Shown: one piece after another, positions 1 through 48,953 of the stretch
Layout of the letters: the number at the start of each line of letters is the position of its first letter
Numbering within the stretch: position 1 is the stretch's first letter
Source: Desulfobulbaceae bacterium
GTDB lineage: Bacteria; Desulfobacterota; Desulfobulbia; Desulfobulbales; Desulfobulbaceae
Assembly: GCA_011389815.1 (NCBI GenBank)
Contig: JAABTP010000013.1
Coordinates: forward strand, 1 to 48,953
Length of the DNA stretch: 48,953 nt
Reading direction: 5' to 3'
Notes under the pieces: generated by a model
Databases searched by the model: none
The model's input: the letters and a program-made list of their open reading frames with translations, nothing else
Told to the model about the DNA's origin: nothing
Translations under genes and position numbers: made by a program

Positions 1-101
1 AGAGGCGGGATAGTTGCGCCCAAAATTTCTCATTGCGCTATTCTCATATTGAAAAAAGTTTAGGCTCTGAATTGCTGCTGAAGTAGGAGGAGCCAAAGAA
101 C

Positions 102-143
102 ATGGTATGGTACCAGGCATTAACACACAGATTAACATTATGA
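102..143 (+). other. Possible 13-codon leader ORF coupled to pseB
   Basis: An ATG at 102 lies about ten bases after a strong Shine-Dalgarno run (AGGAGGAG, 85-92). It opens 13 codons ending in TGA at 141-143, which overlaps the ATG at 140 of the following gene in an ATGA arrangement. This could be a leader peptide giving translational coupling, or the tail of a lost upstream gene. The ATG at 107 is in the pseB frame but less well spaced from the ribosome site and would add eleven non-family residues. That the peptide is made is inference. Confidence 0.3.
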
Positions 144-1123
144 ATGATTACAGCATCCTCATCACCGGTGGCACGGGAACCGTAGGCCAAGCTCTATTGC
201 CGCATTTGCTCAAAACCTATCCCGATATTCGGCGTATTAACGTTTTTTCACGCGATGAGCAAAAACATTATGATATGACCAAGCGTTTTCCCCCATCGCA
301 ATATCCTGTACGTTATATCTTAGGCGACGTGCGGGATCGGGAACGCATCATCATGGCCTGCAAAGATGTGAATGTCATTGTCCACACAGCCGCGATGAAG
401 CATGTGCCAGAGAGCGAAAATAACCCTGTCGAATGTGCCAAGACCAATATTTTAGGCACGCAAAATGTAGTTGATGCTGCGGTTATCAATGGTGTCGAGC
501 GTGTGGTGGCCTTGTCCTCCGATAAAGCGGTGTCTCCCATCAATACCTATGGCGCGTCTAAACTTTTTCTGGAAAAGCTGTTTCTTGATGCCAACGCAAA
601 ATACGATACCAAGTTTTCGCTGGTTAGATATGCCAATGTGTTCGGCAGCAAAGGTTCCGTGGTACCGTTTTTTCTGCAAAAAAAGACCGAAGGCTATTTG
701 CCTATCACGGATTCGGGCATGACGCGTTTTAGTATCACCATGCAAGAAGGGCTTGAACTTATCCTGTTTGCTATCGAACACGGTTGGGGTGGCGAAATCA
801 TTGTCCCTATTTCCCCCTCATACCGCATTACCGATGTTGCCGAAGCCATTGCGCCGGGCATTGAGCAGCGTGTTGTGGGCATCAGGCCGGGAGAAAAACT
901 GCACGAAACCATGGTTGGTGCTTATGAATCCGAGCGCACAGTTCGGTTGGGTAATCGGTACATAGTTTGTCCGCTAGAGGGCAAGTGGACTGCTGAAGAG
1001 TTTTGTTCTCAACAAGGGACTAGCGCGGTAGAGCCAGGTTTTGAATATAGTTCAGGCAATAATTCAGAGTGGTTGACGGTGGATCAGCTTCGGCAACTTG
1101 TTTTTGAATTTACTGACATATGA
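140..1123 (+). CDS. pseB: PseB-like UDP-GlcNAc 4,6-dehydratase
   Basis: This is an extended short-chain dehydrogenase (327 residues from ATG 140) that would oxidise and dehydrate a UDP-N-acetylhexosamine at C4/C6, the first step to modified sugars such as pseudaminic acid. The Rossmann glycine motif GGTGTVG is right at the N-terminus, followed by HTAAMKHV, the SSDKAV segment and the NTYGASK tyrosine-lysine motif, all characteristic of the PseB/FlaA1 soluble inverting dehydratases. ATG 140 is preferred because family members start just before the ILITGGTG strand. The next gene overlaps by four bases (ATGA at 1120), so the two are co-translated. PseC and later pathway enzymes are not in the window, so the final sugar is uncertain. 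Confidence 0.85.
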   Translation: MNDYSILITGGTGTVGQALLPHLLKTYPDIRRINVFSRDEQKHYDMTKRFPPSQYPVRYILGDVRDRERIIMACKDVNVIVHTAAMKHVPESENNPVECAKTNILGTQNVVDAAVINGVERVVALSSDKAVSPINTYGASKLFLEKLFLDANAKYDTKFSLVRYANVFGSKGSVVPFFLQKKTEGYLPITDSGMTRFSITMQEGLELILFAIEHGWGGEIIVPISPSYRITDVAEAIAPGIEQRVVGIRPGEKLHETMVGAYESERTVRLGNRYIVCPLEGKWTAEEFCSQQGTSAVEPGFEYSSGNNSEWLTVDQLRQLVFEFTDI

Positions 1124-1956
1124 GGTTTAATGGAATGCAATCGGAACCCTTGGTTAGCATTATCATGCCTGCTTATAACGCTGAACGTTATATTGAAGAG
1201 GCTGTCCACTCGGTGATTCAGCAAACTTGGCAAAACTGGGAATTAATAATTGTCAACGATGGGAGCACAGATGGAACGCAGGTATATTTAGATACACTTG
1301 TTGATTCAAGAATTAGAGTAATCAAGCAGAAAAACAAGGGAGTCAGTGCTGCTCGTAATGTTGCTTTGGATATAGTGCAGGGAAAATTTATAACTTTTCT
1401 GGATGCTGATGATACGCTTACTGCAAATAGCATTATGGACAGAGCTAACTATCTAGTTACTCATTCAAATGTTGACATTGCTTTAGGGAGATGTTTAGTA
1501 AAAGATAAAAATATGTCGAAATTGATTAAAATTGATCAACCTGGATACACCGGTTATCTTAAATATAAAATACTTTCACTTGATGCAAGTGCATTTATTG
1601 GTATTTTTTTATTTTTCAGAAGCGATCTTCTTGGAGACGTTAGGTTTAGTGAATCAATGACACATGCTGAAGATTGGTTATTCTATATTACACTTGCTTT
1701 TAAAAAGAATGCTTATATAGGCAGTATTGATTCAAATATTTGCTCCTACAGGAGAGGGCATTTATCAGCAATGGCTGACCTTGAAAAGTTACAGAATGGG
1801 TATTTCTTTCTTATTAAAGAGTTAAAGAAAATTGAGCTTACTCGTTTACAAGTATGTGCAGTTAAGATAAGGCTTGCTAAAATTATGTTTTTATCATGGT
1901 TGAGAATTTCTAAACGAAAATCGTTTAAGTCTTTTTTCCAAATTTTGAGGGCTTAA
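1120..1956 (+). CDS. Family 2 glycosyltransferase
   Basis: This 278-residue GT-A fold glycosyltransferase transfers a sugar from a nucleotide donor onto a growing surface glycan. The N-terminal signature VSIIMPAYNAERYIEEAV, then VNDGSTDGT, and a metal-binding FLDADD motif near residue 97 place it in family GT2. It is cytosolic with no clear membrane segment. The start overlaps the pseB stop by four bases; an internal ATG at 1135 is an alternative start. From here to about 4.7 kb the genes are strongly AT-rich compared with pseB, consistent with recent acquisition of this part of the glycan cluster. Donor and acceptor cannot be told from sequence. Confidence 0.85.
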   Translation: MRFNGMQSEPLVSIIMPAYNAERYIEEAVHSVIQQTWQNWELIIVNDGSTDGTQVYLDTLVDSRIRVIKQKNKGVSAARNVALDIVQGKFITFLDADDTLTANSIMDRANYLVTHSNVDIALGRCLVKDKNMSKLIKIDQPGYTGYLKYKILSLDASAFIGIFLFFRSDLLGDVRFSESMTHAEDWLFYITLAFKKNAYIGSIDSNICSYRRGHLSAMADLEKLQNGYFFLIKELKKIELTRLQVCAVKIRLAKIMFLSWLRISKRKSFKSFFQILRA

Positions 1957-2928
1957 TTGTTGAATACTAGAGACTCTGCTAAAGAATATTTGTTTTATTT
2001 TTTTGACAGCTTCAAGTTCCCACTGTTAAGGACAAAATTATACTCATCTGACACTTTAATTGTATTGAATTTGCATGCCATAAATATAAAAAATAAAGTG
2101 GAAAATTGTCTTGATGTCTCTATTTTTGATGACTTGTGCAAATGGTTAAAAATAAACTTTGAGATATTACATTTCCAAGATTTGGAAGATCCTGAGTTTT
2201 TGAATTGCTCTAAGCCGAAAATGATTTTGTCATTTGATGATGGCTGCTTTAATTTTATAGAGAATGTTCTTCCTGTCATTAAGAGTAACAATATTAAGTG
2301 CAATTTAAATCTCATTGGATATTCGCTTAAAACTCAGGTACCACCATTTACTATTTGTCTTTCTGATGCATTGAGGTGTATTGACGATAGTACAGCAGAA
2401 TATATTGAAATATCTGGTTTTACACCAACAGTAAGCCCTTTGAAAAGAAGAGCATTATGGGATATCGAAGTATTAAATTATCTAAAGATGAGATCCATAG
2501 AAAGTCGAGAAAAAATTTTAAATAATTCTGATGGGAGACTTCAAAGGTTAATTGATGATTGTAAAGAAGAGACTAAAATGATGTCGGCTGCTGATGTAAA
2601 CAATCTCTCGAAATTAGTTGAGCTGGGCAACCATTCCTATAGTCACGAATCTATGGCATTTCAATCTTATGATTATTTTAAAGAAGATTTTTTTAAGTCT
2701 CGAGATGTGTTCGATGAAAATAATATATCTTCCGATATATATGCATTTCCTAATGGTAGTTACAGAAAAGATATGATTGATTTTTTGTATAAAGAGGGGG
2801 TAAAGTATATTTTACTTGTAAATGAATTAAAAAACTCTGCCAAGAATTCTGAATATAATAGAATTACTTTTTATGCTAATAGTCTTGCAGAAGCGAGAGT
2901 TAGAGCCAGTGGAATACTGAATAAATAA
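1957..2928 (+). CDS. Polysaccharide deacetylase family (NodB fold) protein
   Basis: This 323-residue protein resembles carbohydrate esterase family 4. It has the first metal/catalytic motif FDDG (in ILSFDDGCFNF), a GNHSYSH motif matching the family's H-x3-H zinc site, and a late AFPNGSY block similar to the R/FPxG motif. It would remove N-acetyl (or similar acyl) groups from a sugar of the surface glycan. It begins with TTG immediately after the preceding stop, and the start choice is weak. No signal peptide is obvious, so it may act in the cytosol on a lipid-linked or nucleotide-linked intermediate. It is AT-rich like its neighbours. Confidence 0.75.
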   Translation: MLNTRDSAKEYLFYFFDSFKFPLLRTKLYSSDTLIVLNLHAINIKNKVENCLDVSIFDDLCKWLKINFEILHFQDLEDPEFLNCSKPKMILSFDDGCFNFIENVLPVIKSNNIKCNLNLIGYSLKTQVPPFTICLSDALRCIDDSTAEYIEISGFTPTVSPLKRRALWDIEVLNYLKMRSIESREKILNNSDGRLQRLIDDCKEETKMMSAADVNNLSKLVELGNHSYSHESMAFQSYDYFKEDFFKSRDVFDENNISSDIYAFPNGSYRKDMIDFLYKEGVKYILLVNELKNSAKNSEYNRITFYANSLAEARVRASGILNK

Positions 2929-2933
2929 TTATT

Positions 2934-3743
2934 ATGAAAGTTGCATTAATTATTGGGGAACATCCTGTTCACTTAGCCCTTATTGATAAATTCTGCCAGA
3001 ATGGCATTAAGATTGATAAGATTTTTATCTCATCAAATTCATGCCTCAATAAAAAATATAGTGCTTATGCATTGATACAAAAAATCGTTCGTAGAATTGT
3101 TGGTCATGTTTTTTCCAATGCGTGGAGAGATGTTAATAATTACTATTCGGTTAATTGTAAAACAGATGTACAACAGGATAGAGGCGTTGCTGTTGAATCT
3201 GCAAATTCAAAGATTATTCTAAATTATTTTAAAAACGAACAACCTGATTTGGTTGCAATTTCTGGAACAGATCTTCTTAAAAAATCAACCATTGGAATGC
3301 TTCCTGCTCAAATTATTATTAATTTTTATACAGGATTATCGCCTTATATTAACGGAGGTCCAAACTGTACAAATTGGTGCCTAAGTATAGGTAGACCTGA
3401 CTTAATTGGCAATACTGTAATGTGGATAGATTCAGGGATAGATTCAGGGAACATTATCTCTACTTTGCAAACAGACATATCAGATTGCAAATCAATAAGT
3501 GATTTATATATAAGGCAATTTCAATATGCTCATACATTGTATATTGAATGTATAAATAATATAATTGAAAAAGGATGTCACGATGTTAAAAATACTGTTC
3601 AAGATAATATTGCATCAGGATTAACGTTTTATACTCGTGAATGGAACACATGGGCTATAATAAGGGCATTAATTTATTTTTATTTATTTACTCCAAAACA
3701 AGAAAAGTTGTCATTACCTGTGGTGACAATTAAGTCACAGTGA
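2934..3743 (+). CDS. Formyltransferase-fold protein with altered active site
   Basis: This 269-residue protein resembles the formyl-THF-dependent formyltransferase superfamily (Fmt, PurN, sugar N-formyltransferases). The central block around residues 128-140 (INFYTGLSPYINGG) aligns with the canonical N-x-H-x-G-x-x-P motif, and MWIDSGIDSGNI with the conserved Asp (about residue 170). The catalytic histidine position is a tyrosine (Tyr132), so normal formyl transfer is in doubt. It may use a different acyl donor or be a divergent enzyme acting on an amino-sugar. It follows the deacetylase gene by five bases, suggesting the pair act in sequence: free an amine, then modify it. Confidence 0.65.
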   Translation: MKVALIIGEHPVHLALIDKFCQNGIKIDKIFISSNSCLNKKYSAYALIQKIVRRIVGHVFSNAWRDVNNYYSVNCKTDVQQDRGVAVESANSKIILNYFKNEQPDLVAISGTDLLKKSTIGMLPAQIIINFYTGLSPYINGGPNCTNWCLSIGRPDLIGNTVMWIDSGIDSGNIISTLQTDISDCKSISDLYIRQFQYAHTLYIECINNIIEKGCHDVKNTVQDNIASGLTFYTREWNTWAIIRALIYFYLFTPKQEKLSLPVVTIKSQ

Positions 3744-3863
3744 AACCAATGAGTATACAAATTTTATGAAACATTTATAAATATTTAGCGCGGAAACTAT
3801 ACTGTTTGTATGTAGGACATATTGTAAGCAAAGTGTTGTTGTGCAGGAAAATATTGATCCGGT
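3744..3863. other. 120-bp gap, no gene recognised
   Basis: AT-rich spacer between the formyltransferase-like gene and the zinc-ribbon methyltransferase. I see no clear hairpin terminator and no promoter I would defend. Confidence 0.4.
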
Positions 3864-4745
3864 ATGAAAAATCATTCTAACTGTCCTCTATGTAATGCGG
3901 CTACTATAAGTGATAACAAATGGCTATATTGCAGCGAGTTACTGTTGTGCAGCCAATGTGGTTTAGTTTTTGATAAACGTGTGCCTTCAGAACAAGAGCT
4001 AACCGATCATTATAATACATATAGTTATAGCGGAAGAAAACCGCTTTCAGTTGCAACAAAATTAAGCTTTGAAAAGCTGCTAGATTATTTTGAGCCATTT
4101 AGAAAAAATAGTAATATATTAGACGTAGGTTGCGGGCAAGGTGATTTTTTGATTGCAGCGAGGGAACGTGGATGGAATGTTTACGGCAGTGAATATTCTC
4201 CTGCTGCTATAAAATTATGCGAGGATGCGGGTATAACTATGTGGCCGGGTGAATTTTCTGGTGACTCATTTGGCGATGTCAAATTTGATTGTGTTACTTC
4301 ATTTGAAGTGCTAGAGCATGTTAATCAACCCAAAAAGTTGATTTATAACTCAATTAGTCCATTAAGAGCAGGCGGACTTTTTTATTTAACAACGCCAAAT
4401 TTTAACTCGATTATGCGGTATTTTGAAAGAAAAAATTTTAGGATATTAGGATATCCTGAACACTTGGCATTCTATACAAAAAAAAGCATAAGACTTTTAT
4501 TGTCTCAATATGATTTGGTTGAGAAAAAGGTTCTGACAACGGGCATAGATATTTCCAGGATTAAAGATTTATTTAGAAAAGTAGAGCAGCAAAAAACGAG
4601 TAGAGTCCAATCTATGACAGAAAACAATATTGTCCGTGAACGTTTATCCTCCGGCAAAGGAAGATATCTAAAAAATATAGCCAATTATGTGCTAACTATA
4701 AGCGGAACAGGAGATACTTTGAAAGCCTACTATCTCAAAAAGTAA
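3864..4745 (+). CDS. Class I SAM-dependent methyltransferase with N-terminal zinc ribbon
   Basis: This 293-residue protein starts with a four-cysteine zinc-ribbon-like segment (CPLC ... CSQCG, residues 7-33). A Rossmann methyltransferase core follows, with motif I ILDVGCGQGDF near residue 90 and the post-core SFEVLEHV block typical of methyltransferases in nucleotide-sugar and glycan pathways. It probably C- or O-methylates a sugar. The two-CxxC head is common in sugar methyltransferases of capsule and O-antigen clusters. Base composition is AT-rich like the preceding three genes. The exact substrate is unknown. Confidence 0.8.
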   Translation: MKNHSNCPLCNAATISDNKWLYCSELLLCSQCGLVFDKRVPSEQELTDHYNTYSYSGRKPLSVATKLSFEKLLDYFEPFRKNSNILDVGCGQGDFLIAARERGWNVYGSEYSPAAIKLCEDAGITMWPGEFSGDSFGDVKFDCVTSFEVLEHVNQPKKLIYNSISPLRAGGLFYLTTPNFNSIMRYFERKNFRILGYPEHLAFYTKKSIRLLLSQYDLVEKKVLTTGIDISRIKDLFRKVEQQKTSRVQSMTENNIVRERLSSGKGRYLKNIANYVLTISGTGDTLKAYYLKK

Positions 4746-4783
4746 CAGGATAATAATTCATGTTTATAAGATTGTAATTTATC

Positions 4784-5836
4784 ATGATAGATGTTTTGGG
4801 TCTCGCACTCTACGGCCCCCTGGCCGCTAGCACACGCTACCGCCTGCTGCAATATATACCCGGCCTCAATACCCAAGAGATTCAATTGCAGATCAACAGC
4901 CTGCTCAATGATGCCTACCTGACTCGTCGGTTTAGTGGGCAAGGCGTTCCGTGGGTAAACATGCTACAGTCAGGCGTAAAAAGACTGGGCTTGCTTGCCA
5001 GACAACGTAACTGTCAATGTGTAATTGTCCATTGCGAGATATTTCCTTTGCTGCCAGGATTGTTTGAGAGTAACTTATTGCAAATTCCATATATTTACGA
5101 CTTTGATGATGCTTTTTATTTGAAATATCAATCCAGTCGGTTCCGTGCTGTTTCTCCTTTACTCAAAAACAAGTTCGATGCCGTCATCCGCCGCGCAACT
5201 GTGGTAACTGCCGGTAATCAAACATTAGCCGAATATGCCCAGTCATTAAATCCCAATGTCGTATTGTTACCGACAGTTGTCGATACCGAGCGCTATGTCG
5301 TCAAGCCACAAAAGTCTACAGATGTATTTACTGTGGGCTGGATAGGTTCGCCGTCTACGTCTGAATACTTGACTCAAGTAGTACAAGCCTTGTCTTTGTT
5401 GGGAAAAGAATCGCCAGTGCAATTTATAGTCATCGGCGGGCGGGCACCGGTCATTCCCAATGTCCAGGTGATAGAAATGCCTTGGCGCGAGGATACGGAA
5501 ATTTTCCACATCAACCGTTTTGACGTAGGTATTATGCCCTTGCCTGATACGGATTGGGCACGCGGCAAATGTGCTTTCAAACTCATTCAATACATGGCCT
5601 GCGGCGTGCCGGTCATTGCTTCGCCTGTCGGTGCTAATCGTGACGTTGTCCAAGAAAACTGCGGCTTTTTCGCCGAAGATACCGAGCAATGGCTCCATGC
5701 TTTGCGCACGCTGCGCGATAACCCCGGCCAGCGTGATACAATGGGCATACAAGCCCGCTTGCGCATTGAAACCGAGTATTCGTTACAGCGTAATTTGCCA
5801 ATTTTGACGAACGCCATCCAAGGATCCATTTGTTAA
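4784..5836 (+). CDS. Family 4-like glycosyltransferase
   Basis: This 350-residue GT-B glycosyltransferase has a YDFDDAFY motif near residue 108 and a C-terminal nucleotide-sugar site including FKLIQYMACGVPVIASPVG (about residues 263-283), typical of group 1 (GT4) retaining transferases. It starts at ATG 4784, 38 bases after the methyltransferase. Base composition is markedly richer in GC than in the genes just upstream, so a composition boundary falls here. Its stop codon TAA overlaps the ATG of the following methyltransferase (TAATG), indicating translational coupling. Confidence 0.8.
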   Translation: MIDVLGLALYGPLAASTRYRLLQYIPGLNTQEIQLQINSLLNDAYLTRRFSGQGVPWVNMLQSGVKRLGLLARQRNCQCVIVHCEIFPLLPGLFESNLLQIPYIYDFDDAFYLKYQSSRFRAVSPLLKNKFDAVIRRATVVTAGNQTLAEYAQSLNPNVVLLPTVVDTERYVVKPQKSTDVFTVGWIGSPSTSEYLTQVVQALSLLGKESPVQFIVIGGRAPVIPNVQVIEMPWREDTEIFHINRFDVGIMPLPDTDWARGKCAFKLIQYMACGVPVIASPVGANRDVVQENCGFFAEDTEQWLHALRTLRDNPGQRDTMGIQARLRIETEYSLQRNLPILTNAIQGSIC

Positions 5837-6671
5837 TGAATAATATAGACCCCAAAACCGTAGCAAGCTTTGGCGACGAATGGGCACGTTTTGACCAGTC
5901 CGGCATGACCAAAGACGAAGCCCGCAAAGTATTTGGTGAGTATTTCGCTGCCTTTCCTTGGGAAACATTACCAGCAAATGCCGAAGGTTTTGATATGGGT
6001 TGTGGTAGCGGTCGCTGGGCATATTGGGTCGCGCCACGGGTGGGGCTATGCACTGTATTGACCCTTCCAGTGCAATTGATGTGGCCTGGCAAACTTTGTC
6101 TGAGTATGAAAATATAGTCTTTCATCAAGCGTCGGTAGATGCATCGGGATTACAAGCAGACAGTCAAGATTTTGGGTATTCGCTGGGTGTATTACACCAC
6201 GTTCCAGATACGCAAGCAGCCATTCAATCCTGCGTGGAACTCTTAAAACCTGGCGCACCATTATTACTTTACCTCTATTATGCCTTCGACAATCGCCCCT
6301 GGTGGTTTAGAGGACTGTGGAAACTATCTGATTGGACTAGACGAGTGATTTTTCGTCTGCCAGCTAGTTTGAAACACATTGTCACGGATATTATTGCGAC
6401 GGTGGTTTATTGGCCCCTTGCCAAAACAAGTTTACTGCTCGAATATTTCGGAATTGATGTCAACAGTATTCCCTTGTCTTATTACCGAATTCATAGTTTC
6501 TACACCATGCGAACCGACGCGCGTGATAGATTTGGTACGCCACTCGAACAACGATTTACGCGCCAACAAATTGCTGACATGATGCAAGCGGCGGGATTAG
6601 TCGATATACGTTTTTCGGATAAAGCGCCGTTTTGGTGTGCGGTGGTGATTAAGGGACGCAGCAGAAAATAA
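5836..6671 (+). pseudogene. SAM-dependent methyltransferase split by a frameshift
   Basis: Two reading frames together make one methyltransferase of about 278 residues. The first (from ATG 5836) encodes FGDEWARFDQ and motif I FDMGCGSGRWAYWVAPRVG. The second continues with HCIDPSSAIDVAWQTL, the SLGVLHHVPD post-motif and the C-terminus ending at 6671. The frame must change between about 6041 and 6049, consistent with one missing base in GTGGGGCTATG. Either the gene is broken or the assembly has an error there. The family (FG.EW.RF.. methyltransferases) is common in glycan clusters. A diverged 3' fragment of a related gene lies at 11427-11570. Confidence 0.75.
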
Positions 6672-6695
6672 ATATCCCGTTTTCGGTCAAGGGCT

Positions 6696-6742
6696 GTAGG
6701 GGCAGACCTGCGTGTCTGCCCGGTATACCAGGGCAAACACAT
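6696..6742. repeat. GTAGGGGC-family palindromic repeat, copy A (half)
   Basis: The sequence begins GTAGGGGCAGAC and contains an internal inverted repeat (GGGCAGAC / GTCTGCCC), then an AGGGCAAACACA tail. It matches the left part of the copies at 12609 and 42652 but lacks the right-hand GCCCCTAC end. It sits exactly at the 5' boundary of the truncated nuclease gene, whose GTG start lies inside it. Confidence 0.6.
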
Positions 6743-7206
6743 ATTTGTTAAAAGCCTGGACTCCGGCGCAACCGTCGCTGCTTGACAATAAACAACGCTT
6801 AGGCCAATTGCTCCAAGCCAATGATTTTAATGGCATACACCACTTGATGGCGACCTTTTTTGCGAATATTCCCAACGATTGGTACCGCAATAATCCTATT
6901 GCCCACTACGAAGGTTATTACGCCATCGTTTTTTATGCATATTTCGCCTCCCTGGGACTTGATATTGTTCTGGAAGAAAGCAGTAATAAGGGCCGTCTGG
7001 ATATGGCGGTGCGTTTTAATCAGCAGGTTTATCTGTTCGAGTTCAAAGTCATCGAATTAGTGCCCGAAGGCCTCGTTTTAGCGCAAATCAAGGAACGCGG
7101 TTACGCAGAAAAATATCGCGGTCAGCCGATTCATTTAATTGGCGTGGAATTCAGCCGCAAGCAGCGCACGGTGGTGGGATTTGAAGTGGAAACTATAACC
7201 ACATAA
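6712..7206 (+). pseudogene. C-terminal fragment of AAA-ATPase/PD-(D/E)XK nuclease family protein
   Basis: The 164 readable residues correspond to the C-terminal nuclease domain (PF08011-like) of a family whose full members are about 500 residues with an N-terminal AAA-ATPase-like domain. Visible are HYEGYYAIVFYAYFASLG, the GRLDMAV motif and FEFK, which supply the D and E-x-K of the PD-(D/E)XK site. The N-terminal two thirds is missing, and the apparent GTG start lies inside a dispersed palindromic repeat, so this is most likely a remnant left after rearrangement. It could still be translated as a lone domain. It interrupts the glycan cluster between the broken methyltransferase and asnB. Confidence 0.65.
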
Positions 7207-7246
7207 ATATCACCGAGATTTCAACCAAAACCAGTTCTGATTAAAT

Positions 7247-9238
7247 ATGTGCGGAATTACAGGCTGCATTTCACGTCATTGTAATGACGATAGTGACCGG
7301 TTTGTGCAACAGATGACTGATGCTCTCCGGCACCGTGGTCCTGATGATAGCGGCAGCTGGCTGGATCAGGACTGCGGGGTCGCCTTGGGCCACAGGCGGT
7401 TGGCTGTAATCGACCTCTCACCATCAGGGCATCAGCCCATGCATTCCGGCTCGGGGCGCTATGTCATTGTGTTTAACGGTGAGGTATACAACCATCTTAT
7501 TTTACGAAAACAACTTGAGGATGACGAAAAAGAGCAAAGAGCATGGCAGGGTCATTCCGACACCGAAACCCTGCTTGCCTATTTTGAGACGTGGGGAATA
7601 AAAAAAAGTCTGCAAAGTTTTGTAGGCATGTTTGCCCTTGCTGTCTGGGATCGGAAAGAGAGGCAGCTCACCCTTGCTCGTGACAGAATGGGCGAAAAAC
7701 CCCTGTACTACGGCTGGTGCAATGGTAATTTTCTCTTTGCCTCTGAGTTAAAGGCCCTGCGTCGTTATCCTGATTTCACCAACTCCATCGCAAGGGATGT
7801 ACTTTCCCTTTATCTCCGCTATTTGTATATTCCAGCACCATACTCGATTTATCAAGACATATATAAGCTGGAACCGGGCTGTATGTTGACCCTGAATTCC
7901 TCAGACAGATATACCTGTCCGGACCTTGCTCCCCATGCTCCCAGCCAAGAGAGCGACTGGACTCTGCAACGGTATTGGTCGTTACATGATTCGATCAACA
8001 AGAAGGAGCAGGGGTTGCTGCTTGACGACCGGGAAACCTTATCCTTTCTTGAAGATGCCTTGATGCAATCGGTTCAAATGCAGTCCCTTGCCGATGTGCC
8101 CTTGGGTGCCTTTTTGTCCGGTGGCGTGGATTCTTCGCTGATTGTCGCTTTGATGCAGTCTCAGGCAATGCAACCTGTAAAAACCTTTAGCATAGGTTTT
8201 ACTGAAAAAGGCTATAGCGAAGCGATTTATGCAAAGGCTGTTGCTGAACATCTCCAGACCGATCATACTGAGTTGTACCTCACTGCCTCTCAGGCCATTG
8301 ATATCATTCCGCAACTGCCAACATTGTATGATGAACCCTTTGCCGATTCATCGCAGATTCCGACTTTTTTGGTGGCGCAAATGGCTCGGCAATATGTTAC
8401 AGTAGCCTTGTCCGGTGATGGTGGGGATGAGCTTTTTGGTGGGTATAACCGGTATCTCTGGGCACCGAAGATCTGGAAAAAAATAGGTTGGCTACCCTAT
8501 GGACTCCGGCAGCGGATCTGTCGTCTGCTTCTCCTGATATCTCAAAACCATGCGTTGGCGGCACAGCAGGGGATTACCCGTAGAATACCGATAGCTTTGG
8601 CAGGAGAAAAGCTCCAAAAACTCGGTCAACGATTACTGGATGTTCGGAATATTGATGAATTTTACCTGAGTCTGGTTGCAGAGTGGAGAAGGCCTGAAGA
8701 TATAGTTGCTAACAGCAAAGAGCCTGCAACGCTTCTTATGAGCCAGGAGAGCTGGCCGCAACTGGATCGGATTGAAGAGCGCATGATGTATCTTGATGCT
8801 ATGACCTACTTACCGGATGATATCTTATGCAAGGTGGACAGGGCTGCCATGGGCAACAGTCTTGAGACCAGGGTGCCTTTTCTGGACCATCGGGTCGTGG
8901 AGCTGGCCTGGCAACTACCTCTGCATATGAAGATTCGCAATAAGCAGGGGAAATGGGCCTTGCGCCAGATATTGTATAAATACGTGCCCCGTGAACTCAT
9001 TGAACGGCCAAAGCAGGGGTTTGCCCTCCCTCTGGGCGACTGGTTACGCAGGCCTTTACGTGCTTGGGCTGAGGATTTACTGGATCCTGTCCGTTTATCC
9101 CAAGAAGGATATTTTCGTCCTGAACCGATTCGGAAAAAATGGCTGGAACATATAAATGGAAAACGTCATTGGGAACATTCCTTATGGTCAGTCCTGATGT
9201 TTCAGGCCTGGCTTGAAACGCAAAAGGAGAAGAGCTAA
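7247..9238 (+). CDS. asnB: Glutamine-hydrolysing asparagine synthase-like amidotransferase
   Basis: This 663-residue class II amidotransferase begins MCGITG, whose Cys2 would be the glutaminase nucleophile. HRRLAVIDLS and the ammonia-generating domain follow, then the ATP-pyrophosphatase synthetase domain with SGGVDSS at about residue 291 and ALSGDGGDELFGGYNRY. It would make an amide from a carboxylate using glutamine and ATP. Within glycan clusters such AsnB-like enzymes often amidate a uronic acid or amino-acid substituent instead of making free asparagine. Spacing to the EpsG-like gene is one base past the stop, so they share an operon. Confidence 0.88.
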   Translation: MCGITGCISRHCNDDSDRFVQQMTDALRHRGPDDSGSWLDQDCGVALGHRRLAVIDLSPSGHQPMHSGSGRYVIVFNGEVYNHLILRKQLEDDEKEQRAWQGHSDTETLLAYFETWGIKKSLQSFVGMFALAVWDRKERQLTLARDRMGEKPLYYGWCNGNFLFASELKALRRYPDFTNSIARDVLSLYLRYLYIPAPYSIYQDIYKLEPGCMLTLNSSDRYTCPDLAPHAPSQESDWTLQRYWSLHDSINKKEQGLLLDDRETLSFLEDALMQSVQMQSLADVPLGAFLSGGVDSSLIVALMQSQAMQPVKTFSIGFTEKGYSEAIYAKAVAEHLQTDHTELYLTASQAIDIIPQLPTLYDEPFADSSQIPTFLVAQMARQYVTVALSGDGGDELFGGYNRYLWAPKIWKKIGWLPYGLRQRICRLLLLISQNHALAAQQGITRRIPIALAGEKLQKLGQRLLDVRNIDEFYLSLVAEWRRPEDIVANSKEPATLLMSQESWPQLDRIEERMMYLDAMTYLPDDILCKVDRAAMGNSLETRVPFLDHRVVELAWQLPLHMKIRNKQGKWALRQILYKYVPRELIERPKQGFALPLGDWLRRPLRAWAEDLLDPVRLSQEGYFRPEPIRKKWLEHINGKRHWEHSLWSVLMFQAWLETQKEKS

Positions 9239-9239
9239 A

Positions 9240-10271
9240 ATGTGGCCCTATTGGCTTATGTATGCGATCCCTGCCTTTGTAGCCTTGTCAAACAGTTCAC
9301 GAGAACGCTCCTGGCCCCCCTGGCTGTTATTGGGACTCTTTTTTACAATCAGTATTGGTTTTCGATTTCATGTTGGTGGCGATTGGAATAATTATCTCCC
9401 GTATTATGATAGAGAGATTGGACGAGCCTTTACTGATCCCATAACTGGTGATCCGGGCTATGTCCTGTTGAATCGTCTGATGGCACAGTGGGGTTGGAAA
9501 ATTTATGGGGTTAATTTTGTCTGCGGCTTGATTTTCACCACTGGATTGGTAGTTTTTTGTCGAGGGCTGTATCGTTCTTGGCTTGGCTTTGCGGTTGCAG
9601 TGCCGTATGTGGTTGTTGTTGTGGCAATGGGCTATACTCGCCAAGGTGTGGCACTTGGTTTTATCTTCTGGGGGCTCGCCTATCTTGAGAAAGGACGATT
9701 TATTTTTTATTTGTTCTTTATTGGCCTTGCAGTTCTGTTTCATAAAACAGCAGTCATTATGGCACCATTGGGAATGTTTCTCTATCAAAGAGGGTGGCTG
9801 TTCCGCGTGCTTGCAGTCGGGCTACTGACAGTTGGTCTGTGGAATACCTTTGTAGAGCAGTCATCTGCGCACCTTTGGAGTGCCTATGTTGAGCAACAGA
9901 TGTTTTCACAGGGAGCTGTTATTCGGGTTGCAATGAATGCGGTTGCTGCTTTTTTTCTCCTGAAATATTGGAAACAATGGAAGCGGGTGTATCCGAATGC
10001 TTTACTTTGGTTTTGGATGGCTTGGGCAGCGCTCGCTTGTGTTGTGCTGGTTAATTTTGCCTCTACAGCGGTAGATCGTATGGCCCTGTACCTTACACCC
10101 CTGCAGGTAGTTGTTTTTTCCCGTCTCCCCTTTCTTGCCCAAAAAGAGTACGATCCTGACACAATGACGACCTGGATTGTACTCGGCTATGGGGCTGTTC
10201 TCCTTGTCTGGCTGAATTTTGCTACCCATGCCCGGTATTGGGTTCCGTATCGGAATATTCTTTTTCAATAA
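9240..10271 (+). CDS. EpsG-family membrane protein, probable polysaccharide polymerase
   Basis: This very hydrophobic 343-residue protein has roughly ten predicted membrane spans. The signature RFHVGGDWNNYLPYYDR near residue 45 resembles the G.D...Y...Y motif of EpsG/Wzy-like polymerases, which join repeat units at the periplasmic face of the inner membrane. ATG 9240 is chosen over the upstream in-frame TTG (9213) because AAAGGAG lies just before it and the hydrophobic N-terminus starts there. It is tightly coupled to asnB and followed 13 bases later by a glycosyltransferase. Confidence 0.72.
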   Translation: MWPYWLMYAIPAFVALSNSSRERSWPPWLLLGLFFTISIGFRFHVGGDWNNYLPYYDREIGRAFTDPITGDPGYVLLNRLMAQWGWKIYGVNFVCGLIFTTGLVVFCRGLYRSWLGFAVAVPYVVVVVAMGYTRQGVALGFIFWGLAYLEKGRFIFYLFFIGLAVLFHKTAVIMAPLGMFLYQRGWLFRVLAVGLLTVGLWNTFVEQSSAHLWSAYVEQQMFSQGAVIRVAMNAVAAFFLLKYWKQWKRVYPNALLWFWMAWAALACVVLVNFASTAVDRMALYLTPLQVVVFSRLPFLAQKEYDPDTMTTWIVLGYGAVLLVWLNFATHARYWVPYRNILFQ

Positions 10272-10284
10272 CCTGCTTCGGTTC

Positions 10285-11412
10285 ATGAAAATCATTTTTT
10301 TCGCCAATACGGATTGGTATCTCTATAATTTCCGGCTCGGATTAGCTCGCTTTCTTTGTGAGCAAGGGGCTGAGGTGATTATGATGTCACCACCCGGTGA
10401 GTACGGCGCACGAATCAAAGCAGAAGGATTCCGCTGGCTTCCCCTGCCCATGAACCGGCGGAGCCTTAATCCCTTTCGTGAATTTCAATTGCTTCGCTAT
10501 ATCTGTTCAATATACAGGAAGGAACAGCCCGATGTTGTGCATAATTTCACTATTAAAAGCGTGGTCTATGGCGCATTGGCTGCCCAGGCAGTCGGCATCA
10601 AAAAAAGAATTCATGCTGTCACCGGGTTAGGACATATCTTTATCAGTCAGTCTCTCCGAGCCAGAATTCTTCGTCCACTGGTTAAAGGGTTGCTGCGGTT
10701 GGCCTTACAAGGCAAAGAAAGTCGTTTAATTCTCCAGAATTCTGATGACAGGGATTTATTCCTTCAGCATAAACTGGTCAGGCCGGAGCGTATTTCAATA
10801 ATTCAAGGCTCTGGCGTTGATACCCGGCTTTTCGTCCCTGTGAAGAAGGAACGTGAGGGGAAATTTCGGGTTTTACTGGCAGCACGTCTGTTGTGGGAAA
10901 AGGGCATCAGGGAGTATGTCGAGACTGCCCAACTTCTCACGCCTCGTGCTGATGAGATTGAATTTTTCCTTGCCGGGGCCGCAGATCCGGGGAATCCCAG
11001 TGCTGTCCCGGAACAAGAGATAAAGAAGTGGCAGAACAATGGCCTGGTTACGGTGCTCGGGCATGTGGAGAATATGCAAGAATTGATGAGTAAGGTTGAT
11101 CTTATGGTCTTGCCAAGCTGGAGAGAAGGAACCCCTCGTGGTCTGTTGGAAGCCGCTGCTATGGGGCTGCCCATTATTACCACTGATGCGCCTGGTTGTC
11201 GGGAAGTCGTGGAACATGAAAAAAATGGTTTTCTTGTGCCGATTCACAACGCTTCTGCCTTAGCGGAAAACATTGCTTACCTTCTTGATCACCCTGAAAA
11301 ATGCGTGCAATTCGGCAGGGCGGGCCGGAAAAAAGTGCAGAAGGAGTTTGCCCAGGAAATAGTTTTTCATCAGACCTGGAAGATCTACCGCTCCCTTGGT
11401 ATAATGGTGTAA
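10285..11412 (+). CDS. Family 4 glycosyltransferase
   Basis: This 375-residue GT-B glycosyltransferase starts MKIIFFANTDWYLYNFRLGLA. The VHNFTIKSVVYGALAA block, a donor site with GREGTP-like SWREGTPRGLLEAAAMG and DAPGCREVV fit GT4 enzymes such as those adding N-acetylhexosamine to undecaprenyl-linked sugars. ATG 10285 is preferred to an upstream in-frame ATG at 10219 because that one lies inside the EpsG gene and adds a non-family stretch. It is the last intact gene of the glycan cluster before debris. Confidence 0.85.
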   Translation: MKIIFFANTDWYLYNFRLGLARFLCEQGAEVIMMSPPGEYGARIKAEGFRWLPLPMNRRSLNPFREFQLLRYICSIYRKEQPDVVHNFTIKSVVYGALAAQAVGIKKRIHAVTGLGHIFISQSLRARILRPLVKGLLRLALQGKESRLILQNSDDRDLFLQHKLVRPERISIIQGSGVDTRLFVPVKKEREGKFRVLLAARLLWEKGIREYVETAQLLTPRADEIEFFLAGAADPGNPSAVPEQEIKKWQNNGLVTVLGHVENMQELMSKVDLMVLPSWREGTPRGLLEAAAMGLPIITTDAPGCREVVEHEKNGFLVPIHNASALAENIAYLLDHPEKCVQFGRAGRKKVQKEFAQEIVFHQTWKIYRSLGIMV

Positions 11413-11426
11413 AACAGGAATAAATC

Positions 11427-11570
11427 GGCGTCAGACCTCTTTTCCCCCAACGTTTTACCCAACAGCAGATCTTGAAAATGATGCAGGATGCAGGGCTTAC
11501 TGATATCCAATTTTCAGATAACGCTCCATACTGGTGTGCAACCCGGAAGACTTCCGAACATGATCAATCC
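11427..11570 (+). pseudogene. 3' remnant of a SAM-dependent methyltransferase
   Basis: In the frame of 11472 the sequence reads QRFTQQQILKMMQDAGLTD followed by IQFSDNAPYWCAT, which matches the C-terminus of the methyltransferase ending at 6671 (QRFTRQQIADMMQAAGL, then IRFSDKAPFWCA). The rest of the gene is absent and the frame then runs into unrelated sequence. The nucleotide match is only moderate, so this is an old paralogue or a homologue from another glycan cluster, not a fresh duplication. Confidence 0.6.
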
Positions 11571-11800
11571 GCCGTTCCAACTCAACCCGCCAATTGGCAT
11601 GGATACGGGCCGCAGAAGGAAGCGAAGGTAGCCGAACTCATCCCAAAAGGCTACGGGCACCCGGCCCCTGGCCACCGAGGCTCTGACCGGATCAATTTCA
11701 GCAGGATCCGTGGTCGGCAGATGACCAATCTGACACATGGGCAGATGATCAAAGCCTGTGCCACGATTCACCTCTTCCTTTAAATAAGGCAATACCAAAA
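11571..11800 (-). pseudogene. Possible degraded AAA+ ATPase fragment
   Basis: On the minus strand a segment reads PVAFWDEFGYLRFLL, then a glycine-rich LSWNGGLIMF. This resembles the Walker B region (hhhhDEF) and following segment of a family of large AAA+ ATPases. There is no Walker A and no complete gene. The similarity is from memory of the family pattern and is weak. It may instead be noise within degenerate sequence downstream of the glycan cluster. Confidence 0.22.
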
Positions 11801-11880
11801 TAAAAGTAACCTCGGCAACTCTCTTCATACGAAGAGTTCCAAGCCACCATATTTTCTTTGTGCAAGAGTAAGAAAGAGTA

Positions 11881-11909
11881 TTGACAGGAGAGAAAATATA
11901 CCTTTTAAT
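11881..11909 (+). promoter_or_regulatory. Sigma70-type promoter for the DUF882 gene
   Basis: TTGACA (11881-11886), a 17-base spacer and TTTAAT (11904-11909) give a good match to the housekeeping consensus, about 98 bases before the ATG at 12007. Confidence 0.5.
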
Positions 11910-12006
11910 AAAGAGATTATTCATTATTTCAATCTGTTTAGAACATACAGCATTATACGATCATCAACATGGCTCATACCAAAAAAAACAAGCAAAGGAG
12001 TGGATT

Positions 12007-12555
12007 ATGAATAGACGTTCTTTTCTGACCACGGGAGCAAAGGCTGCTGTGGGGCTTTATCTTGCCCAAGCTACTCCGGCTTGGGCTAATATCCCCCCTT
12101 CTAACCCTGAAAAAACAAGAACCTTAGCATTTTATCATACCCATACTCAGGAACGCCTTAATATCACCTATGCAAAATCTGGTGAATATGATCTGGAGGC
12201 CCTGGCCAAGATAAACACCTATCTCCGTGATTTCCGAACCTGTGAGGAGCATCCTATTGATCCTGGTATCCTTGATATCCTCTGGGCAGTACAAAAAGAA
12301 TTGTGCTGTAACAGTCCATACGAAGTTATTTCCGGCTATCGGTCGCCAAAAACCAACCAGCAACTGCGCAACAAAAGCAATGGTGTTGCTAAACGCAGCC
12401 TCCACATGAAGGGCCAGGCCATTGATGTGCGTATCACCGGCGAAAAAACCAAAACCGTCCGGGACTGTGCTATCTCGCTCAAATCCGGTGGCGTAGGGTA
12501 TTATGCAAAATCAAATTTTGTGCATCTTGATACCGGTCGTGTCCGTTCTTGGTAG
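12007..12555 (+). CDS. DUF882 / peptidase M15-like exported protein
   Basis: This 182-residue protein starts MNRRSFLTTGAKAAVG, a twin-arginine-like export signal ending near ATPAWA. The mature part matches DUF882 (YcbK-like, peptidase M15 superfamily): VISGYRSPKTNQQLR, then the zinc-ligand segments SLHMKGQAIDVR (H-x6-D pattern) and the final FVHLDTGRVRSW. It is likely a periplasmic murein peptidase or amidase-like protein acting on cell-wall peptides. ATG 12007 follows AAAGGAGTGG. Upstream in-frame sequence lacks family similarity. Confidence 0.85.
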   Translation: MNRRSFLTTGAKAAVGLYLAQATPAWANIPPSNPEKTRTLAFYHTHTQERLNITYAKSGEYDLEALAKINTYLRDFRTCEEHPIDPGILDILWAVQKELCCNSPYEVISGYRSPKTNQQLRNKSNGVAKRSLHMKGQAIDVRITGEKTKTVRDCAISLKSGGVGYYAKSNFVHLDTGRVRSW

Positions 12556-12608
12556 CCTTCGTACGTATCAGGTATTTTTCAAAAAATAAGTCCCTGTTTT
12601 CAGTGCAT

Positions 12609-12668
12609 GTAGGGGCAGGCTCTGTGCCTGCCCGATAGATAAGGGCGAGCACAGAAATTCGCCCCTAC
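12609..12668. repeat. GTAGGGGC-family palindromic repeat, copy B
   Basis: A 60-bp element starts with GTAGGGGC and ends with the exact inverse GCCCCTAC. It contains an inner inverted repeat GGGCAGGC / GCCTGCCC. Similar elements lie at 6696, 15487, 32661 and 42652. It has no coding capacity and fits a small non-autonomous palindromic repeat of the REP or MITE type. Confidence 0.75.
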
Positions 12669-12712
12669 CCAGCACTGGGCATACAGGGAGAATACTTGGT
12701 GTTACATTCCTT

Positions 12713-12739
12713 ATCCCTCCCTGAAAAATAGGGAGGGAT
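12713..12739. terminator. Perfect 10-bp hairpin between DUF882 gene and ispA
   Basis: ATCCCTCCCT and AGGGAGGGAT form a perfect ten-pair stem around a seven-base loop, followed by TATAATTGTTT. It may terminate the upstream transcript, though the U-run is poor. It resembles the CCCTCCCC/GGGGAGGG hairpin at 23652. Confidence 0.45.
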
Positions 12740-12802
12740 TATAATTGTTTATAGTGCTCCCTTTCCCCCTCCTTGTTCTGCCTGTGAGACAACGCATAAA
12801 AA

Positions 12803-13702
12803 ATGGTTGATATTCAGCACTACCTCAAACAACAACGCCACATAGTCGAAAAAGGTTTGCAACGCTATATGATACAAGAGCAAGGTTCTTTCTCTGCTCA
12901 TATTGAATCCATGCGCTATAGTCTTTTTGTTGGCGGAAAAAGGATCAGGCCTATTCTCTGCCTTGCAGCAGGACGAGCAGTTTGCACCTCTTCAGACATC
13001 GAAGAACAACTCCTGCCCGCAGCCTGTGCCCTTGAATGCATCCACACCTACTCCTTAATCCATGATGATCTGCCTGCAATGGACAACGACGATCTCCGCC
13101 GGGGGCAGCCCACCTGTCATAAAAAATTTGGTGAAGCCGAGGCCATCCTTGCTGGTGACGGCCTGTTGACCCATGCCTTTTCTCTGCTCAGTAATCCAGA
13201 CCTTCCTGGCCCGCCCCCGGCAACCCGCTTACAGCTCATCGCAACCTTAGCCCATGCAGCAGGCTCCCACGGAATGGTGGGGGGGCAGCACCTGGATATC
13301 ACCAGCGAAGAACAAAACATTCCCTTTGAGCAGCTCAAAACCATTCATCGCTCTAAAACCGGAGCCCTGATTACAGCAGCGGTTCGTATGGGTGCCCTTG
13401 CTGCCCAGGCCGATCCCATACAACTTGATGCATTGACCCGCTACGGAGATGCAGTGGGTTTAGCCTTCCAGATTGTTGATGATCTGCTTGACGTGACTGC
13501 CTCCACAGAACAGTTAGGAAAAACAGCCGGTACAGATGCTGAACAGGGGAAAGCCACCTATCCAGCCTTTTTTGGCACGAAACAAACCCAGGCATTAGCA
13601 AAAGAGGCTGTACACACAGCCAAGGAAGCTCTTTCTTCCTTTGATGAGCGAGCAGAACCTTTGCGAGCTTTAGCGCAGTATATTTTCGACAGAACATGTT
13701 GA
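12803..13702 (+). CDS. ispA: Farnesyl/geranylgeranyl diphosphate synthase
   Basis: This 299-residue trans-isoprenyl diphosphate synthase condenses dimethylallyl or geranyl diphosphate with isopentenyl diphosphate to make C15 (possibly C20) chains for quinones and undecaprenyl phosphate. Family marks are GGKRIRPIL, the first aspartate-rich motif DDLPAMDNDDLRRG beginning at residue 88, the second DDLLD at 226-230, and HRSKTG(A)L. The two-residue insertion in the first motif (D-D-x4-D) is that of bacterial IspA enzymes. No dxs or xseB homologue is adjacent, which is the arrangement in many other bacteria. Confidence 0.92.
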   Translation: MVDIQHYLKQQRHIVEKGLQRYMIQEQGSFSAHIESMRYSLFVGGKRIRPILCLAAGRAVCTSSDIEEQLLPAACALECIHTYSLIHDDLPAMDNDDLRRGQPTCHKKFGEAEAILAGDGLLTHAFSLLSNPDLPGPPPATRLQLIATLAHAAGSHGMVGGQHLDITSEEQNIPFEQLKTIHRSKTGALITAAVRMGALAAQADPIQLDALTRYGDAVGLAFQIVDDLLDVTASTEQLGKTAGTDAEQGKATYPAFFGTKQTQALAKEAVHTAKEALSSFDERAEPLRALAQYIFDRTC

Positions 13703-13850
13703 GCCAAATGCCCTGTCAAACATTTAATATATTATTTTCGAAATATTACATGAAAAGTCAGGGTGGATTTCTTCTTGACATAATTGTAATTAGTTACTGC
13801 TTTTTACACAAAAAAGTATTATGCTTTCTGGCTATCAGACTGACAAAATC

Positions 13851-13879
13851 TTGCCCTATCCATAGAGTATGGTTATAAT
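13851..13879 (+). promoter_or_regulatory. Sigma70-type promoter upstream of gltA-like gene
   Basis: TTGCCC (13851-13856), exactly 17 bases, then a perfect TATAAT (13874-13879). Transcription would start near 13886, giving a leader of about 130 bases before the ATG at 14017. No known riboswitch was recognised in that leader. Confidence 0.6.
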
Positions 13880-14016
13880 TAGTCGTTTTTAGTATTGAGA
13901 CCTGAACAAAGCCTGTCCCGGCCCAGCAAGGCCAGGACAATATATTATCAAAATTGACGGGAAGCTTGGTCGCCTCCCCAGCCACTTTAAAAGAAAGCAG
14001 AGGAGTAGGAGGTGCA

Positions 14017-15438
14017 ATGAAACCGGCAGAACGAATGGCTATTCCCCGGCAACATCCGCAGGAACTTGATCCAGCTGAGCGCATAACAAATTTCAAGGAA
14101 GTAACTGCGGGCTATGATGAAGCAACAGCAATACTTGAGGCGCAGCGCTGTTTGCAATGCAAAAAGCCAGCCTGTGTGGATGGTTGCCCAATCCGTAATG
14201 ATATTCCGGGATTCATAGCCTTGCTTCGGGAAAAAAAATTCGAGGAGGCCTATTGGAAGGTACGGGAAACCAGCACCATGCCTTCTGTCTGTTCCCGTGT
14301 CTGTCCTCATGAATTTCAATGCGAAGGAAGCTGTATTCGGGGAAAAAAGGGCGAACCGGTGGCTATAGGTATGCTGGAACGGTATCTCACCGATTGGATG
14401 GTCGCCAATAAAAAAGCAATGACCAAAGACTGCGCTCTCCCTAACGGACGCAAGGTCGCCATTATCGGCTCCGGCCCTGCCGGGATCACTGCCGCCCATG
14501 TTCTGGCCCATCAAGGCTATAAATGTACGATCTACGAAGCCCTTCCAGTCTTTGGCGGCATGCTCTCAGTGGGCATCCCTCATTATCGACTGCCCCGTGA
14601 CATTATCGGTGCGGAACTTGCCTCGCTGAAAAACTGCGGAGTCGAAATCAAACTTGGCGTGACCATCGGAAAGGATAAGACACTCCAGGAACTCCGAGAA
14701 GACGGGTACGATTCCGTCTTTATTGGCGTTGGTGCCCACGAAGGCCGTAAATTAGGCATTGAGGGAGAAGACACCACTCAGGGCGTTCTGCACGGCGTGG
14801 ATTACCTGCGACGGGTCCTGACCGGAGAAACCGTGGATATCGGGAAAAAGGTTGTGGTGGTCGGCGGCGGCAACGTGGCTATTGATGTGGCCAGAACAGC
14901 CCTGCGAACGGGGTCTGACGAGGTGTTTATCCTCTATCGGCGAACCAAGGAAGAGATGCCAGCTTCCGGTTCTGAGATCCATCATCTGGAGGAAGAAGGG
15001 GTCCGGGTGGAAATTCTGGCCGCTCCTGTGAAGATCCTCGCCAATGAAAACAATCAGCTCACCGGTGTCCAGTGTGTCAGAATGGAGCTGGGGGAGCCTG
15101 ATGAATCCGGTCGCCGTCGCCCTGTCATGCAGGAAGGCTCAAACTTTATTATTGAAGCGGACTCCATTATTCCGGCTATCAGCCAGAAAGTTCAGCATGA
15201 GGCAGATAAGGGCACAGATCTCAAGCTGGAATCCTGGGGCACCTATACGGTCAATCCCAGAACCCTGCAAACCTCGGTTCCCTGGATCTTCGCTGGCGGC
15301 GACAACGTTCTCGGCCCGCAGACTGCGGCCAAGGCGGTCTATCAGGGTAAGGTTGCAGCCGAGTCCATGCAGCGTTTTATGGAAGGCAAAGACCTTGAAG
15401 AGGGACGGAACTTATCCTGCTATATGGTTGATTGGTAA
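14017..15438 (+). CDS. gltA: NADPH-dependent glutamate synthase small-subunit-type flavoprotein
   Basis: This 473-residue protein belongs to the GltD/NfnB/SudA family of FAD- and iron-sulfur-containing NAD(P)H oxidoreductases. The N-terminal cysteine pattern CLQCKKPACVDGCPI and a second CSRVCPHEFQCEGSC bind [4Fe-4S] clusters. GSGPAGITAA is the FAD site and VVVGGGNVAIDVARTA the NADPH site. ATG 14017 is chosen because GTAGGAGGTG precedes it. No large glutamate synthase subunit and no NfnA-like partner is adjacent, so whether it makes glutamate or acts in electron transfer (ferredoxin:NADP+ or polysulfide reduction) cannot be decided here. Confidence 0.85.
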   Translation: MKPAERMAIPRQHPQELDPAERITNFKEVTAGYDEATAILEAQRCLQCKKPACVDGCPIRNDIPGFIALLREKKFEEAYWKVRETSTMPSVCSRVCPHEFQCEGSCIRGKKGEPVAIGMLERYLTDWMVANKKAMTKDCALPNGRKVAIIGSGPAGITAAHVLAHQGYKCTIYEALPVFGGMLSVGIPHYRLPRDIIGAELASLKNCGVEIKLGVTIGKDKTLQELREDGYDSVFIGVGAHEGRKLGIEGEDTTQGVLHGVDYLRRVLTGETVDIGKKVVVVGGGNVAIDVARTALRTGSDEVFILYRRTKEEMPASGSEIHHLEEEGVRVEILAAPVKILANENNQLTGVQCVRMELGEPDESGRRRPVMQEGSNFIIEADSIIPAISQKVQHEADKGTDLKLESWGTYTVNPRTLQTSVPWIFAGGDNVLGPQTAAKAVYQGKVAAESMQRFMEGKDLEEGRNLSCYMVDW

Positions 15439-16104
15439 AGAATTCTTCAAGAGATTTTTCAGAAAACCCTTTCAATCGGCAGGCATGTAGTGGGCAGAAC
15501 CTTGTTTCTGCCCGTCTCTACAGCACACCTCGGCATACCCTTCAGCATCCCCTCCTGTTCCCGCCTTTTACCCTGTCTTTACATCCAGCACATCCACCAA
15601 GCTGCCGCTGTAGTCGTTGCGGATCATGTTCCAATTAGTTGGTAGCCTATCTTGGCAAGCATTTTTTAAGGTTGCCAAAGGATTACGGCCTGAATCCGAC
15701 ACGGGCTGCATCGGATAAAAAGCACCGCCGTTTTTTCGGTAAAACTACGCCCGATGAATGATCCTTTTGATACTTGATAAACGATCTGTTTGATACCCGA
15801 TGATTTTATGTCGAATCGGGGTGTGATGTGGAGGGTGAGAGGGAGAGCTATCAGGATTCGAACCTTTTCAATACACCTTTCTAACCCGCATGGCTGTGCG
15901 GTTAAATAAGATATTTTATGCTAAGAAACAGCTATTAAGCGGTAACAATCATCCTGTCCGGCGAGACCATATCAAAGCCTTCTCTACAGGGGGAGGAAGC
16001 TGAAGCAGATGAAAACGCTCAGCGGTACAAGTATAGTCTTCAGATCCTTATCATTCGACAAGGATTGCTCCTGTCCCTGTCGAACAAAAGAGAGATTGCT
16101 TACT
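15439..16104. other. 666-bp region without a recognisable gene
   Basis: This gap between convergent gltA and ribBA holds a degenerate palindromic repeat (15487-15521). It also has a minus-strand stretch near 15583-15650 that reads NMIRNDYSGSLVDVL but has no credible gene around it, and a T-loop-like GGTTCGAATCC on the minus strand near 15864 with no foldable tRNA around it. It looks like accumulated debris. Confidence 0.5.
15487..15521. repeat. GTAGGGGC-family palindromic repeat, copy C (degenerate)
   Basis: GTAGTGGGCAGAA ... TTCTGCCCGTCTCTAC forms an imperfect 35-bp inverted repeat with the same GTAG...CTAC ends as the better-preserved copies. Confidence 0.5.
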
Positions 16105-17349
16105 TCAGGACTCTTTCTCAAGAGAAACATTTGCAGGCTCCTGCCCGTACAATTCCAGGATATGGCCCATTTTATCCCGTTTACAACGGAGATAATTCAT
16201 GTTTTCACACTCACAGAGCACCTCAATAGGGAGGCGTTCCACAGCCTCTAAACCATAGCCCTCCAGCCCGATAATCTTCTTGGGATTATTGGTCAACAGA
16301 CGCATCTTACGTACCCCGAGGTCGCGGAGCATCTGGGCCCCGATACCGTAATCACGGAGATCCGGTTTAAAACCGAGATGCTCATTCGCCTCCACTGTAT
16401 CCAGTCCTTGGTCTTGCAGATTATAGGCCCTGAGTTTATTCACCAGGCCAATCCCGCGTCCTTCCTGACGCATATATAAAATAACTCCGCTTCCTTCCTG
16501 CTCAACCATGCTCATGGCGGCCTGGAGCTGGGCCCCGCAATCACAGCGGGCAGAACCGAACACATCTCCGGTCAGGCATTCAGAATGTACGCGCACCATA
16601 ACAGGCTCATCCGGGTTGATCTCCCCTTTCACCAAGGCAACATGTTCAAAGGAATCAACATCGTTGGTATAGGCAATGACCTTGAACTCGCCAGCATGCA
16701 GGGTAGGCAGGCGGGATTCCACAGCGCGATGCACCAACACGTCTTCACGCAGGCGATAGGCAACCAAGTCTGCCACAGTGGCGATCTTCAGATCATGCTC
16801 TTTGGCAAATATCTCCAGATCCGGCATTCGAGCCATGGTTCCGTCATCCTTCATGATTTCGCAGATGACCCCGGCAGTCCGCATTCCCGCCAGACGGGCC
16901 AGATCAACCGAACCCTCGGTCTGACCAGTGCGCACTAACACGCCACCCTTGCGGGCACGAAGCGGAAAAATATGGCCCGGGCTGATGATATCGCGGGGGG
17001 TGGCATCTGGGGCAACCGCAGCTTCAATGGTCCTGGCCCGATCAGCCGCAGAAATACCAGTGGTCACGCCAGTACGGGCCTCAATGCTGATGGTGAATCC
17101 GGTTCCATAAGGCGACTGGTTATCCCGCACCATCATGGGCAGTCCCAGCTGATCAATAATATCCGGGCTCATGGTCAGGCAGATCAGGCCACGACCGTGG
17201 GTCGCCATAAAATTAATAGCCTCTGGAGTCACCGACTCAGCGGCCATACAGAGGTCACCCTCATTTTCCCGGTCCTCATCATCCACCAGGATGACCATTT
17301 TTCCGGCCTTGATATCTTCAACAACGTCTTCTATAGGACTGACAGCCAT
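16105..17349 (-). CDS. ribBA: Bifunctional DHBP synthase / GTP cyclohydrolase II
   Basis: This 414-residue enzyme supplies both early branches of riboflavin synthesis. The N-terminal RibB domain makes 3,4-dihydroxy-2-butanone 4-phosphate from ribulose 5-phosphate, marked by [11 protein letters not shown]. The C-terminal RibA domain opens GTP, marked by [18 protein letters not shown] zinc cysteines and [12 protein letters not shown] 17349 is preferred to an upstream in-frame GTG (17358). It lies downstream of ribE in the same direction with a 78-base gap. No ribH or ribD is next to it. Confidence 0.93.
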
Positions 17350-17427
17350 GATGCTCACTTAATATTCTGTATGTTGTTACACCCGGTCACCTGAATCAAT
17401 CTGAACCGAGTGGTGCGTTTATCTCTT

Positions 17428-18087
17428 TTATCTCAAAAATCCGTGCTCTGCCAAAAAGGCCCGATTTATTTTACTTTCTTCAGTGCCTGCCCCTGTGGGT
17501 TGTACTGAAAGCAATTTCTCAACGTATTTCCCAATGATATCCACTTCCAGATTGACCTGACTGCCTTGACGGAGATTACCAAGAGTAGTCACTGCCAGGG
17601 TATGGGGAATGATGGACACGGAAAAGCGATTGCCAGAACAGGAGTTCACGGTCAGACTGACCCCATCAATGGTGATCGAACCCTTTTCAATAATATACTT
17701 AGATAAGCTGGCATCAAGAGTAAAGGTGAACAGGGTAAAATCACCTGCTGCCTTGCGCTCCTCTATGCGCCCCAGCGTGTCTACATGACCACTGACCAGA
17801 TGACCGCCCAAGCGGTCGGCCAGTCGCAAGGCTCGTTCCATATTAACCTTGGAACCAACTTCCAGCTGCCCCAAGCTGGTACGGGCCAGACTCTCCGGTG
17901 AGACATCTACCAGGAAACGGCGGCCTTTGATGTCGCGGGCAGTCAGGCAGGCCCCGTTCACCGCAATGGACTCGCCCTCTTCCGGATCAGTCAGGTCAAA
18001 GCCCGCTTCCAGACAGAAGATCATTCCACCACCAGAGGGCCGCTTCTCAATGACCGTTCCTAATCCCTGAATAATACCGGTAAACAT
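17428..18087 (-). CDS. ribE: Riboflavin synthase alpha subunit
   Basis: This 219-residue protein starts with the invariant MFTGIIQGLG. It has two lumazine-binding repeats of about 95 residues (first with AVNGACLT, second with SLTVNS), the arrangement that lets two 6,7-dimethyl-8-ribityllumazine molecules dismutate to riboflavin. It starts three bases after the stop of the TPR gene and precedes ribBA, so the three genes are probably co-transcribed. Length is typical of the family. Confidence 0.93.
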   Translation of the reverse strand: MFTGIIQGLGTVIEKRPSGGGMIFCLEAGFDLTDPEEGESIAVNGACLTARDIKGRRFLVDVSPESLARTSLGQLEVGSKVNMERALRLADRLGGHLVSGHVDTLGRIEERKAAGDFTLFTFTLDASLSKYIIEKGSITIDGVSLTVNSCSGNRFSVSIIPHTLAVTTLGNLRQGSQVNLEVDIIGKYVEKLLSVQPTGAGTEESKINRAFLAEHGFLR

Positions 18088-18090
18088 GGA

Positions 18091-18696
18091 TCAGGCCTGC
18101 TCCAGCTCATCCGCAAGGGCAGCAAACTCTTCAGCCATACGTTTATGCTTGAAATTCTTATGGATAGAGGAAACCGTACGATAGGTATCTGCCGCTTTCT
18201 GGTTATCTCCTTTTTCCCGGTACAGCTCGGCAATGACCGTCATGACCTCAACCATTCCTTTGGGATTTTTGGTCAAATGGTAATGCTCAACTATATCCAA
18301 GAGGATCTCCATTGCCTTGTCCAACTCACCCTGCTTTTGGTAGATCGCAGCGATCTTTTTATTCAGGGCCAGGATAGAAAAAGAGTCTCCTTCTTTCTCG
18401 CAGATGGCATAGGCCCGTCGGTAATGCTCCAGGGCTGCTGTATAGTCCTGTTTCTCTAAGCAGACATCACCAAGCCGATCCGAGGCATTGGCAACACCCT
18501 GCTCATCGCCTTTTTCCTCAAATCCTTTCAGGGCATTATGAAAGGACATGGCAGCCATATTATAATCGCCTTTTTTAAACTGCTCACGACCTTGCAGGTA
18601 ATCGCGTTTGGCAGGATCTTTTTTCAACTCCTCTTCTCGGGCCTTTTCCGGGTCAGCCGGGCCGATGGAGTTTAAGGGCTGAATAGATGTGGACAT
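18091..18696 (-). CDS. Tetratricopeptide-repeat protein
   Basis: This 201-residue soluble protein consists of about four or five TPR units after a charged N-terminus. Examples are YLQGREQFKKGDYNMAAMSF, ASDRLGDVCLEKQDYTAALE and AELYREKGDNQKAADTYR. There is no signal peptide or membrane span. TPRs scaffold protein complexes, but no partner is evident. It is tightly linked to ribE (three bases), which may reflect co-transcription only. Confidence 0.8.
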   Translation of the reverse strand: MSTSIQPLNSIGPADPEKAREEELKKDPAKRDYLQGREQFKKGDYNMAAMSFHNALKGFEEKGDEQGVANASDRLGDVCLEKQDYTAALEHYRRAYAICEKEGDSFSILALNKKIAAIYQKQGELDKAMEILLDIVEHYHLTKNPKGMVEVMTVIAELYREKGDNQKAADTYRTVSSIHKNFKHKRMAEEFAALADELEQA

Positions 18697-18790
18697 TGGT
18701 TTTCTCCGTGTGTTACTTCAAATTAATCAATATATTTCGTCGTGGGATTCCCCAACGATTTTTTCTATATCAACGAACGAGAAAGATTGA

Positions 18791-19270
18791 TTAGGAACCT
18801 TTCTTTTTCAGACTCTCCATCCGCTTCCAAAGCCGACACAAAGCCTCCCGAGCCTCGGGGTTCTCAACATTCTCCGCCATAGAACGAAACGCCTGCTCAG
18901 CATCTGCATCAACATCAAGCGGCGGTGGAACATACTCTTCTGTGGGCGTATCAATCAGCTCCGCAGGCTGCAAGACCCAACGGATATCCCCCACAGTCAG
19001 TGCTCCTTGCAGAAAACCATTGATGCTATCAATGATCTCTGTCTTGCTGAAATTCATCTGCTGCATCCAGACAGAATTATGGGCATAGATCCAGAGATCT
19101 TTTCTCCGAAAATAGGCAGGCATGCTGTACTTGGCAAATGCCTCACCGACCAGCTGGGGCCAGCGCTGTACCAACTTAAAGAGATGCCACTGATTTCCCC
19201 ATTGCTGATACCCGTACACATCTGATAGGGTTTCAGTCAGCGGGACAAGTTTTCTCCTTTTTTCAGCCAT
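18791..19270 (-). CDS. DUF721 / DciA-like protein
   Basis: This 159-residue protein matches the DUF721 family, whose members include the DnaB helicase operator DciA. The diagnostic part is WPQLVGEAFAKYSMPAYFRR, followed by LWIYAHNSVWMQQMNF, a KH-like fold typical of the family. Family members are often about 100-160 residues. ATG 19270 is chosen because the extra upstream residues are hydrophobic and non-family. The C-terminal third is acidic and not conserved. A replication role is plausible from the family but not shown here. Confidence 0.7.
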   Translation of the reverse strand: MAEKRRKLVPLTETLSDVYGYQQWGNQWHLFKLVQRWPQLVGEAFAKYSMPAYFRRKDLWIYAHNSVWMQQMNFSKTEIIDSINGFLQGALTVGDIRWVLQPAELIDTPTEEYVPPPLDVDADAEQAFRSMAENVENPEAREALCRLWKRMESLKKKGS

Positions 19271-19374
19271 GTTGCGCTCTACAATCCTCCCGATACAGAG
19301 AAAGAAAAAGGTCAAGTATAACAGAACACCGATAGAGTGTATACCCTTTTTCCGAAGAGTTCAGGAGATAAAAA

Positions 19375-19412
19375 AAAGGACAGCGCTCACAATATGTGAA
19401 AGCTATCCTTTC
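19375..19412. terminator. Long hairpin terminator, probably bidirectional
   Basis: AAAGGACAGC pairs with GCTATCCTTT (one mismatch), enclosing an inner TCACA/TGTGA stem. A-runs precede it and a T-rich run follows, so it can work in either direction between the toxin-antitoxin pair and the DUF721 gene. Confidence 0.55.
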
Positions 19413-19725
19413 TTTGTCAGCATTGATTTCCTTACCGGGTAATTGAGGTCAGAGCCTGATTAACCTGCAATTTGGAAAACAAACGTGGTCTGTCGCTCAT
19501 TTTTAATGGATGGATAATGAGGCGTTTACGGAGTATCCTCTGGAAACAGTGGCAGAATCCGCAATCCCGTGTCCGGGAGCTGAAGAAACGGGAGTATTAC
19601 TCTTGGTCTTTTTCTTCCTGGTATACAACTTCTGTCCTGATCAGCCGAACCGCCTTAGTACGCAATCCGTATGCTTGATGGTGTGGAAGGGGCCAGTCAG
19701 TGATGGCTGTTCTTATCCCGATCTT
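19413..19725. other. 313-bp gap, no gene recognised
   Basis: The sequence between the hairpin and the RelE-like toxin gene gives only short frames without family similarity in any direction. Confidence 0.4.
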
Positions 19726-19980
19726 TCATTTCTTATACACATTTTTTCGATGTTGGATTCTAAGAATCAAGATGGAATCATTAAGAATTGTAAAGATAAC
19801 ACGATAATTTCCTACTCGATATTTTCTTAAACCAGCAAATTGACCTTTTAATTCTGGCAGTTCCTCTGTTAACGCAGGAAGTTCCAGGGTTATTTTCTTT
19901 AAAATTCGATCAGCTTCAGAATGATCTATTTTTTTCAAATCTTTTGCAACTGACTTTTTAAAAGTGATATTATAGACCAA
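19726..19980 (-). CDS. RelE/ParE-family toxin
   Basis: This 84-residue basic protein matches the RelE/ParE superfamily: YNITFKKSVAKDLKKI at the start, LKGQFAGLRKYRVGNYRVIF in the middle and ILRIQHRKNVYKK at the end. RelE members cut mRNA on the ribosome, whereas ParE members poison gyrase; the RVGNYRVIF and HRK residues favour the RelE group. It starts with TTG and overlaps the antitoxin gene by 11 bases, the usual order with antitoxin first. Confidence 0.85.
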   Translation of the reverse strand: MVYNITFKKSVAKDLKKIDHSEADRILKKITLELPALTEELPELKGQFAGLRKYRVGNYRVIFTILNDSILILRIQHRKNVYKK

Positions 19981-20188
19981 TTTCTTCTCTTATTTCTTCA
20001 ATAGATACTATAGGATCAGAAGTATCTCGAAGTCGATCAAGACTTACTTGTAAATCTGCTTGGTTTTGTAAATACCCCTCAAGTGCCTTTTGTACAAGAA
20101 AAGATTTGGATCTTTCTGTGGCTACAGCGACATTGCTCAGTTTTTTTGCAAGTTCATCTGGTAATCTTACTGAAAGTGCGGTGCTCAT
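19970..20188 (-). CDS. Ribbon-helix-helix antitoxin
   Basis: This 72-residue protein has an N-terminal ribbon-helix-helix DNA-binding segment (ALSVRLPDELAKKLSNVA, then RSKSFLVQKALEGYL) and an acidic C-terminal tail (IVSIEEIREEIGL) that would wrap the toxin. It has a good ribosome site (GGAGG) and overlaps the toxin start. It presumably represses its own promoter at 20223-20251. Confidence 0.82.
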   Translation of the reverse strand: MSTALSVRLPDELAKKLSNVAVATERSKSFLVQKALEGYLQNQADLQVSLDRLRDTSDPIVSIEEIREEIGL

Positions 20189-20214
20189 ATTCTATTGCCT
20201 CCTTTGTCTTTCTT

Positions 20215-20251
20215 TGTAACACAATGTAATACATTTTTACACCTAAGTCAA
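20215..20251 (-). promoter_or_regulatory. Promoter and likely operator of the RelE-type module
   Basis: On the minus strand, TTGACT (20251-20246), 17 bases and TACATT (20228-20223) form a promoter. An imperfect inverted repeat, on the + strand TGTAACACAATGTAATACA (20215-20233), covers the -10 and is a likely antitoxin operator. Confidence 0.5.
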
Positions 20252-20286
20252 TCGGTAGTAACACTCCCCCCTCGCTCATCATCCCC

Positions 20287-21699
20287 TCATTTCACATACG
20301 ACACAGGCAAAATAAAATAAAAGTTATTCCCCTCCGACGTTTGCTCATAACCAACAATCCCGCCGTGCAACTCAACAACATGCTGAATAAAGGCTAACCC
20401 GTGACCAGTCCCATACACACCTGCGCTTCCTTTACCGCGCACCCCTTCCTGAAAAATAAAAGGCGCTTCTTCCGGGTCAAGATGAGGCCCTGTGCTGAAC
20501 ACATTGAACTTCACCCCCTGTTCACCGCATTCAGGGAAGTTATCCATCACCTCACGTCCATAAGCAATGGCTTTTCGTTTCTTGCCATCCTGAGTGGTGA
20601 TTTCACGGGCATACTTGGCAGCATTGGAAAAAAGGTTGGCATAGACCTGAGAAAGCAGGCCAAAATCCACGACAAGCTGAAATTCTTCATCCAGCATATT
20701 ATTGGGCCGATCAACGGTTATATTGGCGGCCCGCAAACGGCTGGCATAGTTTTCCAGCTGCGGAAGAATAATCTCTTTTTCAACAAAACAACGCTTGGGA
20801 CGCAACACCAAATGCCCGCTTTCAAAATGTTCACGCCGAAAAAGACTTTCTAAAAACAAACTGATATTAGAATGATGCTTGACTATTTCAGAGTGATAAA
20901 ACAACAAATCATCACTCAAACTGTCACATCGGCTGAGGCAACTTTCACAGTTTGGAGAGGCAATATCTGAATCGGTGGTTTTCCGTATCTGATCCCGAAG
21001 ACCTTCAAGTTCTATTATTTTTTTCCGTAGCTTATTAAAGAGATGGCGGAAATACATATTCGGCACAATCACATTATGCTCAATATCCATCACCAGGGTA
21101 TTGATAAATTTCAGGTGATCAATATTTTGCAAGGCAATGAGCCGGTTATGAAGATTATAACCAATTCGGTTTGTGTATTTATTGAGAAAAAAACGATCAT
21201 CAGCAGAGAGCTTGCCTAAGGGCGTAACACTGAACATTCCCAGGATGCGATTCCTGGTATAGACCTTAGCAGAAGAACATCGTTCAGTGCTTCTGTTCTG
21301 TCCTGGTGTTTTTGAAACAACTCCCGGGTCTTCAGCAGGCATTTTGTTATAGATAGGAACGATATATGAATTTTTACTTTGATACGGTGATCCCCGTAAG
21401 GTGATATGCTCTGGGGCTGTTCTTTTTTCAGAACAAATCCCGTGGCTGCTATTGCAGGCCAAATAGAGCCTTTTGCTTTCTTCATCCAAGAGATACAAGG
21501 CACTATCAAGACCGGTCATCTCCAAGGGCACAGCGACACAGATCCGGTAAAAATCTTCCAGCGCATCATACTCCTGAGCAAGATCGAAAAAGGCTTTTAA
21601 AAAATCATTAAACTCGGAAGTAAAATTATATCGCTCATAACTCTTTGACTTTTCCCGTATCCGTTGACAAATTTTTTGTAGATCTGAACAATGCTGCAC
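20287..21699 (-). CDS. GAF-containing sensor histidine kinase-like protein
   Basis: This 470-residue cytosolic protein has a GAF-like domain at about residues 45-195 (MTGLDSALYLLDEESKRLYL ... LGMFSVTPLG). A helical dimerisation segment follows, with DIEHNVIVPNMYFRHLF in the position of the phospho-acceptor H-box. The HATPase domain has an N-box (QVYANLFSNAAKYA) and GTGHGLAFIQHVVELHGG. The G1 region reads VFSTGPHLD, not the usual D-x-G-x-G. A CESCLSRC cysteine cluster precedes the ATPase. No response regulator is adjacent. It may be an atypical kinase or ATP-binding sensor. Confidence 0.72.
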   Translation of the reverse strand: MQHCSDLQKICQRIREKSKSYERYNFTSEFNDFLKAFFDLAQEYDALEDFYRICVAVPLEMTGLDSALYLLDEESKRLYLACNSSHGICSEKRTAPEHITLRGSPYQSKNSYIVPIYNKMPAEDPGVVSKTPGQNRSTERCSSAKVYTRNRILGMFSVTPLGKLSADDRFFLNKYTNRIGYNLHNRLIALQNIDHLKFINTLVMDIEHNVIVPNMYFRHLFNKLRKKIIELEGLRDQIRKTTDSDIASPNCESCLSRCDSLSDDLLFYHSEIVKHHSNISLFLESLFRREHFESGHLVLRPKRCFVEKEIILPQLENYASRLRAANITVDRPNNMLDEEFQLVVDFGLLSQVYANLFSNAAKYAREITTQDGKKRKAIAYGREVMDNFPECGEQGVKFNVFSTGPHLDPEEAPFIFQEGVRGKGSAGVYGTGHGLAFIQHVVELHGGIVGYEQTSEGNNFYFILPVSYVK

Positions 21700-21807
21700 T
21701 CTGCCTCCTCCATTTTAACGAGCGTTCTTACAAAAACAACCAGAAGAAATACATTGTCAGGACACTCTTAATAAAAGCAAAAAAAGAGTATAATCCTTAG
21801 CGGTTCA

Positions 21808-22341
21808 TTACTTATTATCAAGCACTACTTCATCTCGTGCCTGATCCTCGGACAACAACACATCAACCCGTTCTGCATCATCAGCCCGAATACAGATTCC
21901 GTTATAATCTGGCTGAATGGGAAGCTCACGCCCCTGACGGTCAACCAGAACAGCCAACTGAATGGAACGGGGACGCCCGTAATCCATTATCGCATCCATC
22001 GCAGCGCGGATCGTACGCCCAGTGAAAATAACATCATCCACCAGCACAACATCCTTATCTTCAACTGTGAATTCGATATTGGTCTTACGAACAATAGGAT
22101 TCTGGGAAATCAGACTCCAGTCATCCCGATACAAAGTGATGTCTACACTGGCTATTGGTACCTCGTTATCCTCATGGATGGTGATCTTCTCATGCAACCG
22201 GGAGGCCATAAAAACGCCACCCGTATGAATACCAATAAGGGCTAAATTATCAACACCCTGATTGCGCTCAATAATCTCCATAGCCAAGCGTTCGATGCTC
22301 CGTTCAATGGCCTCGTTGTTCATAACAATACGGGCGGACAT
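21808..22341 (-). CDS. pyrR: PyrR bifunctional regulator / uracil phosphoribosyltransferase
   Basis: This 177-residue phosphoribosyltransferase-fold protein has the PRPP motif VVLVDDVIFTGRTIRAAMDA and the ELPIQPDYNGICI C-terminal segment of PyrR. In Firmicutes it binds pyr mRNA; in Gram-negatives it may act mainly as an enzyme or regulator. ATG 22341 follows AGAGGTTAATT and lies two bases after purN, so they are co-transcribed. No pyrimidine genes are adjacent and no pyr leader was recognised here. Confidence 0.9.
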   Translation of the reverse strand: MSARIVMNNEAIERSIERLAMEIIERNQGVDNLALIGIHTGGVFMASRLHEKITIHEDNEVPIASVDITLYRDDWSLISQNPIVRKTNIEFTVEDKDVVLVDDVIFTGRTIRAAMDAIMDYGRPRSIQLAVLVDRQGRELPIQPDYNGICIRADDAERVDVLLSEDQARDEVVLDNK

Positions 22342-22343
22342 AA

Positions 22344-22919
22344 TTAACCTCTGTTCCAAAAATAAGCAGGACCCTTTTCATCAACCAGATTAATGGCTTC
22401 AGGAAAGGCCTCGCATTCTTGCGCAAATACCTTATCTGCAATATCATCAGGTGCATCAGCAGGTTCTAACGAGATACATTTTTGCAGGATGATAGGACCT
22501 TCATCATAAATCTCATTGGCAAAATGAACCGTACAACCGCTGACAGTACAGCCTCTGGCCTTGACAGCCTCATGGACATGATGGCCGTAAAAACCTGGGC
22601 CACAAAACGAAGGAATTAAAGAAGGATGAATATTAACAACCCGTTGTTGCAAGGATTCTGGTGGCTCATACAGTTTCAGATAGCCGGCAAGAGTGATCAG
22701 GTCAATATCATAGTTAGCCAGGATACTATTAATGGCTGCATTATCAGCAGCATGAAAGGCAGGATAACCGTATCTCTTCGCTTTCTCCACCCCCAAGGCA
22801 TCATGAATATTGGAGATAACCACTTGAATTTCCGCTTTCATTGTTCCCGCCTCAATATGTTCATGAAAATTATCCAAGGTCCTGCCTGAACCGGATAACA
22901 GCACTGCTATCTTCTGCAT
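22344..22919 (-). CDS. purN: Phosphoribosylglycinamide formyltransferase
   Basis: This 191-residue enzyme transfers formyl from 10-formyl-THF to GAR in purine synthesis. The active-site block reads VNIHPSLIPSF with the catalytic N-x-H, followed by GCTVHFANEIYDEGPII with the conserved Asp. It also has the GSGRTLDNF phosphate-binding loop. The GSG-R-T form differs slightly from the common GSGSN loop. ATG 22919 is chosen over 22922 because of spacing from AAGGAG. It lies in a purine/pyrimidine operon with the IMP cyclohydrolase gene upstream. Confidence 0.9.
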   Translation of the reverse strand: MQKIAVLLSGSGRTLDNFHEHIEAGTMKAEIQVVISNIHDALGVEKAKRYGYPAFHAADNAAINSILANYDIDLITLAGYLKLYEPPESLQQRVVNIHPSLIPSFCGPGFYGHHVHEAVKARGCTVSGCTVHFANEIYDEGPIILQKCISLEPADAPDDIADKVFAQECEAFPEAINLVDEKGPAYFWNRG

Positions 22920-22999
22920 CATCTTCTCCTTTTCCTGCACAGAGGAAAAACAAAGGGCGGCGCAACAGCACCACCCTCTTGTTGCTCTTCTTTCCGGCT

Positions 23000-23620
23000 T
23001 TATTCCCCATTTAAAAAAGGATTACTGTCTACATCTACCTTAACCAGCCAATCAGCAATGGCTGTGTCATAGGCTGAGGTCAGCTGAAAAACCTTAACAG
23101 CCAGCTTGAATCGGGTCTTCAAAGTGGTGTTGCCGGTCTCACGAATTTCCGCCAGAACCTGATCGTAATCCGCAGGATCAACAATCACGGTGACATCCCG
23201 AAAGTTCTTTGCTGCTGCCCGCAACATGGTCGGTCCACCAATATCAATATTCTCAATAGCATCATCAAGGCTACAGTTAGGGTCAGCCACGGTTTTCTCA
23301 AAGGCATAGAGATTGACCGCAATAATATCAATAGGATTGATCCCATGCTCTGCGCATTGCTGCTGATGATCGGCATTTTCCCGCTGATTAAGAATACCGC
23401 CATGCACCAAGGGATGCAGGGTCTTGACCCGTCCATCCAGCATTTCCGGGAATCCGGTGAACTCAGAAACATCCTTGACTGCGATGCCGTTGTCCCGCAT
23501 TTTTTGGGCAGTCCCGCCAGTAGACAGGATCTCAATGCCCATTTCGGTTAATGCCTTGGCAAAATCCTCAATGCCGGATTTATCGGTCAGGCTGATTAAG
23601 GCCCTTGTTGCTTTGTTCAT
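23000..23620 (-). CDS. purH: Stand-alone IMP cyclohydrolase (N-terminal PurH domain)
   Basis: The 206 residues correspond to only the MGS-like IMP cyclohydrolase half of bifunctional Pur[46 protein letters not shown] and [16 protein letters not shown]. The roughly 300-residue AICAR transformylase domain is absent and the protein ends cleanly after [11 protein letters not shown], so this is a separated enzyme and not an accident. It would close FAICAR to IMP. The transformylase must be encoded elsewhere. It is upstream of purN in the same operon. Confidence 0.9.
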
Positions 23621-23651
23621 TTTTTCTTTCCTCGCTCAAATAAACTCCTAC

Positions 23652-23670
23652 CCCTCCCCTCTGGGGAGGG
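23652..23670. terminator. Perfect GC-rich hairpin between hslR and purH
   Basis: CCCTCCCC and GGGGAGGG pair perfectly around a TCT loop. No strong U-run follows in the minus direction, so it may attenuate, stabilise ends, or be a dispersed repeat related to the hairpin at 12713. Confidence 0.35.
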
Positions 23671-23749
23671 ACAACAAAAAATGAAAGCTGGTCGATAACT
23701 CGAACAAGGTATTCGACCCTTTCATAGACATTGTGGCTACGTTATTTTC

Positions 23750-24151
23750 TTATTCCTTACGCAGAAACTTCCTGATTTTGCGACGATCCCGTTTATCAGG
23801 TCGTCCTTCAGGCCGGGAGGCCGATGCTTTGACCAAACGCCGTTGCTCACGGGCTTGCTCACGCTGGGCCTGCGATTCTTCAGTCTCTTCATACAGCGTT
23901 TGAGCCACCTTGGCTGGCCCCCGCCGGGCACTCAGGGCCAGGATAATAACTATGTATTCCTCAGTGCCCCGCTTGATTCTGAGCTGCTCTCCCCCTTGAA
24001 CAAGCCGGGAAGGCTTTACCCGCTTGCCATTGAGATGAACATGGCCGCCACTCACCGCTTTTGAGGCTAAGGAACGTGTTTTAAAAAAACGGGCAGCCCA
24101 GAGCCATTTATCCAGACGAACAGCGGTGTCCTGCGTATCTTTGTTTGTCAT
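23750..24151 (-). CDS. hslR: S4-domain RNA-binding protein, Hsp15-like
   Basis: This 133-residue basic protein has an N-terminal S4 domain: VRLDKWLWAARFFKTRSLAS then GGHVHLNGKRVKPSRLVQGG. A helical, arginine- and lysine-rich C-terminal tail follows (EGRPDKRDRRKIRKF). It matches HslR (Hsp15), which binds free 50S subunits carrying nascent peptidyl-tRNA and helps rescue stalled ribosomes. It starts the minus-strand nucleotide-synthesis cluster. Confidence 0.85.
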   Translation of the reverse strand: MTNKDTQDTAVRLDKWLWAARFFKTRSLASKAVSGGHVHLNGKRVKPSRLVQGGEQLRIKRGTEEYIVIILALSARRGPAKVAQTLYEETEESQAQREQAREQRRLVKASASRPEGRPDKRDRRKIRKFLRKE

Positions 24152-24401
24152 TTTTCCGGTCTTTTTATCTTCTGTTGGCTTTTCTTACAATGTCATCAAA
24201 TAATAGGATTTTTGAAAAAGTGCAAGAGGAACTGTGGGTTCAATTTTGCACGACAAAAAAATATTATCTTATGCTTGTCGAAAAAAATATGGTAATACTG
24301 CTCACTGTCTCAGCGATATGCAATACTAAGGAAATCTCCAAACAATAAAACCCCTTTTTTCGGGACGTTCCAATTTTCCAATTCTGACAGGAATAACTCC
24401 T

Positions 24402-25178
24402 ATGAAATTACAATCTGTCGGCATAAAAAACTTTACCTGTCCTGTTTCCATTCGGGAACAACAGGGCGGTGTACAGCAGACTGTTGCTGCAATCAAGCTG
24501 CAGGCTGCTCTTCCTCACCACTTTAAACAATCCTGCCTTGAGACTTTTACCTGTATTCTGGCAAAATATCAAAGAGATATGCACACAAAAATTTTTCCGG
24601 AACTCTTAACAGACGTACAGAGTAACCTCCAGGCAGAGCAGGCAGAATTGGAGATGCAGTTTCCTTACTTTATCGCCAAACAGGCCCCTGTCACCAGAAC
24701 ATCAAGTCTGATGGAGTATGACTGTTCCTTTATAGGCAGTATTGACAGTCACGTTGACAATCAAAAGCATAAGCTCCTGTTACGGGTCAGCGTTCCTTTA
24801 ACGACGCTTTGCCCCTGCTCCAAAGAAATCAGTCAGCAGGGAGCACATAACCAACGGGCGGAAGTCGTTCTGACTGTGCAGCCTTCTGGTTTTATATGGC
24901 TGGAAGAGCTGATCACCATGGTGGAAAGCTGCGGCTCCTGCGAACTCTATGCCCTGCTGAAACGACCTGATGAAAAATTTGTGACTGAAGAAGCCTATGC
25001 AAACCCCATGTTTGTTGAAGATGTGGTGAGAAAGGTCGCTCAAAAAGCAAAAAATCATGAGACCATAGGCTGGTTCTCAGTCAGTGTGGAGAGCTTCGAA
25101 TCCATTCATAAACACAGTGCCTATGCCTATGTAGACAGTAGAGATCTGAACCAGGAGTGTCAAAGTACAAAGGACTGA
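24402..25178 (+). CDS. folE2: GTP cyclohydrolase FolE2 (type IB)
   Basis: This 258-residue tunnelling-fold enzyme converts GTP to dihydroneopterin triphosphate for folate (and queuosine-type) pathways. The family hallmark LCPCSKEIS sits at about residue 136 with the metal-binding cysteine. QSVGIKNFTCPVSI, NQRAEVVLTV and FVEDVVRKV are also family blocks. Type IB enzymes can use several metals and are often kept for zinc-poor conditions. No Zur site was recognised upstream. It converges with the gabD-like gene. Confidence 0.9.
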   Translation: MKLQSVGIKNFTCPVSIREQQGGVQQTVAAIKLQAALPHHFKQSCLETFTCILAKYQRDMHTKIFPELLTDVQSNLQAEQAELEMQFPYFIAKQAPVTRTSSLMEYDCSFIGSIDSHVDNQKHKLLLRVSVPLTTLCPCSKEISQQGAHNQRAEVVLTVQPSGFIWLEELITMVESCGSCELYALLKRPDEKFVTEEAYANPMFVEDVVRKVAQKAKNHETIGWFSVSVESFESIHKHSAYAYVDSRDLNQECQSTKD

Positions 25179-25224
25179 GCCGGGGAGGCTCCTCACAGTC
25201 CATCTCGCACCTGTTTACCTGTTT

Positions 25225-26688
25225 TCAACCCTTTTCAATCCCACCAAGACAGAGATATTTCTGCTCCAGGTATTCATCAATACCGTATTTCGAGCCCTCA
25301 CGCCCGATACCCGACTCCTTGATACCACCAAAAGGAGCAGATTCTGTTGACATGATGCCTGTATTAACGCCAACCATCCCGTATTCCAGGGCTTCAGACA
25401 CTCGCCAGCAACGTCCCATATCTCTGCTGAAAAAGTATGAGGCCAGGCCATAGGGGGTGTCATTGGCCAAGGCAACAGCCTCCTCTTCTGTTGAAAAGGA
25501 AAAGAGCGGGGCCACCGGGCCAAAGGTCTCTTCAGAAGCGATCTCCATATCAGTGGTTACATCCAGGAGGATTGTCGGTTCAAAAAAGAAACCGGTTTCC
25601 CCAACCCTTTTACCGCCTGAGCCCAAACGAGCCCCTTTTCCTAAGGCATCCTGAATTTGCTGCTCCACTTTCTCCACAGCGTTTAAATCAATTAACGGCC
25701 CCTGGTTTACCCCTTCATCAAAGCCATTCCCCACCTTGAGTTGCTCCTGCACCGCCTGAATCAACTTTTCTGCAAAGGCATCATAGACACCTTCCTGAAC
25801 TATAAAACGATTGGCGCAGACACAGGTCTGACCGGAATTGCGGTATTTAGAAGCAACAGCATTGCTGACCGCTTCATCCAGATCAGCATCGTCAAAGACA
25901 ATAAAGGGTGCATGTCCACCCAGCTCCAGGGAAATCTTCTTAACCGTGTCCGCACATTGCCGCATCAGCATTTTTCCTATTTCCGTGGAACCGGTAAAGC
26001 TGAGTTTGCGCACAACCGAACTTGCTGTTAAGGCCCCACCAATTGCAGAAGCTGATCCGGTCAGGACATTGAAAATCCCACGGGGTATTCCGGCCTCTTC
26101 AGCAAGCTTGGCTAAGGCCAGTGCAGAAAACGGGGTCTGACCAGCTGGCTTCACAATCACTGGGCAACCTGCGGCCAAAGCAGGGGCTGCCTTGCGGGTA
26201 ATCATAGCAGAGGGGAAATTCCAGGGTGTAATAGCAGCACAAACGCCCACAGGCTGCTTTATAACAATAATCCGCTTTCCTGGCTGCCTCATTGGGATCG
26301 TATCCCCATACACCCGCTTTGCCTCTTCAGCAAACCATTCCACAAAACTGGCAGCATAGAGAATCTCTCCCTGCGACTCTGCCAGGGGTTTGCCCTGTTC
26401 TGCGGTCATGATGGAGGCTAAATCTTCCTGGTTGGCAATAATCAGATCATACCAGCGCCGAATGATGCAAGAACGCTCATGAGCTGTTGTCTTTTTCCAG
26501 GCAGGCCAGGCAGCCTCAGCAGCCTCTATGGCCTGAAGCGTTTCTTTCCGTCCCAAGGAGGGAACAGAACCGATCAACGCACCTGTTGCCGGGTTATGCA
26601 CAGCAATATGTTTTTCCTCTCCGGAAGAGATCCAATTGCCGTTAATAAAACAACGACTGCAAAGCAAGTCTTTATTTTTTAAATTCAT
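25225..26688 (-). CDS. gabD: NAD(P)-dependent succinate-semialdehyde dehydrogenase-type enzyme
   Basis: This 487-residue aldehyde dehydrogenase has the cofactor-binding block TPWNFPSAMITRKAAPALAAG, the glycine-rich FTGSTEIGK, the general base in LELGGHAPFIVFDDADLDEA and the catalytic cysteine in RNSGQTCVCANR. The C-terminal GIMSTESAPFGGIKESGIGREGS is typical of the GabD/SSADH subfamily. It would oxidise succinate semialdehyde or a related short aldehyde to the acid. No GABA transaminase is adjacent, so the physiological substrate is not certain. Confidence 0.87.
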   Translation of the reverse strand: MNLKNKDLLCSRCFINGNWISSGEEKHIAVHNPATGALIGSVPSLGRKETLQAIEAAEAAWPAWKKTTAHERSCIIRRWYDLIIANQEDLASIMTAEQGKPLAESQGEILYAASFVEWFAEEAKRVYGDTIPMRQPGKRIIVIKQPVGVCAAITPWNFPSAMITRKAAPALAAGCPVIVKPAGQTPFSALALAKLAEEAGIPRGIFNVLTGSASAIGGALTASSVVRKLSFTGSTEIGKMLMRQCADTVKKISLELGGHAPFIVFDDADLDEAVSNAVASKYRNSGQTCVCANRFIVQEGVYDAFAEKLIQAVQEQLKVGNGFDEGVNQGPLIDLNAVEKVEQQIQDALGKGARLGSGGKRVGETGFFFEPTILLDVTTDMEIASEETFGPVAPLFSFSTEEEAVALANDTPYGLASYFFSRDMGRCWRVSEALEYGMVGVNTGIMSTESAPFGGIKESGIGREGSKYGIDEYLEQKYLCLGGIEKG

Positions 26689-26948
26689 CGAAACAACTCC
26701 AACTTATGAAAAGAAGTACAAAAAATTAAACTTCATGGATATCACCACAACGTACCACCTTCAAGGCATGTGTTTTTTTCTGGTAAAAAGGAAAATTTAT
26801 GATAAACAATCAGAGAGGGGTTCTTACAAGCTATCTATTCTCAACAGTGTTTTTTTCTTTGCGGCAGAACGAAATAAGCTCATTACATACCCGCTGCCCG
26901 GACATATGAAAAAGCAATTTGTTCAGAATCTTTTCAGGGTTATACAAT

Positions 26949-27335
26949 ATGATCTCAGCAGCACAGAAGAAAACATTAGGAAGTACTCTTCCAGTAGAAG
27001 TCACAGCACAACATGCAGGTACTGGAAGAGTTATGGCTGGGCCTCTTAGTGGCAGACTCTTTGATCTGACAAAAAACAAGGCTTGCCTCCTGATCAACCA
27101 GATTATGGATGATACATATCATCTCTTTTATTCCACTCAGGAAGATAATCTCTTATTTTTGAATATTTATTTTGATCTGACCTCACCCCTTGATGAGCAT
27201 TGTAAACTGACAGCCCTTCCGCTTTGGTTTAACATTTTCAAGCAGGGACAAGTAAGAAGTTTCATTATGGGGGTTGAATTTACCCGAAATACCGATGAGA
27301 AAACAGTGAAAAAACTTTTAGCAAGAAGAGGATAA
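26949..27335 (+). CDS. Small protein with weak PilZ-like features
   Basis: This hypothetical protein is 128 residues from ATG 26949. A mostly beta pattern with GRLFDLTKNKACLLI and a late SFIMGVEFT resembles the core strands of PilZ domains. The RxxxR c-di-GMP motif is not present in recognisable form, so it could be a non-binding PilZ relative or something else. It stands alone on the + strand between two minus-strand genes, next to the adenylate cyclase gene. The region 26689-26948 upstream shows nothing recognisable. Confidence 0.42.
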   Translation: MISAAQKKTLGSTLPVEVTAQHAGTGRVMAGPLSGRLFDLTKNKACLLINQIMDDTYHLFYSTQEDNLLFLNIYFDLTSPLDEHCKLTALPLWFNIFKQGQVRSFIMGVEFTRNTDEKTVKKLLARRG

Positions 27336-27375
27336 CCTTGTCCAGAAAGAGCAAGTTCATGAATTTTCCCAGCAC

Positions 27376-28947
27376 CTAAACTTGCTTTTTTTCCAGTCCC
27401 AGTACGCTGAATGTTGGGACAGGATATTGTACTCCTTTCAGAACCATCTTGCCCACATCTTTTACCAATACCTTCTGGTCACATTGTCGTTGCTCCAAGT
27501 CCTCAAGCACCTTATCTGTTATATATATTCTGGAAGAAGTTGCCTTTGAGGCCAAGCGCTGGGCAATATTCACCTCAGTGCCAATAACTGTGTAATCCAG
27601 GCGTCTGGCCGATCCCACATTACCCAGAAACATTTCCCCTCGGGTCACAGCAAAACCGAGATCAATGGTTCTGAAAAAAGGGTCCCGTGCCTGCCAGTCT
27701 TTTTTTAATTCGGCAAAACGCTCCTGAATAGCAAGGGCTGTTTCGATGGCCGTGAAGGAAGGATTATCAAGTTCAAGCAGAGCACCAAAAATAGCCAACA
27801 CTGCATCACCCATAAATTTATCCACTGTGCCACGATATTCAAAAATAGTTTCCGTAAAAAGCTGAAAAAACTCGTTGAGAAAATCACGAAGAACAGCTAA
27901 GGGAATTTCCTGGACCATACCGGTAAAATTCCTGATATCTGCAAAGAGAACAGTGGCATCTTTTACTTCACCAAGGCCTGTGGTCAAATCAGCATCACTG
28001 GCTAACATCACCTCTGCAACCTCAGGGGCCACATACTGCTCCAGCAAGGCTTGTAATCGGGCTTCCTGAGCCACGGACTCAAAGGCATGCACATTTTCTA
28101 TGGCTAAGGCGGCCTGGGTACTGAAGATGCCGAGAATCTCAATATCAGAATCAGCAAAACGGATATCACCGTCTGTATAGCTGACATTGAGAACGCCCAG
28201 AATTTTATCACGCACAATCATAGGAAAGGAAACCGCAGACACAATCTCTGGTCGTTTTAGCAGGTCTGCAAACCGAGAGTCATTTTGGGTTTCCTGGTTC
28301 AGGATGACCGGAGTACGTTCCTGGAAAACACGACCTGCAATCTTATCACCAGGCTTAATCCTGATCTGATCAATCATCTCTTCAGGAATACCCCGGGAGG
28401 CCGCAATGCGGAGGGCCCCCTCTGTTTCATCGTATAGCATCACAGACAGGCTGTCTGCTGCTGTTTGATCACTGATGACATTGAGCAGACTTTCCAGAAC
28501 ATCATGCTGATTGGTGGAGGACATGAAGTGCTCTCCCAGACCGTACAAAGGGAGCAGGGTACGGAGGCGGGCGTTTTCCTCCCGCAGAGCAGCAGCCTCC
28601 ATGACTTTTGCTATTCTCTCCCGCACATGATTAGGTTCAAGGGGAGGAGAAAACAGTCCAGAAATACCACTGTCCATTGCTGCCGGACAAAGGCGACCAG
28701 CGGAATCTCTATCCACTATCAAAAAACCGAGCAGACTTGGCCTGGCTTCGCGCAGATTGTCAAACAACTCCAGTCCGCTTGCCCCTGGCAAATCCTGAAC
28801 AACCAGCACAACTCTGACCGGTTGATGAATACAGATATTCAATGCCTCATAGGCGAAGCACCAGTCCACATCATATTCATACAAAATCTCAGTCACCTGT
28901 TGACAAAGCTCATGATCGTCCGCAACCAACAGGATATCCGGCAACAT
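27376..28947 (-). CDS. Class III adenylate cyclase with receiver-like and GAF domains
   Basis: This 523-residue protein has a receiver-fold N-terminus (about 1-120), a GAF domain (about 150-295) and a C-terminal cyclase domain (about 335-515). The cyclase keeps both metal aspartates (VLFADIRNFT and DKFMGDAVLA), the adenine-specifying lysine and aspartate (DKF, RLDYTVIG) and the N-x3-R transition-state pair (NIAQRL), so it should make cAMP from ATP. In the receiver the phospho-acceptor position is a valine (VVLVVQDLPG), so it is probably not phosphorylated. It is a cytosolic sensor enzyme. Confidence 0.88.
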   Translation of the reverse strand: MLPDILLVADDHELCQQVTEILYEYDVDWCFAYEALNICIHQPVRVVLVVQDLPGASGLELFDNLREARPSLLGFLIVDRDSAGRLCPAAMDSGISGLFSPPLEPNHVRERIAKVMEAAALREENARLRTLLPLYGLGEHFMSSTNQHDVLESLLNVISDQTAADSLSVMLYDETEGALRIAASRGIPEEMIDQIRIKPGDKIAGRVFQERTPVILNQETQNDSRFADLLKRPEIVSAVSFPMIVRDKILGVLNVSYTDGDIRFADSDIEILGIFSTQAALAIENVHAFESVAQEARLQALLEQYVAPEVAEVMLASDADLTTGLGEVKDATVLFADIRNFTGMVQEIPLAVLRDFLNEFFQLFTETIFEYRGTVDKFMGDAVLAIFGALLELDNPSFTAIETALAIQERFAELKKDWQARDPFFRTIDLGFAVTRGEMFLGNVGSARRLDYTVIGTEVNIAQRLASKATSSRIYITDKVLEDLEQRQCDQKVLVKDVGKMVLKGVQYPVPTFSVLGLEKKQV

Positions 28948-28984
28948 TTATATATACCTTTAGACAATGTTTAGCGAATTAAAA

Positions 28985-29060
28985 GCGTTCCCCCCGGCCT
29001 GTGGCCGGGGCAAAACCTCGAAGTAACAATGACGTACACTTCATGTTACTTAGAAGGAAT
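28985..29060. repeat. GCGTTCC/CCGGCC hairpin repeat, copy 1
   Basis: It starts GCGTTCC, then CCCCGGCC-TGT-GGCCGGGG (a perfect eight-pair hairpin), then CAAAACCTC, and ends in GTTACTTAGAAGG. A second copy is at 44850. It is non-coding, and the region to 29363 holds no recognisable gene. Confidence 0.6.
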
Positions 29061-29216
29061 CGTGAAAATTTCTCAGATTCTTCAACGACCCTGCTTCTTC
29101 TTTCTCAGGGGGAGGGATATTATACCAACATTCTACCATTCAGTCTCTGACAAGGCAACAACAGCAATTATTTATCGCTGTTTCAACCCTCAAAAAAAAC
29201 ATCCTTATGACTCCCA

Positions 29217-29233
29217 GGCCTGGTAGCCAGGCC
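29217..29233. other. Small perfect hairpin upstream of rarA
   Basis: GGCCTGG-TAG-CCAGGCC forms a seven-pair stem. No U-run follows. Its function is unknown; it lies in the 390-bp gap that also contains the GCGTTCC repeat. Confidence 0.35.
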
Positions 29234-29363
29234 GTAATCTGTATTATTGCAGAAAATATCCTGCATGCTTTCCCTGTTCCATGTTATTCTCTTTATATTG
29301 TATCATTACTCCAATCTCCAGTGGAGAGTTTGAGCATGCTCAACACATGAATATTTTTCATAT

Positions 29364-30725
29364 ATGAAGAAAAATAACAAGAAAGAAAAAGATCCTTCTG
29401 CCCCTTTGGCAGAACGGATGCGCCCGGTTTCACTTGATGATTTTTTCGGCCAGGAACATCTTGTCGGCAAGGGAAGACTGCTTCATGAATTGATCAGCAA
29501 TGGCACAATCCCTTCCCTCCTTCTCTGGGGGCCACCTGGCACTGGAAAAACCACCCTGGCCTCCATTTTAGCGCACAATATTCAGGCAGACTTTATCTTT
29601 TTTTCCGCTGTCCTGTCTGGTGTCAAAGAACTCAGAAAAATTGTTCAGGAAACAAAAGAAAATAAAAAACAGGAGAACAGGCAAACCCTTCTTTTTGTCG
29701 ACGAGATCCATCGCTTTAACAAGAGCCAGCAGGACGCCTTATTACCTCATGTGGAAAGCGGCTTGCTGACCTTAATCGGTGCAACAACAGAAAATCCTTC
29801 CTTTGAGGTCATAGCTCCCCTGCTCTCTCGCTGCCAGCTCCTGCTCCTACAACCTCTTGATATTCAAAAAATCGTCAATATCATCATGCGAGCCTTGCAG
29901 GACGAAAACCAGGGCTTGGGTACATATAACCTTCACATGGAAACAGAGGTCGCAGAACTCATTGCCCAGGCTGCTGACGGAGATTGCCGACGGGCTCTGA
30001 ACTATCTTGAAACTGCTGCACTCCTGATTAAACAGGATAAACAAGAAAAAGAGACTATACCACAGAAAATTACCCGCCAAACTGTCCTTGAGGTCATCCA
30101 GGGCCAAACACTTCGCTATGACCGGGCAGGAGAAGAGCATTATAACCTGATTTCTGCTCTGCATAAAAGCCTGCGCGACAGTGACCCGGACGGGGCCTGC
30201 TATTGGCTCGGTCGAATGCTGGTCAGTGGCGAAGACCCCCTCTATATTGCCCGCCGCCTGATTCGATTTGCCAGTGAGGATATTGGTGTCAGCGATCCAA
30301 GATCCCTGGAAATAGCAATAACCTGCCGTCAGGCCTATGAAATGCTGGGATCTCCAGAAGGCGAACTGGCCCTCTATCAGGCCACGGTGTATCTTGCCAC
30401 AGCTCCTAAAAGCAATGCCTTGTATTTAACAGAAAAAAAGATTAAAAAAGAGATACGCTGTTCGGGTAGCCTACCTGTTCCCCTTCATTTGCGGAATGCC
30501 CCCACAGGGCTTATGAAAGAGATCGGTTACGGGCAAGGATACCAATATGCCCATGACGCTGAAGATAGCTTAGTGGTTCAGGAACATCTCCCGGATACCA
30601 TTGCCGGTAAACGCTTTTATCACCCCACGGAAAAAGGGTATGAGGCTGTTATTGGTGATCGGTTGAGGAAATGGCGAACAATTCTCCAGCAACGGGCACA
30701 GCAACAACGAAAAAAACAGGGATAA
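29364..30725 (+). CDS. rarA: Replication-associated recombination protein A (AAA+ ATPase)
   Basis: This 453-residue clamp-loader-like AAA+ protein (MgsA/WRNIP1 family) acts at stalled replication forks. It has the N-terminal RMRPVSLDDFFGQEHL, Walker A GPPGTGKTT near residue 56, Walker B LLFVDEIHRFNKSQQDALLPHVE, sensor 1 GATTENPSFE, and the C-terminal tetramerisation domain with APKSNALYL. Length matches the family. It precedes the selenoprotein gene by 44 bases in the same direction, so the two could share a transcript although no functional link is apparent. Confidence 0.93.
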   Translation: MKKNNKKEKDPSAPLAERMRPVSLDDFFGQEHLVGKGRLLHELISNGTIPSLLLWGPPGTGKTTLASILAHNIQADFIFFSAVLSGVKELRKIVQETKENKKQENRQTLLFVDEIHRFNKSQQDALLPHVESGLLTLIGATTENPSFEVIAPLLSRCQLLLLQPLDIQKIVNIIMRALQDENQGLGTYNLHMETEVAELIAQAADGDCRRALNYLETAALLIKQDKQEKETIPQKITRQTVLEVIQGQTLRYDRAGEEHYNLISALHKSLRDSDPDGACYWLGRMLVSGEDPLYIARRLIRFASEDIGVSDPRSLEIAITCRQAYEMLGSPEGELALYQATVYLATAPKSNALYLTEKKIKKEIRCSGSLPVPLHLRNAPTGLMKEIGYGQGYQYAHDAEDSLVVQEHLPDTIAGKRFYHPTEKGYEAVIGDRLRKWRTILQQRAQQQRKKQG

Positions 30726-30769
30726 TCTTCTCAGCATCCCAAAAACGAAAAAATACACTCTCTGATATT

Positions 30770-32650
30770 ATGAAGCACCTGAATCTATCTTCTCTCAAAA
30801 AACGTATCTTCTCTCTTCTTCTGATTCCGACCTTTCTGCTCGCCATAGTCGCATCATCAGTCGCGTCATCCCAGGCAGAAGAATTTTTACTGTTTTATGG
30901 AAATGATGTACGGGGTGAACTTGAACCCTGTGGTTGAAAGAAAAAACAACTGGGCGGGCTGTCCAGAAAGGCATTACAGATAAAAAAACGTGCAGAACAG
31001 GAAAAACTTCCTTTTTTGTTCATTGATAGCGGCTCTCTCCTTTTTCAGCGTAAGATACTACCAGCTCGAAAAGAACTTGAGGAAAAAGTCAAAGCCAACG
31101 GTATCGCTGCTGCCCTGCAGGCAATGGACTGCCGGGCTGTGGGGATTGGGGCCCACGATTTAGCAGGAGGGCTTGGTTTATTAAAAGAGCTTCAGGAGCG
31201 CCATAATACCACCTGGCTTTCCATGAACCTGGTTGATCCTGAACAAAAAAAGCCCCTTTTCACCCCACATCTTATCACTGAAGTTGGTGGAATAAAGATA
31301 GCCTTGCTCGGTCTGACAGATGATCAGAGAGGGTACACTCATGAGGAGGAGGATCAGGATAAAGGCTATATCATCCTGCCCTGGCAGGATCTGTTGCCTC
31401 AGACCCTGGCTGAGTTGAAGAAAAAAGTCGATATGACCATTCTTCTGTCAAGCTATTCTTATCAGGTTAATAAAGAGATCGCTGAGACTGTTGATGGCCT
31501 TCACATGATCCTTGGATCCGGCCACGCAGCTCCCACCGCAGATCCCTACCCCGTAGAAAACACCTTGATTGCCCAAACCGGAACCAGGGGAAAATATCTG
31601 GGCATGATGCGGATTGAATGGAATAAGACTGGAAAATGGAGCGAACAATCCTTTATGCGGATACGAACCCAGGAAGACCGTCTGAAGCGGGTACAACGCC
31701 AGCTTACCCGTTTGGAACAACAAAAAGACAAAAAAGCCTTGGCCAAGAATACAGGGTATAAAGAATTATCCACTGAAGCTAAGCAGCTTATTGCAAACAT
31801 CAAGGCGTTAAAGAAAAATCGTGATTCCTCCCCGGAGGATGACAGTTTGTGCAAATATAGCAACCAGTTTATTCCGCTGAACACCTCGTTACCAGAAGAT
31901 CCTGATGTCAAAAGAATTATTGATCAAACTATCAAGAAAGCAAATGAGATCAGCAAAAAACGCATTACCCAAGCAGGTCAGAACCAACCGGTAATTACCT
32001 TACAGGATGTAGCAGGATCAAAGAAATGTCAGGAATGTCACACTGATCAGATGCAACTCTGGCAGGACAGCAGCCATGCAAAGGCATGGACAACCTTAGA
32101 AATGAAAAACCAGCAGTTTAACGAAGACTGCCTGCTTTGCCATGTTACCTTACCCTTTTATGATGCTGACAAAGTCAAGGCTGGCAACCTCCTTTTAATG
32201 ATGCCTAAATCATTAAAAAATGTTGGTTGCGAAGCCTGCCATGGTCCAGGTGCAGCCCATAGTGCAGGCAAGGGTACAATACCTGTTGCCCGTCCTGACG
32301 AAAAGGTTTGTCTCCAATGCCACACACCAGAGCATGATGATAATTTTATCTTTTCCGAGAAAGCCAAAAAGCTGAAGTGCTCCTTAGTGCAAGAGGATCA
32401 ACAGCCAGAGCAAGCAGGAACAGAAAAAGAGTTGCCTGATGATGTTGCGAAGGATGTTACGAAGGATGACAACAACAAGAAAGAAAAGGGCAAAGGGAAA
32501 GAGCAGGAAGTGCAAGCAGCACCGAATGAATCGTCTGAGCCAGACCTAACTGACGAGGTAACTGAGCCAAAATTAACGAACCAGACTGAAGACGCTCCAG
32601 ATGAACTTGTTATCCGGCCCAGAAAAAGGAAAACAGCACCTAAAAAATGA
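30770..32650 (+). CDS. UGA-containing (selenocysteine) metallophosphatase/tetraheme cytochrome protein
   Basis: An exported protein of about 626 residues if the TGA at 30935-30937 (codon 56) is read as selenocysteine. The frame is open from ATG 30770 to 32650 apart from that TGA. The N-terminus has a signal peptide (KKRIFSLLLIPTFLLAIVAS ... QAEE). The segment NDVRGELEPCG-U-KKKQLGGLSRKA matches the CGC-K motif of UshA/5'-nucleotidase-like proteins, with Sec in place of the second Cys. A metallophosphatase-like domain follows, then four CxxCH heme sites (residues 420, 454, 487, 514) of cytochrome c554 type and a Lys/Glu/Asp-rich tail. A SECIS-like hairpin lies just after the UGA. It is likely periplasmic and redox-active; the substrate is unknown. 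Confidence 0.8.
30950..30966 (+). promoter_or_regulatory. SECIS-like hairpin downstream of in-frame UGA
   Basis: CTGGG (30950-30954) pairs with TCCAG (30962-30966) around a seven-base loop CGGGCTG. The loop starts 18 bases after the UGA and has G at its second position. This fits the bacterial SECIS rule (loop about 16-37 bases after UGA, G within the first two loop bases). Confidence 0.6.
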
Positions 32651-32660
32651 TGCTCGGTAC

Positions 32661-32688
32661 GTAGGGGCACGGCATGCCGTGCCCCTAC
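32661..32688. repeat. GTAGGGGC-family repeat, copy D: perfect 28-bp palindrome
   Basis: A perfect 14+14 palindrome with GTAGGGGC and GCCCCTAC ends. It lies between the convergent selenoprotein and lptC genes and overlaps the lptC 3' end: the lptC stop codon TAG (32687-32685 on the minus strand) is part of the repeat end. It may also act as a bidirectional terminator structure. Confidence 0.8.
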
Positions 32689-33251
32689 AACACAACCTTC
32701 ACCCGATTATTAAAATCATACCGACCGGTTGAGACATTATAATCCATCTGTCCCCCCTTGAGATTGAATTTTGGCGCTTTAATCTCTACATCTCCAGGAC
32801 TGACCAGCATCTTGGTGGTATCATAATAATGGAGCAAGTCTGAGTACATCTCTTCATGCTGAAGCGGCTTAACAATCACAACATCATCAATCAGGGTGAG
32901 ATGCTGGTCATCCATATGGTATCTCCCGTTCTTACTGGTGATGATCATAGGTGATTCGCCCTTTTTATGGTACAAGGCATCCACACTGATCATATGAATT
33001 TCCCGATCAGTTGCACCGGTCTGGGCCTGTTCCGCCTTGATAGTCCAGGTCTGTACGCCTTCGGTGGTTAAAGAGATGACCACGTCGTCCATGACAAAAT
33101 CCTGCGACTGTTCCTGATAGGCCCGCTGTGCAACCTCATCGTAGCCACCCCTTGGCTTCAGGAATTCCGCCATAGAGTCCTTCCACAAGGGACTGGCAGC
33201 AACAATACCCACCGGAATCATCCAGAGGAGGTTTCGATAACTTCCTATCAT
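32685..33251 (-). CDS. lptC: LPS export system protein LptC
   Basis: This 188-residue protein has one N-terminal membrane anchor (NLLWMIPVGIVAASPLW) and a periplasmic beta-jellyroll typical of LptC: LTTEGVQTWTIKAEQAQTG, DALYHKKGE, SKNGRYHMDDQHLTLIDDV. It would bridge LPS from the LptB2FG extractor to LptA. It follows kdsC by ten bases. The stop codon lies inside a palindromic repeat, and lptA/lptB, which commonly follow in related genomes, are absent here. Confidence 0.85.
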   Translation of the reverse strand: MIGSYRNLLWMIPVGIVAASPLWKDSMAEFLKPRGGYDEVAQRAYQEQSQDFVMDDVVISLTTEGVQTWTIKAEQAQTGATDREIHMISVDALYHKKGESPMIITSKNGRYHMDDQHLTLIDDVVIVKPLQHEEMYSDLLHYYDTTKMLVSPGDVEIKAPKFNLKGGQMDYNVSTGRYDFNNRVKVVL

Positions 33252-33261
33252 TACCTTACCA

Positions 33262-33900
33262 TCACTTTGCTTGCATATATGTATTCAGCAGCTGGGACAG
33301 CAGTCCCCTGGCCTCCAGGATCAGCTCACAGGCCTCACGGACAGCGCCATGGCCGCCGCTTCTTTCCGTCACATAATCAACCTGCTGACAGACTTCAGCA
33401 ACTGCATTGGCCGGAGCAAAACTACATCCAACCTGGGTAAGCACAGGGAGATCCAACCAATCATCGCCCATATAGGCGGTCTGTTCTGGCTGCCAACCCT
33501 GCTGGTCAAGCAGAGCCGCATAGGCATCTCCCTTATTGCGGCAATCAGTAGAGACATGATCCAGCTTGAGTTCCCTGGCCCTTCTGAAAACCGCTTCAGA
33601 ACTTCGGGCCGTAATCAGGCCCACAGCAATGCCAGCTTCACGAAGCAGGCGCAGTCCAAAGCCGTCCAAGGTATTAAAAACCTTTATTTCTTCAGAAGCG
33701 CCTAAATAAAAAAGGCTGCCATCGGTCAGGACGCCATCAACATCCAGCAAAAGCACGTCAACCTTTTTGGCCCGCATCAAAGCAGCTTGCCAGGCATCAC
33801 TGCGCTGAATGGGCTGGTTTCTTTGCATGGCTCGTTCACGAAGGAACCGGGTCAGCTCACAATCAGAGTAACCACCTTTGTTTTCTGATAACCTATCCAT
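33262..33900 (-). CDS. kdsC: 3-deoxy-D-manno-octulosonate 8-phosphate phosphatase
   Basis: This 212-residue HAD-family phosphatase produces free Kdo from Kdo-8-P. The nucleophile motif reads LLLDVDGVLTDGSLFY (about residue 52), with GLRLLREAGIAVGLITAR and the late YMGDDWLDLPVL motif. KdsC enzymes lack the large cap domain, consistent with its length. About 40 extra N-terminal residues precede the usual start, and ATG 33826 (MQRNQP) is an alternative. It starts three bases after the kdsA stop. Confidence 0.9.
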   Translation of the reverse strand: MDRLSENKGGYSDCELTRFLRERAMQRNQPIQRSDAWQAALMRAKKVDVLLLDVDGVLTDGSLFYLGASEEIKVFNTLDGFGLRLLREAGIAVGLITARSSEAVFRRARELKLDHVSTDCRNKGDAYAALLDQQGWQPEQTAYMGDDWLDLPVLTQVGCSFAPANAVAEVCQQVDYVTERSGGHGAVREACELILEARGLLSQLLNTYMQAK

Positions 33901-33903
33901 TGC

Positions 33904-34755
33904 TCAGGTAACATCACCCAATTTTTCCACAGCCTCTCGTATGACCAATAATTGCTTTAACAGGGCCTCAACTTCATTCAGGGGGATACTGTTCGGACCG
34001 TCACACAGGGCCTTATCCGGGTCAGGATGCACCTCCATAAAAAGCCCGTCAATGCCAGCAGCCATAGCTGCTCTGGTCAACGTCGGGATAAATTCCCGTT
34101 GGCCGCCAGAACTCCCACCCATGCCGCCGGGCAGCTGCACCGAATGGGTGGCATCAAAAATAACCGGACAATCAAAAGAGCGCATCACGGGCAAGGAGCG
34201 CATATCCACCACCAGGTTATTATAACCAAAGCTGGCCCCTCGTTCTGTGAGGAGAATCCGGTCACAACCAGCGGCCCGCAATTTCCGCACAGCATGCTTC
34301 ATATCCCAGGGTGAGAGAAACTGCCCTTTTTTCAGATTCACTGTTTTTCCGGTTTTGGCTGCCGCGACCAAAAGATCAGTCTGGCGACAGAGAAAGGCAG
34401 GGATCTGGATGATATCCAAGGCATCTGCGGCAAGATCCATTTGTGCAGTCTCATGGACATCAGAGACCACAGGAATTTCCACCTCCTGACGGATACGGTC
34501 CAGCTGTCGCAACCCGTTACGCAGGCCTGGTCCCCGGAACGCATCCAAAGAAGTCCGGTTAGCCTTGTCAAAAGAGGCCTTGAACACATAGGAAATCCCC
34601 AGGCGTTCACAAATCTCCTTCATTTCTTTGGCAACCTGCCAGCCAAGCTCACCAGTTTCCAAGGCACAAGGCCCAGCCAACAACAAAAGGGGATGTCCCT
34701 GTCCAACAGGAATGCTCTTGCTTCCTGAACGGGTCGTTATCTCAAAGGATTTCAT
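33904..34755 (-). CDS. kdsA: 3-deoxy-8-phosphooctulonate synthase
   Basis: This 283-residue TIM-barrel enzyme condenses phosphoenolpyruvate with arabinose 5-phosphate to Kdo-8-P. Conserved blocks are [56 protein letters not shown] and [18 protein letters not shown]. It sits between pyrG and kdsC; CTP from PyrG is used later by KdsB, which makes this a common gene neighbourhood. It belongs to an operon with kdsC and lptC. Confidence 0.94.
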
Positions 34756-34807
34756 TATAACACAAACTCCGAAAAGAAATATTTTCTTTCAGCAGTGCAG
34801 CTGCAAT

Positions 34808-36454
34808 TTATGTGTTCTGTAAAGCTGCTTTGATAAAGTCTCGGAATAAGGGGTGCGGATTCATGGGGCTGGACTTAAACTCAGGATGGAACTGACAGCC
34901 AAGAAACCAGGGATGATCTGCCAGTTCCACAATTTCAACCAATGTGTTATCAGGAGAGGTGCCGCTGATAATCAGGCCTGCCTTTTCCAGGCGTTCACGA
35001 TACAGGCTGTTAAACTCATAGCGGTGGCGGTGGCGCTCGCTGATTTCTTCTTCCTGATAGGCTGCATGGGCCAGGGTTTCTTCCTTCAATGTACAGGGAT
35101 AGGCACCAAGGCGAAGCGTTCCGCCCATGTGTGAATTTTCGTCCCGAACCTCGGTTTTACCGGTCCGGAAATCATACCATTCCTTCATCAGGTAGATAAC
35201 CGGGTCCTTGGTCGATGGATTCAGCTCATTGGAATCAGCATCTTTTATTCCGACAACTGCACGGGAAAACTCCACAACAGCCAGCTGCATGCCCAAACAG
35301 ATGCCAAAGAAAGGTACCTTATTCTCTCTGGCATAGGCAATGGCGTTAATTTTTCCTTCTGTGCCTCGGTTACCAAAGCCCCCTGGAACCAGAATGCCGT
35401 CACATTGTTCAAGCTCTGCTGAACGGCTTCCGTCTTCCAGGTCGTCAGCAGCAATATATTTCAATTCAACTTGGGTATCATTGGCGATTCCGCCGTGAAT
35501 CAGGGATTCATGCAGGCTCTTATAGGCCTCTTTCAGCTCAACATATTTGCCAGTGATCCCGATGGTCACAGTATGGGCGGGATTTTTTATTTTTTTGACC
35601 AATTCCTGCCAGGGCTTGATATTGGGTGCCCCTGTCCAAATGCCCAGTTTATCTAAAATACGGTCATCAACCCCTTCTTCATGTAAACGCAAAGGAAGTT
35701 CGTAGATTGTATCCACATCCACCGCAGTTATAACTGAGGGGGCATCAATATTACAGAACAGGCCTATTTTCTTTTTGATGGAGTCATCCAGGGATACCTC
35801 AGTCCGGCAAATCAAAATATCCGGCTGGATACCAGAGGCCAATAATTCCTTGACTGAATGCTGGGTGGGTTTGGTTTTGATCTCCCCGGCGGTCTTGATA
35901 AAAGGCACCAGGGTCAGGTGGATGTACAGGGAGTATTCCCGGCCAAGATCACCACGGAGCTGACGAATCGCCTCAATAAAGGGGAGGCCCTCAATATCGC
36001 CAACCGTACCACCAATCTCAATGATCGCCACATCAACCGTGCCATCAAGCTGCATCACGGCCTGCTTGATCTCATCGGTAATATGGGGAATCATCTGGAC
36101 AGTTCCTCCCAGATATTCTCCCCGGCGTTCTTTCATGATCACCGAGTAATAGATCCTGCCCGAGGTGTAGTTGTTCTTCTGGGCCATGACCGCGTCCGTA
36201 TACCGTTCATAATGGCCCATATCCAGATCGGTTTCAGCACCATCATCCGTCACATAGACCTCACCGTGCTGAAAAGGATTCATGGTTCCCGGATCAACAT
36301 TGATATAAGGGTCAAGCTTCTGAAAAGTAACGGTCATGCCACGGCTTTCCAAAAGAGCACCGATAGAGGCCGCAGCAAGTCCTTTGCCCAGAGACGAAAG
36401 CACCCCGCCGGTTATAAAAATAAATTTTGTCTTTTTGCTCGGTTGGGTGTCCAT
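34808..36454 (-). CDS. pyrG: CTP synthase
   Basis: This 548-residue enzyme makes CTP from UTP, ATP and glutamine. The N-terminal synthetase domain starts [20 protein letters not shown]. The C-terminal class I glutaminase has the catalytic cysteine in [15 protein letters not shown] and the His-Glu pair in [13 protein letters not shown] 36454 is chosen because family proteins begin a few residues before KFIF; in-frame sequence upstream to 36577 is non-family. It heads the pyrG-kdsA-kdsC-lptC run. Confidence 0.95.
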
Positions 36455-36770
36455 ACCTCTATCCTGTATATGCCGGTACCGGCGTTCCGAAAACAGGAAA
36501 GCTGTTGTTCCTGTCCCCTCCTGATTTGGTTCCTCTTTTTCAGAGACAACCATACTCCAAACAACCATGTTTGACAACCACGCCCTGTGGTTTTCGATGA
36601 ATACTTTTTTCCTGTAGCAGGTGTTGCGGGAAGAGAGAAAAACAGGGAAGAAGAAAAAAGCAGAGATCTGTTTTCAGGAAAAAGAACAGATTCCTGTCTC
36701 AGATAGCTCAAAGGTAAACAAAGGGAGAAGACAACATTTCTCCACCCTTTGACCAGCTCTTGAGATAGTC

Positions 36771-37037
36771 TTATCTATAAATATAGGGTCCAGGCAAAGG
36801 ATGCACAACCGGGGCACGATAAACATACGGGGTATCCACGCTGGAATGATAATACCTGCCATGATGAAAAATCTTCTCAAAAATGGATGCCCCTGTGGCC
36901 ACAACTGCCTGAACAGGATTAACAACACCAGAACCTGGATAATAGTCTGCCCCTGTATAGTAAGGTCCCGGTCCAGCACAGCCTGTCAACCAAAGGCAGC
37001 AAACTGTACCGATAAGAAAAAGCATTATTTTATTCAT
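36771..37037 (-). CDS. Small putative lipoprotein
   Basis: This 88-residue protein has a signal sequence MNKIMLFLIGTVCCLWLTGC ending in a lipobox (LTGC). The mature part is rich in Tyr, Pro and Gly (GPGPYYTGADYYPGSG) and ends PYIYR. ATG 37037 follows AAGGAGAG. The function is unknown. A second small lipoprotein (40065-40298) and a lipoprotein remnant (37168-37288) lie nearby but are unrelated in the mature part. Confidence 0.65.
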   Translation of the reverse strand: MNKIMLFLIGTVCCLWLTGCAGPGPYYTGADYYPGSGVVNPVQAVVATGASIFEKIFHHGRYYHSSVDTPYVYRAPVVHPLPGPYIYR

Positions 37038-37167
37038 TAAACTCTCCTTAGTACTCAGTAGTAATCGACTCAACCTTTTATATTGTTATATTGTATAGCC
37101 AAGGGCTGTGCTTTTGCAATGAAATTTTATTCCCGATCCAGCCAGTATATAGCCTGTTGGAATCATC

Positions 37168-37288
37168 TCAAACCTTCTGCACGGCCTGGGATTGCTTGGC
37201 CTTATCCAGAGTTTTTTTTGATGTACTTCAATGCATTGTCCGAGTTTCCTTCCTCTTGTCTGTCCAGCTCAATAGAGATGCTGGCCAG
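37168..37288 (-). pseudogene. Remnant of a small lipoprotein gene, frameshifted
   Basis: The minus strand encodes LDKAKQSQAVQKV-stop and, one base out of frame upstream, NALKYIKK. Together these match VEYINKPLDKAKQSQAAQN of the lipoprotein at 40065-40298. The shift lies in a run of eight T (37212-37219). The signal peptide part is missing. This is a decayed paralogue. Confidence 0.6.
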
Positions 37289-37516
37289 CGTGTAAGATCA
37301 TTGCATTCTACGGCAATGATTATCACTCCCATTTATCTGCCTGTTTCGTCTTGATTTTCTGCTTGACTTTTTCCTGATAACAGAGAATGTTGTTATGATC
37401 AAAGGTTAAAACAACCGATTTGCATGACAGAGCTTGCCAAAGCACCTCTGCATCTTTTCACTCTCCATCCCATATGTTGCGAAGGTGCTCATTACTTATG
37501 AAATAATGATTCGGAG
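37289..37516. other. Gap upstream of the tandem repeat, no gene recognised
   Basis: About 230 bases without a credible coding frame. No promoter I would defend was found. Confidence 0.4.
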
Positions 37517-37840
37517 GTTCCCAACGAGATCTCGTACATCCGAAACGTCATCCGGGATATCCTGAACGAACTTCTGAACATTCCGAACGAGACTCTGGCT
37601 GCACGGGAAGAGCTTTTGCACATCCAAAACCTCGTTCTGGATATCCGATACGAGATTTCGGACGTTCTGAACGAGATCCCGGATGTTCGGGAAGAGCTTT
37701 TGCATATCCAAAACGTCGACCTGGACGTCCGAGATGAGATTCAGGATGTTCCGAGCGTGTTCCCGGATATACGAAACGTCATCCGGGATGTACAAAATGA
37801 GACACTGAACATCCCGGAACAGCTGCCGGACATGCGCAAC
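37517..37840 (+). repeat. Fifteen degenerate 21-bp tandem repeats
   Basis: Fifteen consecutive 21-base units plus a nine-base partial unit. A loose consensus is (A/G)TTCCGAAACGAGAT followed by about seven bases such as CCCGGAT. Read in the + frame of the downstream gene, each unit gives one heptapeptide (e.g. DVLNEIP, DVREELL, DIRNVIR, DVQNETL), and the frame is open from 37502 into that gene. The minus strand is also open, with heptads such as SDIQNEV. No ATG or GTG start exists in the + frame before 37616 (TTG). It may be coding (coiled-coil-like), or a 21-bp phased DNA array. Confidence 0.8.
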
Positions 37841-37885
37841 CGCAGTGGCGGCAAAAATAAACCCTTTTTTTCAGGAGGAAATCCC

Positions 37886-38260
37886 ATGGCCTACAAACGC
37901 AGAGCATCACAAGTCATCGTCGATGCCCAGCAACGCGCCACCAACCTGAAGGCTATTGATCCGAACCTGGATCTGGGCAACGGCCTCACGGTCGCTGCCT
38001 TTGACAACGAGATCGCTGAGGTGCAAAGCACTCTGGAGCAGTACAATACCCTGCTTGCCCAGGCCGACGCATTACTCAATGAGCTGAACGACCGGGAGAA
38101 AAAACTCGGCACCAAGTCCGGTCGGATGCTGGCCGGAGTTGGCGTCAAGTACGGCAAGGACAGCAGCGAGTACGAAATGGCGGGTGGCACCCGGACCAGT
38201 GAGATTAAGCGGGGGAAGAAAAAGGAGGAGCCGGAGGAGAGTAGGTCTGATCAAGGATGA
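37886..38260 (+). CDS. Coiled-coil hypothetical protein
   Basis: A 124-residue protein starting MAYKRRASQVIVDAQQRA, with a heptad-like helical middle (IAEVQSTLEQYNTLLAQADA), a GVGVKYGKDSSEYEMAGG motif and a charged Lys/Glu tail. The start is set by AGGAGG eight bases before ATG 37886. The 21-bp repeat array upstream is in the same frame, so a longer product starting in the array is possible. I do not recognise the family. A shortened copy of its 3' half lies at 39913-40027. Confidence 0.65.
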   Translation: MAYKRRASQVIVDAQQRATNLKAIDPNLDLGNGLTVAAFDNEIAEVQSTLEQYNTLLAQADALLNELNDREKKLGTKSGRMLAGVGVKYGKDSSEYEMAGGTRTSEIKRGKKKEEPEESRSDQG

Positions 38261-38274
38261 CAGTAACAAGGACA

Positions 38275-38300
38275 GGGCCGCAAGGCTCCGCCTTTTTTTT
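38275..38300 (+). terminator. Rho-independent terminator, copy 1
   Basis: GGGCC-GCAA-GGCTC forms a stem with a GNRA tetraloop, followed by CGCC and eight T. The same hairpin occurs at 39086 and 40028, each ending a gene on the + strand. Confidence 0.75.
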
Positions 38301-38363
38301 GTGCGTAGTGCATAGGGAGGATTTCAGGTATTGTCAGACCGGATGGATGTTTTTATTTTAAAT

Positions 38364-38391
38364 TTGTCCATAATTTGAGTATGGTTAAAAT
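38364..38391 (+). promoter_or_regulatory. Promoter of toxin-antitoxin module 1
   Basis: TTGTCC (38364-38369), 16 bases, TAAAAT (38386-38391). The second module has the same arrangement at 39173-39200 within a shared duplicated block. The likely antitoxin operator is within this block. Confidence 0.45.
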
Positions 38392-38422
38392 GATATTCAA
38401 AAAATACGGCACAGGAGATGAA

Positions 38423-38647
38423 ATGGCTACACTATCTGTCAAAGGTCTTGATGAATCCCTTATCGCCCAACTACGAACCAGGGCGGAATGTCTGAATACC
38501 GATATAGACGAACTGGTAAAGTCCTTGATTCTTCATGGATTGAACTCTTTGCAGCTGCAAAAAACTCCGGATATTGAGTCGTTGTTCGGTATAATCCCGT
38601 CAACGACAGACGGGCTGGAATTGCAAAATGCTATGCGGAAAGAATAA
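38423..38647 (+). CDS. FitA-like antitoxin 1
   Basis: A 74-residue antitoxin. Residues 1-47 (MATLSVKGLDESLIAQLRTR ... NSLQLQK) form a FitA/Arc-type ribbon-helix-helix DNA-binding domain and are identical to antitoxin 2 except at one position (Ile-Leu-His versus Ile-Met-His). The tail (TPDIESLFGIIPSTTDGLE) is unlike that of antitoxin 2. ATG 38423 follows CAGGAGATGAA; upstream in-frame starts lack a ribosome site. It stops three bases before the PIN toxin gene. Confidence 0.85.
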   Translation: MATLSVKGLDESLIAQLRTRAECLNTDIDELVKSLILHGLNSLQLQKTPDIESLFGIIPSTTDGLELQNAMRKE

Positions 38648-38650
38648 ACA

Positions 38651-39076
38651 ATGCGTTTCGCCATACTTGACACCAATATCTGGATATATTTGCTGGAAGG
38701 GCGGCAGGAAGTCTCCAAGCTCAAGACGGAGCTTGCGGAAAACAAAACAGTCCCGTTACTGACACCGGTAACTTTTGCCGAAGTTTTGGGATGGCAGGAG
38801 ATAGGAGCTGAAGAGGAGAAAAATATCAGGGCTTACTTCGCCTCTCTGAGCATGTTACCTCTTGATATGAAGCATTGGGAGCAGATCATTGCATGGAGAA
38901 AAGAGGGGATTAAGAAGAAAATGCCTGACCTCCTCATAGCGGCGGTCGCAAAAAGAGCCGAATATCCCGTACTGACCAGAAATATAGCTGACTTCAACTC
39001 ACTGGGCATAACGGTTGAGAATCCTTGGCAGGACATTCCTGAGAGAAAGATTGAAGAAAATCCAGATTCAGGATAA
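38651..39076 (+). CDS. PIN-domain (VapC-type) toxin 1
   Basis: A 141-residue PIN-domain ribonuclease toxin. Acidic catalytic residues lie in FAILDTNIWIYLL (Asp7), in FAEVLG (Glu), and in MPDLLIAAVAKR followed by LTRNIADFN near the C-terminus. VapC-type toxins cut tRNA or other structured RNA. It is paired with the FitA-like antitoxin just upstream. Only faint similarity to toxin 2 exists beyond the PIN fold. Confidence 0.85.
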   Translation: MRFAILDTNIWIYLLEGRQEVSKLKTELAENKTVPLLTPVTFAEVLGWQEIGAEEEKNIRAYFASLSMLPLDMKHWEQIIAWRKEGIKKKMPDLLIAAVAKRAEYPVLTRNIADFNSLGITVENPWQDIPERKIEENPDSG

Positions 39077-39085
39077 AATTACAGT

Positions 39086-39112
39086 GCGGGGCCGCAAGGC
39101 TCCGCCTTTTTT
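39086..39112 (+). terminator. Rho-independent terminator, copy 2
   Basis: GCGGGGCC-GCAA-GGCTCCGC stem-loop, then a C and six T. It ends module 1 and begins the block duplicated from 38275. Confidence 0.75.
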
Positions 39113-39172
39113 GTGTGTGGTAGGGAGGATTTCAGGCACGATCAGAGCGGGATGGATGTTTTTATTTTAAAT

Positions 39173-39200
39173 TTGGCCATAATTTGAGTATGGTTAAAAT
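39173..39200 (+). promoter_or_regulatory. Promoter of toxin-antitoxin module 2
   Basis: TTGGCC, 16 bases, TAAAAT. It is nearly identical to the module 1 promoter with one change in the -35. Confidence 0.45.
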
Positions 39201-39233
39201 GTTATCCAAAAAAAATACGGCACAGGAGATGAA

Positions 39234-39485
39234 ATGGCTACACTATCTGTCAAAGGTCTTGATGAATCCCTTATCGCCCAACTACGAACCAGGGCGGAAT
39301 GTCTGAATACTGATATAGACGAGCTGGTAAAGTCCTTGATTATGCATGGATTGAACTCTTTGCAGCTGCAAAAAAACGGCGACTATGATGCCCTTGATCA
39401 ATTAGTCGGTCTCTGTGAGACAGGCATTGCCGATGCCTCAGCACACCACGACAGCCGCATCTATACGAAGAATAAATCGTCATGA
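39234..39485 (+). CDS. FitA-like antitoxin 2
   Basis: An 83-residue antitoxin whose first 47 residues almost duplicate antitoxin 1. The tail (GDYDALDQLVGLCETGIADA ...) is different. ATG 39234 follows the same CAGGAGATGAA. Its TGA overlaps the toxin ATG by four bases (ATGA), unlike module 1. The near-identical DNA-binding halves imply that both antitoxins bind the same operator. Confidence 0.85.
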   Translation: MATLSVKGLDESLIAQLRTRAECLNTDIDELVKSLIMHGLNSLQLQKNGDYDALDQLVGLCETGIADASAHHDSRIYTKNKSS

Positions 39486-39895
39486 TTTTTGTCGATACCG
39501 GAGCGTGGATTGCCCTGACAGATGCCTCTGATCAGTATCACCTTAAAGCCTGCCGCATTTATACGCAATTAAAACAGGAACGCCTGCGATTTCTGACGAC
39601 GGAATATGTGATTGATGAAACCGTTACACGGTTGCGGTATGATGCCGGGCATGCAACCGCACTTCGATGTCTCGACCTCCTGTTTCAGGCGGAACATGTC
39701 GGGATCTTGAGGATTGTCTATACCGACAAGGTGCTTTTTGAGCAGGCACTGGCGATTTTTCGACAATATGATACAGCCGTCCTCTCACTGACGGATTGTG
39801 TCAGCTTTGCGGTCTGTCAACGGGAAGATATTCATCGGGCATTTTCGTTTGACCGGCACTTCAGCATGATGGGGTTATCGTTATGTGCCGTATAA
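39482..39895 (+). CDS. PIN-domain toxin 2
   Basis: A 137-residue PIN-domain protein starting MIFVDTGAWIALTDASDQYH (Asp5), with YVIDETVTRLR (Glu) and LTDCVSFAVCQREDIHRAF (Asp) supplying the acidic site, and FDRHF near the end. It belongs to a different PIN subgroup from toxin 1. It overlaps antitoxin 2 by four bases and is expected to be an RNase inhibited by it. Confidence 0.83.
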   Translation: MIFVDTGAWIALTDASDQYHLKACRIYTQLKQERLRFLTTEYVIDETVTRLRYDAGHATALRCLDLLFQAEHVGILRIVYTDKVLFEQALAIFRQYDTAVLSLTDCVSFAVCQREDIHRAFSFDRHFSMMGLSLCAV

Positions 39896-39912
39896 CTCAA
39901 CAAATTTTCTGG

Positions 39913-40027
39913 AGCCAGAACCACTCTGGAGAGGTACAATACCCTGCTTGCCCAAGCCGATGCAGTACTCAATGAGTTGAGGAGGATCTGGAGGAGAGTA
40001 GGTCTGATCAAGGATGACAGTAACAGG
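39913..40027 (+). pseudogene. Internally deleted 3' copy of the coiled-coil gene
   Basis: The sequence matches two separate parts of the gene at 37886-38260: the stretch encoding STLEQYNTLLAQADALLNEL (near 38030-38086) joined directly to its last bases and downstream spacer (GAGGAGAGTAGGTCTGATCA onward). About 130 bases in between are missing. The copy of the shared terminator follows it. Confidence 0.75.
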
Positions 40028-40054
40028 GGCGGGGCCGCAAGGCTCCGCCTTTTT
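40028..40054 (+). terminator. Rho-independent terminator, copy 3
   Basis: GGCGGGGCC-GCAA-GGCTCCGCC, a nine-pair stem with GNRA loop, followed by five T. Third copy of this hairpin within 1.8 kb. Confidence 0.75.
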
Positions 40055-40064
40055 CAACTTCCCC

Positions 40065-40298
40065 TCACTCCCCGCTTTCCTGCAACATATCATCCATCTT
40101 CTGGGACTGAGCATTCTGCGCTGCCTGGGATTGCTTGGCCTTATCCAGCGGCTTATTGATATACTCCACAGCCTTGCCCGCAACCTTATCAGATGCCTGC
40201 TCCACTACCCCTTTTTCCTCCTTCTCACCCGAGCATCCGGCTATGAGGGAAACGAGGAATACCGCACCGACGGCTGACATCCAATTTCTTTTATTCAT
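40065..40298 (-). CDS. Small putative lipoprotein
   Basis: A 77-residue protein with signal sequence and lipobox (MNKRNWMSAVGAVFLVSLIAGC), then a charged helical mature part (GEKEEKGVVEQASDKVAGKA ... LDKAKQSQ). It resembles short entericidin-like or osmotic-stress lipoproteins only in general layout. AGGAGA precedes the ATG. It faces terminator copy 3. A decayed relative lies at 37168-37288. Confidence 0.7.
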   Translation of the reverse strand: MNKRNWMSAVGAVFLVSLIAGCSGEKEEKGVVEQASDKVAGKAVEYINKPLDKAKQSQAAQNAQSQKMDDMLQESGE

Positions 40299-40322
40299 TA
40301 TCTTCTCCTGTTGAGGTTTACC

Positions 40323-42251
40323 TTATCCCCGTTCAGCCAACATTTTGCCGACCGTGGGAAAAAGGCTCATATCCGTATGGGGCAGAAACAGGGCCGCCAT
40401 ATAATGCTGCATAAATTCCGGGTTCTCGGACAGCTCCATATTGGTCATCAGCTGGCGGACAGTCAGACGTTCCTGAAAACGATTCACATCGGAAAGGCTG
40501 ATCTGGCAGCCCAGCATGGAGGCGTTACCGATATAATAAAAATTCTCCCGATCCATGTCCGGCAGCAGGCCGATGCAGATAGCCCGCTCCAGGTCAATAT
40601 AGGCCCCGAAGTTTCCAGCCATGATCACCTGGTCCAAATCAGCAAACCCCAGGCCAACCGATTCCAACAGGGTTTGATAACCAGCGTACATGGCCCCTTT
40701 GGCCCGCATCAGGTTATCCAGGTCCACCTCGGTGATCACAATATCCTCGCCAATCAGAGAATCTTTGGCCCAGACCAGGACATACTCCCAGCCGTCCCGC
40801 TCCTGCCGTACTCTGGGGGTATCCAGATTGTGGCGGAATTTCCCCTGCTGATCAATCACCCCGCTCTCCAGCAGCTCTGCCACAATGGCAATCAAGCCGG
40901 AACCACAGATTCCAGAGGGCTTAATATGATCAATGGTCACGATCATGGGATCAAAGGTCTCTGGATGGATCTGAAAATTTTCAATAGCACCGCTGGAGGC
41001 CCGCATTCCGTAACGGATGCCTCCGCCTTCAAACGCGGGTCCGGCAGAGCAGGCCGCGCAGACCATCCAGTCCTTATTGCCCACCACGATCTCACCATTG
41101 GTGCCGATATCAATGAACAGGCTCACCTTGTCTGATTTTGCCATTTGGCAGGCATGAACCCCGGCTACAATATCACCGCCCACATAAGAGGCAATGCAGG
41201 GATAGAGAAAGAGTCGCATGGAGGGATGGGCATGGATTCCCAGGTCTGCGGCCTTGGTCAGGGGAAATCGGCTGATGGCAGGTACGTAGGGTGCTTCACG
41301 CAGGTATTTAGGATCAAGTCCCAGCAGGAGATGGGACATAATCGTGTTGCCCGCCGCCATCATGTAGGCGATATTATCCGGTGAAATAACCAGCTCTTGA
41401 CAGATGTCTTTGATGATGGTGTTGATGGTGCCCACCACCTTTTCCTGCAATGCCTTCTGGCCGCCGGGTCGTTTCGCATAGACAATGCGGGAAATAACAT
41501 CTTCCCCGCAGCTGATCTGGTCGTTATAGCCCGAGGACTCGGCCAGGATTTCTCCGTTATTCAGATCAATCAGAAGCCCTGAACAGGTGGTGGTGCCGAT
41601 ATCAAGGGCCAACCCGTAGAGCTTGGCGGTGGTATCACCGGCTTCCACGTCAATGATGCGAAAACCTCCTTGATTCCGACGGAGCAGGAGCAGGGTTACC
41701 TTCCAGTCAGCCTCGCGCAAAACAGCGGGCAGGTATTTAATCAGCTCAGGATGATCATAAGAAGGCTCGCCTTCATGGTCAGGAAAGGCCTGCTTAATGC
41801 CGCACAGCACCCGGTCCATATCAGCGATATTATCCTCCATACTGGGCGGGTCCAGTTCCAGATAAAGCTTGCGCACTGGTGGTTTGATCTCCCAGCTGCC
41901 TATCAGACTGTCCAGGGTCTTTGCCGAGACGGTTCGGGTGGTTCTGGGTCGGCGTTTCAGGGTTCTGCCGCTCTTGGTGGTCATCTCCGGGATGGTCACT
42001 TCCAGGTCTGATTCCACTGTGGACTGACAGGCGGGCCGATAGCCCTTGTCCCAGTCTTCCTGCTTGAGATTAGCCTTTTCCGAGCGCACTTCACCCTTGT
42101 TGATCAGCACCTTGCATTTGCCGCAGACCCCGTCTCCACCGCAATTGGCATGGATATACACGCCTGCCTGGGCAGCAGCATTGAGGAGGTTTTCTCCCTT
42201 ATCAACAGTCGTGGTGATGTTATCTGGCAGAAAGGTAATGGTGTGCTTCAT
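40323..42251 (-). CDS. ASKHA-domain corrinoid-protein activator-like protein with [2Fe-2S] domain
   Basis: A 642-residue protein. The N-terminal ferredoxin-like domain has ANCGGDGVCGKCKV and a later Cys for a [2Fe-2S] cluster (about residues 35-85). The large C-terminal ASKHA ATPase part (DUF4445) has LALDIGTTTCSGLL, LFIDIGTNGEIVVGN and CSAGPAFEGGGI. It matches RACo/RamA-type reductive activators that use ATP to return corrinoid proteins to Co(I). ATG 42251 is chosen because the ferredoxin domain starts there. No corrinoid protein or methyltransferase is adjacent, so its target is unknown. Confidence 0.88.
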   Translation of the reverse strand: MKHTITFLPDNITTTVDKGENLLNAAAQAGVYIHANCGGDGVCGKCKVLINKGEVRSEKANLKQEDWDKGYRPACQSTVESDLEVTIPEMTTKSGRTLKRRPRTTRTVSAKTLDSLIGSWEIKPPVRKLYLELDPPSMEDNIADMDRVLCGIKQAFPDHEGEPSYDHPELIKYLPAVLREADWKVTLLLLRRNQGGFRIIDVEAGDTTAKLYGLALDIGTTTCSGLLIDLNNGEILAESSGYNDQISCGEDVISRIVYAKRPGGQKALQEKVVGTINTIIKDICQELVISPDNIAYMMAAGNTIMSHLLLGLDPKYLREAPYVPAISRFPLTKAADLGIHAHPSMRLFLYPCIASYVGGDIVAGVHACQMAKSDKVSLFIDIGTNGEIVVGNKDWMVCAACSAGPAFEGGGIRYGMRASSGAIENFQIHPETFDPMIVTIDHIKPSGICGSGLIAIVAELLESGVIDQQGKFRHNLDTPRVRQERDGWEYVLVWAKDSLIGEDIVITEVDLDNLMRAKGAMYAGYQTLLESVGLGFADLDQVIMAGNFGAYIDLERAICIGLLPDMDRENFYYIGNASMLGCQISLSDVNRFQERLTVRQLMTNMELSENPEFMQHYMAALFLPHTDMSLFPTVGKMLAERG

Positions 42252-42472
42252 AAAGGGCTCCGTTCGGGGCAGAAAGGTTGATGATGTTTTGATGTACGCC
42301 AAATTTGTACATATAACATACCACAAGAGGTTAAGCAACAGGACGAAGAAGGAGAGAATCTGCGGATTGCGGAACATATAAAAATACTGTATTCTTCTGA
42401 GGCACAACGGTCTGTTACACTGTACCGTTTCCTTTATGAACTTTTCCTATTAATTCAAGCGGGAGTTTCATC

Positions 42473-44798
<2,326 letters not shown>

Positions 44799-44849
44799 AT
44801 ACTGGTAGCAGTATCCAATATCAGTATGTTACAGTCAACAGCATGGAGA

Positions 44850-44904
44850 GCGTTCCACCCGGCCTGCGCCCGGCACCAAATCTAAAAACAAGTTACTTAG
44901 AAGA
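44850..44904. repeat. GCGTTCC/CCGGCC hairpin repeat, copy 2
   Basis: GCGTTCC, then ACCCGGCCTGCGCCCGG, CAAATC and AGTTACTTAGAAG match the parts of the repeat at 28985. It sits just inside the left ligA direct repeat, upstream of the methylase gene. Confidence 0.55.
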
Positions 44905-44942
44905 AGATTTTAAATCTTATTAACCAGTTAACTGAAAAAACA

Positions 44943-46796
44943 ATGGTGAACGAAAAAATAACCGAAAATCTTGCTCGTGATATTTTGAGAAATCTTAATT
45001 ATTACGACAATAAGGATGTAATTATTGAAGAGCAGAAAAGCCGTATTGAAGAAATAAAAAAATTGCTCAAAGGTGCTAGCAAAACCGGGAAAGGAGGTGT
45101 TGGATCCCCGGAATTTATTATCAGTACACCAAGCACCCCTGATTTTTTAATAATTTTTGAATGTAAAGCGAGTACGAAAAAACACGAGTCAACGAATAGA
45201 GACAAACCTAAAGATTATGCTGTTGACGGTGTTCTGCATTATGCCCGGAAACTTGCCAAATCATATAACGTCATTGCGGTAGCTGTAAGCGGTCAGTCCG
45301 AGTCATCGCTAAAGATTAACAACTTTCTTCATCCGAAATGCGCGGCACAACCAAGAGAGTTGAAAAATAAGTCCGGGAAGTTGGTTAATACTGTTGTTTC
45401 GCTGGAGGATTACATTGAACATGGAACTTTTGATCCGGAAGTTGCACAAAAACGTGAAGATGATCTCATGGCACTTTCAAGAGAACTTCATGATTTTATG
45501 CGCGACCATGCGAAACTGACTGAAGGCGAGAAGCCGCTTCTCGTCAGCGGAACATTAATAGCATTACGCAACAAAGCGTTTGCCAAAAGTTTTGATGCTT
45601 ATTGTCCGGAAGATCTACAGAAAGAATGGATGCGAGTTATCAAAGAGGAAATGAAAAAAGCTGATATTCCGCACTCAAAAGAATACAGCATGACTCAGCC
45701 ATACTCCTCTATAGCTGTGCATCCGGAACTAGGGAAATCACAAAAAAAATATCCTAAAGGAGTATTGTTTGAACTGGTAAAAATGTTAAATGATAAAGTT
45801 TGGCCGTTTATCAGCGTTTATCATGACTTTGATATTGTCGGCCAATTTTACGGTGAATTCCTTAAATATACAGGTGGTGACAAAAAAGCATTAGGAATTG
45901 TTTTAACACCAAAACATATTACCGAATTATTTTCTTTCTTAGTAAATGTTCAGAAAAACAGCAAGGTTTTAGATATATGTGCAGGTACAGGAGGTTTTCT
46001 GATTTCTGCTATGCATCAAATGTTTAAACAGGCGGTTACAAAAGAAGAAAAAGAAAAAATCAAGCAGGAAGGATTAATTGGAGTTGAACAGCAGCCGAAT
46101 ATGTATGCCCTTGGCGCAAGCAACATGATACTGCGCGGAGATGGGAAAGCGAATCTGCATCAGGGAAGCTGCTTCGGTGATGCGATAACAACTTCAATTA
46201 AAAAGCATAAATGCGACATAGGTATGTTAAATCCACCATATGCACAAAGCGATGAAAACCTACACGAATTAGTTTTTGTAAAGCATATGCTGGATTACCT
46301 GCAGGAAGGAGCAACGGGTGTTGCTATCGTACCTATGTCTTGCGCTGTTTCGCCGCATCCTCTCAGAGAAGAAATTTTAAAACATCATACACTTGATGCA
46401 GTCATGTCGATGCCCGACGACTTATTTTATCCTGTGGGTGTCGTCACTTGCATTATGGTATTCAAGGCGCACATGCCGCACACGAAAACTGACAGAAAGA
46501 CTTGGTTCGGTTATTGGAAGAATGATGGTTTTGTGAAAACAAAACATAAGGGAAGAATTGATGAAAAAGGAGTATGGTCGAAAATACGAGACGACTGGGT
46601 AGAAGCGTATAGAAATAGGGACGATATACCTGGGGAAAGTATGAAGTTCAAAGTTGATCATCAGCTAGAGTGGTGTGCTGAAGCCTACATGGAAACAGAT
46701 TATTCACTGATCACTCAATCGGACTATGAAAATGCAGTTAAAAAATTTCTGATTTTTAAATTGTTTAACGAGGCTCAGGAGGATATTGTCAAATGA
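44943..46796 (+). CDS. Fused nuclease/N6-adenine methyltransferase of a restriction-modification system
   Basis: A 617-residue protein. The N-terminus has a PD-(D/E)XK-like site (P66-D67 ... E73-C-K75) typical of type I R N-terminal domains. The middle and C-terminus form a type I-like HsdM adenine methylase: motif I LDICAGTGGF at about 343-352, motif IV NPPY at 430-433, and PMSCAVSP. One protein therefore carries cutting and methylating parts, as in type IIB/IIG enzymes such as the BcgI A subunit. Its stop overlaps the specificity gene (ATGA). It is AT-rich relative to ligA. Confidence 0.82.
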   Translation: MVNEKITENLARDILRNLNYYDNKDVIIEEQKSRIEEIKKLLKGASKTGKGGVGSPEFIISTPSTPDFLIIFECKASTKKHESTNRDKPKDYAVDGVLHYARKLAKSYNVIAVAVSGQSESSLKINNFLHPKCAAQPRELKNKSGKLVNTVVSLEDYIEHGTFDPEVAQKREDDLMALSRELHDFMRDHAKLTEGEKPLLVSGTLIALRNKAFAKSFDAYCPEDLQKEWMRVIKEEMKKADIPHSKEYSMTQPYSSIAVHPELGKSQKKYPKGVLFELVKMLNDKVWPFISVYHDFDIVGQFYGEFLKYTGGDKKALGIVLTPKHITELFSFLVNVQKNSKVLDICAGTGGFLISAMHQMFKQAVTKEEKEKIKQEGLIGVEQQPNMYALGASNMILRGDGKANLHQGSCFGDAITTSIKKHKCDIGMLNPPYAQSDENLHELVFVKHMLDYLQEGATGVAIVPMSCAVSPHPLREEILKHHTLDAVMSMPDDLFYPVGVVTCIMVFKAHMPHTKTDRKTWFGYWKNDGFVKTKHKGRIDEKGVWSKIRDDWVEAYRNRDDIPGESMKFKVDHQLEWCAEAYMETDYSLITQSDYENAVKKFLIFKLFNEAQEDIVK

Positions 46797-47275
46797 TTGC
46801 TGTTAGTACAATTTTTGATGTAATTTACGGTGTCAATCTTGAACTGAATAAACTCGAGTTAGATTATAATGGAGTTAATTTCGTTTCGCGAACCGCAAAA
46901 AATAATGGCGTATCAGCTAAAGTAAAACGGATTGATGGGGTAGAACCAATACCTGCCGGAATGATCACTGTTGCTGGCGGCGGTTCGGTAATGGAAAGTT
47001 TTTTACAGCCGGAAGAGTTTTATAGCGGGCGGGATCTATATTATTTAAGACCGAAATTTGATTTTACAGATCAGGAAAAAATATATTATTGCATTTGTCT
47101 CAGGGCAAATAAATATAGATTCAATTATGGTCGCCAAGCAAACAGGACTCTAAAAGATATATTAGTACCCTCAAGGAAAGAAATACCTCAATGGGTTTCA
47201 AAATTAAATCTTTCAAAATTAGAAAATGACATCTCAAATATTTGTCGTTCTATACAAGAATCATTGCACGGTTAA
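46793..47275 (+). CDS. Half-size restriction specificity (S) subunit
   Basis: A 160-residue protein with a single target-recognition-type domain: IFDVIYGVNLELNKLE, GVNFVSRTAKNNGVS and the late ANRTLKDILVPSRKEIP segment typical of type I S subunits and BcgI-B-like partners. Full type I S proteins (about 400 residues) carry two such domains, so this one would act as a dimer or read a half-site. It overlaps the methylase gene by four bases. The end of the gene (47275) is followed by decayed sequence. Confidence 0.75.
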   Translation: MIAVSTIFDVIYGVNLELNKLELDYNGVNFVSRTAKNNGVSAKVKRIDGVEPIPAGMITVAGGGSVMESFLQPEEFYSGRDLYYLRPKFDFTDQEKIYYCICLRANKYRFNYGRQANRTLKDILVPSRKEIPQWVSKLNLSKLENDISNICRSIQESLHG

Positions 47276-47389
47276 TATTGTTCTGTGTGCCGCAACTCCG
47301 AATCTCTTCCCCGCACCGCACAAGAAAAACACCCTCTGCAAAAGGAAAATCCCTTGCTGCAACGGAAGAAATCCTTCCCGAAGCGGCAG

Positions 47390-47613
47390 AAATCACCCTG
47401 AAACAGGAGAAAGAGGTTCTGGATGACCGGCACGCCAGAAAGATTGCAGCACGCTTAGGCGTGACTATGATCGGGACGGTCGGGATTCTGATGAAGGCCA
47501 AACGTCATGGGAATATCACGGCTGTAAAACCTCTGATTGAGCAATTGGAAAAGCATAACTTCTACATCAGTGAGGCACTCAAACACGAGGCTTTGAGACT
47601 TGCCGGAGAATGA
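47390..47613 (+). pseudogene. C-terminal fragment of a DUF3368 (PIN-like toxin) protein
   Basis: The residues DDRHARKIAARLGVTMIGTV, then ILMKAKRHGNI and a final LKHEALRLAGE match the C-terminus of DUF3368 proteins, PIN-fold relatives of VapC. The N-terminal roughly 90 residues with the first catalytic Asp are missing. It is therefore a remnant, perhaps of a module once next to the restriction genes. It ends 17 bases before the right ligA direct repeat. Confidence 0.65.
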
Positions 47614-47630
47614 ATAGTTTTTTTTCACCT

Positions 47631-47724
47631 ATCTTGTGGACGGGGAAAAGGCCGGGAGTAAGCTGAAAAAGGCGCAGGAGATGGGGGTTAAGATTGTGGA
47701 TGAGCAGGCGTTTTTGGGGATTGT
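47631..47724 (+). repeat. Right 94-bp copy of ligA 3' end (direct repeat)
   Basis: About 94% identical by eye to 44692-44785 and in frame, encoding [20 protein letters not shown] and then IVDEQAFLGIV. The six differences include codon changes that keep a plausible BRCT sequence, suggesting origin in a related ligA allele rather than random decay. Confidence 0.8.
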
Positions 47725-47780
47725 ATACAGAATACGAAACGTAAATTCAATTTGAATTACTTAATGTAGGGATATATAAA

Positions 47781-48428
47781 ATGAATTTTTTTTTGAATGT
47801 TGTTGCTGATGCTATCTTAATAAAGGCTTCAAGTAATCCGGTTAAAAAATATATTCTTTATTTACAAAGAGGATATCTAGCAAAAAAATTAGAGCTGGAT
47901 AGTAATATTGAATATTTAAAAAATAGAAAAAATAGAAAAATAGAAAGGCGAGATAAAATAATTCTTCGGTTAAAAAATAAAGAGAAGTTTAAAAAAAATA
48001 AGGAGAAAGATAAATTAGAATTTAAAATTAAAAAATTAAAAGAAGATATTGGAGATAAAAATTCAGGATATAATTTTATGAGAATAGAATCTCATAGAAG
48101 CAAAGAGGAGTTTGAGAAATGGCGCTCAGCACTTGGGAGACCACCATATAGTGAGGAGTATAAGGATGTACTTGAAAGTGCAAAAATATACCAGAGAGAA
48201 GGAGGACATGATAGTGAAAAAAATAATACTATAATTGGAAAATTAAAAAAGGTTCTTCAGTCTCTTTTATGGATATTTAGTGCATGTATTTTAGCTTTTG
48301 AGATTGCATATACGCAACCTGGTTTTTTTCTTTACCTTCATGATCAGACTTTATCTTCTATCGCGGCATTTTTATATATAGCTGTTTTAGTCACCTTAGG
48401 ACACACAATAAGAGTACTTACAAGATAA
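47781..48428 (+). CDS. AT-rich coiled-coil protein with C-terminal membrane spans
   Basis: A 215-residue protein of unknown family. Residues about 30-95 are extremely Lys/Glu-rich and helical (a long coiled coil). A soluble segment (HRSKEEFEKWRSALGRPPYS) follows, and two hydrophobic segments near the C-terminus (LLWIFSACILAFEIA and AAFLYIAVLVTLG) anchor it. It is very AT-rich compared with ligA. ATG 47781 follows AGGGATATATAAA. It lies directly outside the right ligA repeat and may belong to the imported DNA. Confidence 0.6.
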   Translation: MNFFLNVVADAILIKASSNPVKKYILYLQRGYLAKKLELDSNIEYLKNRKNRKIERRDKIILRLKNKEKFKKNKEKDKLEFKIKKLKEDIGDKNSGYNFMRIESHRSKEEFEKWRSALGRPPYSEEYKDVLESAKIYQREGGHDSEKNNTIIGKLKKVLQSLLWIFSACILAFEIAYTQPGFFLYLHDQTLSSIAAFLYIAVLVTLGHTIRVLTR

Positions 48429-48467
48429 GGGTGTTGAAAAGAACATCTCAATACTACACAAAAACAA

Positions 48468-48496
48468 TTGCTTAAACAATAAAAAGCCTGTATAAT
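48468..48496 (+). promoter_or_regulatory. Strong sigma70-type promoter for the last gene
   Basis: TTGCTT (48468-48473), 17 bases and a perfect TATAAT (48491-48496). It lies about 45 bases upstream of the ATG at 48542. Confidence 0.65.
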
Positions 48497-48541
48497 GAGG
48501 AAAAGTCAATAATGTTAAACCTTTTACTCATTTCAGGTGTT

Positions 48542-48953
48542 ATGCACAATAAAAATATTAAACGTCTCGTACAAAAAGAGCTCAAGAAAAACTATCCTAA
48601 TTGGAACCAGCTGAACCGAAAAACCAAAAAAGAAATCTCTCGCAAAGTTCTTGCGCAGGTCGCAGGCGAGTATGATTTCAAGCAGGAGATTTCAGCCTCA
48701 CCAAATGAGTTGCTCGGTGTGGAGCAACAGATTCCGACAAAGGGTATTATTAGCCTTGATCAGATGGCTGATATTGTCAATGAATCAAAAAATAACAATA
48801 TCATAAAGCTTTGCGGCGAAAGTCGTTTCTTAAAATATATCAAGGACGAAGAACTTCAGTTTATCGACCAGCAGCTTGACAACGAGATTATCAATCGCCT
48901 TTTGGCTTATGACGGCTATAGTCCTGCTATGCGGGACTTATTTCCTCACAACC
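48542..48953 (+). CDS. Partial gene running off the window; possibly transposase-like
   Basis: An open frame with no stop to the window end, starting MHNKNIKRLVQKELKKNYPN, later EISRKVLAQVAGEYDFKQE and LAYDGYSPAMRDLFPHN at the edge. I do not firmly recognise it; the basic N-terminus and the YSPAMRDLFP-type segment recall N-terminal parts of some transposases. ATG 48542 follows CAGGTG. An in-frame ATG at 48512 is nearer the -10 and would leave almost no leader. The complete gene continues beyond the window. Confidence 0.5.
   Translation, partial: MHNKNIKRLVQKELKKNYPNWNQLNRKTKKEISRKVLAQVAGEYDFKQEISASPNELLGVEQQIPTKGIISLDQMADIVNESKNNNIIKLCGESRFLKYIKDEELQFIDQQLDNEIINRLLAYDGYSPAMRDLFPHN

Follow-up and report, generated by a model that had tools for sequence, protein, structure and literature searches.

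An open reading frame interrupted by a TGA can be a broken gene, a misread sequence or a gene for a selenoprotein, and the frame examined here raises both this question and that of what its product might do. It lies on the forward strand of a contig of 48,953 nucleotides from a Desulfobulbaceae bacterium (the whole of this stretch of DNA is referred to as the window). The frame runs from an ATG at 30770 to a stop TGA at 32648–32650, and it contains one internal TGA, at 30935–30937, in the position of residue 56. The translation bears out two claims of an earlier sequence-only reading of this DNA, namely that the frame is open on either side of the single TGA and that four CxxCH heme sites lie downstream of it.

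A tetraheme UshA-like protein of a described family

The features of the locus, all on the forward strand, are as follows.

29364..30725, +, RarA/MgsA-like AAA ATPase, upstream neighbour (named by eye from the sequence; a positional neighbour only)
30770..32650, +, gene for the predicted UshA-like tetraheme selenoprotein, 626 aa including Sec56; the final TGA is the stop
30770..30874, +, putative N-terminal export signal (KKR, hydrophobic stretch, ...SSQA ahead of EEF), recognised by eye in the translation
30875..31990, +, UshA/SoxB-fold domain and linker with dismantled metal site; AlphaFold2 model, no Pfam match
30929..30937, +, Cys54-Gly55-Sec56 site with the UGA at 30935–30937; C-G-C/U invariant in the relatives (30/30 and 36/36 rows of two alignments)
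30950..30966, +, SECIS-like hairpin, stem CUGGGC/GUCCAG, loop GGGCU at 30956–30960
32024..32380, +, tetraheme c554-like domain; PF13435, 48.6 bits (cut-off 20.8), residues 419–492; PF14522, 26.7 bits, residues 483–537
32027..32041, +, CxxCH 1, residues 420–424
32129..32143, +, CxxCH 2, residues 454–458
32228..32242, +, CxxCH 3, residues 487–491
32309..32323, +, CxxCH 4, residues 514–518

With four CxxCH motifs and a PF13435 match above the cut-off, the C-terminal part qualifies as a tetraheme cytochrome of the c554 type. The linker between it and the nucleotidase-like domain is helical, the tail (residues about 540–626) is charged, and relatives of the protein have similarly hydrophobic N-termini. 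No Pfam family matched residues 35–407 at E 1.

The protein belongs to NF041198 (UshA_like_PCGU, "UshA-like (seleno)protein"), which it matches with 605.5 bits against a cut-off of 275 over positions 3–518 of the 519-position model, and it carries the P-C-G-U/C motif of that family. The UshA-like CxU family has been in print since 2008, when an ocean survey counted 76 CxU sequences alongside 92 homologues with Cys (PMC2398784), and it is included in reviews from 2022 (PMC9312934) and 2026 (PMC13188914). The suggestion that this is a new selenoprotein therefore fails. Neither "heme" nor "cytochrome" appears as a word in the body of the 2008 paper's main text (PMC2398784). The window protein and the NF041198 model have the PCG-U/C motif and the tetraheme end in common; the differences are the hairpin loop, GGGCU as against GGUCU in most relatives, and the charged tail, which lies outside the model. 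A second family, NF049981 (UshA_like_Sel_2, a model of 262 positions, described as CxxU in a table of PMC13188914), has a related N-terminal domain and matches residues 42–299 with 49.2 bits, below its cut-off of 140. ExtKL (NF040886), listed as another multiheme (seleno)protein family, matches with only 17.3 bits against a cut-off of 250. Literature searches for an UshA or metallophosphoesterase protein fused to a tetraheme cytochrome or cytochrome c554, and for Sec versus Cys selenoproteins in Desulfobulbaceae, found nothing, and a search for multiheme cytochromes with Sec found nothing on point (formate dehydrogenase only, judged by title). What the present analysis adds to the known family is the dismantled metal site and the Sec/Cys switch between sister genera of cable bacteria.

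The surroundings of the gene are less informative. A relative of the RarA-like gene stands directly upstream in 26 of the 41 loci compared (the window is counted, and some loci are duplicated among the 41), the downstream genes vary, and the neighbours other than the RarA-like one look unrelated by eye in these 41 loci, so that gene context gives no clue to the substrate. A scan of the window at Rfam gathering thresholds gave 0 matches and ARAGORN found 0 tRNAs in it; selC sits on another contig. The search of a plasmid collection returned one weak match. Further frames interrupted by a TGA exist in the window, and of two ORFs at 11472–11783 and 6024–6671 the short one resembles, by eye, the end of the upstream methyltransferase-like ORF (MMQ.AGL.DI.FSD.AP.WC), possibly a duplicated gene fragment.

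Probable selenocysteine at the internal UGA

The UGA at 30935–30937 very probably encodes Sec, judging from the decoding genes of the genome, the conservation of the codon and the sequence that follows it. The window's genome (4.0 Mb in 233 contigs, 97% complete) was expected under the sequence-only reading to contain selA, selB, selC and selD, and each is found above its cut-off: selA with 619.5 bits, selB with 381.5, tRNA-Sec with 69.3, and selD by way of a second SelD-like gene only (225.4 bits, cut-off 125). The canonical Sec-type selD, present in four sister genomes with a score of 343 bits, did not turn up in this assembly of 233 contigs and 97% completeness. Where stretches of the selB contig and of one sister genome were compared, their match stops beside selB, before the expected place of selD. 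The sole SelD-like gene above the cut-off in the window's genome (L022; contig C116, 6109–7089, minus strand) has itself an in-frame TGA, within GCG-U, followed by a hairpin.

Of the genes from 29 relatives (loci L023–L052 minus the window's own), 25 have TGA at the codon for residue 56 and 4 have a Cys codon, which agrees with the earlier proposal that Sec here replaces a conserved Cys. Among 57 genomes searched, 49 passed the NF041198 cut-off and in 46 of these 49 one or more copies contain an in-frame TGA, its position being confirmed for the loci examined individually; the remaining three all belong to one group, designated g10, discussed below. All 7 other genomes of the window's genus have one TGA in this gene (position confirmed in 6), and this sharing makes a sequencing error, one of the outcomes that could have undone the earlier claim, very unlikely. 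That the TGA is a real stop, whether through a pseudogene mutation or an error of sequencing, could be argued from its being single and in frame and from the weak folding energy of the hairpin described below. Against this, relatives have a TGA at the same position (the 25 of 29 above), and the frame, the hemes and the SECIS codons are kept. We consider this explanation very improbable, and the conserved TGA led us to reject an error or a pseudogene.

A still less probable alternative is that the UGA ends a short exported peptide and that a separate downstream protein starts at TTG 31016. An ORF with that start exists mechanically, but the start falls midway in the conserved domain and its product would be left without an export signal, although heme attachment to CxxCH is periplasmic. 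On these two grounds a true stop with an internal start was rejected.

Some genomes contain two copies of the gene, one with Cys and one with Sec, namely G053 (L042 and L146) and one metagenome-assembled genome, JAHIVT01 (L061 and L085).

The hairpin predicted earlier is present at 30950–30966, with its loop at 30956–30960, 18 nt after the UGA, and a hairpin just 3' of the UGA is what is expected of a bacterial selenoprotein gene, while the loop departs from the usual GGUCU. Folding confirmed the structure and gave it little significance: the energy of −8.4 kcal/mol corresponds to z = −1.57, and 15 of 200 shuffled sequences were as good. Folding energy alone thus leaves the hairpin weak, and it is the comparative evidence that carries it. 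Five or all six of the stem pairs form in 44 of 46 distinct Sec stretches compared with 3 of 54 distinct Cys stretches (109 loci tried, 100 distinct stretches; L088 and L133 gave no row), and part of this contrast comes from the protein sequence, since the residues encoded there are different in many Cys genes as well. The exceptions are two Sec genes with 2 or 3 of 6 pairs and three Cys genes with 5 or 6.

Codon choice speaks for a SECIS element more directly than the stem contrast does. In the Sec genes the Ser codon at positions 28–30 is TCC in 38 of the 38 that have Ser (background 0.30), the first Gly codon is GGC in 46 of 46 (0.43), CTG is used in 45 of 46 (0.41) and GGT in 40 of 46 (0.185), where the backgrounds are the usage later in the same genes and the sequences are related rather than independent, so that significance is overstated. 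Among the 11 Cys genes encoding QLGGL, 7 use GGC, 5 CTG and 4 GGT. At the outermost stem pair (16/32) the 46 Sec stretches have C-G in 21, U-A in 15 and U-G in 2, and the pair is broken in 8. The loop reads GGUCU in 40 of the 46; one of the variants GGACU and GGGCU is seen in five distinct stretches of the window's genus (the window, with GGGCU, is counted) and in one other (L149). These deviating loops within one genus may reflect a relaxed contact with SelB.

A predicted nucleotidase fold with most metal ligands lost

The AlphaFold2 model of the window protein has a mean pLDDT of 87 and resembles both E. coli 5'-nucleotidase UshA (1ush; Z 31.6, rmsd 2.2 over 279 residues) and the thiosulfohydrolase SoxB (2wdc; Z 29.8, rmsd 3.4 over 302). 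Compared with UshA, the window protein is without most metal ligands and without the 5_nucleotid_C domain, and it has the CG-U/C site and the hemes in addition. The seven dinuclear metal ligands of UshA/5'-nucleotidase were placed on the family through an alignment with 3ivd, and the window protein keeps one of them. In an alignment of 30 rows (A1), the ligands in the order Asp, His, Asp, Asn, His, His and last His/Gln are kept in 26, 10, 1, 0, 0, 0 and 3 rows, the ligand His at 227 and that at 251 each in 0 of 30. The corresponding counts in a broader alignment of 36 rows (A2: the window and 35 loci of the best 80 of 315 matches, the distant rows aligned roughly) are 27, 7, 9, 0, 1, 8 and 4. 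Each sequence retains 0–3 of the seven ligands in A1 and 1–4 in A2. As a control, an ordinary UshA-type paralogue of the same genome (contig C105) keeps GNHEFD, THL and GGHEH, matches PF00149 with 49.8 bits and 5_nucleotid_C with 78.2 bits, and has no C-G-C.

The description of the protein as metallophosphatase-like is therefore valid as regards the fold alone, since most of the ligands for the catalytic metals have disappeared. Judged by its sequence, the protein would not be a working metallophosphatase, and we reject an intact one in view of the lost ligands (1/7 here, the key Asn 0/30). It could still be a hydrolase, a nucleotidase or a SoxB-like thiosulfohydrolase in which Cys-Gly-Sec is an added nucleophile or a regulator. 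The two fold matches, a weak match to the SoxB model (TIGR04486, 55.2 bits) and the first ligand Asp, retained in most rows of A1, point in this direction. The SoxB score lies far below the cut-off of 550, the 5_nucleotid_C substrate domain has no match in the window protein, and the few ligands left in any one sequence of A1 or A2 are hard to reconcile with such an enzyme; we regard it as unlikely.

The C-G-C/U motif and the GG that follows it are found in every row, 30/30 in A1 and 36/36 in A2. The relatives had been searched for with two peptide patterns and the best 80 of 315 matches kept; as one pattern contains PCGC, invariance in that set is partly selected, and rows without GE-x-x-PCGC must stem from the heme pattern. 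The earlier note's conserved CGC-K motif of UshA-like exported proteins holds as C-G-C/U within the NF041198 family, the following Lys not being constant, and for UshA proper it does not hold, given the paralogue on C105.

Four CxxCH motifs occur in all 30 loci L023–L052, and in 66 of 73 loci from the best 80 of 315, with fewer in the other 7 within the stretch read; two of those seven frames (L065 and L069) contain further stops. The seven loci of the 80 that were left out (L099, L104, L112, L114, L121, L127 and L129) have only a heme or linker-plus-heme match. Four relatives (L169, L172, L173 and L174, in genomes G008, G024, G032 and G014 of genera g2 and g8) possess the CG-U/C domain but show no CxxCH, either in the frame or in 1.5 kb beyond it on the same strand. 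Three of the four have Sec with a SECIS-like stretch and one has Cys; they are four rows out of seven such relatives, L170, L171 and L175 falling outside the pattern or the length limit. The hemes are thus not obligatory, in view of these relatives and of the 7 of 73 loci from the best 80 of 315. Since the domain can exist without hemes of its own, coupling to the hemes in the window protein is a matter of inference.

The lost metal site, the invariant C-G-U/C motif and the usual fusion to hemes together lead us to propose redox chemistry, which makes the function testable. Our best explanation, to which we assign a probability of about 0.6, is an exported NF041198 selenoprotein with a Sec-decoded UGA and a metal-free Cys-Gly-Sec/Cys redox domain, usually with four hemes, in which Cys54/Sec56 cycle to a substrate and to the hemes. 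In such a scheme SelB, tRNA-Sec and the downstream hairpin would decode the UGA as Sec, a step strongly supported by the comparisons. The 5'-nucleotidase-fold domain, predicted to lack the dinuclear metal site, would have the invariant Cys-Gly-Sec/Cys adjoining the old active site and would usually be fused to a four-heme c-type cytochrome. Cys54 and Sec56 would most likely cycle between a selenenylsulfide and the thiol/selenolate, so that two electrons are exchanged with a small substrate in the periplasm, putatively a sulfur, thiol or peroxide compound, and the hemes would pass the electrons on singly. The protein would be periplasmic, and redox or sulfur chemistry in the periplasm, as proposed in the sequence-only reading, appears plausible. 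This interpretation contrasts with the 2008 paper, where UshA-like is listed with two other major families as having no conserved redox motif based on Cys (PMC2398784).

It is also possible that Cys54 and Sec56 are the binding site of a sulfur carrier group (a persulfide or S-thiosulfonate) or of a metal ion, and that oxidation or reduction of what is bound falls to the hemes. The motif lies at the position of the old active site in the 3ivd alignment, the protein resembles SoxB, and many of the nearest carriers among the matches listed belong, by their record titles, to sulfur-cycling lineages. No conserved partner gene of sulfur metabolism was recognised alongside by eye in the 41 loci, and the record titles of the best 80 of 315 matches extend from Desulfobulbaceae to Myxococcales, planctomycetes, Armatimonadetes and Gammaproteobacteria, so that carriers in Planctomycetota, Myxococcota and others also speak against it. 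We hold this alternative to be doubtful, if somewhat less so than a remaining hydrolase, and prefer the selenol/thiol redox cycle.

Selenocysteine and cysteine in cable bacteria

The nearest named relatives among the matches listed, where records very near the window may be absent, are from Candidatus Electronema, with 50% and 48% identity, and the genus of the window (g1) is probably Ca. Electrothrix. All three Candidatus Electronema genomes among the 57 searched (g10, 92–95% complete) have Cys at the Sec56 position. None of the three has selA, selB, selD or tRNA-Sec above the cut-off, their best selD matches reaching 85–96 bits (cut-off 125), compared with selA in 8, tRNA-Sec in 7 and selB in 6 of the 8 g1 genomes. 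Across all 57 genomes, searched for the Sec machinery with strict limits (E 1e-9 and 1e-70), tRNA-Sec was found in 49 and selB in 48; both are missing from the three g10 genomes and from G005, a genome of 69% completeness in which selA is present.

A tree for which the Sec/Cys residue was masked places the three Cys genes of g10 next to the seven g1 Sec genes (support 100/98) inside a Sec clade, and there are five Sec/Cys state changes in all. The Ca. Electronema aureum gene (L024) retains 5 of 6 stem pairs and the GGUCU loop; the other two retain 5 (L050) and 4 pairs (L043) with altered loops. We take these hairpin traces in Cys genes to be probable SECIS remnants. The simplest reading is a change from Sec to Cys in g10 together with loss of the Sec machinery, and it seems that the Candidatus Electronema genus lost Sec and uses Cys at this site, whereas its sister genus keeps Sec. 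A literature search on cable bacteria and selenoproteins or Sec, with subscription papers mostly outside its scope, found no report of such a switch (the one match for Sec concerns Phyllobacterium, judged by title), and words in "selen-" were absent from the main texts of the cable-bacteria papers examined.

The split provides a matched pair of proteins in two genera of cable bacteria for asking what selenium buys. These results lead us to speculate, at about even odds, that in a widespread family a metallophosphatase became a metal-free oxidoreductase of the selenol/thiol type, wired to hemes, and that one genus of cable bacteria with Sec and a sister genus that lost the machinery and uses Cys constitute a natural experiment on this family. 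As a separate observation, two tRNA-Sec matches above the cut-off were found in each of five genomes (G008, G013, G038, G043 and G056).
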